A stretch of DNA of 64,000 nucleotides, from assembly GCF_003259315.1 (NCBI RefSeq), contig NZ_QLLT01000022.1, forward strand, positions 62,001 through 126,000, given 5' to 3'. This stretch comes from Kitasatospora sp. SolWspMP-SS2h. Lineage in GTDB: Bacteria; Actinomycetota; Actinomycetes; Streptomycetales; Streptomycetaceae. Made by a program: the position numbers and the translations under genes. The stretch's first letter is position 1. Each line of letters opens with the position of its first letter. A model generated the notes under the pieces. That model did not search any database. It was not told the origin of the DNA and saw nothing but the letters and a program-made list of their open reading frames with translations. Positions 1 to 64,000 of the stretch are shown here, piece by piece.

Positions 1-2
1 GC

Positions 3-116
3 ACCCTGGCCGTCATCTACGACCAGTCCCCCTCGATCCTCACCGAGCAGCTGATCAGCTGGGGCGTGCTGAACCCGGACGCGCGCCGCGCGGTCCGCGA
101 GGAGGACGCGAGCTGA
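3..116 (+). CDS. bldD: BldD, C-terminal end (5' truncated by window edge)
   Basis: The last 37 codons of a plus-strand gene. The peptide begins TLAVIYDQSPSILTEQLISW and ends in an acidic REEDAS tail. This matches, from memory, the C-terminus of BldD, the streptomycete developmental master repressor whose C-terminal domain dimerises around cyclic di-GMP. The position beside nusB-efp agrees with the S. coelicolor order (bldD next to nusB). The DNA-binding N-terminal half lies outside the window, so the RXXD-type c-di-GMP motifs cannot be checked here. The identification rests on a short peptide plus synteny. Confidence 0.85.
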   Translation, partial: TLAVIYDQSPSILTEQLISWGVLNPDARRAVREEDAS

Positions 117-154
117 CCTCGGTCGGCCGCTCGTCCGTTTGAAGAAACGTCACA

Positions 155-194
155 GCGGGGCGGGGCACCGGAAACGACCGGTCTCCCGCCCCGC
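155..194. terminator. bldD terminator hairpin
   Basis: A two-step hairpin: a perfect 10-bp outer stem (155-164 with 185-194) encloses a 5-bp inner stem (167-171 with 178-182) and a 6-nt loop. It lies 39 bp past the bldD stop, between that gene and the convergent gene ending at 224, so it may serve both strands. There is no T-tract, as is usual in streptomycetes. Confidence 0.6.
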
Positions 195-223
195 CGTCAC
201 ACCCGAGCCGCCCGCCGGGCGGC

Positions 224-1078
224 TCAGACCACCGTGCCCAGGCTGAACCCGGGGGCCGCCGCCACCCCGGCCACCGCCAGCTCGGCCGGCGACCACTCCT
301 GGCCGGTGCTCCGCCAGGCCCAGGCCACCTGCCGGTACTCCCCGCACAGCGCGCCCGAGCCCTGCGTCCCGTGCAGCACGGCGGCGCCCGGCAGTTCGCG
401 GTAGAGCCCGGCGCACAGCACCGCGGTGACCAGGTCCAGGTCCTCGTCGTTGATCCGCACCGCGCCGTCCTCCCAGTGCAGCACCCGGGCCCGGGCCTCC
501 AGCGGCCCGGACGGCGCGTCCACCACCACCCGGAACTCGTACGCCCCGCAGCCCGCCCCGACCAGCACCCGCCGGAACACCTCGGACGCCTGCTGGTACG
601 TCCAGCGCGCCCGCGGCTCGGCCACCGCGCCCGCCGTCCCGCACAGCGCCCCGTCCATCAGCAGGTCCGCGTACCGGAGCGTCAGCCCGCCCTCGCGGGC
701 CCGGACCAGCCGCGGCAGGAAGTCCGGCAGGTCCTCGCCGCGGTACGTCACCAGCTGGGTCTGCAGCGGCGGGTTGACCAGGTAGCCGTCCCGCGCGGCC
801 TGCTCCCGCACGTCCAGCCCGTGCAGCAGGCAGTAGTCGGCGAAGTCCTGCGGGTGGAACATCCGGGCCCGGACGGTGCCGTACTCCTCGACCGCCCCGG
901 CCAGCAGTTCCCCGGCCTCCCGCAGGTACGTGGCGTAGTCCGGCGCGTCCGTCACCCGCCAGGCCCGCACCCGCTCGAAGTCCGCCTCGCCGGTCAGGAT
1001 GCCCGTCACGAAGACCTCCCCGCCCCGGTGCGAGGGCTCTGCACTGCAACGGCGCGGCCGGCGGCTGTTCCTGGACAT
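224..1078 (-). CDS. conserved hypothetical protein, 284 aa
   Basis: Function not recognised. The ATG at 1078 was chosen because a GGGAG ribosome-binding site lies 8 nt upstream; this start gives a basic N-terminal stretch of about 20 residues (several Arg) before a soluble mixed alpha/beta protein. No transmembrane segment or signal peptide is evident. The middle has aromatic-rich stretches such as FADYCLLHGLD and the C-terminal half has WAWRSTGQEW. It is convergent with bldD and separated by 128 bp from the thioesterase gene upstream on the same strand. Codon use fits a real gene. It may be lineage-specific. Confidence 0.7.
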   Translation of the reverse strand: MSRNSRRPRRCSAEPSHRGGEVFVTGILTGEADFERVRAWRVTDAPDYATYLREAGELLAGAVEEYGTVRARMFHPQDFADYCLLHGLDVREQAARDGYLVNPPLQTQLVTYRGEDLPDFLPRLVRAREGGLTLRYADLLMDGALCGTAGAVAEPRARWTYQQASEVFRRVLVGAGCGAYEFRVVVDAPSGPLEARARVLHWEDGAVRINDEDLDLVTAVLCAGLYRELPGAAVLHGTQGSGALCGEYRQVAWAWRSTGQEWSPAELAVAGVAAAPGFSLGTVV

Positions 1079-1206
1079 CGGTGGCTCCCGGGGTTCTCGG
1101 TCGAGCAACTGCTGTCCCAGTCCTCCCCTCCCACACCCGCCCCACACACACGGCCTGTCACAAGTCTGCAACCGACCGTCGCCGGAGCCGGTCCGGGCCG
1201 GGGGGA

Positions 1207-2034
1207 TCAGCGCGGCGTCTTCGCCAACTGGCGGGACTGGGCGACCAGTCGGCCGTTCTCGTCCCAGATCTCGCAGTCCTCCTCGAAGTAGCCGCCGGCC
1301 ACGTTGCGGGTGGCGTGGGAGACCCGGAGCCAGCCGTCGGCGGGCAGCGCCCGGACGTGCACGGTGAGTTCGATGGTGGGGGCCCAGCCGGGGCGGCCGA
1401 GGTCGAAGGTGACCGGCGGGAGGGCGTCGGCCGCGAGCAGCAGGGAGAGCGGGTCGGCGGGGCGCTTGTCGGCGAGCCGGAACCAGCCCTGGATCCGCCC
1501 CCGCTTGGACGGCTGCCCCACCGCCCAGCCGATGGCGGCCGGGTCGAGCCGCAGGTCGAGGCGGCGCAACAGGGCGGCCTGGGCGATGAGTTCGCGCGGG
1601 GCGTGCTCGACGCCTATGCACTGCTCGGGGCCGGGCAGCTCCGGCGGCAGCGCGGTGGTGGCGACCTCCGCGTCGAGCCCGGCGAGGTCGGTGAAGGAGG
1701 CGGTCAGGCGCAGCCGCTCCTCGCCGCCCTGGGAGAGGACGGCGCTGCCGGTGGCCAGGCTGCGCCCGCGCCGGACGATCTCGGTGCGGACGGTGGCCGG
1801 GCCGGGCCGGGAGGCGGAGACGTAGGTGCCGCTGACGGTGAGCGGGTGCGGGTGCGCCGGTCCGGCCTCCCGGGCGAGGGCGTGCGCGGCGAAGGCGAGC
1901 AGCAGGCCGCCGTTGACGCCGCCGCCGATCTGCCAGCCGTCGCCGAGTTCGCCGTCGTAGCGGCCGGGTTCGCCGGGGTGCGGGGTGAGCGCGATGCCCT
2001 GGTCGAACTCGAAGGCGGGGATGGTCTCCGGCAT
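1207..2034 (-). CDS. acyl-CoA thioesterase family protein (double hot-dog)
   Basis: A 275-aa protein resembling the TesB/4HBT_3-type thioesterases of actinobacteria, expected to hydrolyse acyl-CoA thioesters in the cytosol. Seen in the sequence: a first hot-dog half with WQIGGGVNGGLLLAFAAHAL (about residues 30-50), the usual helix with a Gly-rich turn, and a second half with VTFDLGRPGWAPTIELTVHV and a conserved GGYFEEDCEIWDENGRLVAQ strand near the end. Start ATG 2034, with GAAGGG about 10 nt upstream; a further in-frame start exists near 2109 but would overlap the nusB terminator. The promoter region holds an imperfect TACnnGCnnGTA palindrome. The physiological substrate is not known. Confidence 0.8.
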   Translation of the reverse strand: MPETIPAFEFDQGIALTPHPGEPGRYDGELGDGWQIGGGVNGGLLLAFAAHALAREAGPAHPHPLTVSGTYVSASRPGPATVRTEIVRRGRSLATGSAVLSQGGEERLRLTASFTDLAGLDAEVATTALPPELPGPEQCIGVEHAPRELIAQAALLRRLDLRLDPAAIGWAVGQPSKRGRIQGWFRLADKRPADPLSLLLAADALPPVTFDLGRPGWAPTIELTVHVRALPADGWLRVSHATRNVAGGYFEEDCEIWDENGRLVAQSRQLAKTPR

Positions 2035-2069
2035 GGCTTCGCGGCCCTTCTGCGCGGCGGGCAAGAACA

Positions 2070-2083
2070 TTACTTGCCGGTAG
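2070..2083. promoter_or_regulatory. imperfect palindrome upstream of thioesterase gene
   Basis: TACTTGCCGGTA (2071-2082) is an imperfect inverted repeat of the form TACnnGCnnGTA, 37 bp upstream of the thioesterase start. Its size and symmetry resemble TetR-family operators found upstream of fatty-acid genes in actinobacteria. The regulator is unknown and the match could be chance. Confidence 0.3.
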
Positions 2084-2093
2084 CTTACGCGCG

Positions 2094-2125
2094 AAGGCCG
2101 CCGGACCAACAGGTCCGGCGGCCTT
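2094..2125 (-). terminator. nusB terminator
   Basis: A perfect 14-bp stem (2094-2107 with 2112-2125) with a 4-nt loop begins 15 bp after the nusB stop codon. It closes the efp-nusB unit and also insulates the thioesterase promoter from read-through. No T-tract follows. Confidence 0.8.
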
Positions 2126-2140
2126 CGGGAGGTGCGGGGC

Positions 2141-2578
2141 TCAGCGCCGGATGCTCGGCTTGAGCTCCATGAACCGGGCGAGCAGGCCGTTGACGAAGGC
2201 CGGCGACTCGTCCGTGGAGAACTCCTTGGCGATCTCCACCGACTCGTCCAGGACCACCGCGTCGGGCGTCCCGTCCTCCCAGATCAGCTCGTACGCACCG
2301 AGCCGGAGCACGTTGCGGTCGGCGATCGGCATCCGGTCCAGCGTCCAGCCCACCGCGTAGGTGGAGATCAGGTCGTCGATGGTGCGCGCGTGCTGCGCGT
2401 AGCCCTCGACCAGCTGCATGGTGTACTCCGCGACCTGCGGGATGCCCTCGTCCGGACGGGGGTCGCGGGCCCGCGCGATCCAGTCGGCGAGCACCCGCTC
2501 GGGGGACACGCCGCGGTGGTCCGCCTCGAACAGGATCTGGAAGGCCCGGGTGCGGGCCTTGCTACGAGCAGCCGCCAC
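2141..2578 (-). CDS. nusB: transcription antitermination factor NusB
   Basis: A 145-aa protein of normal NusB length. It starts with the typical basic AAARSKARTRAFQILFEAD helix and carries the family region IPQVAEYTMQLVEGYAQH and the C-terminal DRNVLRLGAYELIW and VNGLLARF segments. NusB binds BoxA RNA with S10 (NusE) to suppress Rho-dependent termination in rRNA operons. The GTG start at 2578 lies 2 nt after the efp stop, so the two genes are very probably translationally coupled. An alternative in-frame upstream start would run inside efp and was rejected. Confidence 0.95.
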   Translation of the reverse strand: MAAARSKARTRAFQILFEADHRGVSPERVLADWIARARDPRPDEGIPQVAEYTMQLVEGYAQHARTIDDLISTYAVGWTLDRMPIADRNVLRLGAYELIWEDGTPDAVVLDESVEIAKEFSTDESPAFVNGLLARFMELKPSIRR

Positions 2579-2580
2579 GG

Positions 2581-3144
2581 TTACTTGACCCGGCCGAGGT
2601 AGCTGCCGTCGCGGGTGTCGACCTTGACCTTCTCGCCGGTGGTGACGAAGAGCGGCACCTGGATCTCGGCGCCGGTCTCCAGGGTGGCGGGCTTGGTGCC
2701 GCCGGTGGAGCGGTCGCCCTGGACGCCCGGCTCGGTCTCGGCGATGACCAGCTCGACCGCGGCGGGGAGCTCGACGTACAGCGGGACGCCCTCGTTCTGC
2801 GCGACCAGGGCCTCGAAGCCCTCCAGCAGGTACTTGGCGGCGTCGCCGACGGTGGCGGCGTCGACCGGGACCTGGTCGTAGGTGTCCATGTCCATGAAGA
2901 TGAACGCCTCGCCGTCGCGGTACGAGTACTGCATGGTCCGCTTGTCGACGTTGGCGGTCTCGACCTTGATGCCCGCGTTGAAGGTCTTCTCGACGACCTT
3001 GCCGGAGAGGACCTCCTTCAGCTTGGTGCGAACGAAGGCCGGGCCCTTGCCGGGCTTGACGTGCTGGAACTCGACGACGGTCCAGAGCTTGCCGCCGTCC
3101 AGCTTGAGGACCATGCCGTTCTTGAGATCGTTCGTGGTAGCCAC
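2581..3144 (-). CDS. efp: elongation factor P
   Basis: A 187-aa EF-P, which relieves ribosomes stalled at polyproline motifs by binding near the E site. Three beta-barrel domains are visible: the KOW-like N-terminal domain with [20 protein letters not shown] (the conserved tip Lys region, about residues 25-45), the central domain with MDMDTYDQ, and the OB C-terminal domain with [20 protein letters not shown]. The GTG at 3144 gives the family length and is preceded by AGGAG at 11 nt; an ATG 33 bp upstream (3177) would add 11 residues. First gene of the efp-nusB pair. Confidence 0.95.
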
Positions 3145-3214
3145 GGGCGCACTTACTCCTGATATGTCCGCTGTCAAGGAACACCAAGCGGCGCGCCGCC
3201 GGGACCGGGCTCGG

Positions 3215-4330
3215 TCACAGCGCGAGGAGCTCCTTGGTGGTGATGGTGAGCAGCTCGGGCCCGCCCTCCTCGGGAGGCCGCACCACGAGCGTGTCCTCGA
3301 TCCGGACGCCGCCCCGACCCGGGAGATGGACCCCGGGGCCGACGGTGACCGGCACGCGATTGTCCAGTTTACCCATGTCGGCGGGCCCCAGGCGCGGAGC
3401 CTCCCGGATCTCCAGGCCGATGCCGTGCCCCAGGGCGTGCACGGAGCGCTCGGCGTGGCCCGCGGCCTGGAGGATCGAGCGGGCCGCGTCGTCCGGGACG
3501 TGCTGCTCGACGCCGGGGCCGAGGGCCTCCCGGCCGGCCCGCTGGGCGTGGAAGACCAGCCGGTGCAGCTCGACCTGCCAGGCGGCGGGGGCGGCGCCGA
3601 TCACGAAGGTGCGGGCGGTGGAGATGCCGTAGCCGCGGTAGCTGGCGCCGAGCGCGACGGTGAGGAAGTCGCCCTCCTCGACCCGGCGGTCGGTGGGCTG
3701 GTGGCGCTCCAGTCCGGAGTGGGTGCCGGTGCCGACCGAGACCGGGAAGGCGGCCCGGTCGGCGCCGTGGTCGATCATCCGGCGCTCCAGCTCCATCGCC
3801 AGGTGCCGCTCGGTGCGGCCGACCAGGATGGATTCGAGCAGCTCGCCGAGGGCCTGGTCGGCGATCTCGGCGGCGATCCGCAGGTCGGCGATCTCGTGCT
3901 CGTCCTTGACCACCCGCAGCCGCTCGACCGCCCGGTCCAGGTCCAGCAGCCGGTCCGCCTGCGCCAGCCGGGCGACGGCGCGGTGCCGGGCCACCGTGAG
4001 GTCGTGCTCCTCGACGGCCAGGTCGCGCACCCGCAGCCGGGCGGCGGCCTCGGCGGCGGCGCACGCCGCGTCGGCCTCGCCGGGCACCGGCAGCCGGGTG
4101 ACCTCCGGGTCGAGCCGCCACCCGCCGCCCTCGCCGCCGCCGGGGGGCGCGGCGTCCTCGGGCAGCGCGAGCAGCGCGCGCTCGCGGGTGAGCAGCAGCG
4201 CGGCGCCCAGCGGCGGGCAGCCGGTCAGGTAGCGGACGTTGGCGGCGCGCGTGATCAGCGCGGCGTCGGCCCCGGAGGCGCTGCAGTGCTCGCGGAGGCG
4301 TTCGCGTCGTTCGGCGTGCGCGTCGGACAT
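3215..4330 (-). CDS. M24-family (aminopeptidase P-like) protein with degenerate metal site
   Basis: A 371-aa pita-bread-fold protein located directly upstream of efp on the same strand, the position where streptomycetes carry an aminopeptidase P (Xaa-Pro peptidase) homologue. The creatinase-like N-terminal domain spans about 1-140 and the M24 domain about 145-371. Aligning the family blocks by eye, of the five metal ligands only the His (H302 in GHGIGLEI) and the last Glu (E345 in [10 protein letters not shown]) remain. The two Asp positions are A226 (in [10 protein letters not shown]) and S237, and the first Glu is G331 (in VTVGPG). It may therefore be catalytically dead or use another chemistry. 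ATG start at 4330; the ribosome-binding site is weak. Confidence 0.8.
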
Positions 4331-4422
4331 GCCCCGAGCCTACGAACGGGGGCCCCGGGGCGCCTGTCGGGGCGGGCCGTCGGGTGGGGAATGCCCGGCG
4401 TGGCGGCCGTGTTGTGACCTGA

Positions 4423-4443
4423 TGAAAACGGCAATCGTTGCCG
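4423..4443 (+). promoter_or_regulatory. candidate Zur-type operator / inverted repeat upstream of rpmG
   Basis: TGAAAACGGCAATCG (4423-4437) shares about 10 of 15 positions with the actinobacterial Zur box as I recall it; the left half fits and the right half is poor. It overlaps a perfect 6-3-6 inverted repeat, CGGCAA-TCG-TTGCCG (4429-4443). It lies 25-46 bp before the start of the zinc-free L33 gene, where a Zur operator would be expected. Confidence 0.35.
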
Positions 4444-4468
4444 GGAGAAGGACGGAGAGGAGGCGGGC

Positions 4469-4633
4469 ATGGCACGCAGCGAACTGCGACCGGTGGTCAC
4501 GCTCCGGTCGACGGCGGGCACCGGGTTCACGTACGCGACGCGGAAGAACCGCCGCAACGACCCGGACCGGATGGTGCTGAGGAAGTTCGATCCGGTGGCC
4601 GGGCGGCACGTGGAGTTCCGCGAGGCCCGCTGA
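4469..4633 (+). CDS. rpmG: 50S ribosomal protein L33, cysteine-free (C-) paralogue
   Basis: A 54-aa L33 with the family sequence [20 protein letters not shown] and the ending [14 protein letters not shown]. It contains no cysteine, so it lacks the zinc ribbon of the C+ form. In actinobacteria such C- paralogues replace zinc-binding ribosomal proteins under zinc limitation and are repressed by Zur. Start ATG 4469 follows GGAGAGGAGG. It is followed 68 bp later by a cysteine-free L31, consistent with a two-gene zinc-sparing operon. The zinc link is inference from composition and pairing. Confidence 0.93.
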
Positions 4634-4701
4634 GGCCCCCGGGGGGCTCGGTGAGCCCGAAAGCCCGGACCGACCGACACACACAGCGAGGAGGAGCAGT
4701 C

Positions 4702-4944
4702 ATGCAGCAGGGAATTCACCCCGACTACCGTCCGGTGGTGTTCCGCGACAAGACCGGGGGCCTGTCGTTCCTGACCCGCTCCACCGCCGCGAGCGAGCGG
4801 ACGGTCGAGTGGGCCGACGGGCGGACGTACCCGGTGGTGGACGTGGAGACGTCCTCGGCGAGCCACCCGTTCTACACCGGCAAGGCCCGGCTGATGGACA
4901 CCGAGGGCCGGGTGGAGCTGTACCGGCGCAGGTACGGCGGCTGA
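4702..4944 (+). CDS. rpmE2: 50S ribosomal protein L31 type B (cysteine-free)
   Basis: An 80-aa type B L31: it begins with [19 protein letters not shown], carries the conserved [20 protein letters not shown] block, and ends in the basic YRRRYGG tail. No CxxC zinc ligands are present. Start ATG 4702, preceded by a strong GAGGAGGAG site. It is the second gene of the L33/L31 pair and is followed within 20 bp by a 16-bp terminator hairpin. Confidence 0.95.
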
Positions 4945-4960
4945 CGGCGCACGGCGTGAC

Positions 4961-4995
4961 GCGAAGGGCCCCGGGGCTTCCCCGGGGCCCTTCGC
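4961..4995. terminator. bidirectional terminator after rpmE2
   Basis: A perfect 16-bp stem (4961-4976 with 4980-4995) and a 3-nt loop, between rpmE2 (plus strand, ends 4944) and the XRE-cupin gene (minus strand, ends 5039). It probably ends transcription from both sides. Confidence 0.85.
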
Positions 4996-5038
4996 CCGTG
5001 TCCGGACCGCCGGCCACCGGTCGGCTGTCGGCGATCGG

Positions 5039-5614
5039 CTACGCGCCGGGCGGGGGGACCGAGACCACCATGGTGACCAGGCACGGCGCGTCGCCGTCGT
5101 TGCGGTAGCCGTGCGCGGTGCCGGCCTCGTAGGAGGCGGTGGCCCCGGCCGGGACGCGGTGCTCGCGGCCGTCCAGGGTGAGGGTGAGCACGCCCTCGTC
5201 GACCCGGGCGATCTCGACGGTGCCGGGCGGGTGCGGGTCGGAGGCGTGCGACTCGCCGGGGTGCAGCCGCCAAGACCACAGCTCCAGCGGCCCGGGGGCC
5301 TCCGCGCCGCCGAGCAGGGTGCCGCTGCCGCCCCCGGGGCCGCTCCACAGCCGGACGGCCTGCTCGGCGGGGACGATCCGGACGGCGGAGGTCTCGTCGT
5401 AGTCGAGCAGCCGGGCGATCGAGACCCCGAGCGCGTCGGCGAGCCGGACCACGGTGCCCACGCTCGGGTTGGTGCGGGCCTGTTCGATCTGGACGACCAT
5501 GCCGCGGCTGACCCCGGAGCGGGCGGCCAGGGCGTCCAGGGTGTGCCCGCGTTCGAGCCGCAGGCGCTTGAGGTTGCGGGCGAGGGCCTGGGTGACGAGA
5601 TCGGCGTCCGGCAC
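5039..5614 (-). CDS. XRE-family transcriptional regulator with C-terminal cupin
   Basis: A 191-aa protein. An HTH_3 domain occupies about residues 8-66 (LARNLKRLRLERGHTLDALA then SGVSRGMVVQIEQARTNPSV), followed by a linker and a double-stranded beta-helix cupin (about 100-185, with HPPGTVEIARVDEGVLTLTL and AGTAHGYRN). This is the MerR-independent small-molecule-sensing XRE/cupin class. The gene is divergent from an EamA transporter, which it probably regulates. The GTG start at 5614 has no clear Shine-Dalgarno site, but a GAATAT hexamer sits about 12 nt upstream, so a leaderless transcript is possible. Confidence 0.88.
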   Translation of the reverse strand: MPDADLVTQALARNLKRLRLERGHTLDALAARSGVSRGMVVQIEQARTNPSVGTVVRLADALGVSIARLLDYDETSAVRIVPAEQAVRLWSGPGGGSGTLLGGAEAPGPLELWSWRLHPGESHASDPHPPGTVEIARVDEGVLTLTLDGREHRVPAGATASYEAGTAHGYRNDGDAPCLVTMVVSVPPPGA

Positions 5615-5633
5615 GGGCAGTCCAATATTCTGG

Positions 5634-5663
5634 TTGGGTGGGTGCAGCAGGTTGAACTATGCT
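5634..5663 (+). promoter_or_regulatory. candidate promoter of the EamA transporter gene
   Basis: TTGGGT (5634-5639) and TATGCT (5658-5663) with an 18-bp spacer fit a sigma-70/HrdB promoter. It lies within the 119-bp region shared with the divergent XRE gene and is followed by a small leader ORF. Confidence 0.45.
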
Positions 5664-5707
5664 GCGGCGGCATCGACAGATCCACCGACTGTACTGCGGG
5701 GTCCACC

Positions 5708-5737
5708 ATGCTGTCCGCCCGCCGGTTCCTCCGGTGA
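5708..5737 (+). other. possible 9-codon leader ORF overlapping the EamA start
   Basis: ATG 5708 opens a 9-codon frame (MLSARRFLR) whose TGA (5735-5737) overlaps the GTG of the transporter gene in the form GTGA. A GCGGGG motif lies 8 nt before this ATG, while the transporter start has no ribosome-binding site of its own. Translational coupling is plausible but unproved. Confidence 0.35.
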
Positions 5738-6579
5738 GCGCCGCGTTCGCGCTGCTCGCCAGCCTGCTCTGGGGCGTCGCCGACTACGGGGGCGGGGCGA
5801 TCACCCGGCGGGTGCCCGCCCCGACCGTGGTGGTGCTCTCCCAGTCGGCCGCCGCCGCGGTGCTCGCGGCGGCGGTGACCGCCACCGGCGGCTGGTCCGG
5901 GGCCTCCCCCGCCCTCTGGTACGCGGTGGCGGCGGGCGCGGTCGGGCCGTTCGCGCTGCTGGCGTTCTACCGGGCGCTGGCGCTCGGGCCGATGGGCGTG
6001 GTGTCGCCGCTGGCCACCGTCGGCGTGCTGGTGCCGATCGGCGTCGGCCTGTTCCTCGGCGAACGGCCGGGCGCCGTCCAGGGGTTGGGCATCGCGGTGG
6101 CCGTCGTCGGGGTCGCCCTGGCGGGCGGCCCGCAGCGCGGCGGGCCCGCGGTCGGCCGGCGGGTGCTGACACTCGCCCTGGGCGCGGCGTTCGCCTTCGG
6201 GGCGGTGCTGGCCCTGGTCGCGCACGCCAGTGCGGGCGGCGCCCTGCTGCTGACGCTGTGCGTGCAGCGGCTGACCAACGCGGTGGTCGGCGCCGGGATG
6301 CTGGCCGCCGCGGCCCGCCGGCGGCCCCTCGGACTGTCGGCGGGCGCCCGGTCGCTGCCCGCGCTGACCGCCGTCGGGGTGGCCGACGTGGCCGCGAACG
6401 GCCTGTACGCGGCCGCCTCGCACCTGGGGTCGGTGGCGGTGGCGGCCGTGCTGGCCTCGCTCTACCCGGTGGTCACCGCGCTGATGGCGCGCGGCCTGCT
6501 GAAGGAGCGGCTGCTGCGGGTGCAGGTGGTGGGCGCGGGCCTCGCGGTGGCCGGGACGCTGATCCTGGCCACCGGCTGA
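5734..6579 (+). CDS. EamA/DMT-family transporter
   Basis: A 281-aa inner-membrane protein with about ten hydrophobic helices in two tandem EamA halves (around residues 1-135 and 140-281), for example SAAFALLASLLWGVADYGGG at the N-terminus and SVAVAAVLASLYPVVTALMA in the second half. Family members export amino acids, metabolites or drugs; the substrate cannot be read from the sequence. The GTG at 5734 is preferred because the upstream in-frame ATG at 5659 overlaps the probable -10 hexamer and would add a hydrophilic Arg/His-rich leader. Likely controlled by the divergent XRE-cupin protein. Confidence 0.85.
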   Translation: MSAAFALLASLLWGVADYGGGAITRRVPAPTVVVLSQSAAAAVLAAAVTATGGWSGASPALWYAVAAGAVGPFALLAFYRALALGPMGVVSPLATVGVLVPIGVGLFLGERPGAVQGLGIAVAVVGVALAGGPQRGGPAVGRRVLTLALGAAFAFGAVLALVAHASAGGALLLTLCVQRLTNAVVGAGMLAAAARRRPLGLSAGARSLPALTAVGVADVAANGLYAAASHLGSVAVAAVLASLYPVVTALMARGLLKERLLRVQVVGAGLAVAGTLILATG

Positions 6580-6809
6580 CGCGCCGCCAGGACGCGCCCG
6601 CCCCCGGGCCGCCGAACGTCCGGGAGCGCTCGGCGATCCGCCGGCAGCCGGTCGCGGCGGCCCGGACCACCACGAGCGGGCCGGCGATCACGGAGCCGAC
6701 GCCGTCCGGGCCGAGCACCGGGCCGACCGGGACCGTCCGCCCGGGGCGGCCGGTCGAGCGGGTGGCCCGGTGCGGCGCCCGGGCCGGGGTGGCGCGGACC
6801 GCGCCCGGC

Positions 6810-6860
6810 CGGCGGCGTGCCGAGCGCGGGTCCCGATCGGCGGCGTACCGAGCGCGGGTC
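6810..6860. repeat. 23-bp direct repeat at the 3' end of the DUF6445 gene
   Basis: Two 23-bp copies (6810-6832 and 6838-6860) differ at one base and share CCGAGCGCGGGTC; the pitch is 28 bp. The second copy runs into the stop codon of the minus-strand DUF6445 gene. The rest of the 279-bp gap between the transporter and this gene (6580-6858) holds only low-complexity G+C sequence with no hairpin I consider convincing. Confidence 0.7.
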
Positions 6861-7551
6861 AGGCCATCCAGAAGAAGACGCAGGTCATCCGCTTCTCCTC
6901 CAGCGCCGTCCCGTGGTACTCGGTCGCGGTGTGGATCAGGTTGGCGGTGTAGAGCAGCAGCCGGTTGTAGCGGTGCGGGACGGCCAGGTCCTCGGTGAAG
7001 GAGTCCGGCGGGACGAAGCGGGTGCCCAGCGCGTCCACCAGGTTGTTGTGCGGGGCGACCACGCTGTTGCCGCCGAGCCGGCCGCCGGGCAGGCTCTGCC
7101 GGTAGAAGCTGGTGCCGCAGCGCTTGGGGACGGCCGGGTTGAGGTACAGCACGGCGGCGTAGCGGCACAGCGAGCGGGAGTCGGTGTGCGGGCGCGGCTC
7201 GCACTCCCCGGCGCCCACCACCTGCACGCAGTTGTGGTTGAAGGTGCCGCCCTCGGCCTCGTCCAGCGCCCAGATCCGCGGCGCGCCGGTGGCCTCCCGG
7301 ACCAGTTCCTCGACCCGCGCCAGTTCCGCCGGCTCCAGGCCGGGCATGGCCCGCAGGCCCGGCCAGGACTCCGGCTTGTGCGGGTAGCCCTCGTCCCAGT
7401 CGGTGCGCGCCAGGTGCCGGGCGCGCACCGCGTCCGGGTCCGGGAGGACGTCGTCCAGGACCCAGTAGTCACGGCCGCGGGTGGGCTTGCGGTACGGCAG
7501 GACCGGGAGTGCCGGGGTGGGGCGCCGGTCCTGGAACGGGAGAGCTGGCAT
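6859..7551 (-). CDS. DUF6445 family protein (2OG-Fe(II) oxygenase-like fold)
   Basis: About 230 aa. The sequence has the prolyl-hydroxylase-like layout: HTD in PRPHTDSRSLCRYAAVLYLN (the first two iron ligands), then LLLYTANLIHTATEYHG with the distal His, and KRMTCVFFWMA at the C-terminus supplying a basic residue. This fits DUF6445 proteins of actinobacteria, possible non-haem iron dioxygenases of unknown substrate. The start is uncertain: ATG 7551 or ATG 7563 (adding MVGS); neither has a clear Shine-Dalgarno site. The gene lies immediately outside the left boundary of the 28-bp-flanked unit. Confidence 0.75.
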   Translation of the reverse strand: MPALPFQDRRPTPALPVLPYRKPTRGRDYWVLDDVLPDPDAVRARHLARTDWDEGYPHKPESWPGLRAMPGLEPAELARVEELVREATGAPRIWALDEAEGGTFNHNCVQVVGAGECEPRPHTDSRSLCRYAAVLYLNPAVPKRCGTSFYRQSLPGGRLGGNSVVAPHNNLVDALGTRFVPPDSFTEDLAVPHRYNRLLLYTANLIHTATEYHGTALEEKRMTCVFFWMA

Positions 7552-7630
7552 GGACCCGACCATAGGAGCGGCCTGCCGGGGCCTCGCCCAAGGCCCGGTC
7601 AACCTTGCGTCAAGGCTTGCCCGTGACGCG

Positions 7631-7658
7631 GCGTCAGGACCGCTGGCAGCGCGGGCAC
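7631..7658. repeat. left 28-bp direct repeat (att-like copy of the nei 3' end)
   Basis: Exactly the same 28 bp as 13464-13491, which form the last 25 coding bases of nei plus 3 bp. Read on the minus strand, this copy still encodes CPRCQRS and a stop codon, the C-terminal zinc-finger end of Nei, but the sequence before it is unrelated. It is therefore a detached fragment of the gene end, as left by site-specific integration. Confidence 0.85.
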
Positions 7659-7869
7659 ACCGGCACCACCTGGTGCGCCGAAATCGCGCTCCTGTCGATG
7701 GGGCGAACGGCAGACGAGCACCAGCCGCGCAAGCGTCCGGCCGCGACGATTCCGATTGCGGCAAGAACCACCGAACACACCCTGCGCAACCAGACGAGCG
7801 CACTATGCTGCCCCCACCCAATCCGCACGACATTCACACGGTCTGACAGGTTTGAACGGAGTCATCTGC

Positions 7870-10800
7870 ATGGTTCACCGCCGCTCCGGACAGCGCAGCG
7901 CCACCGACCCCCTGGAGCCGCTCCTGGAGTCCTGGCAGAAGTCCCTGATCGACCTGGGCTTTCGCAACCGGCTGGTGCACTACCGTCGCGGCGGCAGACA
8001 GGCGGGCACGGACATCGCTGCCCCGGAACTGGCGCGGGTGCTGGAAGCGCTGCCCAAGGGCTGCCTGTTCGCCCCGGTACCGGAGACGAGCCCGGATGCC
8101 GGGACATCGGTCGAGCTGTTCGGATACTCCGACCCCCCGCTCACGAAGCCGACCGGAGGCCGCCCCCTCGACACACCCGCCTCTCGCACGGGCACCGGCG
8201 GGACCCGGCTCGCCCTCCGCACGACCAAGGCGACCCAGGGCGAGCAGGACAGGCACCTCAAGCGCCTGGCCACCGTGGCGCAGGAGAAGTACAACGACTT
8301 CGGCCTGTGGGTCCTGCACCTCGGTGTCGGTTTCCTACAGTGGTGGCCGGCCGCCGACGCCGATCCCGTATCCTCCCCCCTTCTGCTGGTGCCGGTACGG
8401 CTGCGCAAGTGGAAGGGCGACTCCTTCCTTCTGGAACCCAACGGGGACGAGGAGCCGAGCTTCAACCCGGCGCTAGCCGTCAAGATGGAGGAGATGGGCC
8501 TCGAATGGCCCGCTCCGGAACAGATCGACCTCACTGACGCCGTGGGCCTGTTGGAGCAGGTCCGCAGGACCGTCTCGGGCCGCACGGGGTGGCAGGTCAG
8601 CGAACGTGTGGTGCTGGATGCCTTCAACTCCAGCAAAGAGGTGATGTACCGGGACCTGCGGGACAACATGCAGAGGATCCTGGGCAGTCCGCTGGTGCGC
8701 ACCCTGGGGCTGGGCTCCGGTCCGGCCGACACCGCAGGCTGGTTCGACTTCGATCCGGTGCCGCTCGACCTGATAGACCAGAAACAACCGCCGGAGAGAG
8801 CACCGCTCGTGCTGGACGCGGACTCCTCCCAGCGCCAGTGCGTCGCCGCCGCGATCGACGGCAGGAGCTTCGTGATGGACGGCCCGCCCGGTACCGGCAA
8901 GAGCCAGACCATCACCAACATGATCGCCGGGCTCCTCGAGCAAGGGCGCAGTGTCCTGTTCGTCAGCGAGAAGGCCGCCGCGCTGGACGTGGTGCGCAAC
9001 CGCCTCGAACAGGTCGGTCTGGACGACTACGTCCTCGCCCTGCACAGCAACACCGCCAACCGCAAGCAGGTCGCACAGGAGCTGGGCCGCGCGCTCGCCG
9101 CGCCCCGCCGCTCCTTCCCCGCTGCACGTCGGGACGAGCTCCTCACCGCAGAGGAGCTGCGCCGGGAACTCTCCGGGTACGCCGCTGCGATGAACGAGCA
9201 CCACGAGGGCATGAACCGCTCCCTGCACGACGTCCTGGGCCGGGTCTCGTTGCTGCATTCCCTGCCGCAGCTCGCCCCGGAACGGGAGTTCGACGCGGTC
9301 GGCCTCACCGAGGAACTGCTGCGCGGCATCCTCGACGGCGCGCGGTGGGTTTCCCGGTCTTGGCGGCCCGCGGTGGAAGGCGAATCGTTCGTCTGGCGCG
9401 GACTCGGTGAATCCGGCGGCGAACTGAACGCCCTGGCAAGGGCCTTGGAAGACTTCGCTGGCCTGCGCGGAGCCTTGGCCCCACATGGCCCGCTACTGGA
9501 GGCCATGGGCTGGGACGGCCTCTACGACGTCGAGCGTCTGATCAACGCCATCCGGCTGGGTGCCGGTCGGCCCGCCGTCCCCCTGCCCTGGTTGACGACC
9601 GAACCGGACCGGATCACCGACGGCATCCGGATGTTCGAACGCCGGCTGGAGGCAGTGGAAACGTCCGAGCGGAAGGCCCGCGACCTGCTCGGAGCGGGCT
9701 GGGCCGAACTCGCGGATCCCCTTGCACCGGTCTCCCCCGAACCCGGGCCACAGGAACGGGCACTGACCGAGCTTGTCCCGGCCGGCCTGGACCTGGCCGA
9801 GGCCACCGCCGTACAGGTCGATGCCCTCACCAACCGGCTGACGGCCGATGCGCGGAACCTGGAACGCGCACTGCAGCAACTCGCCAACGCAGCACGCGTG
9901 TACGGCGTCCCCGCGCCGGAGACCTGCGCCCAGGGCCTGCGCTTGGTCCAGCTGACCGGTCTGTCCCTGCCGGAACAGACCCAGAAGCCTCCGGCGCAGT
10001 GGCTCACTCCCGCCGGTGCGGCCCAGGCCCGTACCGCCCTGGACCGGCTGTCCGACGTAATCGCCGATCTGCGTGCGGCCCGCGACAAGGCCCGTCGGCA
10101 GTTCACCGAGCAAGTCCTGGCGGAGACTTCGCTGGTGGATGTGGCCCAACGCTTCGCCACCGTGCATCGCTCGATCACCGCACGCCTGTCCTCCGCGTGC
10201 CGGGCCGATCGTCGTACCGTACGAACCCTGCTACCTGCGGGTGCCAAATGCACGAAGGCCGTCCTCGCCGCACTGCCGGACGCAGTCGCCTGGCAGCAGG
10301 CCCAACAGCAGCTCGAGTACGAGGGCCGCCGGAGCGGGGAGCTCCTCGGCCACTTCTGGCAGGGCGAGGAGACCGATTTCGCCTCGGCGGAGAAAGCGCT
10401 CGGCCTGGCCTCACGGGCCGCCGAACTAGCTCCGCAGGTCCTGGACCTAGAAGCGTTCCGCTCCCAGCTCGCGCACGACGGGGAACCCCGTCCGACGGCC
10501 CGCGAGGCCGCCCGGCAGGCTGGCGAATCGCTCGCCGCGTGGCGCGACTCGCTGGTCCTGCCGCCACGTCTGGGCGCGCCCGGCGAGTTGGAGGACGGTT
10601 CCCTGGCCGATGCCGTCCGTTGGAGCACCGCCCACCTGCCACCGTTGCGGGAGGCCTCCCGGTTGCTCGCGCACGTCCGTACGGTGTCCGGACACGACGA
10701 CCTGACCCTGGGGCGGGCACGCGCCGCGGTCACGGCCGCGCTGACCGCTCGGGCCGCCGACGAGGAGTTCGCCGCCCACTCCGTCGGAGACGGTGAGCTC

Positions 10801-13362
10801 CTCGACGTGCTGTACGCCGGCCGCGGCACGAAACGAACCATGCTGGAGCAGGCCTTGGCCTGGCTGCGGAGGCTGCGGGAGAACTGCCTACTCGAAGATG
10901 GGGTGTTCCCCACCGAGGCGGCCCGGATCCTCCATCGGGCGCTTCCCGACCCCGTGCTGGAAGAGGCCAGGGACTTCTGGGACCGCTCCAGCGCCAGATT
11001 GGCCGACATGTTCGACGCGTCACGTGAACGTGAACTGCGCGCTGCGCTGTCCGTGACCTCGTCGGCCGAGCTGCTGCTGTCGCTGCTGGACGGCGATCAC
11101 GGCGGACCTGACGAGTGGGCCGCTTACCAGCGAGGCCAAGGAGCCCTGGAGAAGGCCGGCCTGGGCGATCTGACCTCCCGTGCCGTCCGGGCCGGGATCA
11201 CCCCGGAGGACTTCCCGAAGGTGGTGGAGAAATCCGTATTGCGCTCCTGGACGGATCGCGTGATCCAGCGCGACCCCCGACTGGTGTGGAACCGGGCCGA
11301 GGACCGCGACGACAAGGTCGCCGCGTTCCGCGACATCGACCGCTCCCTCGCCGAACACGCCCGGACGCGGGTGGCCCGCGCCTGCGATCTGAATCGCCCC
11401 GACGCGCTCAGCAGCCCCGGCGCGAGGCTGATCCAGCACGAAGGCAAGAAGAAGATCCGGCACAAGCCCGTGCACGTGCTGCTCCGGGAGGCCGGAGCGG
11501 CGGCGCTGCGCGTCAAACCCTGCTTCATGATGAGCCCCCTGACGGTCAGCCGGTTCCTGCCGCCGGACCTCACCTTCGACGTTGTGATCTTCGACGAGGC
11601 GTCCCAGATCCTGCCGCAGGACGCGATCAACTGCGTTTACCGGGGCAAGGCCCTGATCGTGGCCGGGGACGAGAACCAGTTGCCGCCCACCGCTTTCTTC
11701 ACCGCAGGCGAGGAGGAGGACGACGACCCGTACACCGAGGACGAAGTCCCTCGGTACGAATCGCTGCTCTCCCTGGCCAAGGGCAACGGGATGCTCAAGG
11801 AGCTCTCGTTGCGCTGGCACTACCGCAGCCGGCACGAACACCTGATCGCCTTCAGCAACCGCCAGTTCTACCGGGGTGCGATGACCACCTTCCCCGGCGC
11901 GTTCTCCGAGGGCCCCGACGTGGGCGTGGCCTTCTTCCGAGCCGAGCAGGGCCTGTACCGCTCCGGTGTGGCAGCGCGCAACAACCCAGGCGAAGCCGCC
12001 GAGGTCACCCGTCGCGTCATCCACCACTTCCGCACCCGCCCGGGCCGTTCGCTGGGCGTCGTCGCGCTCTCCCAGGCCCAGGCCGAGGTGATCCGGGAGG
12101 CGGTCGACCAGGAACGCCGGCGGAACCCCGGTCTGGACGAACACTTCTCCGACGACCGGCTGGACGGTTTCTTCGTCAAGAACCTCGAAGCGGTCCAGGG
12201 CGACGAGCGCGACGTGATCATCATGTCCGTCGGCTACGGCCCCGATGAGAACGGCAAGCTCAACCAGAACTTCGGACCGATCAACCGCAAGGACGGCTGG
12301 CGGCGACTCAATGTCGCCGTCACCCGGGCCCGCTACCGGGTCGAGGTGGTCGCCTCCTTCGAGCCCGATGCCCTCCGCCCGTCCGAAAGCGCGAGCTTCG
12401 AACACTTCGCCCGCTACCTCAAGTACGCCAAGTACGGCCCGGCCGCACTCGCTCAGGACAGCGCGGACGACAACGCCCTGCCCGAGAGCCCGTTCGAGGA
12501 GTCGGTGCTGGAGGTACTACGCGGCTGGGGCTACACCGTCCAGCCTCAGGTGGGCGTCGCCGGCTACCGCATCGACCTGGGGGTGCGTGACCCTCGATGG
12601 CCTGGACGCTACGCCCTCGGGGTCGAGTGCGACGGTGCCATGTACCACTCCTCCAAGGCGGCCCGTGACCGGGACCGGCTGCGCGAATCCATGCTCACCG
12701 GTCTCGGCTGGACGCTGCACCGGATCTGGGGCACCGACTGGTACCGCAACCGGGCGGCAGCCGAGAATCGGCTACGAACCGCCGTCGAACGGGCTGCGGC
12801 CCGCAGCGCGGACACCGCTCCCCCGTCCGGGGTCGCTGCGGAGATCCCCCGAACCGCGTCCGCGCCGCACTCTCCGACGGCGGCACCCGCACTGAAGCCC
12901 TCGTCCTCCGACAGCTCGGTCCCGGCTAAGGGTGCCCTTCCGAATTCCTCCGAACAGCGCGTCCGCCACGAGTTGGAACAGTTGCGAGCACAACTGGAAC
13001 TGCACTCTGACGCGGCCGTTTCCGACTCCCGGCCCCGGGCCCGTACCGACCAGCAGCGCAGGCAGCGCGGGCTCGCCGAGCAACTGGAGGAGCGTGCCGC
13101 CCTGCTCAAGGCCTACCTGACCGGCGACCGTAGAGCTATAGCGGGCACGGTGTGCCCCGGCCGCCTGGTACGGATCGATTTCGGCGGGGACCAGCAGGAG
13201 TACGAGATCACCTCCCAGGAACCGCACTCCACCGAGGTCGAGAAGCTCAGCCCATTCACACCGCTCGGCCGGGCTCTGCACGGCCGGATGGCCGGCAACC
13301 GTATCGAGTACGAGCACGACGGACGCCGGATCACGGTGCAGCTGCTGACCGTCCGGGACTGA
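7870..13362 (+). CDS. DUF4011-SF1 helicase-Vsr-like nuclease (Hhe-like) with GreA/GreB-like C-terminus
   Basis: An 1830-aa protein; ATG 7870 has GGAG 8 nt upstream. Domains in order: DUF4011 (about 15-270; SLIDLGFRNRLVHY, LHLGVGFLQWW, SPLLLVPVRLRKW); an SF1 helicase split by a long helical insert, with Walker A GPPGTGKS (338-345), motif Ia FVSEKAAALD, DEAS (1242-1245), GDENQLPP (from 1266), RWHYRSRHE and motif VI NVAVTRAR (near 1480); an MTES_1575/Vsr-type PD-(D/E)xK nuclease (about 1540-1640) with E1545, RID1569 and VE1586CDG; then a charged coiled-coil hairpin (about 1693-1755) and a GreA/GreB-like domain (about 1764-1828; SPFTPLGRALHG). The DUF4011-helicase-Vsr architecture is that of the antiviral gene Hhe, as I recall it from published defence-gene surveys. 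An antiphage role is inferred; the Gre-like end is a further feature. Confidence 0.88.
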   Translation: MVHRRSGQRSATDPLEPLLESWQKSLIDLGFRNRLVHYRRGGRQAGTDIAAPELARVLEALPKGCLFAPVPETSPDAGTSVELFGYSDPPLTKPTGGRPLDTPASRTGTGGTRLALRTTKATQGEQDRHLKRLATVAQEKYNDFGLWVLHLGVGFLQWWPAADADPVSSPLLLVPVRLRKWKGDSFLLEPNGDEEPSFNPALAVKMEEMGLEWPAPEQIDLTDAVGLLEQVRRTVSGRTGWQVSERVVLDAFNSSKEVMYRDLRDNMQRILGSPLVRTLGLGSGPADTAGWFDFDPVPLDLIDQKQPPERAPLVLDADSSQRQCVAAAIDGRSFVMDGPPGTGKSQTITNMIAGLLEQGRSVLFVSEKAAALDVVRNRLEQVGLDDYVLALHSNTANRKQVAQELGRALAAPRRSFPAARRDELLTAEELRRELSGYAAAMNEHHEGMNRSLHDVLGRVSLLHSLPQLAPEREFDAVGLTEELLRGILDGARWVSRSWRPAVEGESFVWRGLGESGGELNALARALEDFAGLRGALAPHGPLLEAMGWDGLYDVERLINAIRLGAGRPAVPLPWLTTEPDRITDGIRMFERRLEAVETSERKARDLLGAGWAELADPLAPVSPEPGPQERALTELVPAGLDLAEATAVQVDALTNRLTADARNLERALQQLANAARVYGVPAPETCAQGLRLVQLTGLSLPEQTQKPPAQWLTPAGAAQARTALDRLSDVIADLRAARDKARRQFTEQVLAETSLVDVAQRFATVHRSITARLSSACRADRRTVRTLLPAGAKCTKAVLAALPDAVAWQQAQQQLEYEGRRSGELLGHFWQGEETDFASAEKALGLASRAAELAPQVLDLEAFRSQLAHDGEPRPTAREAARQAGESLAAWRDSLVLPPRLGAPGELEDGSLADAVRWSTAHLPPLREASRLLAHVRTVSGHDDLTLGRARAAVTAALTARAADEEFAAHSVGDGELLDVLYAGRGTKRTMLEQALAWLRRLRENCLLEDGVFPTEAARILHRALPDPVLEEARDFWDRSSARLADMFDASRERELRAALSVTSSAELLLSLLDGDHGGPDEWAAYQRGQGALEKAGLGDLTSRAVRAGITPEDFPKVVEKSVLRSWTDRVIQRDPRLVWNRAEDRDDKVAAFRDIDRSLAEHARTRVARACDLNRPDALSSPGARLIQHEGKKKIRHKPVHVLLREAGAAALRVKPCFMMSPLTVSRFLPPDLTFDVVIFDEASQILPQDAINCVYRGKALIVAGDENQLPPTAFFTAGEEEDDDPYTEDEVPRYESLLSLAKGNGMLKELSLRWHYRSRHEHLIAFSNRQFYRGAMTTFPGAFSEGPDVGVAFFRAEQGLYRSGVAARNNPGEAAEVTRRVIHHFRTRPGRSLGVVALSQAQAEVIREAVDQERRRNPGLDEHFSDDRLDGFFVKNLEAVQGDERDVIIMSVGYGPDENGKLNQNFGPINRKDGWRRLNVAVTRARYRVEVVASFEPDALRPSESASFEHFARYLKYAKYGPAALAQDSADDNALPESPFEESVLEVLRGWGYTVQPQVGVAGYRIDLGVRDPRWPGRYALGVECDGAMYHSSKAARDRDRLRESMLTGLGWTLHRIWGTDWYRNRAAAENRLRTAVERAAARSADTAPPSGVAAEIPRTASAPHSPTAAPALKPSSSDSSVPAKGALPNSSEQRVRHELEQLRAQLELHSDAAVSDSRPRARTDQQRRQRGLAEQLEERAALLKAYLTGDRRAIAGTVCPGRLVRIDFGGDQQEYEITSQEPHSTEVEKLSPFTPLGRALHGRMAGNRIEYEHDGRRITVQLLTVRD

Positions 13363-13381
13363 CCACACTGCGGTGCGCGTC

Positions 13382-13416
13382 GCCGGGTGGCCTTCCGACA
13401 GGAGCCGCCACCCGGC
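13382..13416 (+). terminator. terminator of the helicase-nuclease gene
   Basis: A perfect 10-bp stem (13382-13391 with 13407-13416) with a 15-nt loop, 20 bp beyond the stop codon. Confidence 0.65.
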
Positions 13417-13424
13417 TCGGCACG

Positions 13425-13440
13425 CCCCTCGGGCGAGGGG
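13425..13440. terminator. small hairpin between the helicase and nei genes
   Basis: CCCCTC (13425-13430) pairs perfectly with GAGGGG (13435-13440) over a 4-nt loop. It lies between the convergent 3' ends and may help end nei transcription. Confidence 0.4.
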
Positions 13441-13463
13441 TACCCCAGCCCAGGGTCAGGAGT

Positions 13464-13491
13464 GCGTCAGGACCGCTGGCAGCGCGGGCAC
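13464..13491. repeat. right 28-bp direct repeat (within nei 3' end)
   Basis: The partner of 7631-7658. Bases 13467-13491 are the last codons of nei including its stop. The flanking bases differ from the left copy on both sides, so the identical core is exactly 28 bp. Confidence 0.85.
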
Positions 13492-14273
13492 CAGAACAGG
13501 TTCCGGGCGGCCAGCTCCTCGGTGCGGACCGGGGTGCCGCAGACCAGGCAGGGCCGGTCGTGCCGCCGGTACACGTACACCTCGCCGCCGTGGTCGTCCA
13601 CCCGCGGCGGGCGGCCCATCGCCTCCGGGGTGTGCTCGGGGCGGACGGTGTCGATCCGGCCCGCGGCCACGCCGTCGTGCATCAGCGCCACCAGGTCCGT
13701 CCAGATCGCGTCCCACTCGGCCCGGGACAGCTCGCGCCCGGGGCGGTGCGGGCTGATCCCGAGCCGGAACAGCACCTCGGCGCGGTACACGTTCCCGACG
13801 CCGGCCAGCACCTTCTGGTCCATCAGCAGCGCGGCCACCGTGCTGCCGCTGCGGGAGACCCGCCGCCAGGCCGCCTCCCCCGACTCCCCGGCCCGCAGCG
13901 GGTCCGGCCCCAGCCGGTGGTGGACGGCCGCCTTCTCCTCCGGCGTGAGCAGCTCGCAGGCGGTCGGCCCGCGCAGGTCGGCGTACCCGGTGTCGTTGAC
14001 CATCCGCAGCCGGACCTGCCCGACCGGCTCGGGCGCCTCGCCCGCCCCGAACGCGTACTTCCCGTACAGCCCCAGGTGCACGTGCAGCCAGTGCTCGCCG
14101 AAGCCCAGGAACAGGTGCTTGCCGTGCGCCTCCGCCTCGTCCAGCACCCGCCCGTCGATCAGCGCGGCCCCCTCCGCGAAGCGCCCCTGCGGGCTGGACA
14201 CCCGCACCGGGCGCCCCCCGAACAGCTCGTCGTTCTGCCTGGCCAGGCGGTGGATCACATGCCCCTCGGGCAC
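13467..14273 (-). CDS. nei: Fpg/Nei-family DNA glycosylase (endonuclease VIII, Nei1-like)
   Basis: A 268-aa bifunctional glycosylase/AP lyase for oxidised bases. The N-terminus PEGHVIHRLA supplies the catalytic Pro2 and Glu3; PEGH rather than PELP points to the Nei1 branch of actinobacteria. Further family blocks are GRVLDEAEAHGKHLFLGF, the H2TH region with VLAGVGNVYRAEVLFRLGI, and the C-terminal zinc finger CLVCGTPVRTEE...FWCPRCQRS with four Cys. The GTG start at 14273 follows GAGGAG by 12 nt. The gene end serves as the right boundary of the neighbouring accessory unit and is intact, as expected when a mobile unit restores the target gene. Confidence 0.92.
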   Translation of the reverse strand: MPEGHVIHRLARQNDELFGGRPVRVSSPQGRFAEGAALIDGRVLDEAEAHGKHLFLGFGEHWLHVHLGLYGKYAFGAGEAPEPVGQVRLRMVNDTGYADLRGPTACELLTPEEKAAVHHRLGPDPLRAGESGEAAWRRVSRSGSTVAALLMDQKVLAGVGNVYRAEVLFRLGISPHRPGRELSRAEWDAIWTDLVALMHDGVAAGRIDTVRPEHTPEAMGRPPRVDDHGGEVYVYRRHDRPCLVCGTPVRTEELAARNLFWCPRCQRS

Positions 14274-14340
14274 CGGCGGTCAACTCCTCGGTCGGTGTGG
14301 CGTGAGGAGTCCATTGTCCCAGGGCGCTCGGACAGCCCGG

Positions 14341-14391
14341 GCGGCCCGGCTCAGGGGGCGGCCCGGCTCAGGAGGCGGACCGGTTCAGAGG
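14341..14391. repeat. 17-bp tandem repeat x3 at the tetR 3' end
   Basis: Three units of 17 bp (14341-14357, 14358-14374, 14375-14391) on the pattern GCGG(C/A)CCGG(C/T)TCAG. The third contains the TGA of the minus-strand tetR gene. The period is not a multiple of three. Confidence 0.75.
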
Positions 14392-14951
14392 GCGGCGGCG
14401 GCCTCGCGCAGGGCGGCGAGTTCGGCCAGGGCGAGGGCGGTGAAGTCCTGGCCCGGGCGGTCCGCCCAGCGGGCGAGGGCGGTGCGCAGGGCGAGCAGGG
14501 CGAGTTCGGCGGTGAGGACGGCGGCCGGGTCGGGGACGCCGCGCTCGCGCAGGGCCGCGGTGAGGGCGGTGGCGAGGGCCTCGCGCTTGAGGAGTTCGCG
14601 TTCGGTGAGCTCGGGGTTGGCGGCGACCACCTGCTGGCGCTCGCGGACGGCGGGGTGGCGTTCGGCGGTGAAGGCGTGGGCGCCGGCGGCGGCGAGGGCG
14701 GCCCCGGCGGCCTCCAGCGGGCCGGCCCCGGGCGGGGCGGCGGCGATCGCGTCGGCGAGCAGGCGCAGCAGCGCGTCGCCGCCGGAGAGCACCTCGCGCT
14801 TGTCGGCGAAGTGCCGGAAGAAGGTGCTCTTGGCCAGCCCGGCGCGTTCGGCGATCTCGGCGACGGTGGTGCGGTCGTAGCCCTGGTGGACGAAGAGTTC
14901 GAGCGCCGCGCGCTCCAGCCGTTCGCGCGCGTTCGGGTCCCATCTGGCCAT
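14385..14951 (-). CDS. TetR-family transcriptional repressor
   Basis: A 188-aa TetR protein. The N-terminal DNA-binding domain (about 8-55) has ALELFVHQGYDRTTVAEIAE followed by the recognition-helix motif GLAKSTFFRHFADKREVL; the C-terminal ligand-binding half is Ala/Leu-rich and helical. ATG 14951. It is divergent from an SDR gene, and two 23-bp imperfect palindromes lie between the starts, so autoregulation and control of the neighbour are likely. The effector is unknown. Confidence 0.9.
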   Translation of the reverse strand: MARWDPNARERLERAALELFVHQGYDRTTVAEIAERAGLAKSTFFRHFADKREVLSGGDALLRLLADAIAAAPPGAGPLEAAGAALAAAGAHAFTAERHPAVRERQQVVAANPELTERELLKREALATALTAALRERGVPDPAAVLTAELALLALRTALARWADRPGQDFTALALAELAALREAAAAL

Positions 14952-14965
14952 GGCACGGAGTCTAC

Positions 14966-14988
14966 GTGACGGGAGATGGTCGCATCAC
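14966..14988. promoter_or_regulatory. candidate TetR operator 1
   Basis: A 23-bp imperfect palindrome of the form GTGAnGnGA...TCnCnTCAC, 15 bp upstream of the tetR start. It is repeated almost unchanged 41 bp further on (operator 2). Confidence 0.6.
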
Positions 14989-15006
14989 GGGGCTCGGCGC
15001 GTTATG

Positions 15007-15029
15007 GTGACGGGACAAGGTCTCATCAC
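15007..15029. promoter_or_regulatory. candidate TetR operator 2
   Basis: A second copy of the 23-bp palindrome, with GTGA and TCAC ends and an internal GAC...GTC core, 16 bp before the SDR start. It lies where it could block the SDR promoter. Confidence 0.6.
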
Positions 15030-15045
15030 TCGGAGGTCCACCCCC

Positions 15046-15948
15046 ATGCGCGTCTTCGTCACCGGAGCCACCGGCCACCTCGGCTCCGCCCTCGTCCCCG
15101 AACTGCTCGCCGCCGGCCACCGAGTCACCGGCCTGGCCCGCTCCGACGCCTCCGCCACCGCGCTCACCGCCCTCGGCGCGGACGTCCGCCGCGGCGACCT
15201 CGACGACCTGGACGGCCTGCGGGCCGCCGCCTCGGCCGCCGACGGGGTGGTCCACCTCGCCTTCAAGCACGAGGCGATGCTCGACGGCGACTACGCGGGC
15301 GCGATGGCCGACGACCTGAAGGCCGTCCGGGCCCTGGTCGAGGCGCTCGCGGGCACCGGCAAGCCGCTGGTCGGCACCGGCGGGACGGGCGGCGGCAACA
15401 CGCCCGGCCGGCCCGCCCTGGAGAGCCTGGTCGCCCCCGGCGCCCCGCGCACCGAGGCCGAGCAGGCGATCGTCGACGCCGCGGCGGACGGCGTGCGCTC
15501 CAGCGTCGTCCGGCTGCCCCCGGTCGTCCACAGCCCGCTCGACCGGCACGGCTTCGTCCCCACCCTGATCCGGATCGCCCGCGCCACCGGCACCTCCGGC
15601 TACCTCGGCGAGGGCACCAACCGCTGGCCCTCCGTCCACACCCTGGACGCCGCCCACCTCTACCGCCTCGCCCTCGAACACGCCCCCGCCGGCACCCGCC
15701 TGCACGCCGTCGACGACGAGGGCGTCCCCTTCCGCGAGATCGCCGAACGCATCGGCATCCGCCTCGGCGTCCCCACCGCCCCCGTCCCCGAGGAGAGCGC
15801 CGCCGACCACTTCGGCTTCCTCGCCCGCCTCGTCCCCCTCGACCTGCCCGCCTCCTCCGAAGCCACCCGCGCCCTGCTCGACTGGCGGCCCCGGCACCCG
15901 GGCCTGCTCGACGACCTCGACCAGAACCACTACTTCACCGGGAGCTGA
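15046..15948 (+). CDS. SDR / NAD(P)-dependent epimerase-like oxidoreductase
   Basis: A 300-aa extended-SDR protein. The Rossmann motif is at the N-terminus (FVTGATGHLGSALV, GxxGxxG type), followed by LARSD and RRGDLDDLDGL cofactor-loop segments. The usual YxxxK motif is not obvious; PRTEAEQAIVDAAADGVRSS stands at its place, as in the atypical 3-beta-HSD-like subgroup. ATG 15046 follows CGGAGG by about 9 nt. Divergent from and probably repressed by the TetR protein. The substrate is unknown. Confidence 0.85.
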   Translation: MRVFVTGATGHLGSALVPELLAAGHRVTGLARSDASATALTALGADVRRGDLDDLDGLRAAASAADGVVHLAFKHEAMLDGDYAGAMADDLKAVRALVEALAGTGKPLVGTGGTGGGNTPGRPALESLVAPGAPRTEAEQAIVDAAADGVRSSVVRLPPVVHSPLDRHGFVPTLIRIARATGTSGYLGEGTNRWPSVHTLDAAHLYRLALEHAPAGTRLHAVDDEGVPFREIAERIGIRLGVPTAPVPEESAADHFGFLARLVPLDLPASSEATRALLDWRPRHPGLLDDLDQNHYFTGS

Positions 15949-16002
15949 CCCCCGCCCACCCCCGACCGCACCGCCCGGGGCGGCCACCGCCTCCGCCCCC
16001 CT

Positions 16003-16195
16003 CCGCCCCTCGCCGCGCGGCGGAACCCCCGCGTACGTGCAGCGGACTCAGGACCGGGCGAACCCCGACGCGCGTGCAACCGGACCAGGTTCGCGCGGTC
16101 CGGGCCGACGGCGGCCCCCGACGCGCCCCCGCCCCTCGCCGCGCGGCGGAACCTCAGCGCGCCTGCAACCGGCTCAGGACCGCGCGGTCCAGGGC
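16003..16195. repeat. degenerate repeats of the P-loop kinase gene 3' end
   Basis: A 25-bp segment (GCCCCTCGCCGCGCGGCGGA core) occurs at 16003-16027 and 16129-16153. The last ~40 bp of the kinase gene (16154-16195, with GCAACCGGCTCAGGACC) recurs in decayed form at about 16068-16107 and about 16029-16058. The sequence between the SDR and kinase stops is therefore made largely of duplicated gene end. Confidence 0.6.
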
Positions 16196-16996
16196 CGCCG
16201 CGGTCTCTGGGACGCTCAGGTTGGAGTTGTCGATGATCGGCAGGCCGGAGGTGCGCCAGCCGGCCATCCGGCCGTGGATGCGGGCGACCTCGTCGTCGGA
16301 GAGGCGGCGGTTGCCGGAGCGTTCGGCGTTGCGGGCGAGGACGCGGTCGAGGCCGGGGAGCAGGACGACGGGGATCATGCCGGGGCCGATGTGGCGCTTC
16401 CAGCCGCCGAGGCCGATCGCGGGGCGGTCGGGGAAGACCGCGTCGTCGATGATGCAGGAGATGCCGTTGGCGAGGTAGTTGCGGCAGGCGAAGCCGCAGG
16501 TGCGGCGGGCCAGCCGGTACTGGGCCTCGGAGGCGGTGTTCCAGCCGGACTGCGGGTTGGCGAAGCCGGACTGGACCCACTCGCGGACGTCGTCGAGGCT
16601 GATGTGCGCGGTGGGGGTGGGGCGGCGTTCGGCCCAGTACCGGGCGACGGTGGTCTTGCCAGCGCCGGCCGGGCCGATCAGCAGGACGGCGACCGGGCCG
16701 GGCAGCGGGGCGGGGAACGCGGGCTGCTGCGGTGGCGGGGCGGGCAGTTGGACGGTGCCTCCGGTCGGGAGCAGGAAGTGGCCGGTGCCGCCGGGCGCGA
16801 CCGGGCCGACGGCCTTCAGCGGGACGGTCGGGCGGTCCGGCCGGGGCGCGGCCGGCCCCAGGGTGGGGATCGCCTGGGTGGCGCCGGGCAGGGCCGGTGC
16901 GGGGTACGGCGGCTGAGGGCCCGTCGGCTGCGGGGACACCGCAGGTCGTGGTGGCACCTGGCCCCCCGCGTGCTGGTTCTGCGCGTACTGGCTCAC
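16154..16996 (-). CDS. P-loop ATPase/kinase with Pro-rich N-terminus
   Basis: A 280-aa protein of unknown role. The N-terminal ~100 residues are Pro/Gly/Ala-rich and probably disordered. The C-terminal domain is a nucleoside/polynucleotide-kinase-like P-loop module: Walker A GPAGAGKTTVARYW, then HISLDDVREWVQSG, CIIDDAVFPDRP (Walker B-like) and an Arg-rich lid with RNAERSGNRRLSDDEVARIHGRM. GTG 16996 is chosen because GGGAGG lies 5 nt upstream; the next in-frame GTG two codons earlier overlaps that site. It follows the aro operon terminator, so it has its own promoter. Confidence 0.8.
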   Translation of the reverse strand: MSQYAQNQHAGGQVPPRPAVSPQPTGPQPPYPAPALPGATQAIPTLGPAAPRPDRPTVPLKAVGPVAPGGTGHFLLPTGGTVQLPAPPPQQPAFPAPLPGPVAVLLIGPAGAGKTTVARYWAERRPTPTAHISLDDVREWVQSGFANPQSGWNTASEAQYRLARRTCGFACRNYLANGISCIIDDAVFPDRPAIGLGGWKRHIGPGMIPVVLLPGLDRVLARNAERSGNRRLSDDEVARIHGRMAGWRTSGLPIIDNSNLSVPETAAALDRAVLSRLQAR

Positions 16997-17026
16997 CGTC
17001 ACCTCCCTGCGCCGAATGTACACGTC

Positions 17027-17060
17027 GGCCCGGTGGCGGGCACAAGTCCGCCACCGGGCC
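17027..17060 (-). terminator. terminator of the aroC-aroK-aroB-aroQ operon
   Basis: A perfect 13-bp stem (17027-17039 with 17048-17060) and an 8-nt loop, beginning 10 bp after the aroQ stop codon. Confidence 0.8.
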
Positions 17061-17069
17061 CGGCGTGCG

Positions 17070-19132
<2,063 letters not shown>

Positions 19133-19136
<4 letters not shown>

Positions 19137-20317
19137 CGGACGATCAGGTTGTCGAGGTAGGACCGGACGTTGCGGCGGGTCTCGGAGACGTTGTCGCCGC
19201 CGAACTTCTCCGCCACCGCGTCCGCCAGCACCAGCGCCACCATCGCCTCGGCGACGATGCCGGCCGCCGGGACGGCGCACACGTCGGAGCGCTGGTGGTG
19301 CGCCTTGGCCGGCTCGCCGGTGCGCACGTCCAGGGTCTGCAGGGCCCGCGGGACGGTCGCGATCGGCTTCATCGCGGCCCGCACCCGCAGCAGCTCGCCG
19401 GTGGACAGGCCGCCCTCGGTGCCGCCGGAGCGGCCGGAGGTTCGCCGGACGCCGTCCGGCGTCGGGACGATCTCGTCGTGCGCCTGCGAGCCGGGCACCC
19501 GGGCCAGGTCGAAGCCGTCGCCGACCTCGACGCCCTTGATCGCCTGGATGCCCATCAGCGCGGCGGCCAGCCGGGCGTCCAGCCGGCGGTCCCAGTGCAC
19601 GTGCGAGCCGAGGCCGACCGGCACGCCGTAGGCCAGCACCTCGACCACGCCGCCGAGGGTGTCGCCGTCCTTGTGGGCCTGGTCGATCTCGGCCACCATC
19701 GCCTTCGACGCGTCGGCGTCCAGGCAGCGCACCGGGTCCTCGTCGAGGCGGGCCTCGTCGGCGGGCAGCGGCAGCACCCCGGCCGGGGCCTTGGCGGCGG
19801 CCAGCTCCACCACGTGGCTGACGATCTCGATGCCGCAGGTCTCCTTGAGGTAGGAGCGGGCGACCGCGCCGAGCGCGACCCGGGCCGCGGTCTCCCGGGC
19901 GCTGGCGCGCTCCAGGATCGGCCGGGCCTCGTCGATCGAGTACTTCTGCATGCCCGCCAGGTCGGCGTGGCCGGGGCGGGGCCGGGTCAGCGCCTCGTTG
20001 CGGGCCAGGCCCGCGAGCACCTCGGGGTCGACCGGGTCGGCCGACATGACCTGCTCCCACTTCGGCCACTCGGTGTTGCCGACCATGACCGCCACCGGCG
20101 AGCCCATGGTCTCGCCGTGCCGGACGCCGCCGAGGAAGGTCACCTGGTCCTGCTCGAACTTCATCCGCGCGCCGCGGCCGTAACCGAGCCGGCGGCGGGC
20201 CAGCGCGTCGGCCACCATCGCGGTGGTGACCGGCACCCCGGCCGGCAGGCCCTCCAGCGTCGCGACCAGAGCGGGGCCGTGCGACTCCCCCGCCGTGAGC
20301 CAGCGCAAGCTACCCAC
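19133..20317 (-). CDS. aroC: chorismate synthase
   Basis: A 394-aa FMN-dependent enzyme, last step to chorismate. It begins [20 protein letters not shown], with the family blocks [38 protein letters not shown], and the C-terminal [21 protein letters not shown] 20317 follows AAGGAG by 7 nt. First gene of the aroC-K-B-Q operon; the 170-bp gap to aroE (20318-20487) should hold its promoter, but I found no convincing -35/-10 pair. Confidence 0.96.
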
Positions 20318-20487
20318 CGAAAGCTCCTTCGTCAGCGGCCCGCGCCGTGAACGGCGGCCGGCCCGGCGTCTCGTCCTGCCCGGCCGCAGGAACACGGCGG
20401 GCGAACTCCGATCCTTTCACGTCCCGCAGGTCACCGGGGCCACGGTCCGGGTGGCGGACAGCGAACGTCCGGAACCGAGCGGGTCCG

Positions 20488-21315
20488 TCACCCGGCGAGC
20501 GCGGTCTCGCCCGCCTTCCGCATCGCCGCCAGCGGGCCGTGCGGCACGCCCGTGAACCGCTCGAACTGGAGCCCCGCCTGGTGCACCAGCAGGTCCAGCC
20601 CGCCCAGCACGGTGCCGCCGCGCTCCAGGCAGGCCGCGGCCAGCGCGGTCGGCCACGGGTGGTACAGCACGTCGAACAGCACGCCGGGCGCCGCCGTCAG
20701 CTGCGCCGCGAAGCAGTCGGTCGCCCCGACCGGCGTGGTGGAGACCGTCAGCGGCCCGGCCAGCGCCCGCGCGGCGTCCGCCCAGTCGGCGGTGCGCACC
20801 ACCACGCCCAGCCGCTCCCCCAGCTCCCGCATCTCGGCGGCCCGGGCGGCGCTGCGCACGTACGCGGTGACCTCGCCGTCGCAGACCTGGGCCAGCGCGG
20901 CCAGCGCCGAGGAGGCGGTGGCCCCGGCACCCAGCACCGCGGCCGACCCGACCCGCTCGACGCCGTGCTCGCGCAGCGCGTTGACCAGGCCGGGGACGTC
21001 GGTGTTGTCGCCGTGCCGCCGCCCGTCGCGGTCGATCACCACGGTGTTGACGGCGTCCACCGCCCGAGCGGTGTCGCTGACGGTGTCCAGCAGCGGCCGA
21101 ATCGCCCGCTTGAGCGGCATGGTCAGCGACAGGCCGGCCCACTCGGCGGGGTCGAGGCCGGTGACGAACGCCGCCAGCGCCGGCTCGTCGACCTCGTACC
21201 GGCCGTACCGCCAGTCGGTCAGCCCGAGCGCGGCGTACCCGGCCGTGTGCAGGAGCGGGGAGAGCGAGTGGGCGATCGGCGAGCCGAGCACGGCGGCGCG
21301 GTGCGGGGTGGTCAC
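20488..21315 (-). CDS. aroE: shikimate dehydrogenase
   Basis: A 275-aa NADP-dependent enzyme reducing 3-dehydroshikimate. The N-terminal substrate site SPIAHSLSPLLHTAGY is followed by LTMPLKR (catalytic Lys), AVNTVVIDRDGRRHGDNTDV (catalytic Asp) and the nucleotide loop VLGAGATASS; LLVHQAGLQFERFTG closes the family pattern. GTG 21315 with GAAAGG about 8 nt upstream. Third gene of an ABC ATPase-GNAT-aroE unit, upstream of the aroC operon. Confidence 0.93.
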   Translation of the reverse strand: MTTPHRAAVLGSPIAHSLSPLLHTAGYAALGLTDWRYGRYEVDEPALAAFVTGLDPAEWAGLSLTMPLKRAIRPLLDTVSDTARAVDAVNTVVIDRDGRRHGDNTDVPGLVNALREHGVERVGSAAVLGAGATASSALAALAQVCDGEVTAYVRSAARAAEMRELGERLGVVVRTADWADAARALAGPLTVSTTPVGATDCFAAQLTAAPGVLFDVLYHPWPTALAAACLERGGTVLGGLDLLVHQAGLQFERFTGVPHGPLAAMRKAGETALAG

Positions 21316-21326
21316 GAAGCGGCCTT

Positions 21327-21833
21327 TCAGGGAGTGGTGCTGGTGGTACGGGTGGTGCAGGAAGCGGCGGTGGCGGCGGGGCGGTGCAGGAAGACGTCGA
21401 CCGGCCCCTCGGACTCCGGCACGAAGCCGTGCCGCTCGTACAGCCGCCGGGCGGGGCTGCCCCGCAGCACGTTCAGCCGGACGGCCAGACCGGCCGCGTC
21501 GGCCCGCTCCAGCGCGTCGCGCAGCACGGCGGTGCCCAGGCCGCGGCCGTGCAGCGCCGGGTCGAGGTAGAAGTGCTCCAACAGCAGGGTGCCGGGCCGC
21601 TCGTCGGGGGCGAGCGCCAGGCACCCGGCGGGCGACGGGAAGCCGGGCACCTCGACCACCGAGGTGTGCCGCGGCCGGTACGCGTCGCGCAGCCGCTGCC
21701 GGACGCCGTGCTCGTCGTAGCGGCCCAGCCGTTCCAGGTCGGGGCGCATCGCCCCGGCCCGCAGCTCGGCCAGCGGCTCCAGGTCGGCGGCGGTGGCGGG
21801 GCGCAGCGTCCAGGCGGGCGGGGCGGTGGTCAC
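21327..21833 (-). CDS. GNAT-family N-acetyltransferase
   Basis: A 168-aa acetyltransferase. The acetyl-CoA binding segment LLEHFYLDPALHGRGLGTAV (motif A, R/Q-x-x-G-x-G/A as HGRGLG) is followed by NVLRGSPARRLYERHGFVPE (motif B). The C-terminus ends in a Thr-rich tail. GTG 21833 overlaps the stop of the ABC gene (GTGA) and the gene ends 11 bp before aroE, so it sits in one transcription unit with both. The substrate is unknown. Confidence 0.85.
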   Translation of the reverse strand: MTTAPPAWTLRPATAADLEPLAELRAGAMRPDLERLGRYDEHGVRQRLRDAYRPRHTSVVEVPGFPSPAGCLALAPDERPGTLLLEHFYLDPALHGRGLGTAVLRDALERADAAGLAVRLNVLRGSPARRLYERHGFVPESEGPVDVFLHRPAATAASCTTRTTSTTP

Positions 21834-22651
21834 TCGGTGCCCCGGCGGGTGCGGGCGGACCAGCGGCCCTCGCTGTGGGTGATCCGGATCGGGTGCCGGA
21901 AGCACGCGGAGACCAGCTCGGTGGTCAGCACCTCGGTGGCGGGGCCGGCCGCGGTGGTCAGGCCGTCGCGCAGCAGCAGGGCGTGGCTGGTGGTCCCGGG
22001 CAGTTCCTCCAGGTGGTGGGTGACCAGCACGGAGGCCAGCTCGGGGTAGCGGGAGCGCAGCTCGTCCAGGCTCTCCAGGAGCTGTTCGCGGGCGGTCAGG
22101 TCGAGGCCGGTGGCGGGCTCGTCGAGCAGCAGCAGCCGGGGCTCGGGCATCAGCGCGCGGGCGATCAGGACCCGGCCGCGCTCGCCCTGGGAGAGCGTGG
22201 TCCAGGGGCTCTCGGCGCGGTGCGCGACGCCCAGGGTCCGGATCAACTCCTCGGCGTGGTCGAGCTGTTCGGCGGTGGGCTTGTGCCACAGGTCCGGCTC
22301 GATGGTCTGCGTGGTGCCGGTCAGCACGACCTGCCGCACCGTCAGCGGGGAGCGCAGCGGGTGCCGCGGGTTGACGTGCCCGAGGTGCGCGCGCAGCTCC
22401 CGGACGTCGACCCTGCCGAGCTGCCTGCCGAGCACCTTCACGGTGCCCGCGGTGGGGTGCTCGACCGCGCCCAGCAGCGACAGCAGGGTGCTCTTGCCGG
22501 CCCCGTTCGCCCCGAGCACCGCCCAGTGCTCCCCGGCCCGGACGGTCAGCGACACGTCCCGCAACAGGTACTGCCCGCCCCGGACCACGTCGACGGCGGC
22601 GGCCTCCAGCAGGGCCGGTTCGGGCGGCTGCGGTGTCTGCGGTGTCTCCAT
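21830..22651 (-). CDS. ABC transporter ATP-binding protein (ModF/YlmA-like, no permease partner)
   Basis: About 273 aa, a single ATPase domain: Walker A GANGAGKSTLLSLLGAV, Q-loop region after GHVNPRHPL, signature LSQGERGRVLIARAL, Walker B LLLLDEPATGLD and the switch His in VLVTHHLEELP. It resembles soluble-type ABC ATPases of the molybdate/iron YlmA group; no membrane component is adjacent. ATG 22651 has GAGG only 3 nt before it; an in-frame GTG at 22660 is the alternative. The function is not clear. Confidence 0.85.
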   Translation of the reverse strand: METPQTPQPPEPALLEAAAVDVVRGGQYLLRDVSLTVRAGEHWAVLGANGAGKSTLLSLLGAVEHPTAGTVKVLGRQLGRVDVRELRAHLGHVNPRHPLRSPLTVRQVVLTGTTQTIEPDLWHKPTAEQLDHAEELIRTLGVAHRAESPWTTLSQGERGRVLIARALMPEPRLLLLDEPATGLDLTAREQLLESLDELRSRYPELASVLVTHHLEELPGTTSHALLLRDGLTTAAGPATEVLTTELVSACFRHPIRITHSEGRWSARTRRGTE

Positions 22652-22676
22652 CCGCCTCACGCTACCCGCACCACCC

Positions 22677-22713
22677 GGCCGTCCCGCAAAGCCATATCGC
22701 CCACCGGACGGCC
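22677..22713 (-). terminator. hairpin after mltG (minus strand)
   Basis: GGCCGTCC (22677-22684) pairs with GGACGGCC (22706-22713) around a 21-nt loop, 28 bp past the stop of the mltG paralogue. A moderate terminator candidate; it also lies in the leader region of the ABC gene. Confidence 0.45.
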
Positions 22714-22722
22714 CGTCGTGCT

Positions 22723-22750
22723 CAGGTCAGGACACGCAGGTCAGGACGTG
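22723..22750. repeat. 14-bp tandem duplication over the mltG stop codon
   Basis: Two adjacent 14-bp units sharing CAGGTCAGGAC (22723-22736 and 22737-22750). The second contains the TGA of the minus-strand mltG gene; the first repeats it just outside. Confidence 0.7.
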
Positions 22751-24642
22751 CAGGCGACGTGCTTGGAGTCGTACTTCATGCCCTTGGCCAGACACCACTC
22801 CTGGGTGTTCTTGGCGTGCTCCGCGCCGGTCGCCGCGAACTTGGTCTCCTGCGGCGAGACGGCCAGCCAGAACACCCAGTCGCCCGGTGTCGGGTTGAGC
22901 ACGGCGTCGAGCGCCTCCTGCCCCGGGTTGCTGATCGGGGTCGGCGGCAGGCCCGGGTTGATGTACGAGTTGTACTTGTTCGACCCGTCGTTGATCTCCT
23001 GCTCGGTGAGCTTGGTGCGGCCCAGCGAGTACTGCAGGGTAGTGTCCACGCCCAGCTTGTGCTGGGTGACGTTGGTGGTCAGGCGGTTGGAGATGGCGCG
23101 GGCCATCTTGCCGAAGTCCTCCGAGTTGTTGCCCTCGGCCTGCAGGATGCTGGCCTCGGTCACCACCTCGTACGCGTTCTTCAGGCCGATCTTCTGCGCC
23201 GCCTCGTCCAGCTTGAGGTCGCCGTACTTCTGGACGGCGTTGGCGACCATCTGCTTCAGCAGCTCCTCGGGCTTCATGCCGTCGGCGACCGAGTAGCGGG
23301 TCGGCCAGAGGAAGCCCTCCGGGTTGTTGTTGGCGTAGCCGGGCAGGCCCAGGCTGCCGGCCTGGGCCTTGGCGACGTTCGCCGTGGTGCCCGGGGCGAG
23401 CTTCAGCTTGCCGTCGATCTTGGCGTAGACGTCGGCGGCCTTCAGCCCCTCGGGGATGATCAGCGCGTTGCCGCCGTTGGACTCCACCAGTTCCTTGAGC
23501 GCCGCGGCGGCGGACATCTGGTGCTTCAGGGTGTAGACGCCGGGCTGGATGCCGCGCCCCTTGGGGTCCTTCTCGTACGCGGCGCTGAACGCCTTGATGC
23601 TCTTCACCACGCCGGCGTCCAGCAGGGTCCTGCCGATCGCCTCGCCGGCCGCGCCCTCCTTGACGGTGATGTTCACCGAGCCGGAGCCGTCGCCCTTGAA
23701 GTCCGGCGGCGGGCCGAAGTGGTCCTGGTAGAAGCCGTAGCCCCACCAGCCCGCGCCGCCCATGCCGCCGAGCAGCACCAGGGCGACCACCAGGCACGCG
23801 CCGCGGTTGCGGCGGCCCGACTTCTTGCCCTTCTCCTTGCGCTTGCGCTCGGCCTCGCGGGAGTCGTCCTGCTCGGAGAAGAACGAGGCGTCCCCGTCCT
23901 CCTCGTCCGGGTACCCGTCCTCGGCCCAGTCCCCGTGCTCCTCGTCGGCCCGCTCGTCGGGCGCGGCGGCGCTCCGGCGACCGGCCGACGGGTCGTCGAG
24001 GGCCGCGGCCTCCGCCTCCCAGTCGATGCCGTCCGGCCCGGGGCCGCCGACCGCCTCCGCCGACCGGGGCTGCGCCGCCCGCGCGGCGGGGCCCTGCTGC
24101 GGCTGCTGCACGCCCTGCTGCTGCGGGTGGCCAGGCTGCGGGTGGCCGGGCTGCGGCGGCAGGCCCGTCCGCCGGCCGAACTGCTGCTGGGGCTGCACGC
24201 CCTGCTGCGGCATGCCCTGCTGCTGCGGATAGCCCTGCGGCACGCCCTGCTGCGGGTAGCCCTGCGGCATCCCGGGCTGTTGCTGTTGTTGCTGCTGCTG
24301 GACGAACTGCTGCTGCCCGCCGTAGGAGCCGCCCTGCTGGTACCCCTGCTGCGGCATGCCCGGCTGCGGCATGCCCGGCTGCTGCCCGAACTGCTGCTGC
24401 CCGCCGTACGAGCCGCCCTGCTGCTGCGGGTAGCCCTGCGGCGCGCCCTGCTGCTGCGGGTACCCCTGCTGCTGCCCGAACTGCTGCTGCCCGCCGTAGG
24501 ACCCGTCCGGCTGCTGCGGGTACCCCTGGGGGTACTGCTGGAGGTAGTCCGGCTGCCCGTACGGGCCCTGGGGCTGGGGCTGTTCGCCGGGGTACCACGG
24601 CTGGTCGCCCTGGGAGCCGTAGCGCCCGTTCTGATCAGTCAT
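22741..24642 (-). CDS. mltG: endolytic transglycosylase MltG, paralogue 1 (long Gln-rich N-terminus)
   Basis: A 633-aa type II membrane protein. Residues 1-190 are Gln/Gly/Pro/Tyr-rich with repeats of [10 protein letters not shown]; about 190-275 are charged and acidic; one transmembrane helix (about 280-303, [20 protein letters not shown]) follows a KKSGRRNR stop sequence; the rest is the extracellular YceG/MltG domain with LysM-like part ([19 protein letters not shown]) and catalytic domain ([38 protein letters not shown]). MltG cuts nascent peptidoglycan strands and limits glycan length. The active-site segment reads LQAE where E. coli has VEKE; the second Glu is kept. ATG 24642 follows TAAGGGG. 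It forms a tandem pair with the next gene. Confidence 0.92.
24300..24510 (-). repeat. imperfect ~90-bp coding repeats in the mltG N-terminal region
   Basis: Three copies of a segment encoding [10 protein letters not shown], each followed by Gln/Pro/Gly-rich spacers, plus a run of CAG/CAA-type Gln codons near 24270-24310. The array encodes the cytoplasmic low-complexity tail and is likely to vary between strains. Confidence 0.7.
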
Positions 24643-24758
24643 CGATCCCCTTACAGCGTCCAGGGTGTCCGTCGAACCCGCGTGCTGTCCGCGCAGCCCG
24701 TGGTCGGAGACGCTACCGTACCGCAGCGTAGCCAAGGACGGTCACTGCCTGCTGTCGT

Positions 24759-25946
24759 TCACGGGGAGGGGCTCCCGGCGGGCGGGGGCGAGGCGTGCTG
24801 GGCGCGGTAGGCGTTGAACTCCTCGACGTTCTTGCGCTGCTGCTCCTCGCTGTCGGTGAACCTGGTGTCCCCGGGTCGGACGGTCACGAAGTACAGCCAG
24901 TCACCGTCGGCGGGGTGCAGGGCGGCCCGCAGCGCGTCCCGGCCGGGGTTGCCGATGGGGGTGGGGGGCAGGCCGGGGTGGGCGTAGGTGTTGAAGGGCG
25001 AGTCGAGTCGGGTGTCGTCCTGGGTGGTGGTGAGGGTGGAGCGGCCGAGTGCGTAGTTGATGGTGGAGTCGAGCTGGAGCGGCATCTTCTTGGCGAGCCG
25101 GTTGTAGACGACGCGGGCGACCCGGGCCATGTCCTCGGGGTTGTCGGCCTCGGCCTGGGCGAGGCTGGCGACGGCCAGCAGCCCGTACGGGGAGACGCCG
25201 TTGGCGCCGGCCGCGTCGGCGACCGCGGGGCCGTCGAGGTTGCCGTCGGCCTCCTTGACCATGTCTTGAAGGAGGGTGAGCGGGGTGCTGTCGCCGGTCA
25301 CGGCGTAGGTGGCCGGGTAGAGGTAGCCCTCCAGGTGGCCGGCGGCGTCGGCGGGGAGGCCGAGTTCGGCGGCGTGCTGCTCGGCGGCGGCCGCGGTGGT
25401 GCCCGGTTTCAGGCCGAGCCGGGTGTCGATCGCGGCGAAGACCTGGGTGGAGCGCCAGCCCTCGGGGATGGTCAGGGCGTTGGCGTTGGACGGGTCGAGC
25501 AGCACGTTGAGTGCCGAGACCGCCGACATCTTCTCCTTGAGTGTGTAGGTCCCGGGGTGGATGTTGTCGCCGGCCGGGCTCTTCGCCGCGGCCTCGGTGA
25601 ACGCCCGGGTGGAGGCGACCACGTGCTCGGCGGTCAGCGTCTTGCCGATCTGGGTGATGCTGGCGCCCTGCGCGACCGAGACCTGGACCTGCCCGGTGCC
25701 GCCGCCGGGGTAGTCGGGGGCGGGCTGCTCGCCCTCGGGCCAGAGCACGAACAGCGCGAGCGCGGCGGCCATCGCCACGCCGAGCAGCCCGGCGACGCTC
25801 AGGCAGCACGCGGCGCGGGTGCGCAGCCGCTCCGGGTCGGGCGGTTCGACGCCGTACGGCAGGCCGGGCGGGGCCCCCTCGGGCTCCAGCACGGGGGCGC
25901 CGAGGTGGCCGGGGGTGAGTCCGGGCGCGGTGTACGGGTCGGTCAC
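24759..25946 (-). CDS. mltG: endolytic transglycosylase MltG, paralogue 2
   Basis: A 395-aa type II membrane protein with a short Pro-rich cytoplasmic tail (about 1-42), one transmembrane helix (about 45-68, LLGVAMAAALALFVLW) and the YceG/MltG extracellular region: [64 protein letters not shown]. It shares clear blocks with the gene 116 bp downstream (NAL.IPEG, the QAE motif, LPPTPI-NPG), so the two are tandem paralogues. GTG 25946 with GGAAGG at 7 nt. The duplicate may serve a different growth phase; this is inference. Confidence 0.92.
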   Translation of the reverse strand: MTDPYTAPGLTPGHLGAPVLEPEGAPPGLPYGVEPPDPERLRTRAACCLSVAGLLGVAMAAALALFVLWPEGEQPAPDYPGGGTGQVQVSVAQGASITQIGKTLTAEHVVASTRAFTEAAAKSPAGDNIHPGTYTLKEKMSAVSALNVLLDPSNANALTIPEGWRSTQVFAAIDTRLGLKPGTTAAAAEQHAAELGLPADAAGHLEGYLYPATYAVTGDSTPLTLLQDMVKEADGNLDGPAVADAAGANGVSPYGLLAVASLAQAEADNPEDMARVARVVYNRLAKKMPLQLDSTINYALGRSTLTTTQDDTRLDSPFNTYAHPGLPPTPIGNPGRDALRAALHPADGDWLYFVTVRPGDTRFTDSEEQQRKNVEEFNAYRAQHASPPPAGSPSP

Positions 25947-26015
25947 GGCGGGCCTTCCGGCGGCGGGCGGCGTCCTGGCGCCGCGGCCGGGCGGCCTCCG
26001 CCCCCGCGCGACGCC

Positions 26016-26051
26016 AGGGGCCCGTGCGGACGCGCGTCCGCACGGGCCCCT
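26016..26051 (-). terminator. terminator after ruvX
   Basis: A perfect 16-bp stem (26016-26031 with 26036-26051) with a GCGC tetraloop, 25 bp after the ruvX stop. It separates the alaS-ruvX unit from the mltG genes. Confidence 0.8.
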
Positions 26052-26076
26052 CGACCGGGAAGCTAACCCGTACCGG

Positions 26077-26561
26077 TCAGACCACCGGCTCGACACTCTC
26101 GCCGGGCGCGCGCCCGCTCACCCGTTCGGTCTCCAGGGCCGACTGGAGGATCACCACGGCGGCGGCCTGGTCGATCACCGAGCGGCCCTTCTTGGCCGAC
26201 CGCCCGGAGGCGCGCAGCCCGGCGGCGGCGGTGACGGTGGTCATCCGCTCGTCCACCAGCCGCACCCCGACCGGGTACAGCAGGCCGGCCAGCCGGCCCG
26301 CGTACTCGCGGACCTTGGCGGCGGCCGGGCCCTCCTTGCCGTTCAGCGAGCGCGGCAGGCCGACCACCACCTCGATGGCCTCGTACTCCTCCGCGATCGC
26401 CCGCAGGCGGGCCTGCGAGCGGCCCCCGGCGGGGACGGTCTCCACCGGCGTGGCGATCAGCCCGTCGGGGTCGCAGACCGCGACCCCGATCCGGGCGTCG
26501 CCCACGTCGACGGCGATCCGCCGGCCGCGCCGGAAGACCTTCTCCTCGATGGGCTGCTCGC

Positions 26562-26565
<4 letters not shown>
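26077..26565 (-). CDS. ruvX: Holliday junction resolvase-like / pre-16S rRNA nuclease RuvX (YqgF)
   Basis: A 162-aa RNase H-fold protein. Catalytic blocks are [18 protein letters not shown] (first Asp), [15 protein letters not shown] (Glu region), [12 protein letters not shown] and [12 protein letters not shown]. The family processes the 5' end of 16S rRNA in E. coli and has been proposed as a junction resolvase. The GTG start at 26565 overlaps the alaS stop (GTGA), so it is coupled to alaS. Confidence 0.93.
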
Positions 26566-29227
<2,662 letters not shown>

Positions 29228-29228
<1 letters not shown>

Positions 29229-29665
29229 CAGTGGGGGTCCTTCCGATCGGTCGTGCGGCCCGGCAGCTCGCGCTGGCGGGGCTTGGCAACGAGGGTCTGG
29301 GGGGTGGTGCGGCGCGGTGCGCGCGACGACGGGGGCAGGGCGGCGGCCGGGGAGCCCGGGGCCGCCGAGATAGCTCGGGCCCCGTCGTCGGCGGCCGGTC
29401 CGCCCAGTGCGCGGCGGCGGGGCGGCTCGACGACCGCCGTGCCGTCCAGGCCGAGGTCCGCGCGCAGTTCGCGCTCGCGCTCGTCCATGCCGTCCCGGAC
29501 GTCCCGGGCGAAGCGCTTGGCCGCGTCGCCGAGGTGGAGCGCGCCGCGGGCGGCGGTGCCGGACAGCGAGTCCGGGGTGAGGCGCTGCACCGCCTCGTTG
29601 GCCTTGTTCATGGCCCAGACGGTGGCGCCCGCGCCGACCGCCATCCAGAAGATCCTGCGCACCAT
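29228..29665 (-). CDS. DUF6167-like small membrane-anchored protein
   Basis: A 145-aa protein with a short hydrophobic N-terminal segment ([18 protein letters not shown]) followed by an amphipathic helical region ([20 protein letters not shown]) and a Pro/Arg/Ala-rich disordered tail. This matches, from memory, the DUF6167 proteins that precede alaS in streptomycetes. The function is unknown. It lies between the DUF948 gene (5-bp gap) and alaS (ATGA overlap), so it belongs to the same transcript. Confidence 0.75.
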
Positions 29666-29670
29666 CGCCG

Positions 29671-30150
29671 TCAGCCCCTCACGGCCCGGCGGACCCGGGC
29701 CAGCAGCCCGCCGCGCGGCGCCGTCGCGGCCCGCACCTCGGCCCGGATCAGCCGGGCCAACTCCTCGCGCTCACCCGCCTGCTGCGGCACCGCGCCGGGC
29801 CCGGCCTGCTGCCGGGAGACGGCCTTGCGGACGCCGTAGCTGAACGCGGCCACCTTCACCAGCGGCCCGCCCAGCGTGGCGGCCACGGTGGACGACAGCG
29901 CCTTGGCGTCGGCCGCCGCGTCCTGCACGTTGGCGGTGATCTCGTCCACCCGCTCCAGCTGCTCCTGCGCGCTGTGCACGGCGCTGCTCGCGTCCCGCAG
30001 CAGCGGCACGGCCTGCTCGGTGACGGCGGAGACCAACCCGGTGGCCTCCCGCAACACCTTGGACAGCCGCACCAGCACCACGGCGAGCAGGGTGACCAGG
30101 ACCGCCCAGAACACGGCCACCAGCAGCCCGGCCAGCTCTCCCACGGACAC
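29671..30150 (-). CDS. DUF948 domain-containing protein
   Basis: A 159-aa protein with one N-terminal membrane helix ([20 protein letters not shown]) and a long DUF948 coiled-coil-like region ([20 protein letters not shown] onward to about residue 105), ending in a basic ARVRRAVRG tail. Similar proteins in Gram-positives are general-stress or envelope-associated; the role is unknown. GTG 30150 has GGGAG at 9 nt. First gene of the DUF948-DUF6167-alaS-ruvX unit; its promoter must lie in 30151-30374, where a TAGGGT hexamer on the minus strand is only a weak candidate. Confidence 0.8.
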
Positions 30151-30374
30151 CTTCGCGCGCTCCCTCGGCAGTGATTCCTCACGTGTGCAACTCGTACTGA
30201 ACCCTACCGTGACAGCGGCTCGTTCCCCGACCGGTATATCCGGCGGCGGGCCCGCCCCGACCCGGCCGGACCGGCGGGTCCGGCGCGTAACCCACCGCCG
30301 GGTCACCTCGTTGGGGGTGTGGCTCGCGGAACGCGGGCCGGCGGGTTCCGGGTTTCCTAGCGGCGGGGGCGTCC

Positions 30375-32534
30375 ATGGCGGGCACGGCGGCGGGCCGGCT
30401 GCCGGCCGAGGTCACCAGCTTCGTCGGCCGGGCCGCCGAACTCGACGCGCTGTCCGCCCTGCTGGCCCGGGCCCGGCTGGTCACGGTGACCGGCCCGGGC
30501 GGCGTCGGCAAGTCCCGCCTCGCGCTGCGCGCCGCCGCCCGGCTGGCCGACGGCTTCCCGGACGGCGCGCACCTCGCCGAGCTCGCCCCCGTGCGGGACC
30601 CGCGGCTGCTCGGCCACGCCGTGCTGGAGGCGCTGCACCTGACCGACCACACCGCCCGCCCGCCGCTGGACGTGCTGGTCGAGCAACTCTCCGACCGCCG
30701 GGCCCTGCTGGTGCTGGACGGCTGCGAGCACCTGGTCGACGCCTGCGCCGAGCTGGCGGGCGCCCTGCTGCGCGCCGCGCCCGGCCTGCGGGTGCTCGCC
30801 ACCTCCCGGCAGTCGCTGCGCGCCGCGGGCGAGCACCTGCTGCCGCTGGCCCCGCTGGCGTACGAGGCGGCGGCCGGCGGCGGGCCGGACCCGGAGGCGG
30901 TGCTGCTGTTCGCCGACCGCGCGGCGGCCGTCCGGCCGGGCTTCCGGCTGGAGGCCGGCAACCGGGCCGGGGTGGCCCTGCTCTGCCGCCGGCTGGACGG
31001 CATCCCGCTGGCCCTGGAACTGGCCGCCGGGCGGCTGCGCGCGCTCTCCGTCGAGCAGGTGGCGGCCCGGCTGGACGACCGCTTCCGGCTGCTCACCGGC
31101 GGTGCCCGGACGGCCCCGCCCCGGCACCGGACGCTGCGCACCGCGATCGGCTGGAGCCACGAACTCTGCACCATGCAGGAACGTTTACTCTGGGCCCGCC
31201 TCTCGGTCTTCGCCGCCGGCTTCGACCTGGACGCCGTCGAGTACGTCTGCGCCGGGCACGGCCTGGAGCCGGACGACGTGCTCGGGCTGGTCGACTCGCT
31301 GGTCGACAAGTCCGTCCTGGAACGCCTCGACGGCGACGGCGCCGTCCGCTTCCGGATGCTCGACACCCTGCGCGAGTACGGCGGGCACTGGCTGCGGGCC
31401 GGCGGCGACGGCCCCCGGCTGCGCCGCCGCCACCGCGACTGGTACCTCGGCGTCGCCACCTGGGGCGAGGTCGAGTGGTTCGGCCCCCGGCAGGCCGAGA
31501 CCGCCGACCGCACCCGGCTCGCCCACCCCAACCTGCGCGCCGCGCTGGAGTTCTCGCTCGCCGAACCCGGCGAGGAGCAGTTCGCCCTCGTGCTGGCCGG
31601 CACGCTCTGGTACTTCTGGGTCGGCACCGGCCACCTCGGCGAGGGCCGGCACTGGCTCGACCGGGCCCTCGCGCTCGCCCCCGAACCCACCGACGCCCGG
31701 GCCAAGGCGCTCTGGGTCACCGGCTACCTCGCCACCCTCCAGGGCGACCTGGACCGGGCCCGCCCCGCCCTGGAGGAGTGCCGCCGCCAGGCCCAGGACA
31801 CCGGCGACGACCGGGCGCTGGCCTACGCCGTCCACCGGCAGGGCTGCGCCGCCCTGATCGGCGACGACCCGGCCCGCGCCGCCGAGCTGTTCGAGGAGGC
31901 GCTCTGGCACTACGACACCCTCGGCGAGCTCAACTCCAACGTCCTGATGGCCAGGTTCGAACTCGCCCTCGCCCGGCTGTTCCAGGGCGACGAGGAGGGC
32001 GGCCGGGCCGGGATCGAACGGCTCCGGGAGACCTGCGAGGAGTACGGCGAGCAGTGGGCGTACGGCTACTGCCTGTACGCGGCGGCCTTCGCCCGGCGGC
32101 AGGCCGGCGACCTGCGGGCGGCCCGGACCCTGGCCCGCGAGTCGATGCGGCTGAACCACCTGTTCCGCGACCTGCTGGGGATCGTGCTGGCGATGGACCT
32201 GCTGGCCCTGCTGGCCACCGAGGGCGCGGACGCCGACCTGCGCGAGGCCCGGGTCCTCCAGGGCGCCGCGCACCGGCTCTGGCGGGCCGTCGGCACCCCG
32301 TTCTTCGGCTCCCGCTCCTTCAACGGCCCGCACCTGGAGTGCGAGCGGCGCGCCCGGGCGGGCCTCGGCGGCGAGGAGTACGCGGCGGCCTTCCGGCTCG
32401 GCTCCCGGCTCGGCCTGGACGCCGCCGTCCGCCGCGCCCTCGACCCGCCCGCGGCGGACGGCCCCGGGGAACGGGAAACGCCCCCCCGGTCCGAGGACCG
32501 GGGGGGCGCTACGCTCGCGGGTCAGCGCGAGTAG
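30375..32534 (+). CDS. STAND (NB-ARC-like) ATPase with TPR-like C-terminus; contains a TTA codon
   Basis: A 719-aa protein resembling the NB-ARC plus helical-repeat part of large LuxR/AfsR-type regulators, without any HTH domain. P-loop GPGGVGKSRLALRAAARLAD (about 40-60), Walker B ALLVLDGCEHLVDACAELAG, and RHRTLRTAIGWSHEL, typical of the STAND winged-helix region; helical repeats fill the C-terminal half (about 400-680). Leu271 is encoded by TTA (31185-31187), the rare codon read by the bldA tRNA in streptomycetes, so translation may be tied to development. The 3' end reads through the rpsD terminator hairpin and overlaps rpsD by 13 bp. ATG 30375 has a G-rich GGGGG site 4-8 nt upstream. Confidence 0.82.
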   Translation: MAGTAAGRLPAEVTSFVGRAAELDALSALLARARLVTVTGPGGVGKSRLALRAAARLADGFPDGAHLAELAPVRDPRLLGHAVLEALHLTDHTARPPLDVLVEQLSDRRALLVLDGCEHLVDACAELAGALLRAAPGLRVLATSRQSLRAAGEHLLPLAPLAYEAAAGGGPDPEAVLLFADRAAAVRPGFRLEAGNRAGVALLCRRLDGIPLALELAAGRLRALSVEQVAARLDDRFRLLTGGARTAPPRHRTLRTAIGWSHELCTMQERLLWARLSVFAAGFDLDAVEYVCAGHGLEPDDVLGLVDSLVDKSVLERLDGDGAVRFRMLDTLREYGGHWLRAGGDGPRLRRRHRDWYLGVATWGEVEWFGPRQAETADRTRLAHPNLRAALEFSLAEPGEEQFALVLAGTLWYFWVGTGHLGEGRHWLDRALALAPEPTDARAKALWVTGYLATLQGDLDRARPALEECRRQAQDTGDDRALAYAVHRQGCAALIGDDPARAAELFEEALWHYDTLGELNSNVLMARFELALARLFQGDEEGGRAGIERLRETCEEYGEQWAYGYCLYAAAFARRQAGDLRAARTLARESMRLNHLFRDLLGIVLAMDLLALLATEGADADLREARVLQGAAHRLWRAVGTPFFGSRSFNGPHLECERRARAGLGGEEYAAAFRLGSRLGLDAAVRRALDPPAADGPGERETPPRSEDRGGATLAGQRE
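32479..32508 (-). terminator. rpsD terminator
   Basis: A perfect 13-bp stem (32479-32491 with 32496-32508) and a 4-nt loop, 13 bp beyond the rpsD stop. It lies inside the convergent STAND gene's last codons. Confidence 0.8.
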
Positions 32535-33136
32535 TACTCGACGACGAGCTGCTCGTCGCAGACGACCGGAACCTCGCGGCGCTGCGGCGCGCGGTCCAGG
32601 CGGAAGGCCAGGGCCTTCAGGTTGACCTCGAGGTACTTCGGGGTCTGGCCCTCGCCGGCGTTGCCGCCCTCACGAGCCACCTGGAAGGGGACCTTCTCCT
32701 TGGACTTGTCCTTCACCGTGACGACGTAGCCCGGCTTCATCTGGAACGACGGCTTGTTGACCTTCGAGCCGTTGACCTCGATGTGACCGTGCACGACCAT
32801 CTGGCGGGCCTGGTAGATGGTGCGGGCGATGCCCGAACGCAGGACCAGGGAGTCGAGGCGGACCTCCAGCAGGGCGACGAGCGCCTCACCGGTCTTGCCC
32901 TCGACCTTCTTGGCGGCCTCGAAGGCACGCGCCATCTGCTTCTCGCTGAGGTCGTACTGCGCGCGCAGACGCTGCTTCTCGGTCAGACGGACCTTGTAGT
33001 CAGAGTTCTGCTTGCGGCCGCGGCCGTGCTGGCCGGGCGGGTACGGGCGGGCCTCGAAGTACTTGACGGACTTCGGGGTCAGCGGAACGCCGAGAGCACG
33101 GGCGATCTTGACCTTGGGGCGCTTCTGGTTCGCCAT
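32522..33136 (-). CDS. rpsD: 30S ribosomal protein S4
   Basis: A 204-aa S4, a primary 16S rRNA-binding protein. It has the actinobacterial C-less N-terminus (ANQKRPKVKIARALGVPLT), the QHGRGRKQNSDYKVRL region and the S4 RNA-binding domain LDSLVLRSGIARTIYQARQM followed by VVHGHIEVNGSKVNKPSF. ATG 33136 with AAAGGA upstream. It is transcribed alone, far from the main S13-S11-S4-rpoA cluster of other bacteria, as usual in streptomycetes. Confidence 0.97.
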   Translation of the reverse strand: MANQKRPKVKIARALGVPLTPKSVKYFEARPYPPGQHGRGRKQNSDYKVRLTEKQRLRAQYDLSEKQMARAFEAAKKVEGKTGEALVALLEVRLDSLVLRSGIARTIYQARQMVVHGHIEVNGSKVNKPSFQMKPGYVVTVKDKSKEKVPFQVAREGGNAGEGQTPKYLEVNLKALAFRLDRAPQRREVPVVCDEQLVVEYYSR

Positions 33137-33421
33137 GTTTCCTTTTCCTGTTCAGATACGGCTGTCACCAGGTGTTGACGGAGGACGCTTCTCGCGGCCC
33201 GGAGAAAAACCGCCCGCTGCCGGACGGTCAGCCGCTCTCCGCGACCGGGCACTATGTGCTTGCACACGGGGCACCCACGACCGGGAAGGGTGGTGGGAGG
33301 CCCGCGACACCGAAGGCCGGTGCACGCCGCTCCTGGGGGAACTCCCTCGCGGGAGGCCCCGGTTCGGTGCCCCGCTGGTGCGGCCGGTCGCTCCTCGCGG
33401 AACCCCGGGCCCGGGACACAC
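33137..33421 (-). promoter_or_regulatory. long rpsD 5' leader with candidate attenuator
   Basis: About 285 nt separate the likely transcription start from rpsD. On the minus strand the leader contains a 7-bp hairpin (arms 33222-33228 and 33209-33215, one G-U pair, 6-nt loop) followed directly by five T (33205-33209), an intrinsic-terminator layout rare in this genome, about 70 nt before the start codon. A second small hairpin, CTCCC-GGGAG, is at 33342-33355. Ribosomal protein autoregulation by S4 is possible but inferred. Confidence 0.45.
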
Positions 33422-33427
33422 CCCCCT

Positions 33428-33433
33428 ACTATA
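33428..33433 (-). promoter_or_regulatory. candidate -10 element of rpsD
   Basis: TATAGT on the minus strand (ACTATA on plus), 9 bp after the rarA stop codon. It is the best -10 hexamer in the interval; no good -35 is visible at 16-18 bp. Confidence 0.45.
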
Positions 33434-33441
33434 CGGGACGG

Positions 33442-34791
33442 TCACTCCCCCTTGAGCCGGGCCCTGGTCCACTCCGCGATGTCCGCGTACCGGGCCTCGC
33501 CGCCCCGCCTGGTCGGCCGGTAGTACTCCTTGCCGTGCACCTCGTCCGGCGCGTACTGCTGCGCGGCGATGCCCTCCGGCAGGTCGTGCGGGTACTGGTA
33601 CCCCTTGCCGTGCCCGAGCTTCTTCGCCCCGCCGTAGTGCGCGTCCCGCAGGTGCGCGGGCACCGCGCCGGCCAGGCCCTGCCGGACGTCGGCCAGGGCG
33701 GCGTCGATGGCCAGGTACGCGGCGTTCGACTTGGGCGCCAGGGCCAGCGCGATCGCCGCCTGGGAGAGGATGATCCGGGCCTCCGGGAAGCCGATCAGCG
33801 CGACCGCCTGGGCGGCGGCCACCGCGGTGGACAGCGCGGTCGGGTCGGCCAGGCCGACGTCCTCGCTGGCGGAGATCATCAGGCGGCGGGCGATGAAGCG
33901 CGGGTCCTCCCCGGCCTCGATCATCCGGGCCAGGTAGTGCAGGGTGGCGTCCACGTCGCTGCCCCGGATCGACTTGATCAGCGCGCTCGCCACGTCGTAG
34001 TGCTGGTCGCCGTCCCGGTCGTAGCGCACCGCGGCCTGGTTGACCGCCGTCTCGGTCGCCGCCAGGGTCAGCACCTTCCCGCCCTGCTCCAGCGCCGCCC
34101 CGGCCGCCGCCTCCAGCGTGGTCAGCGCCCGCCGGGCGTCGCCCCCGGCCAGCCGCACCAGGTGGTCCTCGGCCTCCGCGCTCAGCTCCACGCTGCCGCC
34201 CAGGCCCCGCTCGTCGGTGGTGGCGCGGCGCAGCAGGGTGCGGACGTCCTCGTCGGTGAGGGACTCCAGGGTGAGCAGCAGGCTCCGCGACAGCAGCGGG
34301 GAGATGACCGAGAAGTACGGGTTCTCGGTGGTCGCGGCGATCAGGGTGACCCAGCGGTTCTCCACGGCGGGCAGCAGCGAGTCCTGCTGGGCCTTGGAGA
34401 AGCGGTGGATCTCGTCCAGGAACAGCACCGTCTCCCGGCCGCTCATCCCGACCGCCCGCCGGGCGCCCTCGATCACCGCCCGGACCTCCTTGACGCCGTG
34501 CGTGATCGCCGAGAGCTCGACGAACCGGCCCTCCACCGCCTGGCTGATCACGTGCGCCAGCGTGGTCTTGCCGGTGCCGGGCGGCCCCCACAGGATCACC
34601 GAGCTGGTGGCCGCCGGGCCGCGCGACCCGGCGACCAGCCGGCGCAGCGGCGAGCCCTCCTTGAGCAGCTGCCGCTGCCCGGCCACCTCGTCCAGCGTCC
34701 GCGGCCGCATCCGCACCGCGAGCGGGGCGCGCCCCGGCTCGGCGCTCTGGCGTTCCTCGGCGGCATGGGTGAAAAGGTCGGGCTCGTCCAC
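33442..34791 (-). CDS. rarA: replication-associated recombination protein A (RarA/MgsA)
   Basis: A 449-aa AAA+ ATPase of the clamp-loader group acting at stalled forks. The [20 protein letters not shown] box precedes Walker [15 protein letters not shown]; Walker B is [38 protein letters not shown] is sensor 1; the C-terminal tetramerisation region has [22 protein letters not shown] and [22 protein letters not shown] 34791. It lies upstream of rpsD and downstream of a YciO-type gene. Confidence 0.95.
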
Positions 34792-34843
34792 GCCCCGAGC
34801 CTATGCGACGGCTCCGACAGCGCGGGCCCGGTGCCGGGCCGGG

Positions 34844-35464
34844 CTACTCGAAGCGCTCCGGGTCCCCGGCCCCGTAGCGGACGATCTCCGGCACCCCGTC
34901 GGAGAAGTCGACGACCGTCGTCGGGACCGTCCCGCAGTCGCCGGAGTCGACCACCGCGTCCAGCACGTGGTCGAGGCGCTCCTTGATCTCCCAGCCCTGC
35001 GTCATCGGCTCCTCCTCGCCGGGCAGCAGCAGGGTGCTGGAGACCATGGGTTCGCCGAGTTCGGCGAGCAGCGCCTGGGTGACGGCGTGGTCGGGGATGC
35101 GGACGCCGACGGTCTTCTTCTTCGGGTGCAGCAGCCGGCGCGGCACCTCCCTGGTGGCGGGGAGGATGAAGGTGTAGCTGCCGGGCGTCGCCGCCTTGAC
35201 GGCGCGGAAGACGTTGTTGTCGAGCTGGGCGAACTTGCCCAGCTGGGCGAAGTCCTGGCACATCAGGGTGAAGTGGTGGCGGTCGTCGAGCCGCCGGATG
35301 GTGCGGATCCGGTCCAGGGCCTCCCGGTTGTCGAGGCGACAGCCGAGGGCGAAACAGGAGTCGGTGGGGTACGCGATGAGGGCGCCGTCCCGGAGGCTCG
35401 CCACCACGGTGCCGATGGTGCGCGGCTGGGGCGTCTCGGGGTGCACGTCGAAGTACTTCGCCAT
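34844..35464 (-). CDS. YciO/Sua5-family (L-threonylcarbamoyladenylate synthase-type) protein
   Basis: A 206-aa YrdC-fold protein. Family motifs are GALIAYPTDSCFALGCRLDN, IRRLDDRHHFTLMCQDFAQL, PGSYTFILPATREVPRRL and VGVRIPDHAVTQALL. The YciO branch is related to the TsaC/Sua5 enzymes of tRNA t6A synthesis, but many YciO proteins lack that role, so the activity is not certain. ATG 35464; 52 bp separate it from rarA and 9 bp from PPK2 upstream. Confidence 0.88.
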   Translation of the reverse strand: MAKYFDVHPETPQPRTIGTVVASLRDGALIAYPTDSCFALGCRLDNREALDRIRTIRRLDDRHHFTLMCQDFAQLGKFAQLDNNVFRAVKAATPGSYTFILPATREVPRRLLHPKKKTVGVRIPDHAVTQALLAELGEPMVSSTLLLPGEEEPMTQGWEIKERLDHVLDAVVDSGDCGTVPTTVVDFSDGVPEIVRYGAGDPERFE

Positions 35465-35473
35465 TGCTCGACC

Positions 35474-36439
35474 CTACTTCCCGGTCCGGGCCAGCACCGT
35501 CGCGGCGTGGTCGGGGACGTACTTCTGGAGGTCCCGCGGCGGACGGCGGTAGCCGCGCGGCTCGGGGCGCGGCGGCAGGGCCACGGCGGGCTCGACCACC
35601 TCGTGGTACGGGACGGTGGACAGCAGGTGGGCGATCATGTTGATCCGGGCGCGGCGCTTGTCGTCGCTCTCGACCACGTTCCAGGGTGACTCGGGGATGT
35701 CGGTGTAGACGAACATCTCGTCCTTGGCCCGCGAGTAGTCCTCCCACCGGGTGAGGGACTCGACGTCCATCGGGGAGAGCTTCCACTGCCGCATCGGGTC
35801 GTGGAGCCGGTCGCGGAAGCGGCGCTCCTGCTCGACGTCGCTGACCGAGAACCAGTACTTGCGCAGCAGGATGCCGGCCTCGACCAGCATCCGCTCGAAG
35901 GTGGGGCACTGGTGCAGGAACTGCCAGTACTCCTCGTCGGTGCAGAAGCCCATCACCTTCTCGACGCCCGCCCGGTTGTACCAGGAGCGGTCGAACAGCA
36001 CCATCTCGCCGGCCGCCGGGAGCTGTTCGACGTAGCGCTGGAAGTACCACTGGCCGCGCTGGCGCTCGGTGGGGGCGGGCAGGGCGACCACCCGGGCGAT
36101 CCGGGGGTTGAGGTACTCGGTGACGCGCTTGATCGCGCCGCCCTTGCCGGCCGCGTCCCGGCCCTCGAAGACGACCACCATCCGGACGCCCTCGCTGCGC
36201 ACCCACTCCTGGAGCATGACCAGTTCGCGCTGGAGGCGGAGCAGTTCGTCCTCGTAGAGCTTCCTGGGCATCCGCTCGGCCCGGCGGGGCTTCTTGTCCG
36301 CCTTGCCCGCCTTGCCCGCGCCGCCGGCCTTGCCCGGCGCCTTGTTGCCGGCCGCTTTGTTGCCCGCGCCGCCCGCCTTGCCGGTGCTGCTGCCCGCCTT
36401 GCCCGCCCTGCCCGCCTTGCCTGTACTGGGTGCCGCCAC
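35474..36439 (-). CDS. ppk2: polyphosphate kinase 2
   Basis: A 321-aa PPK2-family kinase transferring phosphate between polyphosphate and nucleotides. Walker A-like FEGRDAAGKGGAIKRV, lid-region FQRYVEQLP, Walker B VLFDRSWYNRAGVEKVMGFC, and QERRFRDRLHDPMRQWKLSP, then NMIAHLLSTVPY. Residues 1-50 are a Lys/Gly/Ala low-complexity tail of GKAGGAGNKA-type repeats not belonging to the catalytic domain. GTG 36439 has GGAGG 9-10 nt upstream, which supports including the tail. Divergent from a LysR gene. Confidence 0.93.
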   Translation of the reverse strand: MAAPSTGKAGRAGKAGSSTGKAGGAGNKAAGNKAPGKAGGAGKAGKADKKPRRAERMPRKLYEDELLRLQRELVMLQEWVRSEGVRMVVVFEGRDAAGKGGAIKRVTEYLNPRIARVVALPAPTERQRGQWYFQRYVEQLPAAGEMVLFDRSWYNRAGVEKVMGFCTDEEYWQFLHQCPTFERMLVEAGILLRKYWFSVSDVEQERRFRDRLHDPMRQWKLSPMDVESLTRWEDYSRAKDEMFVYTDIPESPWNVVESDDKRRARINMIAHLLSTVPYHEVVEPAVALPPRPEPRGYRRPPRDLQKYVPDHAATVLARTGK

Positions 36440-36530
36440 GGGTGTGCCCTCCGCTCACCGGGTCGCCGACGCTGACGATCCCTCAGGCTAAGGGCCGCCG
36501 GGCGCCGCCGCAGTTCGGGCGGCCCGCGGG

Positions 36531-36590
36531 CCCCTCCCCGGCGGGCGCCCCTCCCCGGCGGGCACCGGCGGTCCCCCGTGCCGCCGGTGC
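36531..36590. repeat. 17-bp tandem repeat and hairpin between ppk2 and the LysR gene
   Basis: Two 17-bp copies (36531-36547 and 36548-36564) with the core CCCCTCCCCGGCGGGC are followed by a perfect 10-bp inverted repeat, GCACCGGCGG (36562-36571) with CCGCCGGTGC (36581-36590). It sits in the 237-bp divergent intergenic region; whether it is a regulatory site or a transcript hairpin is unknown. Confidence 0.55.
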
Positions 36591-36676
36591 CGTGCGCGCC
36601 GGGGAAGGCCGGACCACTCTGCGGCACCCCCGGGGCCCGGGTCCAATGCCCCGGTCCATAACCTGGAGGCATGGAC

Positions 36677-37636
36677 GTGGACACCCGGATGCTGCGCTAC
36701 CTGACCGCGGTCGCCGAGGAGGGCCAGCTGACCGCGGCCGCGGCCCGGCTGGGGGTGAGCCAGCCGACGCTGACCAGGCAGGTCAGGGCGCTGGAGCGGC
36801 AGCTGGGGGTGGAGCTGTTCCGGCGCTCGCGGACCGGGGTGGCGCCGACCGCGGCGGGCGCGGAGCTGGTGGCGCGGGCCGCGGCGCTGCTGGCGGGCTG
36901 GGAGGGGGCGCTGCGGGCGACCAGACTGGCGGCGGCGGAGGCCGGCGGGGAGCTGCGGGTGGGCTTCGAGGGGTCGACGATCAACCTGCTGGGCCGGGCG
37001 GTGGTGAAGGACTTCACCCGCCGGATGCCGGGCTGGCGGGTGCGGCTGCGGCAGAACGACTGGTTCGACGAGTCCTCCGGCCTGGCCTCGGGCGAGCTGG
37101 ACCTGGCGCTGTGGCACGCCCCGGCGTCGATGGCCGAGCGGTACGCGCACGCGCCGCTGGGCACCGAGGAGCGCTGGGCGGTGCTGGCGGCCGACCACCG
37201 GCTGGCGGCCCGGACCGCGCTGGACGCGGCGGAGCTGTGGGACGAGCCGTTCGTGGCGATCCCGGAGCAGGCCGGGGTGTGGCGGGAGTACTGGCTGGGC
37301 GCGCCGGAGCGCGGCGGCCGGCCGGTGCGGATCGGGGCGGTGGCGCACAACGCGGACGAGTGGATGGCCGCGGTGGCCTGCGGGCAGGGGGTGGGGTTCG
37401 CGCCGCGCGCGGTGGGCCGCTGGGCGAGCCGCCCGGACGTGCGCTGCCTGCCGGTGCGCGGGCTGGGGCCGAGCCTGGTGGGGCTGTTCCGGGCGCCGGG
37501 GCGGGCGGAGACGCCGGCCATGGCGGCGTTCGCGGAGTCCTGCCGGCTGCACCTGGAGGTGCAGTTCCGGGCGACCGGTGGCGGCCGGTCGGCCCCGGCG
37601 GCGGGTGCTCAGACCTCGACGAACGGCGCGGGGTAG
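36677..37636 (+). CDS. LysR-family transcriptional regulator
   Basis: A 319-aa LysR. The N-terminal winged helix has MLRYLTAVAEEGQLTAAAAR and LGVSQPTLTRQVRALERQLG; the C-terminal effector domain begins near residue 90 (GELRVGFEGSTINLLGRAVV). The start is GTG 36677 rather than ATG 36671, because GGAGG ends only 1 nt before the ATG but 7 nt before the GTG. GGTCCAATG and GGTCCATAAC copies just upstream (36640-36662) could be part of its own operator. The gene end overlaps the convergent GNAT gene by 28 bp. Confidence 0.9.
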   Translation: MDTRMLRYLTAVAEEGQLTAAAARLGVSQPTLTRQVRALERQLGVELFRRSRTGVAPTAAGAELVARAAALLAGWEGALRATRLAAAEAGGELRVGFEGSTINLLGRAVVKDFTRRMPGWRVRLRQNDWFDESSGLASGELDLALWHAPASMAERYAHAPLGTEERWAVLAADHRLAARTALDAAELWDEPFVAIPEQAGVWREYWLGAPERGGRPVRIGAVAHNADEWMAAVACGQGVGFAPRAVGRWASRPDVRCLPVRGLGPSLVGLFRAPGRAETPAMAAFAESCRLHLEVQFRATGGGRSAPAAGAQTSTNGAG

Positions 37637-38115
37637 CGGCACGCCCCGTGCGGGACGCCGTCGGCGCCGGGCAGCGGCAGGGCCTGGAAGTACCCGTCGG
37701 GGACGTCGAAGGGCCCGGTGATGCGGTGCCCGGAGGCGGGCACGAAGCCGAACCGGCCGTAGTAGCCCGGGTCGCCGAGCACCACCACGACCCGCTCGCC
37801 GGCCTCGGCGGCGGCGGCCAGCGCGGCCCGCACCACGACGGTGCCGACACCCTTGCGCTGCCACTCGGGGGCGACCGCGACGGGCGCGAGGGCCAGGCCC
37901 CGGCCGTTGCCGATCCGCAGCCGGGTGAGCAGGGCGTGGCCGATGACGACCTCGCGCTCGTCCACCGCGACCAGGGACAGGGCGGGCAGCCAGGCGGCGT
38001 CGCGGCGCAGCGCGTCCACCAGGTCCGCCTCTTCGGGGCCAGGGAAGGCCGCCATGTGCACCCGCCGGGTCTCGGCGGTGTCGGTGGGGAGTTCAACTCT
38101 GGTGCGTACGGTCAT
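37609..38115 (-). CDS. GNAT-family N-acetyltransferase (YhbS-like)
   Basis: A 168-aa acetyltransferase. It has the acetyl-CoA loop APEWQRKGVGTVVVRAALA, VVVLGDPGYYGRFGFVPASG typical of the YhbS group, and a C-terminal YFQALPLPG segment. It overlaps the LysR gene tail by 28 bp in convergent orientation. The target is unknown. Confidence 0.88.
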   Translation of the reverse strand: MTVRTRVELPTDTAETRRVHMAAFPGPEEADLVDALRRDAAWLPALSLVAVDEREVVIGHALLTRLRIGNGRGLALAPVAVAPEWQRKGVGTVVVRAALAAAAEAGERVVVVLGDPGYYGRFGFVPASGHRITGPFDVPDGYFQALPLPGADGVPHGACRYPAPFVEV

Positions 38116-38233
38116 CCTTGATCCCTCGTGCGCCCTGCACCCCGTTGTGCAGCGGTCCGGCCCCGGGCGGTGGCAGCCTACTCCTGGTGGGCGCGCACCG
38201 GCCGGGGCCGGGACGAATCGTGATCTCCGTGAT

Positions 38234-38256
38234 GCCCCGTCAGAACGCGGCGGGGC
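38234..38256 (-). terminator. aspS terminator hairpin
   Basis: GCCCCG (38234-38239) with CGGGGC (38251-38256), 11-nt loop, 16 bp past the aspS stop. A second, looser 10-bp inverted repeat lies at 38157-38166 and 38202-38211. The 156-bp gap holds no gene. Confidence 0.45.
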
Positions 38257-38271
38257 GACCGGGGGCGGGGG

Positions 38272-40104
38272 TCAGGCGGTGGGCTCGGCCTCGCTCCCGG
38301 CACCGGCCTTGGCGGCGTCCTTGGCGTCCTTGGCGTCCTTGGCGTTGTCCTTGGCCTTGGGCTGGGCGTCCACCCCGGCCTCGCGGCGCTGGGCCGGAGT
38401 GATGGGGGTGGGGGCGCCGGTCAGCGGGTCGCCGCCGGTGGAGGTCTTCGGGAAGGCGATGACGTCCCGGATGGTGTCGTAGCCGCCCAGCAGGGTGACC
38501 ACGCGGTCCAGGCCGAGCGCGATGCCGCCGTGCGGCGGCGGGCCGTAGTTGAAGGCGTCCAGCAGGAAGCCGAACTGCGCGGCGGCCTCCTCCTCGGACA
38601 GGCCGATCGCGTCGAACGCCCGCTTCTGCACCTCGCGCTGGTGGATGCGGATCGAACCGCCGCCCAGCTCCGAGCCGTTGAGGACCAGGTCGTAGGCGTT
38701 GGAGAGCGCGCTGCCCGGGTCGGTGTCGAAGGTGGCCAGCGACTCGGCGGTCGGCGCGGTGAAGGGGTGGTGCACGGCGTGCCAGCCCTGGAACTCGCCC
38801 TTGTCGTCCTCGATCGGCTCGAACATCGGGAAGTCCACGACCCAGAGGAAGGCCCACTGCGACTCGTCGATCAGCTGGCAGCGGCGGCCGATCTCCAGGC
38901 GGGCGGCGCCGAGCAGCTCCTGCGAGGGGGTCTTCTTGCCGGCCGCGAAGAACACCGCGTCGCCGGGCTTGGCGCCCGCGGCGGCGGCCAGGCCGGCCAG
39001 GTGCTCCTCGGACAGGTTCTTGGCGACCGGGCCGCGCAGCTCGCCGGTCTCGGCGTCCACCAGGACGTACGCGAGGCCGCGGGCGCCGCGGGCCTTGGCC
39101 CAGTCCTGCCAGGCGTCGAGCTGCTTGCGGGGCTGCGAGGCGCCGCCGGGCATCACGACCGCGCCGACGTACGGGGCCTGGAAGACCCGGAACCCGGTGC
39201 CCTTGAAGTACGCGGTGAGGTCGGTGAGCTCCTGGCCGAAGCGGACGTCCGGCTTGTCGGAGCCGTAGCGCGCCATCGCGTCGGCGTAGGTCAGGCGGGG
39301 CAGCGGGTTCGGGATCTCGTACCCGTGCACCTCCTTCCAGATCCGGCCGACGATCTTCTCGCCGAGGGCCAGCACGTCCTCCTGGTCGACGAAGGACGCC
39401 TCGACGTCGAGCTGGGTGAACTCGGGCTGCCGGTCGGCGCGGAAGTCCTCGTCGCGGAAGCAGCGGGCGATCTGGTAGTAGCGCTCCATGCCGGCCACCA
39501 TCAGCAGCTGCTTGAACAGCTGCGGCGACTGCGGCAGGGCGTACCAGTGGCCCGGCTGGAGGCGGACCGGGACGAGGAAGTCGCGGGCGCCCTCGGGGGT
39601 GGAGCGGGTCAGGTACGGGGTCTCGATGTCGAGGTAGTCGTTCTCCTCCATCACCGTGCGGATGATGTGGTTGACCTTCGAGCGCAGCCGCAGCGCGCGG
39701 GCCGGGCCCTCGCGGCGCAGGTCGAGGTAGCGGTAGCGCAGCCGCACCTCCTCGTTGACCGAGCCGGGCTCGTACTCGGCGACCTGGAACGGCAGCGGCG
39801 CGGCCTCGGACAGCACCTCGATGGACTCCACGACGACCTCGACCGCGCCGGTCGGGATGTCCGGGTTCTCGTTGCCCTCGGGGCGGACCCGGACCTCGCC
39901 GGTCACCTTCACGCAGTACTCGGACCGCAGCCCGTGCACCGACTCCAGGTCGCGGACCACGACCTGCACGGTGCCGGAGGCGTCCCGCAGGTCGATGAAG
40001 GCCACGCCGCCGTGGTCACGGCGGCGGGCCACCCAGCCGGCCAGGGTGACGGTGGTGCCGGCGTGCTCCGCGCGGAGCGTGCCCACGTCGTGCGTGCGGA
40101 TCAC
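38272..40104 (-). CDS. aspS: aspartyl-tRNA synthetase
   Basis: A 610-aa bacterial-type AspRS: N-terminal OB domain ([20 protein letters not shown]), class II motifs ([20 protein letters not shown] for motif 2; [15 protein letters not shown] for motif 3) and the bacterial insertion domain. The length and GAD insert suit a bacterial enzyme; the nondiscriminating form is possible but cannot be decided here. After the family end ([11 protein letters not shown]) there is an extra Lys/Asp/Ala tail of about 40 residues with AKD repeats. GTG 40104 overlaps the hisS stop (GTGA). Confidence 0.96.
38315..38341 (-). repeat. 9-bp tandem repeat x3 in the aspS tail
   Basis: Three copies of GCGTCCTTG encode the AKD tripeptide repeats of the AspRS C-terminal tail. 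The period is in frame. Confidence 0.75.
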
Positions 40105-41387
40105 AGCTGCTTCTCCTTCAGGGTGGTGACGAGCGCCGCCAGGGCGACGGGGGTCTGCTCGCCGGACTCCAGGTCCTTGAGCTGGACCACGCCCTCGGCG
40201 AGGTCCCGGTCGCCCGCGATCAGGGCGTAGCGCGCCCCCGACCGGTTGGCGGACTTCATGGCGTTCTTGATGCTCTTGACGCCGAAGGCGAGGTCGGTGG
40301 CGACGCCGGCCCGGCGCAGCTCGACGGCCTTGGCGAACAGCACGCTCTTGGCCTCCTCGCCGAGCGCCACCGCGTACACCTCGGTGGTGCCGGGCAGGTC
40401 GAGGACGACGCCCTCGGCCTCCAGCGCGAGGAAGGTGCGGTCCACGCCCAGGCCCCAGCCGACCGAGGGCAGCGCCGGGCCGCCGAGCATCTCGGACAGG
40501 CCGTCGTAGCGGCCGCCGCCGCCGATCGCGGACTGCGCGCCGAGGCCGCCGTGCACGAACTCGAAGGTGGTGCGGGTGTAGTAGTCCAGGCCGCGCACCA
40601 GCTTGGGGTCGTCGACGAACGCGACGCCCGCGGCGGTGAGCAGCTCGCGGACCTTCTCGTCGTACGCCTTGCAGTCCTCGCACAGGTGGTCGCGCAGCCT
40701 GGGCGCGTCCACCAGCTGGGCCTGGACGGCCTCGCGCTTGTCGTCCAGCACGCGCAGCGGGTTGATCTCGGCGCGGCGGCGGGTCTCCTCGTCCAGGTCG
40801 AGGCCGGAGAGGAACTCGACCAGGGCGGCGCGGTAGGCCGGGCGGCACTGCCGGTCGCCGAGGCTGTTGAGCAGCAGCCGGTAGTCGCGCAGGCCGAGCG
40901 AGCGGAAGGCGTCGTCGGCCAGGATGATCAGCTCGGCGTCCAGCGCCGGGTCCTCGGCGCCGATCGCCTCGGCGCCGACCTGGGAGAACTGCCGGTAGCG
41001 GCCCTTCTGCGGGCGCTCGTAGCGGTAGAAGTTGCCGGAGTACCAGAGCTTGACCGGCAGGTTGCCCAGCTTGTGGAGGTTGGCCTCCAGCGCGGCGCGC
41101 ACCACCGAGGCGGTGCCCTCGGGGCGCAGCGCGAGCGACTCGCTGCTCTCCGGGCGCTTGGCGATGGCGAACATCTCCTTGGTGACGATGTCCGTGGACT
41201 CGCCGACGCCGCGGGAGAACAGCTTGACGTCCTCGAAGACCGGGGTCTCGACGTAGCCGTAGCCGGCCCGGCGCAGCGGCGCGGAGAGCCGGTCGCGGAT
41301 CGCCAGGTAGGCGGCCGAGTTGACCGTCGGCAGCAGGTCGTAGGTGCCCTTGGGGGCGGTGAAGGTGCTCAACTTCTCTTCCGTCAC
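40101..41387 (-). CDS. hisS: histidyl-tRNA synthetase
   Basis: A 428-aa class II synthetase. Motifs: [12 protein letters not shown] at the N-terminus, motif 2 [21 protein letters not shown], His[20 protein letters not shown], and [15 protein letters not shown]; the C-terminal anticodon domain follows. GTG 41387 overlaps the stop of the MBL gene in a GTGA, which favours it; a TTG at 41372 with GGAAG five nt upstream is an alternative that would start at MSTFTAPKG. It heads a hisS-aspS unit with the MBL gene in front. Confidence 0.96.
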
Positions 41388-42091
41388 ATTCCTCGTCGCG
41401 GGAAGGCCGGTGCGCCCTGCGCACCGCCCGCCTGCTGGAGGTAGGGGTTGGTGGCGCGCTCGCGGCCGATGGTGGTCTGGGAGCCGTGGCCGGAGAGCAC
41501 CACGGTCGCGTCGTCGAGGGGCAGGCACACCCGGGCCAGCGAGCGCATGATCGCCGCGCTGTCCCCGCCCGGGAGGTCGGTACGCCCGATGGAGCCGGCG
41601 AACAGCAGGTCGCCCGAGAAGAGCACCGGCGGGACCTCTGCCGATGCGGGCGTCCTGAACGTCACCGACCCCTCGGTATGGCCGGGGGCGTGGTCGACGG
41701 TGAGCCGCAGCCCGGCGAGCTCCAGCACGCCGCCGTCGGTCAACTCGCGGACGTCGTCCGGCTCGCCGACGGTGATCGAGCCCATCAGCTGCTGCCCGAG
41801 CGAGCGCCCGAGCGCCTTCTCCGGGTCGGCCAGCATGAAGCGGTCCGCGGGGTGGATCCAGGCCGGTACGCCCTGCGCGCCGCAGACCGGGACCACCGAG
41901 GCGACGTGGTCGATGTGCCCGTGGGTGAGCAGCACCGCGACCGGCTTGAGCCGGTGCTCGCGGATCAACTCCTCGACGCCGTCGGCCGCTTCGTGGCCCG
42001 GGTCGACGATCACGCACTCCTCGCCGGCGGCGGGTGCGACCAGGTAGCAGTTGGTGCCCCAGGCCCCGGCGGGGAATCCGGCGACGAACAC
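41384..42091 (-). CDS. MBL-fold hydrolase (glyoxalase II-like)
   Basis: A 235-aa metallo-beta-lactamase-fold protein. Metal motif HxHxDH is present as [12 protein letters not shown], with further His in [10 protein letters not shown] and the final [11 protein letters not shown]; the N-terminus [20 protein letters not shown] is that of the glyoxalase II-type group. A thioester or phosphodiester substrate is possible. GTG 42091 has AAGGA at 6 nt. Its stop overlaps the hisS start, as is common for this gene in actinobacteria. Confidence 0.9.
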
Positions 42092-42313
42092 GCGAGTCCT
42101 TCGTTCATGCGGTGGCGGTCTGCTTTTCCCCCGCAGCCTACCGGCGGCACCGGGCCGCGGGCGAACCGGTTGTCCGGTGCGTTCAGGGCTTTCTCATCTC
42201 GCGCTGATCCCGTCCTGACGGGCGGGGTCCTTACACTGGGCCGCCGACGGGTGCGATGATCCGTGCACGCCAGCTCGAAGTCCCCCCACTACACATCCCA
42301 GGAGACACGTCCG

Positions 42314-43066
42314 GTGGTCAGCAGCGAACAGCGGCGACGGCAGCTCGCCCGTGAGAAGTACGAGCGCCAGATGCAGGCGCGCGCCGAGGCGTCCGCCAAG
42401 CGCAGGAAGCGCAACGCGATCGTCGCCGGGGTGCTGGCCGTCGTGGTGATCGGCGGCGTCTCCAGCGTCGCCGCGGGCGTGTTCGACTCGGACAAGAAGA
42501 AGGACGACAAGGCCGCCTCCGCCGCGCCGTCCCCGTCCGCGAGCGGCAAGCAGTGGGCCACCGAGCCCGCGATGTCGATCGACACCGCCGCCGCGTACAC
42601 CGCGACGATGGACACCTCGGCCGGCAAGGTCACCTTCAGCCTGGACGCGGCGAAGGCCCCGCACACCGTCAACTCCTTCGTCTTCCTGGCCGGACAGCAG
42701 TTCTGGGACGGCACCAAGTGCCACCGCCTGACCACGGAGGGCATCTACGTCCTGCAGTGCGGCGACCCGACCGGCACCGGATCGGGCGGCCCGGGCTACC
42801 AGTTCGCGGACGAGAACCTCACCGGCGCGACCTACCCGGCGGGCACCGTGGCGATGGCCAACTCCGGCGCGAACACCAACGGCAGCCAGTTCTTCCTGGT
42901 CTACAAGGACACCCAACTTCCCCCCAGCTACACCCCGTTCGGCAAGATCACCGGCGGCCTGGACGTGCTGCAGAAGATCGCCGCCGCCGGTGTCCAGGGC
43001 GGCGGCGGCGACGGCGCGCCCGCCACTCCGGTCAACGTCACCGGCATCACCGCCGCGAAGGGCTGA
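42314..43066 (+). CDS. membrane-anchored cyclophilin-type peptidyl-prolyl isomerase
   Basis: A 250-aa protein: basic N-terminal segment (RRRQLAREKYERQMQARAEA), one membrane helix (about 35-56, AIVAGVLAVVVIGGVSSVAA), a Lys/Asp/Ala/Ser linker, and an extracytoplasmic cyclophilin domain (about 85-250) with VNSFVFLAGQQFWDGTKCHR, QCGDPTGTGSGGPGYQFADE and NSGANTNGSQFFLVYKD. It catalyses prolyl isomerisation of exported proteins. GTG 42314 has GGAG at 9 nt. The preceding 222-bp gap 42092-42313 is the divergent region with the MBL gene; TACACT (about 42233) is a possible -10. Confidence 0.92.
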   Translation: MVSSEQRRRQLAREKYERQMQARAEASAKRRKRNAIVAGVLAVVVIGGVSSVAAGVFDSDKKKDDKAASAAPSPSASGKQWATEPAMSIDTAAAYTATMDTSAGKVTFSLDAAKAPHTVNSFVFLAGQQFWDGTKCHRLTTEGIYVLQCGDPTGTGSGGPGYQFADENLTGATYPAGTVAMANSGANTNGSQFFLVYKDTQLPPSYTPFGKITGGLDVLQKIAAAGVQGGGGDGAPATPVNVTGITAAKG

Positions 43067-43081
43067 CCCGCCGCGAAAATC

Positions 43082-43117
43082 GACCGGCGCCGGATGCGGA
43101 CAGCACCGGCGCTGGTC
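43082..43117 (+). terminator. terminator of the cyclophilin gene
   Basis: A 12-bp stem with one G-T pair (43082-43093 with 43106-43117) and a 12-nt loop, 15 bp past the stop. A TATAGG hexamer (43134-43139) beyond it could start the DUF349 transcript. Confidence 0.7.
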
Positions 43118-43274
43118 GCCTATGTTGCTGTTGTATAGGGTGCCCAGACCGTCGGCCGTCACCCTCGGCGCGAGAACAACGGCGGCTCGGGACGGCGGGC
43201 TCCATCGGTCCGCCGCACATCAACTGTGGACGACGCTCCCGCCCGTGGGCGTGGCGTCATGTGGAGGAGGCGCT

Positions 43275-44504
43275 GTGAGCAGCGACCCGTGGGGCCGTGT
43301 CGACGAGCAGGGGAACGTCTACGTGAGGACGGCCGACGGCGAACGCCAGGTCGGCTCCTGGCAGGCCGGCTCCCCCGAGGAGGCCCTCGCCTACTTCGAG
43401 CGCAAGTTCCAGGGCCTGGAGGCGGAGACCGCCCTCCTGGAGCACCGGGTGCGCAAGACCGACCTGGCCGCCAAGGAGGCGCAGGCCGCGCTGGAGCACC
43501 TGCGCGCCCAGGTCGCCGAGGCGCACGCGGTCGGCGACCTGGCCGGGCTCGCCGCCCGCCTGGACACCCTGGCCGGTGAGATCGAGACCCGGCAGAGCGA
43601 GCGCAAGGCCGCCCGGGCCAAGGCCCAGGAGGAGACCCGCGCCGCCAAGGAGGCGCTGGTCGCCGAGGCCGAGCAGCTCGCCGACTCCGAGCAGTGGCGG
43701 GAGGCCGGGGACCGGCTGCGCGCCCTGGTCGACAACTGGAAGGCGCTGCCGCGGCTGGACCGCAAGAGCGACGACGAGCTCTGGCACCGCTTCTCGCACG
43801 CCCGCTCGGTCTTCTCCAAGCACCGCAAGGCGCACTTCGCGGCGCTCGACTCGGAGCGCGAGTCGGCCCGTTCGGTCAAGGAGAAGCTGGTCGCCGAGGC
43901 CGAGGCGCTGTCCGGCTCCACCGAGTGGGGCCCGACCGCCGCCGCCTACCGCGACCTGATGACCCAGTGGAAGGCCGCCGGCCGCGCCCAGCGGGACGCG
44001 GAGGAGGAGCTGTGGGCCCGCTTCCGCGGCGCCCAGGACGTCTTCTTCCAGGCCAGGTCCGCCGCGTTCTCCGAGCGCGACGCCGAGCAGGGCGAGAACC
44101 AGAAGGCCAAGGAGGCGCTGCTGGTCGAGGCCGAGGCGATCCTGCCGATCACCGACCTGAAGGCCGCCAAGGCCGCGCTGCGCGACGTCTCCGAGCGCTG
44201 GGAGGCGATCGGCCACGTCCCGCGCGACGCCCGCCCGAAGCTGGACGGCCGGCTCAACGCGGTGGAGCGCGCCGTCCGCGAGGCCGAGGAGGCCGAGTGG
44301 CAGCGCTCCAACCCGGAGGCCCGGGCCCGCGCCACCGGCATGACCGCCCTGCTCCAGGCCGCCGTCGACAAGCTCCGCGCCGACCTGGACAAGGCCCGCG
44401 CCGCGGGCAACACGTCCCGGGCCGCCAAGCTGGAGGCCGAGCTGGAGGGCCGCCAGGCGCTGCTCGACCAGGCCCAGAAGTCGCTCCAGGAGTTCACCTC
44501 CTGA
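43275..44504 (+). CDS. DUF349 domain-containing protein
   Basis: A 409-aa coiled-coil-rich protein with repeated DUF349 modules (for example DSEQWREAGDRLRALVDNWKAL about 135-160, GSTEWGPTAAAYRDLMTQWK, ITDLKAAKAALRDVSERWEA), each about 70 residues. The related E. coli YccX/RecF-type annotations are uncertain; the function is unknown. GTG 43275 follows GGAGGAGG. It belongs to the conserved segment between the cyclophilin gene and relA in streptomycetes. Confidence 0.88.
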   Translation: MSSDPWGRVDEQGNVYVRTADGERQVGSWQAGSPEEALAYFERKFQGLEAETALLEHRVRKTDLAAKEAQAALEHLRAQVAEAHAVGDLAGLAARLDTLAGEIETRQSERKAARAKAQEETRAAKEALVAEAEQLADSEQWREAGDRLRALVDNWKALPRLDRKSDDELWHRFSHARSVFSKHRKAHFAALDSERESARSVKEKLVAEAEALSGSTEWGPTAAAYRDLMTQWKAAGRAQRDAEEELWARFRGAQDVFFQARSAAFSERDAEQGENQKAKEALLVEAEAILPITDLKAAKAALRDVSERWEAIGHVPRDARPKLDGRLNAVERAVREAEEAEWQRSNPEARARATGMTALLQAAVDKLRADLDKARAAGNTSRAAKLEAELEGRQALLDQAQKSLQEFTS

Positions 44505-44516
44505 CCCGGCTCCGCA

Positions 44517-44553
44517 CGAAGGGCCCCCGTCCGATGCGGACGGGGGCCCTTCG
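44517..44553. terminator. strong bidirectional terminator
   Basis: A perfect 17-bp stem (44517-44533 with 44537-44553) and a 3-nt loop between the convergent ends of the DUF349 and lipoprotein genes. Confidence 0.85.
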
Positions 44554-44577
44554 CGTGCGGGCCCTCCGCGTGCGGGG

Positions 44578-45361
44578 TCACACCACCGAGGGCGAGGCGG
44601 CGGGCGACTCCAGCTGGTCCAGGTCGAGGCTCTGGTCCGGCCCGGGGGTGGCGCTGGGGACGGGGGTGCCGAACTCGCTGAACTCGACCTTCCCGGCGTC
44701 CTGCTCCAGCTCCAGCGGCACCGGCGCGCCGGTGGTGGCCACGTACAGGGTGCCGGTGCCGGAGCCGCCGCTCAGCGCGAGGGCGGGGCGGCCCTGCACG
44801 GTGGCCGGTTCGCCCCGGGTCAGGCCGCTCCCCGCGCTGCCGAGCCGGTCGGCCAGCGCGGCCAGGTCGCACAGCTCGGTGATCTCGGCGAAGTCCGGGT
44901 TGTCGCTGGTGGTCCGCAGGTAGCGGTCGCCGACCCGGTCGGACATCGCCGAACCGCCGTGGGTCTGCCAGAACTCCTGGTCGGGTCTCACCCACAGCTG
45001 CGGGCCGGCCTTGACCACCTCGAAGCTGCCGACGCCGAGCTGGCCGAGCGTGCCGGTGCAGTCGCCGGCGGTGTTCAGCCGCAGGTCCACCCGGATGCGC
45101 GCGCCCTGGGTGCTCAGCGTGCCGGCCGTCCGGACCGTGCCCGCGTCCCGGAGGCCCTGCACCGCCCGCTGGAGGGCCTGGTCGGCCGGGAGTCCGGCCA
45201 CCCCGTTGTCCCCGGGTGCGGAGGCCGCCGCCGCGGAGGCCGTCACCGCGCTGCCGGTGCCGCCGGCCGCCGGAGCCGCCCGAGCCGCCGCCGCAGCCGG
45301 CCACCAGCGCCGCGGCCGCCGCCGCGCCGACCGCCGCCGTCCTGAGCCGTACGCCGTGCAC
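44578..45361 (-). pseudogene. lipoprotein gene interrupted by a frameshift
   Basis: The signal peptide and the mature domain lie in different frames. From GTG 45361 (GGGAGG 4 nt upstream) one frame encodes a lipoprotein signal, VRLRTAAVGAAAAAALVAGC, with lipobox LVAG-C; after the GGSGGSGG linker it runs into Arg-rich nonsense. The next frame continues with a sensible domain (NGVAGLPADQALQRAVQGLR, ELCDLAALADRLGSA, LYVATTGAPVPLELEQDAG) like LppX/LprG-type cell-surface lipoproteins, and stops at 44578. The shift is +1, one extra C, near 45263-45272. It lies between relA and the DUF349 gene and may be a genuine mutation or a sequencing error in a G+C run. Confidence 0.75.
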
Positions 45362-45458
45362 GCTGCCTCCCGGAAAGCCGTCCGCCCCCACCCGGCCAGT
45401 GTCGGCGGGGCGGGGGCGGGCGGCGACCGGAGCGGCCGCGGGGCCGCCGGACCTGCGG

Positions 45459-47810
<2,352 letters not shown>

Positions 47811-47890
47811 GGACACTCCTACGTCGGATCAACCTTCATCGTACCGACAGTGCGCCCCCCTGCGGCGGCGCGCCCGCCTCGAACGGAGAA

Positions 47891-47920
47891 CCGCCCGGGA
47901 ACGGTCGTGTTCCCGGGCGG
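47891..47920 (-). terminator. apt terminator
   Basis: A perfect 12-bp stem (47891-47902 with 47909-47920) and a 6-nt loop, 18 bp past the apt stop codon. It separates apt from relA, which therefore has its own promoter. Confidence 0.8.
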
Positions 47921-47938
47921 CCCTCGAACAGCGCGGTG

Positions 47939-48493
47939 TCACACCACGACGAGCGTCTCCAGCGGTGCGCCGTGCAGGTGCGCGGCGAGCTTCGCGCGCC
48001 CCGGCAGGAAGCCGAGCTCCATCAGCACCACCACGCCGGCCAGTTCCGCCCCGGCCTCCTGGACCAGGTCGAGCGACGCGGCGATCGTCCCGCCGGTGGC
48101 CAGCACGTCGTCCACCACCAGCACCCGCTCGCCGGGCTCGAACGCGTCGCACTGCACCTCCAGCGTCGCCGACCCGTACTCCAGGTCGTACGAGCGGGAG
48201 AACACCTCGCCGGGCAGCTTGCCCTTCTTGCGGATCGGGACGAACCCGAGGCCCGCGGCGAACGCGGCCGGCGCGGCGAGCACGAACCCCCGCGCCTCCA
48301 GCCCGACCACCTTGGTGGCGCCGAGCTCCTTCGCCCGTCCGGCCAGCGCCCGGGTCAGCGCGCCGAACGCCTCGGCGTCGGCGAGCAGGGGGGCGATGTC
48401 CTTGAACAGGACACCCGGCTTCGGGTAGTCCCGCACGTCCCGGATCCGGCTGTTGAGCAGCTCGGACAGGACGGGGTCGGTGGTGGAGGTCAC
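47939..48493 (-). CDS. apt: adenine phosphoribosyltransferase
   Basis: A 184-aa enzyme making AMP from adenine and PRPP. It has VRDYPKPGVLFKDIAPLLAD, the flexible-loop region VGLEARGFVLAAPAA, RKKGKLPGEVFSRSYDLEYG and the PRPP motif VLVVDDVLATGGTIAA. GTG 48493 has GAAGGA just upstream. It lies between secF and relA as in other streptomycetes. Confidence 0.95.
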   Translation of the reverse strand: MTSTTDPVLSELLNSRIRDVRDYPKPGVLFKDIAPLLADAEAFGALTRALAGRAKELGATKVVGLEARGFVLAAPAAFAAGLGFVPIRKKGKLPGEVFSRSYDLEYGSATLEVQCDAFEPGERVLVVDDVLATGGTIAASLDLVQEAGAELAGVVVLMELGFLPGRAKLAAHLHGAPLETLVVV

Positions 48494-48513
48494 GGGGGTT
48501 CCTTCGCGGAGGG

Positions 48514-49626
48514 TCAGCGCTTGCCGGACGGCCGGCCCTTGCCTCGGGCGCGGCCGGCCGGCTGGTTACGCTGTCCGACCATACCGGCCGGAACCTCGTC
48601 CCCGGTCACCTCCGCACTGTCGGGGTCCTCACCCCGGGCCTCGGCCTCGGCCGCGGCCTTGGCCTCCGAGGCGCGCCGCTGGGCGACCCGCTTGGCCAGC
48701 GCCTTCATGTCCGGGGACTGCTCCTTGAGCTGCGCGAGCAGCGGGGTGGCCACGCAGATGGAGGAGTAGGCACCGGCCGCGAGGCCGATGAACAGGGCCA
48801 GCGAGATGTCGTTCAGGGTGCCGGCGCCGAGCAGGCCACCGCCGATGAAGAGCAGCGCGGAGACCGGCAGCAGGGCCACCACCGTGGTGTTGATCGAGCG
48901 CACCAGGGTCTGGTTGAGGCCGTGGTTGGCGGCCTCGCTGTAGGTGCGGCGGGACTGCTTGGTGAGGCCCCGGGTGTTCTCCTTCACGGTGTCGAAGACG
49001 ACGACCGTGTCGTAGAGCGAGTAGCCGAGGATGGTCAGGAAGCCGATCACGGTGCCCGGGGTGACCTCGAAGCCGACCAGGGCGTAGACGCCGATGGTGA
49101 TCAGGAGGTCGTGGATCAGGGCGACCAGGGCGGCCACCGCCATCCGCCACTCGAAGGCGATCGCCATGTAGACGGTGACCAGCACCATGAAGACGATCAG
49201 GCCGGTCAGCGCCTTCTTGGAGATGTCGGCACCCCAGGAGGGGCCGATCACCTGGGCGTTGACGTCCTTCTCCTGGACGCCGACCGCCTCGGAGAACTCC
49301 TTGGTGAAGGTGGTCGCCGGGATCGACTCCTGGGCGCTGACCTGGATCCGGACGTCGCCCTTGTCCGTGGTCTGCACCAGCGCGGTGTGCGAGCCGATGA
49401 TCCGGTCGGCGGTGTCCTTCGCCTGGGAGGCGCTCAGGCCGGGCTTGTGCACGGTGTAGACCGAGCCGCCCTTGAACTCGATGCCCAGGTGCAGGCCCAG
49501 GGCCAGGCCGATGCCGGCCACCAGGACGATCACCGCGGAGATCGAGTACCAGATCTTCCGCTTGCCCACGAAGTCGAAGGAGACCTCGCCCTGGTAGAGG
49601 CGGTGACCGATGTTGCGGAGCGACAT
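48514..49626 (-). CDS. secF: protein translocase subunit SecF
   Basis: A 370-aa membrane protein, partner of SecD in proton-motive-force-driven export. Six helices: an N-terminal one (IWYSISAVIVLVAGIGLALG), the extracytoplasmic P1 loop with GIEFKGGSVYTVHKPG, then five C-terminal helices with LIVFMVLVTVYMAIAFEWRM, FLTILGYSLYDTVVVFDTVK and RTYSEAANHGLNQTLVRSIN. The cytoplasmic C-terminal tail is long, basic and disordered. ATG 49626, 3 bp after secD, so the two are coupled. Confidence 0.96.
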   Translation of the reverse strand: MSLRNIGHRLYQGEVSFDFVGKRKIWYSISAVIVLVAGIGLALGLHLGIEFKGGSVYTVHKPGLSASQAKDTADRIIGSHTALVQTTDKGDVRIQVSAQESIPATTFTKEFSEAVGVQEKDVNAQVIGPSWGADISKKALTGLIVFMVLVTVYMAIAFEWRMAVAALVALIHDLLITIGVYALVGFEVTPGTVIGFLTILGYSLYDTVVVFDTVKENTRGLTKQSRRTYSEAANHGLNQTLVRSINTTVVALLPVSALLFIGGGLLGAGTLNDISLALFIGLAAGAYSSICVATPLLAQLKEQSPDMKALAKRVAQRRASEAKAAAEAEARGEDPDSAEVTGDEVPAGMVGQRNQPAGRARGKGRPSGKR

Positions 49627-49629
49627 GGG

Positions 49630-51417
49630 TCAGACCTCCTGGGTCGTGGTGGGACGGCGGCGGGAGCCGCGCAGCGGCGGACGGGCGCCGAGCCGCTTCG
49701 GGTCCAGGCCGGACAGCGGGTGGCCGGAGGCGAAGAACTTGGTGCGGGCGAGCAGGCTGATCAGCGGCTTGGTGAACAGGAAGATCACCACGACGTCGAG
49801 CAGGGTGGTCAGGCCCAGCGTGAAGGCGAAGCCCTGCACCTTGCCGACCGACACCAGGTACAGCACCGCGGCGCACAGGAAGGAGACGAAGTCCGAGACC
49901 AGGATGGTGCGCCGGGCCCGCGGCCAGGCGCGCTGCACGGCGGCCCGCAGCTGGGCGCCCTCGCGGACCTCGTCCCGGATGCGCTCGAAGTACACGATGA
50001 AGGAGTCCGCGGTGATGCCGATCGCGACGATCGCGCCGCAGACCGCGGGCAGGTTCAGCGCGAAGCCGATGCCCGCGCCCAGCAGGCTCATGATCGACCA
50101 GGTCAGGATGCCCGAGACGACCAGGCCGGCGATCGAGATCAGGCCCAGGCCGCGGTAGTAGACCAGCGAGTACGCGACCACCAGCAGCATGCCGATCAGA
50201 CCGGCGATCAGACCGGCCTTCAGCTGCTCGGAGCCGAGCTGCGGGGAGACGGTGGTGACGTCGCTCTTCACGAAGTCCAGCGGGAGCGCGCCGTAACTCA
50301 GCACGTTCGCCAGCGACTTGGCGTCGTCCGAGGTGAAGCTGCCGTTGATCACGGCGCTGCCGCCGGTGATCGACTCCTGCACGTACGGGTGGGAGACGAC
50401 CTGGCCGTCCAGCACGATGGCGAACTGGTTGGCCGGGGAGGACTGGGTGGCCAGCTGGCCGGTGGTGGAGGCGAAGGCCTTGGAGCCGGCGTCGTTGAAC
50501 GACAGGTCGACCATCCAGCCCTTGCCGGTCTGGGTGTCGTACACGGCCTGCGCCTTGGTGACGTCCGAGCCGTTCACCGCGACGCCGCCGAGCACGAACT
50601 TGTACCAGAGGCCCTGCTCCGCGTCGTACGAGCAGGCCAGGGCCGGCGCGGTCTGGTCGCTGGTCTGGTAGTTCTTGCGCTGCTCCTTGACCGAGCAGTC
50701 CAGCGCGGCGTACTGCTGCTGGAGCGCGGCGGTGGCGGGGTCCGGGGTGGGCGCGGCGGCCGGGTCGGCGGCGGGCGCGGAGGCCGGGGCGCTCGGCTGG
50801 GCGGCCGGGGCGGAGGCGCCGGCGCTCGCGGAGGCCGTCGGGTCGGCCTGGAGCGCGCCGGAGAGGGCGCGGCCGGCCTTGCTGGCGGACGCGGAGGGGG
50901 ACGCCGGGGCGGAGGAGCCCGCGGCGGCGGAGGCACCGGCCGAGGCCGAGGCGCCCGCGCTCGGGGCGGCGGAGGCGGCGGCGTCCGGGGAGGCGGACGG
51001 GTCGGCCGGCTGCGGGGCCACGCCGGACGGCTCGGCGGCCAGCACCGGGCGGAAGTAGAGCTTGGCGGTGTCACCGACCTTGTCGGTGGACTGCTGCGTG
51101 TTACCACCGTCGGGAATGTTGACGATGATGTTGGCATTGCCCTGGGTCTGCACCTCCGCCTCGGAGACGCCCATGCCGTTGACGCGCTTCTGGATGATGC
51201 CGACCGCGGTGTTCAGATTGGTCTTGTTGACCGCGGAGGGGTCGTCCGACTTTGCGGTCAGCGTGACGCTGGTGCCACCGGCGAGGTCGATACCGAGACG
51301 GGGCTTGGTGTTGCCCGTCCCGAACATGAGGGCCACAAGGCCGACGGTGACCACCAGGATGAGCGCCAGCGCCCGTCCCGGGTATCCGTCGCGCGACCGC
51401 GACTTGGGTGTTGCCAC
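49630..51417 (-). CDS. secD: protein translocase subunit SecD
   Basis: A 595-aa membrane protein. N-terminal helix (ALALILVVTVGLVALMFG), RLGIDLAGGTSVTL, a periplasmic P1 domain, and five C-terminal helices with AGLIAGLIGMLLVVAYSLVY, GAIVAIGITADSFIVYFERI and RTILVSDFVSFLCAAVLYLV. Within P1 (about residues 130-235) there is an insert of roughly 100 residues almost entirely Ala/Ser/Pro/Gly, longer than in most SecD proteins. GTG 51417. Second gene of yajC-secD-secF; a 147-bp gap with G+C inverted repeats separates it from yajC. Confidence 0.95.
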   Translation of the reverse strand: MATPKSRSRDGYPGRALALILVVTVGLVALMFGTGNTKPRLGIDLAGGTSVTLTAKSDDPSAVNKTNLNTAVGIIQKRVNGMGVSEAEVQTQGNANIIVNIPDGGNTQQSTDKVGDTAKLYFRPVLAAEPSGVAPQPADPSASPDAAASAAPSAGASASAGASAAAGSSAPASPSASASKAGRALSGALQADPTASASAGASAPAAQPSAPASAPAADPAAAPTPDPATAALQQQYAALDCSVKEQRKNYQTSDQTAPALACSYDAEQGLWYKFVLGGVAVNGSDVTKAQAVYDTQTGKGWMVDLSFNDAGSKAFASTTGQLATQSSPANQFAIVLDGQVVSHPYVQESITGGSAVINGSFTSDDAKSLANVLSYGALPLDFVKSDVTTVSPQLGSEQLKAGLIAGLIGMLLVVAYSLVYYRGLGLISIAGLVVSGILTWSIMSLLGAGIGFALNLPAVCGAIVAIGITADSFIVYFERIRDEVREGAQLRAAVQRAWPRARRTILVSDFVSFLCAAVLYLVSVGKVQGFAFTLGLTTLLDVVVIFLFTKPLISLLARTKFFASGHPLSGLDPKRLGARPPLRGSRRRPTTTQEV

Positions 51418-51564
51418 CTTGCTCGTTTCTCCCTGTCCATGCCGCCCGGCGGCCGGCCTCCGGCCCCGCGCTGGCGGGGGCGGAAGGCGGCGGACGCACG
51501 ACGGCCCACGAGGTCCTGTTGGGCTTGCGGCGGATGCCGCTGGTCGAGGGTGCCCCCGACCGTA

Positions 51565-51948
51565 CTACTTGCTCTCGGGAGCCTCGGCGTCGGCCTTCGC
51601 CTCGTCCTTGGACAGGCTCAGGGGCTTCTCGTCGGCATCCGCGTCGACGGCCTCCTCGGCCTCGTCCTCGACGGGGCGGCCGTTGATGATCGCGTCGTAC
51701 TCGAGCGGCTCCAGGACGGCCGCGATCGCGCCCTTGGTGTAGTGGGCCACCACACCGGGGGCGACCTCCAGCTCGACCGTCTCGTCGTTGACCGCCTTCA
51801 CCAGCGCGTACATGCCGCCGATGGTGCGCACTCCCGATCCCGGCTGCAGCGCGGACTGCATGGTCTGCGCCTGGGCCTGTCGCTTCTTCTGCGAGCGGAA
51901 CATCAGGAAGATCGCGAGGAGCGGGAGGATGAGGATGATCAGGTTCAC
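51565..51948 (-). CDS. yajC: preprotein translocase subunit YajC
   Basis: A 127-aa protein with one N-terminal membrane helix (NLIILILPLLAIFLMFRSQK) and a soluble SH3-like part (LQPGSGVRTIGGMYALVKAV, DETVELEVAPGV); the acidic C-terminal tail is actinobacterial. It associates with SecDF. GTG 51948 follows AAAGGA by about 8 nt. Confidence 0.94.
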   Translation of the reverse strand: MNLIILILPLLAIFLMFRSQKKRQAQAQTMQSALQPGSGVRTIGGMYALVKAVNDETVELEVAPGVVAHYTKGAIAAVLEPLEYDAIINGRPVEDEAEEAVDADADEKPLSLSKDEAKADAEAPESK

Positions 51949-52026
51949 GGCCAGGGTCCTTTGCGGCCGCTCTCGGCGACCAGTGCGTATACGTCGGCCC
52001 GTCGGGTGAGAGGGGCGGTCCGGCGG

Positions 52027-52055
52027 AGTCTAGGCGACCCGCACTGAACGGACAA
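52027..52055 (-). promoter_or_regulatory. yajC-secD-secF promoter
   Basis: On the minus strand TTGTCC (complement of 52050-52055) and TAGACT (complement of 52027-52032) with an exact 17-bp spacer. This is the best HrdB-type promoter in the window; the predicted 5' leader of yajC is about 70 nt. Confidence 0.7.
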
Positions 52056-52061
52056 CGCCAA

Positions 52062-52102
52062 GCATGCCAGTGTGCCGCCGGAAGTGGCGAGCCTTGGCAT
52101 GC
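52062..52102. repeat. GCATGCCA/TGGCATGC inverted repeat between ruvB and yajC
   Basis: GCATGCCA (52062-52069) is repeated inverted as TGGCATGC (52095-52102) with a 25-bp spacer, just upstream of the yajC -35. It may be a protein-binding site or the ruvB terminator. Confidence 0.45.
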
Positions 52103-52129
52103 ACATAAACTCCCGATAAGGCGGCCGAG

Positions 52130-53215
52130 TTATGCCTGGCCGTCGGCCCACAGCCCGTTCTGCTGCCCGCCCCGGCCCGGCCTCGGACCGCCGGGCGCCG
52201 GCGGCGGGGTCAGCCCCAGGTGCCGCCAGGCCGCCGCGGTGGCGATCCGCCCGCGCGGGGTGCGCGCCAGCAGGCCCTCCCGGACCAGGAACGGCTCGGC
52301 CACCTCCTCGACCGTCTCCGACTCCTCGCCCACCGCCACCGCCAGCGTGGACAGGCCCACCGGACCGCCGCCGAACAGCTTCAGCAGCGCCTCCAGCACC
52401 GCCCGGTCCAGCCGGTCCAGGCCGCGCACGTCCACCTCGTAGACCTCCAGCGCCCGCGCGGCGATCTCCCGGGTGACCAGGCCGTCGTGCCGGACCTGCG
52501 CGAAATCCCTCACCCGGCGCAACAGCCGGTTGGCGATCCGCGGCGTGCCGCGCGAGCGCCCGGCGATCTCGGCCGCGCCCGCCGGGTCGATCTCGACGTC
52601 CAGCAGGCCCGCCGAGCGGTGCACCACCCGTTCCAGCTCGGCCGGGGCGTAGAACTCCATGTGCCCGGTGAAGCCGAACCGGTCGCGCAGCGGCGGCGGC
52701 AGCAGCCCGGCCCGGGTGGTCGCGCCGACCAGCGTGAACGGCGGCAGCTCCAGCGGGATCGCGGTGGCGCCCGGGCCCTTGCCGACGATCACGTCGACCC
52801 GGAAGTCCTCCATCGCCATGTACAGCATCTCCTCGGCGGGCCGGGACATCCGGTGGATCTCGTCGAGGAACAGCACCTCGCCCTCGGTCAGCGAGGACAG
52901 GATCGCCGCCAGGTCGCCCGCGTGCTGGATCGCCGGGCCGGAGGTGATCCGGATCGGGGCGTTCAGCTCCGCCGCGATGATCATCGACAGGGTGGTCTTG
53001 CCCAGTCCGGGCGGGCCGCTGAGCAGCACGTGGTCCGGCGCCGCCCCGCGCTTGCGGGCCGCCTGGAGGACCAGCGAGAGCTGCTCGCGCACCCTCTCCT
53101 GCCCGATGAACTCCTCCAGCAGCTTGGGCCGCAGCGCCGCCTCCACCGCCTGGTCCTCACCGTCGGCGGACGCCGCCAGCAGGCCGTCAACGGGCTCGGG
53201 CTCGTACGGGCTCAT
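52130..53215 (-). CDS. ruvB: Holliday junction branch migration helicase RuvB
   Basis: A 361-aa AAA+ motor acting with RuvA. It contains [20 protein letters not shown], Walker [20 protein letters not shown], Walker [12 protein letters not shown], sensor 1 [20 protein letters not shown], the Arg finger following, and the winged-helix C-terminal domain ([15 protein letters not shown]). ATG 53215 has GGGGAG about 10 nt upstream; an ATG at 53230 has no ribosome-binding site. Last gene of ruvC-ruvA-ruvB. Confidence 0.96.
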
Positions 53216-53281
53216 CGGAAGACTGCTCCCCATGTCGACTTGGCGACGGATCGCCACATTGCTTTACGGCGGTTCACCGGG

Positions 53282-53342
53282 CCCGGTTCAGCGGGCCCGG
53301 CTGGGCAGGCACGGCTCGGCGGACCCGGTTCAGCGGGCCCGG
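53282..53342. repeat. 19-bp direct repeat at the ruvA 3' end
   Basis: CCCGGTTCAGCGGGCCCGG occurs at 53282-53300 and 53324-53342, pitch 42 bp. The second copy contains the ruvA stop codon. Confidence 0.75.
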
Positions 53343-53941
53343 TTCAGCCCGCGCAGGGCGAGCCGCAGCAGCGCCCCGACGTCCGGCACCGACTGCGCCT
53401 CGGCCTCCGGCGTCACCCGGGCCACCGCCTCCTCCGCCTCCCGCGGAGCGTAGCCCAGGCCCACCAGCGCGGAGTGCAGCTGCTCGTGCCAGGGCGCCGG
53501 GCCGGAGGCCACCGGCTTCTGCGCCGGGACGGTGCCGTGCGGGGCGCCGAGCTTGTCCTTGTACTCCAGCAGCAGCTTCGCCGCCTTCGCCTTGCCGATG
53601 CCGGGCACCGCGATCAGCGCCTTCTCGTCGCCGCCCGCCACCGCCACCCGCAGCGCCTCCGGCGAGTGCACCCCGAGGATCGCCTGGGCCAGCTTCGGCC
53701 CGACCCCGGGCGCCGCCTGGAGCACCTCGAAGGTCGCCCGCTCGTCGTCGTCCGCGAACCCGAACAGCGTCAGCGAGTCCTCCCGCACCACCAGCGAGGT
53801 GGCCAGCCGGGCCACCTCCCCCACCCGCAGCCGGGCCAGCGTGGTCGGCGTGCACTGCACCGCCATCCCCACCCCGCCGACCTCCACCACGGCCACCCCG
53901 GCCCCCACCACCGCAACCGGCCCCTGCACAAAGGCGATCAT
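53330..53941 (-). CDS. ruvA: Holliday junction DNA-binding protein RuvA
   Basis: A 203-aa protein binding four-way junctions as a tetramer. OB-fold N-terminus (IAFVQGPVAVVGAGVAVVEV), tandem helix-hairpin-helix motifs (LQAAPGVGPKLAQAILG and LIAVPGIGKAKAAKLLLEYK), and the mobile C-terminal domain III that contacts RuvB (SALVGLGYAPREAEEAV). ATG 53941. Coupled in the ruvCAB order. Confidence 0.95.
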   Translation of the reverse strand: MIAFVQGPVAVVGAGVAVVEVGGVGMAVQCTPTTLARLRVGEVARLATSLVVREDSLTLFGFADDDERATFEVLQAAPGVGPKLAQAILGVHSPEALRVAVAGGDEKALIAVPGIGKAKAAKLLLEYKDKLGAPHGTVPAQKPVASGPAPWHEQLHSALVGLGYAPREAEEAVARVTPEAEAQSVPDVGALLRLALRGLNRAR

Positions 53942-54028
53942 GGTGAAGTCGTTCCTCTCGACGGTTCCGATTGCTTGCCGCGCCCCGCACCCGGCGGGGC
54001 GGCGGACCTACTCGACCTCTTGGCCCCG

Positions 54029-54676
54029 TCAGGGCCGCGGGGAGCTGCGCGAGCGGCCCGGCGCCCTGCCGTACGCCGCTCGGGGGGCGCCCGCCTGCGG
54101 CGCGGGCCCGTCCTGCGGCGCGGGCCCTTCCTGCCGCGCAGCGCCGTGCCAGGAGCCGCCGCCCGTGCCGTGCGCCTTGATCGCGGCGGTCAGCCGGTTG
54201 GTGGTGCCGCCGCGCCAGATGTGGCAGATCGCCAGCGCCAGGGCGTCCGCCGCGTCGGCGGGCTTGGGCGGGGCGTCCAGCCGGAGGATGCGGGTGACCA
54301 TCGCGGTGACCTGGGCCTTGTCGGCCCGGCCGGAACCGGTGACGGCGGCCTTGACCTCGCTGGGGGTGTGCAGCGTGACCGGGATGCCGCGCCTGGTCGC
54401 GCAGAGCACGGCGACGGCGGAGGCCTGCGCGGTACCCATCACGGTGCGGACGTTGTGCTGGGCGAACACCCGCTCCACGGCGACGAGTTCGGGCGAGTAC
54501 CGGTCGAGCCAGGACTCCAGGCCCTGCTCGATGGCGAGCAGCCGGGGGCCCAGCTCGTCCTCGGCCGGCGTGCGCACCACGCCGACGCCGAGCATCGCCA
54601 ACTGCCGCCCGGGCAGCCCTTCGACCACCCCGACTCCGCACCTGGTCAGCCCAGGGTCCACGCCCAGCACTCGCAC
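54029..54676 (-). CDS. ruvC: crossover junction endodeoxyribonuclease RuvC
   Basis: A 215-aa Holliday junction resolvase. Catalytic acidic residues are seen in [13 protein letters not shown] (first Asp), [14 protein letters not shown] (Glu), and [18 protein letters not shown] (C-terminal Asp pair). The C-terminal ~40 residues are a Gly/Ala/Pro-rich tail beyond the normal family length. GTG 54676 is chosen because AGAGG lies 7 nt upstream; GTG 54682 is only 1 nt from it. Confidence 0.95.
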
Positions 54677-54787
54677 GGCCACACCTCTCTCCGACCTGCG
54701 CAGGTTACCCCCGGCCGCCGACAACACCCCGGACACGCCGCCGCCCGGCGACCGCGGAGAGCCACCGGGCGGAGGGAGGACGGGGGA

Positions 54788-55543
54788 TCAGGCGTCCAGC
54801 TCGGCCATGATCTCGTCGGAGACGTCGAAGTTGGCGAAGACGTTCTGCACGTCGTCGCTGTCCTCCAGCGCGTCGATCAGCTTGAAGATCTTGCGGGCGC
54901 CGTCGGCGTCCAGCTCGACCTGCATGCTGGGGACGAAGTTGGCGTCGGCGGAGTCGTAGTCGATGCCCGCGTCGACCAGCGCGGTGCGGACCGCGACCAT
55001 GTCGGTGGCCTCGGACATCACCTCGAAGGCCTCGCCCAGGTCGTTGACCTCCTCGGCGCCGGCGTCCAGCACGACGTCGAGGATCTTGTCCTCGTCCACG
55101 CCGTCGGCCTTGGGGACGATCACCACGCCCTTGCGGTTGAACAGGTACGACACCGAGCCCGGGTCGGCCATGTTGCCGCCGTTGCGGGTCATCGCGACGC
55201 GCACGTCGGAGGCGGCGCGGTTGCGGTTGTCGGTGAGGCACTCGATCAGGACGGCCACGCCGTTGGGGCCGTAGCCCTCGTACATGATCGTCGAGTAGTC
55301 GGCGCCGCCGGCCTCCGCACCGGAGCCGCGCTTGACGGCCCGGTTGATGTTGTCGATCGGGACGGAGCTCTTCTTGGCCTTCTGGATGGCGTCGTAGAGC
55401 GTGGGGTTGCCGGCGGGGTCGCCGCCGCCGGTGCGGGCCGCCACCTCGATGTTCTTGATCATCTTGGCGAAGAGCTTGCCGCGCTTGGCGTCGATCGCGG
55501 CCTTCTTGTGCTTGGTGGTAGCCCACTTAGAGTGGCCGGACAT
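54788..55543 (-). CDS. yebC: YebC/PmpR-family DNA-binding transcriptional regulator
   Basis: A 251-aa member of the YebC family, beginning [20 protein letters not shown] and with [20 protein letters not shown] and [12 protein letters not shown]. Recent work links the family to ribosome rescue at proline stretches as well as to transcription control. ATG 55543, upstream of ruvC by about 110 bp. Conserved order pdxS-pdxT-yebC-ruvC. Confidence 0.95.
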
Positions 55544-55641
55544 CGCCAGCTCCTTTTCGTCGCCAATGGGAAATGAACAGGGGAGATCCTACCGGTGCCG
55601 CACCGTCAGGTGGCACACGGTCACCACGCCCGCGCGGGGGC

Positions 55642-56253
55642 TCAGCGCCCGGCGGCCTCGACCATCCGGACGAAGTACTCGTGGACGCGGTGGTCGCCGG
55701 TCAGCTCCGGGTGGAAGGAGGTGGCCAGCAGGTTGCCCTGGCGGACCGCGACGATCCGGGCGTCCGGGCCGTCCGCGGCCGGCACCTCGGCCAGCACCTC
55801 GACGCCCGCGCCGACCGCCTCGACCCAGGGGGCGCGGATGAACACGCCGGTGACCGGGTCGCCGGGCAGGCCCGCGAACGGGATGGCGGTCTCGAAGGAC
55901 TCGTTCTGCCGGCCGAAGGCGTTGCGGCGAACGGTCATGTCGATGCCGCCGACGGTCTCCTGGTCGTCCCGGCCGTCCAGGATCTTGTCGGCCAGCAGGA
56001 TCATGCCCGCGCAGGTGCCGTACACCGGCATGCCGGCCGCGACCCGCTCGCGCAGCGGCGCCATCAGGCCGAACAGCACCGCCAGCTTGGAGATGGTGGT
56101 GGACTCGCCGCCGGGCATCACCAGCGCGTCCACCTCGGCCAGCTCCTCCGGGCGGCGCACCGGCCGGGCCAGCGCGTCGGCGGCGGCCAGCGCGACCAGG
56201 TGCTCGCGGACGTCGCCCTGCAGGGCCAGGACGCCGATGGTGGGGGTGCTCAC
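55642..56253 (-). CDS. pdxT: pyridoxal 5'-phosphate synthase glutaminase subunit PdxT
   Basis: A 203-aa class I glutaminase supplying ammonia to PdxS. The GGES motif is in [19 protein letters not shown], the catalytic Cys in [14 protein letters not shown], and the His/Glu pair in [23 protein letters not shown] 56253 has AGAGG 10 nt upstream. It follows pdxS after a very strong hairpin. Confidence 0.95.
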
Positions 56254-56292
56254 GGTCTCACTACCTCTTCGTTCTCGAACCGATGATCCGGG

Positions 56293-56349
56293 ACGCCCCG
56301 CGCGTCCGGCCCGCCGCCCCGGTGGCGGCGGGCCGGACGCGCGGGGCGT
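56293..56349 (-). terminator. 26-bp perfect hairpin between pdxS and pdxT
   Basis: A perfect 26-bp stem (56293-56318 with 56324-56349) and a 5-nt loop, starting 11 bp after the pdxS stop and ending 39 bp before pdxT. There is no T-tract. It is the longest hairpin in the window and may be a (partial) terminator, a transcript stabiliser, or both. Confidence 0.75.
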
Positions 56350-56360
56350 GCGTCGGCCGA

Positions 56361-57272
56361 CTACCAGCCGCGGTTGGCGTAGCGCTCGGTCTCCGGCAGG
56401 GTGTCGCAGTTGATGCCGACCATGGCCTCGCCCAGGTTGCGGGAGGCGTCCGCGATGATCTTCGGGTCGTCGAAGAAGGTGGTGGCCTTCACGATGGCGG
56501 CGGCGCGCTTGGCCGGGTCGCCCGACTTGAAGATGCCGGAGCCGACGAAGACGCCTTCGGCGCCGAGCTGGCGCATCAGCGCGGCGTCGGCCGGGGTGGC
56601 CACGCCGCCGGCCGAGAACAGCACGACCGGGAGCTTGCCGAGCTCGGCGACCTCGCGGACCAGCTCGTACGGGGCGCGCAGCTCCTTGGCCGCGGCGTAC
56701 AGCTCGTTGTTGTCGAAGCCGCGCAGCTTGGCGATCTCGTTCTTGATCTGGCGCAGGTGGCGGACGGCCTCCACCACGTTGCCGGTGCCGGCCTCGCCCT
56801 TGGAGCGGATCATGGCCGCGCCCTCGGCGATCCGGCGCAGCGCCTCGCCCAGGTTGGTGGCGCCGCAGACGAAGGGGGTGGTGAAGGCCCACTTGTCGGA
56901 GTGGTTGACCTCGTCGGCCGGGGTGAGCACCTCGGACTCGTCGATGTAGTCGACGCCGAGCGACTGCAGGACCTGGGCCTCGACGAAGTGGCCGATCCGG
57001 GACTTGGCCATCACCGGGATGGAGACCGCCCCGATGATCTCCTCGATCATGTTCGGGTCGGACATCCGGGCCACGCCGCCGTCCTTGCGGATGTCGGCCG
57101 GAACGCGCTCCAGCGCCATGACCGCGACCGCACCGGCGTCCTCGGCGATCTTCGCCTGCTCGGCGTTGACCACGTCCATGATCACGCCGCCCTTGAGCTG
57201 CTCGGCCATGCCGCGCTTGACCCGGGCGGTGCCGACCTGGGGCTGCTCAGCGGAAGTGGGGGTGGTGGACAC
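56361..57272 (-). CDS. pdxS: pyridoxal 5'-phosphate synthase subunit PdxS
   Basis: A 303-aa (beta/alpha)8 synthase making PLP from ribose 5-phosphate, glyceraldehyde 3-phosphate and ammonia. Family blocks: [20 protein letters not shown] (the substrate Lys region), [20 protein letters not shown], the PdxS signature [20 protein letters not shown], and [14 protein letters not shown] 57272 has TGAGG upstream. A TACGAT -10 lies on the minus strand at 57312-57317. Confidence 0.97.
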
Positions 57273-57311
57273 GTAAGACCTCACTCAGGGATGAACCGGT
57301 GCTATCGGTCT

Positions 57312-57317
57312 ATCGTA
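57312..57317 (-). promoter_or_regulatory. candidate -10 element of pdxS
   Basis: TACGAT on the minus strand (ATCGTA on plus), about 40 bp upstream of the pdxS start. The -35 (TGGGTC at about 16 bp) is weak. Confidence 0.4.
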
Positions 57318-57424
57318 GGCCCGGAGACCCCACGACCCATACGCCACATGGTCCAGGGCCGCCCCCGGCATACGACAATCAGGCCAGCGACCCGGTGCGG
57401 CAGGAACGCCGCCAGCCTACGCGC

Positions 57425-57970
57425 CTACGCCGGCGCCCCCTCGGGCGTGAGCGCCACCGGGGGCTCGTCGTCCATCTCGAAGGCCATCGGGAACGGCGCC
57501 CGCCCCGCCAGCCGGAAGTAGCGCACCAGCCGGTGCTCGCGCACCGCCCGCGCCGCCCGCACCGCGTCGTTGTGGAAGCGCCGCGCCATCGGCACCCGGC
57601 GCACCGCCTCCACCAGGTCGCGCACCGCCTCCTCGCCGCCCGGCGCCTCGCGCACCGCGGCGACCTGCGCCGGCTCGTCCAGCACCGCCCGCAGCGCCAG
57701 GCTCAGCTCGCTCTCGGCCACCTCGCGCTGCTCGTCCTCGGCCTGCCGGGCCGCGTGCGCGGCCTCCAGCAGCAGGATCGACGCGGCCGGGTCGAGCAGC
57801 GAGGAGGTGGCCAGCTCCACCGCCACCGAGGAGCGGCGCAGCAGCTGGGCGTCCAGCGAGGCCCGGGCGGCGTCGATCCGGGCGTGCAGCCGGTCGAGCC
57901 TGCCCGCCGTCCAGCTCAGGTAGAGGGCGGAGAGTGCGACGGCCGCAACGGCCCAGATCCAGGTAGCCAC
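57425..57970 (-). CDS. LemA-like membrane protein
   Basis: A 181-aa protein with one N-terminal membrane helix (WIWAVAAVALSALYLSWTAG) and helical-bundle segments resembling LemA: RLDRLHARIDAARASLDAQLL (about 25-45) and VPMARRFHNDAVRAARAVRE near the C-terminus. The function is unknown. GTG 57970 start; 19 bp separate it from the tautomerase gene upstream, so they may be co-transcribed. Confidence 0.8.
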   Translation of the reverse strand: MATWIWAVAAVALSALYLSWTAGRLDRLHARIDAARASLDAQLLRRSSVAVELATSSLLDPAASILLLEAAHAARQAEDEQREVAESELSLALRAVLDEPAQVAAVREAPGGEEAVRDLVEAVRRVPMARRFHNDAVRAARAVREHRLVRYFRLAGRAPFPMAFEMDDEPPVALTPEGAPA

Positions 57971-57989
57971 GGGGCGCTACGGTACCGGC

Positions 57990-58352
57990 TCAGCCCCCGA
58001 GGACCGCCGCGCGGTAGCCGTCCGGGTCCAGCTCGCCGACCTGGACGGTGGCCTGCACCGGCCCGGCCTCCGCCCCCAGGTACCCGGGCAGCGCCGCCAG
58101 CACGGCCTCGCCCAGCGCCGCCTTGGCCGCGGCGCTGCGGCCCGGGAAGACCTCGAACCCGATCACGACCAGCGCGAAGGTCTCGGCGTCCGCCCCGACC
58201 ACCGCCTCCTCGGTCCGGCGGAACCGGGTCGTGCAGCCGGTCGGCCGGGCGTCCAGCAGCTTCACCGCCAGCCGGTTCAGGGCCAGGCCGAAGCCCCGCC
58301 GGTCGAAGGCGTCGGCGAGCCGGTCGGTGTAGTCGACGGTGATCAGCGGCAT
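57990..58352 (-). CDS. 5-carboxymethyl-2-hydroxymuconate isomerase/tautomerase-family protein
   Basis: A 120-aa tautomerase-superfamily protein. After Met removal the N-terminal Pro (PLITVDYTDRLADAFDRRGF) is the catalytic base; FALVVIGFEVFPGRSAAAKA follows. Close families isomerise hydroxymuconate in homoprotocatechuate breakdown, but no such pathway genes are nearby, so the substrate is open. ATG 58352; 28 bp downstream of the pimA-like gene end. Confidence 0.75.
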   Translation of the reverse strand: MPLITVDYTDRLADAFDRRGFGLALNRLAVKLLDARPTGCTTRFRRTEEAVVGADAETFALVVIGFEVFPGRSAAAKAALGEAVLAALPGYLGAEAGPVQATVQVGELDPDGYRAAVLGG

Positions 58353-58380
58353 GCGGAACTCCCTCTCCGGGCGGGGCGGT

Positions 58381-59556
58381 TCACCGGCTCGGACGCGGAC
58401 GCCGGCCGGACGGTTCGACCTCGGCCACCGGGGGCCGCCCGTCGGTGACCGTCTCGTACACCGAGAGCACCTCGGCGCCGACCGTCTCCCAGTCGAAGCG
58501 CCGCACGTGCCGGGACGCGGCCTCGCGCAGCGCCAGCAGCCGCTCCGGGCTGCCCAGCAGCCCGACCGCCGCGGCCGCCAGCGCGTCCGCGTCCTCGACC
58601 GGGAACAGCTCGCCGGCCGCGCCGCCGTCCAGCACCTGGCGGAACGCGTCCAGGTCGCTGGCCAGCACCGGGGCGCCCGCCGACATCGCCTCGACCAGGA
58701 TGATGCCGAAGGACTCGCCGCCGGTGTTCGGCGCCACGTACAGGTCGACGCTGCGCAGCAGCCGGGCCTTGTCGCGGTCCGACACCATGCCCAGGAACTC
58801 GACCTGCGCCCGTACCTCGGGCGCCAGGCCCGCCACCGCCTCCTCCTCGTCGCCCTTGCCGGCCACCAGCAGCCGCACCCCCGGGCGCTCGGCCAGGATC
58901 CGCGGCAGCGCGGCCAGCAGCGTCGGCAGGCCCTTGCGCGGCTCGTTGATCCGGCCGATGAAGCCGATGGTGCCGCCGGGCCCGCCCTCGGCCGCGCCGC
59001 CCCGCCACCGCGGCTCCGGCTCGGCGTCCGCGAAGAACCGGACGTCCACGCCGTTCGGGATCACCACCGCGTCGCCGCCCAGGTGCTCCACCAGGGTGCG
59101 CCGGGCGTACTCGGAGACCGCGATCCGGCCGGACATCTTCTCCAGGCCGGGCTGCAGGATCGGCGAGGCCGCGATCATCGCCCGCGAGCGCGGGTTGGAG
59201 GTGTGGAACGTCCCCACCATCGGACCGGACGCCGCCCAGGCCGCCAGCATCGACAGCGAGGGCGAGTTCGGCTCGTGCACGTGCAGCACGTCGAACCGGC
59301 CCTCGCGCAGCCAGCGCCGCACCCGGGCCGCCGACAGGATGCCGAAGCTCAGCCGGGCCACCGACCCGTTGTACGGCACCGCCACCGCCCGCCCCGCGGA
59401 GACCACGTACGGCGGCAGCGCCCCGTCGTCCTCCGCCGGGGCCAGCACCGACACCTCGTGCCCGAGCCGGATCAGGTGCTCCGCCAGGTCCCGGATGTGG
59501 AACTGCACCCCGCCGGGCACGTCCCAGTCGTACGGGCACACCACGCCGATCCTCAC
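58381..59556 (-). CDS. pimA: GT4 glycosyltransferase, phosphatidylinositol mannosyltransferase (PimA-like)
   Basis: A 391-aa GT-B enzyme. N-terminal Rossmann half begins RIGVVCPYDWDVPGGVQFHI; the C-terminal donor half has IGFIGRINEPRKGLPTLLAA, GKGDEEEAVA and the EX7E motif in ESFGIILVEAMSAGAPVLA. PimA transfers mannose from GDP-mannose to phosphatidylinositol. GTG 59556 overlaps the acyltransferase stop (GTGA). It is the third gene of PI synthase-acyltransferase-PimA, the first steps of PIM synthesis in actinobacteria. Confidence 0.92.
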   Translation of the reverse strand: MRIGVVCPYDWDVPGGVQFHIRDLAEHLIRLGHEVSVLAPAEDDGALPPYVVSAGRAVAVPYNGSVARLSFGILSAARVRRWLREGRFDVLHVHEPNSPSLSMLAAWAASGPMVGTFHTSNPRSRAMIAASPILQPGLEKMSGRIAVSEYARRTLVEHLGGDAVVIPNGVDVRFFADAEPEPRWRGGAAEGGPGGTIGFIGRINEPRKGLPTLLAALPRILAERPGVRLLVAGKGDEEEAVAGLAPEVRAQVEFLGMVSDRDKARLLRSVDLYVAPNTGGESFGIILVEAMSAGAPVLASDLDAFRQVLDGGAAGELFPVEDADALAAAAVGLLGSPERLLALREAASRHVRRFDWETVGAEVLSVYETVTDGRPPVAEVEPSGRRPRPSR

Positions 59557-60458
59557 GACCGCACCTGCCGCGGGGCGAGGTCGGCCAGCCACAGCTTCTG
59601 CAGCATGTGCCAGTCCACCGCGTGCTCGCGGATCGCCTCCGCCCAGACGTCCGCCATCCGCTGGGTCATCGCGGCGGTCTGCTCCTGCCGCGACCCCTCC
59701 CCGGACGGCCGGACCTCCGGGTGCACCTCGGCCCGCAGCAGCGGCCCGTCGTACCAGAGCGACACCGGGAACAGCGCCGCCCCGGTCCGCTGGGCGAGCG
59801 CCGCCGGACCGGCCGGCATCCGGGTCGGCTCGCCGAAGAAGTCCACCTGGACGCCCGCCTCGGAGAGGTCCCGGTCGCCCACCAGGCAGACCAGCCTCCC
59901 CTCCCGCAGCCGCCGCGCCAGCGTCCCGACCACCGAGACGTCGGAGCCGGTCAGCGCCAGCACCTCCATCCCCAGGCTCTCCCGGTACGCCACGAACCGG
60001 TCGAACAGCGACTCCGGCTTCAGCCGCTCGGCGACCGTGGTGAACGGGAACCCGCCCGCGGACGCGATCCACGCGCCCGCCAGGTCCCAGTTCCCCATGT
60101 GCGGCAGCGCCAGCACCGCGCCGCGGCCTGCCGCCATCGCCTCGTTCAGCTGCTCCAGGCCCTTGACCGTTATGGCACCGGCGATCCGCTCCCGGCTCCA
60201 GGTCGACAGCCGGAACGACTCCCGCCAGTACCGCAGGTAGGAGCGCATCCCGGCCCGGGACAGCTCCCGCAGCCGGGCCGCGTCCGCGTCCGGGTGGACC
60301 CGCGACAGGTTGGCCTCCAGCTGCCGCACCCCCTTGCCCCGCCGCCGCCACGCCACGTCGGCGATGGTGTCGAACAGGCCGCGGGCCACCGGCTCGGGCA
60401 GGTGCTTCAACCCCGCCCACCCGGCCGCGTAGGCCGCGGCGACCAACCGTTCCCTCAC
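59553..60458 (-). CDS. phosphatidylinositol mannoside acyltransferase (PatA-like)
   Basis: A 301-aa HtrB/LpxL-fold acyltransferase. HX4D motif is LPHMGNWDLAGAW; further blocks are FPFTTVAERLKPESLFDRFV, GRLVCLVGDRDLSEAGVQVD and the C-terminal HAVDWHMLQKLW. In mycobacteria PatA acylates the mannose of PIM1. GTG 60458 overlaps the PI synthase stop (GTGA) and its end overlaps pimA, so the three genes are one coupled operon. One membrane-associated helix is possible at the N-terminus. Confidence 0.92.
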   Translation of the reverse strand: MRERLVAAAYAAGWAGLKHLPEPVARGLFDTIADVAWRRRGKGVRQLEANLSRVHPDADAARLRELSRAGMRSYLRYWRESFRLSTWSRERIAGAITVKGLEQLNEAMAAGRGAVLALPHMGNWDLAGAWIASAGGFPFTTVAERLKPESLFDRFVAYRESLGMEVLALTGSDVSVVGTLARRLREGRLVCLVGDRDLSEAGVQVDFFGEPTRMPAGPAALAQRTGAALFPVSLWYDGPLLRAEVHPEVRPSGEGSRQEQTAAMTQRMADVWAEAIREHAVDWHMLQKLWLADLAPRQVRS

Positions 60459-61111
60459 TTGACCCCCTCGGCGGCGGCCGCCGCCTCCAGCTCCGCCGAC
60501 TCCCGGCGCACCGTCAGCATCCGCTGCGCCACCGTCACCAGACTGCCCGCCGCGACCGCCCACAGGGCGATCGGCAGCAACCACTCGATGTACGGCACCC
60601 CGAACTTGTGCAGGCCCGCGAACCCGGCCGCGGTCAGGCTGATCACCAGGCGCTCGGCCCGCTCGACCAGCCCCGAGACGTTCACCGGGAAGCCCAGCGC
60701 CTCGCCGCGCGCCTTGGTGTACGACACCACCTGGCCGCTGGCCAGGCAGAAGACCGACACCGCGCACAGCAGGTCGTCGTCCCCGCCCCCGGCGTACCAC
60801 ATCGCCAGACCGCCGAAGATCGCCGCGTCGGCGACCCGGTCCAGCGTCGAGTCCAGGAACGCGCCCCACTTGCTGGAGCGGCCCGCCTGGCGGGCCATGT
60901 TGCCGTCCACCAGGTCGGAGAAGATGAACAGCGTGACGGTGATCACGCCCCAGAAGAACTCCCCGCGCGGGAAGAACACCAGCGCGCCGGCCACCGAACC
61001 GGCCGTACCGATCAGCGTGACCGCGTCCGGACTGACACCCCACCGCAGCAGCATCGCCGCGAACGGGGTGAGGACACGTGTGAAGAAGGCACGCGCGTAC
61101 TTGTTGAGCAT
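60455..61111 (-). CDS. pgsA: CDP-alcohol phosphatidyltransferase, phosphatidylinositol(-phosphate) synthase
   Basis: A 218-aa integral membrane enzyme with about six helices. The CDP-alcohol signature D-G-x2-A-R-x8-G-x3-D-x3-D is present as VDGNMARQAGRSSKWG followed by AFLDSTLDRVAD. The first residues LNKYARAFFTRVLTPFAAML are those of streptomycete PI synthases. ATG 61111 is preferred by this similarity although GGAAGG is only 2 nt upstream. Heads the PIM operon; the 128-bp divergent region with the EF-G-like gene should contain promoters for both. Confidence 0.93.
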   Translation of the reverse strand: MLNKYARAFFTRVLTPFAAMLLRWGVSPDAVTLIGTAGSVAGALVFFPRGEFFWGVITVTLFIFSDLVDGNMARQAGRSSKWGAFLDSTLDRVADAAIFGGLAMWYAGGGDDDLLCAVSVFCLASGQVVSYTKARGEALGFPVNVSGLVERAERLVISLTAAGFAGLHKFGVPYIEWLLPIALWAVAAGSLVTVAQRMLTVRRESAELEAAAAAEGVK

Positions 61112-61239
61112 GGCCTTCCGGTCCGCTCCGCTCCTCGGATTGGCACCCGCGGGCCGCATGCCCCGCCGGGCGGCCGCGCGAATGCACCCGCCCGGCCGGA
61201 CAATGGTATCCACGCTGATCGAGCGGCAGGAGGCCAGCC

Positions 61240-63261
61240 ATGCCGGACCGGACGGCCCACACCCCCGCACCGCCCGCCGACCGACCCGACCGGCTCCGCA
61301 ACGTGGCCCTGGTCGGGGCCGGCGGAGCCGGGAAGACCACCCTCGCCGAAGCGCTCGCCCGCACCGCCGGCGTCCTGACCAGGGCCGGAACCGTCCCCGA
61401 CGGCACCACCGCCGCCGACTGGGAGGACGTCGAGCACCGGCAGCAGCGCTCCGTCCAGCTCGCGCTCCTCCCGCTCCCCTGGCGCGGACTCAAGGTCAAC
61501 CTGCTGGACGCCCCCGGCTACGCCGACTTCGCCGGCGAGCTCCAGGCCGCCCTGCGCGCCGCCGAGGCCGCCCTGTTCGTGCACTCCGCCGCCGACCCCG
61601 ACGTCCCCCGCCCGGTCCGCGACCTGTGGCAGCGCTGCGCGGACGCCCGCCTCCCCCGCGCGGTCGTCCTCACCCACCTCGGCACCGCCCGGGTCCGCCT
61701 CGACGACGTGCTGCGGATGCTCCAGGAGACCCTCGGCACCCCCGACACCGTCCGCCCGCTGCACCACGTCGACCTGCGCGACGGACACCTGCACGGCGTC
61801 ACCGACCTGCTCACCGGCCGGGTGTACGGCACCCCCGGGGACGCCCCCGACCTCGCCGCCGAGCGCGCCCGCCTGGTCGAGGCCCTGGCCGGCGAGGACG
61901 ACACCCTGCTGGCCCGCTACCTCGACGGCGAGGGGCTCGACACCGCCGCCCTCACCGCCGGCCTGCGCCGCGAACTGCTGGCCGGCACCCTGCACCCCGT
62001 CCTCGCCACCGCCCCCGACGGCACCGGCTGCGACGCCCTGCTCGACCTGGTCGCCGACGCCTTCCCCTCCCCCGCCGACCGCACCGACGCACTCCCCGCC
62101 GCCGACCCGGACGCCCCCGTCACCGCCCAGGTCGTGCACACCGGCGAGGACCCCTACCTCGGCCGCCTCAGCCTGCTCAAGGTCTTCGCCGGCACCCTGC
62201 GCCCCGACACCACCGCCCACCTCCCCGACGGCACCGAGGAACACCTCACCGCCCCGCACAGCCCGCTCGGCCGCCAACTGCGCCCCGTCCCGCAGGCCGT
62301 CGCCGGCGACCTCGCCACCGTCACCCGGCTCACCGCCGCCCGCACCGGCGACACCCTCACCACCGACCGCCCCGGCCGCACCGTGCTCCCGCCCTGGCCG
62401 CTGCCCGAGGCCCTGCTCCCCACCGCCGTCCGGGCCCGCTCCAAGGCCGACGACGACCGGCTCTCCCAGGCCCTCGGCCGGCTCGCCGCCCAGGACCCGG
62501 CCCTGCGGGTCGAGCAGAACCCCGACACCGGCCAACTCGTCCTGTGGTGCACCGGCGAGGCCCACCTCGCCGTCACCCTCGACCGCCTCACCGCCCGGCA
62601 CGGCGTCCACATCGACACCGTCCCCTACGAGGTCGCCCTGCGCGAGACCTTCGCCGCCCCCGCCGACGGCCACGGCCGGCACGTCAAGCAGTCCGGCGGC
62701 CACGGCCAGTACGCCGTCTGCGACCTCACCGTCGAACCGCTGCCCGGCGGCGGCTTCGAGTTCGTCGACCGCGTCGTCGGCGGCGCCGTCCCCCGCCACT
62801 TCGTGCCCTCGGTCGAGAAGGGCGTGCGCGCCCAGCTCGCCCGCGGCCTGCGCGGCCACCCGGTGACCGACGTCAAGGTCACCCTCACCGACGGCAGGGC
62901 GCACTCCGTCGACTCCTCCGACGCCGCCTTCCAGACCGCCGCCGCCCTCGCCCTCAAGGAGGCCGCCGACCACACCGCCGTCGCGGTCCTGGAACCCGTC
63001 GACGAGGTGCGCGTCCTGCTCCCCGACGAGTACCAGGGCGCCGTGCTCGCCGACCTCTCCGCCCGGCGCGGACACGTCCTGGGCACCGAGATCGGCGGCG
63101 AGGGCCTCAGCCTGGTCCGCGCCGAGGTCCCCGCGCTCGAACTCGCCCGCTACCCGCTCGACCTGCGCTCGCTGTCGCACGGAACCGGCCAGTTCACCCG
63201 CGCCTACCGGCGGCACGCCCCGATGCCCGCCCACCTCGCCGCGCGGCACACCGGCGGCTGA
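61240..63261 (+). CDS. elongation factor G-like protein (EF-G2 type), G4 motif degenerate
   Basis: A 673-aa translational-GTPase-like protein: G1 GAGGAGKT (26-33), G3 DAPG (90-93), then domains II-V (EF-G C-terminal LLPDEYQGAVLADLSARRGH). It is about the usual length of the EF-G2 group but short of EF-G. The G4 motif NKxD is THLG (145-148), so guanine recognition is doubtful. In other bacteria this group has been linked to antibiotic tolerance or ribosome disassembly, but the role is unclear. ATG 61240 follows GGAGG by 6 nt. Convergent with the DCC gene. Confidence 0.88.
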   Translation: MPDRTAHTPAPPADRPDRLRNVALVGAGGAGKTTLAEALARTAGVLTRAGTVPDGTTAADWEDVEHRQQRSVQLALLPLPWRGLKVNLLDAPGYADFAGELQAALRAAEAALFVHSAADPDVPRPVRDLWQRCADARLPRAVVLTHLGTARVRLDDVLRMLQETLGTPDTVRPLHHVDLRDGHLHGVTDLLTGRVYGTPGDAPDLAAERARLVEALAGEDDTLLARYLDGEGLDTAALTAGLRRELLAGTLHPVLATAPDGTGCDALLDLVADAFPSPADRTDALPAADPDAPVTAQVVHTGEDPYLGRLSLLKVFAGTLRPDTTAHLPDGTEEHLTAPHSPLGRQLRPVPQAVAGDLATVTRLTAARTGDTLTTDRPGRTVLPPWPLPEALLPTAVRARSKADDDRLSQALGRLAAQDPALRVEQNPDTGQLVLWCTGEAHLAVTLDRLTARHGVHIDTVPYEVALRETFAAPADGHGRHVKQSGGHGQYAVCDLTVEPLPGGGFEFVDRVVGGAVPRHFVPSVEKGVRAQLARGLRGHPVTDVKVTLTDGRAHSVDSSDAAFQTAAALALKEAADHTAVAVLEPVDEVRVLLPDEYQGAVLADLSARRGHVLGTEIGGEGLSLVRAEVPALELARYPLDLRSLSHGTGQFTRAYRRHAPMPAHLAARHTGG

Positions 63262-63273
63262 CCGCGCGGCCGG

Positions 63274-63696
63274 TCAGGAACGCCGCGGCAGCGCGCACGC
63301 CGGAGTGCCGCCCGGCATCCGGTCCCGGTTCCTCGCCACCCAGCGGTAGACCGCGTCCGCCACCGGCCGCACCGGCGCCAGCGCCAGCACCCCGCCGGCC
63401 CACGCCCACAGCCCGCCCGACCGCATCAGCAGCCGCGCCACCGCCTGCGCCCCGCCGTGCACCCGGCGGTCCGGCGTCACCCACAGCACCTCCCGCCGCG
63501 CCCGCTCCGCCGTCACCTCCCCGCCGGTGAACTCCTCCAGCGCCGCCAGGTCCGCGAACTGGAACGCCACCGCCTCCCACCCCGCCGAGGACAGGCTCTG
63601 CCGCGGATAGCGCTCCGCCCACCGCACGCAGCTGGAACAGAACGCGCAGTCGCCGTCGAAAACCAGCACCGGGCCCGGTGCGTACGCACTCGTCAT
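63274..63696 (-). CDS. DCC-family thiol-disulfide oxidoreductase (DUF393)
   Basis: A 140-aa protein with the DxDCxxC motif in VFDGDCAFCSSCVRWAERY (about 12-30), the family signature. A C-terminal hydrophobic stretch (WAWAGGVLALAPVRPVADAV) may bind the membrane. ATG 63696 has GGAGG at 8 nt. The gene ends 12 bp from the EF-G-like gene stop. Confidence 0.9.
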   Translation of the reverse strand: MTSAYAPGPVLVFDGDCAFCSSCVRWAERYPRQSLSSAGWEAVAFQFADLAALEEFTGGEVTAERARREVLWVTPDRRVHGGAQAVARLLMRSGGLWAWAGGVLALAPVRPVADAVYRWVARNRDRMPGGTPACALPRRS

Positions 63697-63886
63697 GCCG
63701 CGATCCTCCACCCCCGCGGCACCGGCCGACAAACCGGGGGCGTCGAACCCGCTCGCACGGGGCACCATGTCCCCGGAACGGCCGCGCGCGGCCGATATGT
63801 GACCCAGGATCAGCCGATGATCCGCACAGCCCCGCCGCCGCACGGTAACCTGCCGCAGATCGATCAGGGGAGAAGGAGCTGCACAG

Positions 63887-64000
63887 GTGACTCAGCTCGA
63901 CATGACGCCGGGCGCGCAGGTACCGCGGACGGACGTCGGCAACCAGACCGCGGTCACCCAGGCGTTCTCCTCCGCCGCCTACCGCACCGGCGACGTCAGG
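63887..64000 (+). CDS. unidentified protein, N-terminal 38 codons (truncated by window edge)
   Basis: An open frame begins at GTG 63887 behind AGAAGGAG with 8-nt spacing and continues to the window edge: TQLDMTPGAQVPRTDVGNQT at its start. The strong ribosome-binding site and codon use support a real gene; the product is not recognised from this fragment. The 190-bp gap 63697-63886 holds its promoter region without a clear -35/-10 pair. Confidence 0.6.
   Translation, partial: MTQLDMTPGAQVPRTDVGNQTAVTQAFSSAAYRTGDVR

Follow-up and report, generated by a model that had tools for sequence, protein, structure and literature searches.

P0001, a protein encoded in the 64,000-nucleotide stretch of DNA analysed here (hereafter, the window), joins a DUF4011 domain, an SF1 helicase and an MTES_1575 nuclease to a C-terminal module of the Gre type. 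The reading preferred here, which is given about an even chance, is that P0001 is an anti-phage helicase–nuclease recruited via RNA polymerase, with both the binding and the defence role being putative. The natural swap of a tail presumed to read DNA for a module predicted to dock on RNA polymerase, in two families, would make it testable how large helicase–nuclease defences choose foreign DNA. If true, bacterial immunity would be tied to the transcription machinery via the well-understood Gre site on beta'.

Domain layout and identity of the tail

The gene and its parts are arranged in the window as follows:

7870..13362, + strand: P0001 gene, 1830 aa, from ATG start to stop (DUF4011, SF1 helicase, MTES_1575 nuclease, Gre-like module)
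7945..8484, + strand: DUF4011, residues 26-205 (Pfam PF13195, 2.8e-20)
8821..9012, + strand: AAA_11, the N-terminal SF1 helicase part, residues 318-381 (Pfam)
8881-8910, + strand: Walker A, GPPGTGKSQT, within AAA_11 (motif inspection)
11581..11610, + strand: Walker B / DExx box, VVIFDEASQI, residues 1238-1247 (motif inspection)
11761..12357, + strand: AAA_12, the C-terminal SF1 helicase part, residues 1298-1496, motifs IV-VI intact (Pfam)
12493..12783, + strand: MTES_1575 (Vsr-fold) nuclease, residues 1542-1638 (Pfam PF18741, 3.1e-37)
12784..12939, + strand: low-complexity linker from nuclease to Gre module (sequence)
12949..13122, + strand: short helical hairpin (residues 1694-1751) corresponding to the Gre coiled coil, tip rewritten (AlphaFold2 and alignment)
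13144..13356, + strand: GreA/GreB C-terminal (FKBP-like) domain, residues 1759-1829 (Pfam, NCBIfam and fold matches)
13246..13284, + strand: loop LSPFTPLGRALHG (alignment)
13258-13260, + strand: codon of T1797, at the position of MtbGre S127 (alignment)

Pfam domains and motif inspection agree with the DUF4011–SF1 helicase–Vsr layout that the initial annotation had proposed. Walker A, Walker B and motifs III-VI of the helicase are all intact, as are the E/D/ExD/H residues of the nuclease (D1569, E1586-x-D1588 and H1593), and the single chain unites DUF4011, SF1 helicase motifs and the MTES_1575 nuclease, the combination by which the PDC-S37-like superfamily is recognised. The candidate system PDC-S37 is the best PADLOC match (1107 bits), with Hhe (PDLC02194) at 538 bits, and the NCBIfam models ProA (NF058533, named there as an anti-phage protein) and Hhe (NF042953) reach 1021.6 and 782 bits, below their NCBI curated cut-offs of 1500 and 2000 bits, respectively, so that membership in Hhe is rejected by score. 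Judged by these models, P0001 is a relative of ProA/PDC-S37 and Hhe that lies nearer to ProA/PDC-S37 and is a strict member of neither ProA nor Hhe. The earlier label of an Hhe-like protein therefore holds for the layout but not for Hhe itself, since PDC-S37 and ProA score higher.

The tail is matched by Gre models of both Pfam and NCBIfam. Pfam GreA_GreB (PF01272) matches at 5.7e-4 in the full protein and 1.4e-5 in the tail alone, slightly below the Pfam cut-off of 26.9 bits (25.4 bits for the isolated tail and 26.8 bits in a whole-genome scan, in which the match is marked as above the cut-off jointly with in-frame neighbours), and the NCBIfam GreA model NF001262 matches the tail at 3.5e-9. 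Moreover, Gre models (Pfam GreA_GreB, best 8e-8, and NCBIfam GreA) match 12 of 12 related tails in isolation, and a profile built from the tails recovers Thermus Gfh1, matched along almost the entire protein. AlphaFold2 models the P0001 tail as a two-helix hairpin (helices 10-31 and 38-67 in fragment numbering) plus a beta domain, with a pLDDT of 82. The top Foldseek matches of this model at E < 0.002 are GreA, Gfh1, GreB, Rnk and HelD, the last through its Gre-like domain, and all of them are RNA polymerase secondary-channel proteins. VIA-align gives Z values of 9.3 for GreA, 8.5 for GreB, 7.7 for Gfh1, 6.4 for HelD and 5.7 for Rnk, of which those below 8 are indecisive alone and are here consistent with the sequence evidence. 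On these profiles and this model, the assignment of the tail as a Gre-type hairpin plus C-terminal domain is secure. It agrees with the initial annotation, which had read the last ~140 residues as a coiled-coil hairpin and a GreA/GreB-like domain and had named GreA, GreB and Rnk, all three matched here, as the folds to compare. A chance match is excluded because the methods agree and the tail is conserved across genomes of the family. As a separate GreA is encoded in the genome, a role of the fusion as substitute for the host GreA was rejected.

Tail exchange, distribution and mobility

Of 395 sampled Streptomycetaceae genomes, 27 contain the module when searched with a profile of the tail. 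Nearly always it terminates an open frame of ~1700-2140 aa; the copies that depart from this are frameshifted or lie at a contig end. In a phylum-wide sample of 396 genomes, the fusion occurs in Streptomycetaceae only, among the matches examined. The initial annotation had guessed that similar actinobacterial fusions exist and had held that absence from all homologues, as in an assembly artefact, would count against the fusion; the 27 genomes, some of them with the same fusion in other DUF4011 proteins, bear out the guess and dispose of the artefact. Open frames of 768-1062 aa outside Streptomycetaceae were rejected as candidates, the one inspected (G499) clustering with GreA proteins in the tree, and no Gre-tailed copy was found on a phage or plasmid at an identity of at least 60%.

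All Gre-tailed DUF4011 proteins fall into a single clade (SH-aLRT 100), and most other members of the surrounding family end in a winged-helix tail. Pfam calls DUF3320 in the tails of 5 of 5 Gre-less relatives scanned, and a Gre-less relative, L052, matches the ProA model right up to its final position, 1903, whereas P0001 stops at 1755 and lacks the DUF3320-bearing positions 1755-1903. Because the Gre-less relatives carry DUF3320 and reach the end of the model that P0001 leaves early, the Gre module is, by profile fit and phylogeny, a replacement of the DUF3320 winged-helix tail with a single origin. Thus, the domain described earlier as fused is indeed so, but by exchange and not by simple addition. 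Two Paractinoplanes DUF4011 helicase–nucleases (L054 and L055) have nothing beyond the nuclease, neither DUF3320 nor Gre, and the tail therefore seems exchangeable, even dispensable.

In 16 of the 27 genomes, the module is carried by a different protein with an SF1 helicase and an MTES_1575 nuclease but without DUF4011, which is ~26% identical to P0001 across the helicase–nuclease part. The Gre-less relatives of this second family (34-39% identical to its Gre-tailed members) mostly stop in a short post-nuclease tail, and the model of its Gre tail is weaker (pLDDT 73), with the same top fold matches. The core tree requires two gains of Gre tails, a third counted change (L180) being a frameshifted allele. 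In the Gre-domain tree, all 31 tails group together, apart from 51 GreA proteins (100/100 support), and the second-family tails are nested among those of the first family with moderate support (75-93); an AU test gave p 0.015 against a single tail clade, a value that is not usable, as the tail rows L050 and L057 were entered as GreA. The simplest account of these trees would be that a GreA-like domain was captured once and passed once from one helicase–nuclease family to the other, in a direction that is tentative.

In three genomes (G191, G173 and G049), the second-family Gre-tailed protein lies directly downstream of, or ~6 kb from, the sole rpoBC operon, at the following loci:

L185:83-7548: second-family locus near rpoBC
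L186:11847-19312: second-family locus near rpoBC
L184:17067-19871: second-family locus near rpoBC

This proximity may reflect an inherited insertion site, and its link to RNA polymerase is suggestive.

The P0001 gene lies on 5.8 kb of inserted DNA that separates DUF6445 from fpg, with these boundaries:

7631..7658, + strand: left copy of an att-like repeat (28 bp, direct, exact) at the edge of the insert
13464..13491, + strand: right copy of the 28-bp direct repeat, in the fpg 3' end, bounding the insert
13467-14273, - strand: fpg, containing the right repeat at its 3' end

The corresponding site is empty in a relative (G143, L210), where a single repeat copy is found and DUF6445 is adjacent to fpg. 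The P0001 gene has a GC3 of 0.85, against 0.94-0.99 in most neighbours, and no integrase or recombinase gene was found within the 5.8-kb insert. The repeats, the empty site and the low GC3 are the grounds on which the gene is read as mobile, and the arrangement suggests that a cargo of one gene was inserted at a specific site. The same insertion is present in L114 (G081, same species), where a 1-nt difference in a G run at about gene nt 4008 shifts the frame at residue 1336, as a result of either decay or an error in sequencing. In L048 and L057, too, the gene is split into several frames.

No defence island around the P0001 gene was found in the window, where its neighbours (EF-P, peptidase M24, HTH-cupin, EamA, DUF6445, Fpg, TetR and an epimerase) are housekeeping or ordinary genes. 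A small P-loop kinase-like protein with zeta toxin similarity (Pfam 1.9e-5) and no PADLOC match is encoded at 16154-17023 (- strand). Among the relatives, DrmA (7.6e-298) and GmrSD-like genes lie near second-family members, L036 contains DrmA and DrmB, a type IIG restriction-methylation gene adjoins L039 and its homologues adjoin L040 and L116, and L037 has a pPIWI-RE helicase and JetC2 (Wadjet) as neighbours. By homology clustering, at least one gene of these systems (DISARM, type IIG RM, GmrSD-like, pPIWI-RE or Wadjet) is present at 16 of the 27 Gre-tailed loci; this raw count is the outcome of the scoring of neighbours proposed at the outset. When PADLOC was run again on ten more neighbours, little was found. 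The common second-family neighbourhood (L174:3622-19589, similar in L175-L179, L112 and L113) consists of a GmrSD-like gene carrying an extra alkyltransferase-type DNA-binding domain, a gene of ~280 aa without a Pfam match, a GajB/UvrD-like helicase and a DrmA-like helicase, and could be one composite defence system.

These distributions bear on a role in genome maintenance tied to transcription, in which P0001 would act in the manner of HelD, UvrD or Mfd and clear stalled polymerase or R-loops instead of serving in defence. HelD, which is SF1 helicase-like and bears a Gre-like arm, recycles RNA polymerase (PMC7749165, PMC7749160) and is among the fold matches of the tail, and the three loci beside or near rpoBC would fit such a role. 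However, the patchy presence among the sampled genomes, the insertion footprint, the frameshifted alleles, the defence-gene neighbours and the nuclease domain, which is absent from HelD, speak against it and point to an accessory conflict gene, making maintenance a very improbable function.

Docking loop and proposed mechanism

In the Gre factor of M. tuberculosis (MtbGre), S127 of the C-terminal loop is required for RNA polymerase binding, and the S127E substitution abolished both activity and pull-down (PMC3132773). The loop of P0001 reads LSPFTPLGR and places a Thr (T1797) at this position, which gives it a counterpart of the Gre binding loop and predicts polymerase binding. Across the alignment, S-P is found in 17 of 17 tails and S-P-x-[S/T] in 16 of 17, Ala stands in place of S/T in the close relative L048, and the Pro after S/T is not conserved (11 of 17). 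The hairpin is present in all tails and shorter than that of GreA. Its tip does not retain the GreA motif GDLKEN..Y: the E44 position is R/K in 17 of 17 tails, the Tyr position is deleted, and the catalytic Asp is aligned to Asp in 13 of 17, in a gapped region where the alignment is uncertain. The E. coli GreA row of this alignment serves as a yardstick, and Streptomyces GreA rows taken from genomes share the motif. P0001 thus has neither the acidic tip nor the long coiled coil of a Gre cleavage factor. A loss of cleavage is likely but not proven, since MtbGre E46R retained activity (PMC3132773), and some remaining cleavage activity is possible, since most tails keep the Asp. Mycobacterial HelD likewise has no DXX(E/D) tip (PMC7749160). 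With its contact loop kept, its hairpin short and the GreA catalytic tip rewritten, the Gre module of P0001 looks like a docking part and not a cleavage factor.

The same features can be read differently, namely as a Gre-like fold reused as an FKBP-like protein–protein or regulatory domain that folds onto the nuclease or binds a partner and makes no contact with RNA polymerase. The shortened hairpin with its rewritten tip and the variable Pro are compatible with such reuse, and FKBP-type domains, SlyD among them, match the globular half of the tail (Z about 5). Nevertheless, the best matches are all secondary-channel factors, the tails have retained the contact loop S-P-x-[S/T]-x-L, and every one has the hairpin, so that reuse of this kind appears unlikely.

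Under the preferred reading of recruitment via RNA polymerase, P0001 would be a mobile defence enzyme of the DUF4011 (ProA/PDC-S37/Hhe) type in which a Gre-like module has been swapped in for the DUF3320 tail. The Gre globular domain would most likely dock at the rim of the RNA polymerase secondary channel, where the short hairpin would anchor the module without transcript cleavage. RNA polymerase would in turn carry the helicase to DNA that is being transcribed or on which transcription has stalled, such as early phage genes or sites of transcription-replication collision, and ATP-driven translocation would feed this DNA to the MTES_1575 nuclease. In this scheme, we infer RNA polymerase binding, target choice, DNA cleavage and phage protection by P0001. 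Alternatively, the Gre domain could serve for sensing, with P0001 waiting on RNA polymerase and being released or activated once a phage protein seizes or blocks the polymerase. This guard-like behaviour would draw on the same docking evidence, the low-complexity linker between the nuclease and the Gre module would suit release, and secondary-channel factors compete for one site (PMC4598747). The sequence, however, gives nothing to tell sensing from targeting, and the family has no known phage inhibitor or trigger, which leaves sensing quite improbable as the main function.

Recruitment via RNA polymerase is supported by the Gre identity of the tail, the DUF3320 swap, the second recruitment, the kept loop, the defence neighbours, the mobility and the host's own GreA, and is weakened by the housekeeping neighbours in the window, the Ala of L048, the confinement of the clade to Streptomycetaceae and the Asp at the tip of most tails. 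A wider proposal, which is put somewhat short of even, is a transcription-coupled restriction class in which two distant SF1 helicase–nuclease families share a GreA-derived docking module and RNA polymerase guides anti-phage DNA interference.

Comparison with known systems

The initial annotation knew of no described defence protein with this arrangement, and a Gre module joined to a defence helicase–nuclease was not found described in the literature searched, whose coverage excludes most subscription journals and does not establish priority. The claim needs narrowing in one respect: a helicase with a Gre arm is not new per se, because HelD is known. What has not been found described is a Gre-docked form of a known kind of helicase–nuclease, reached via tail exchange and present on two families.

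In HelD, as in P0001, an SF1 helicase-like part is combined with a Gre-like domain, which in HelD reaches into the secondary channel of RNA polymerase. However, HelD is a transcription recycling factor with an N-terminal Gre-like arm and an SF1 core that has no DUF4011 and no nuclease, whereas the Gre module of P0001 is C-terminal and MTES_1575 is present. GreA/GreB, Gfh1, Rnk and Rv3788 share the hairpin, the FKBP-like fold and the docking loop with the P0001 tail, but they are small free-standing factors, while the tail is fused; GreA differs further in its longer hairpin and its catalytic tip motif. The giant proteins of the MTES_1575 type described by Anantharaman et al. (2013, PMC3710099) likewise contain an SF1 helicase and an MTES_1575 Vsr-type nuclease. 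They carry HEPN/transglutaminase domains and a wHTH pair overlapping DUF3320, proposed to recognise invading DNA, whereas P0001 has no wHTH and a Gre module. Hhe also unites DUF4011, an SF1 helicase and a Vsr-like nuclease in a single protein, but a Gre domain was not found described for it. Finally, ProA/PDC-S37 provides the best-scoring models across the DUF4011–helicase–nuclease part, and the difference lies in the tail: the last ~150 positions of the ProA model are the DUF3320 winged-helix tail, in the place of which P0001 carries the Gre module.
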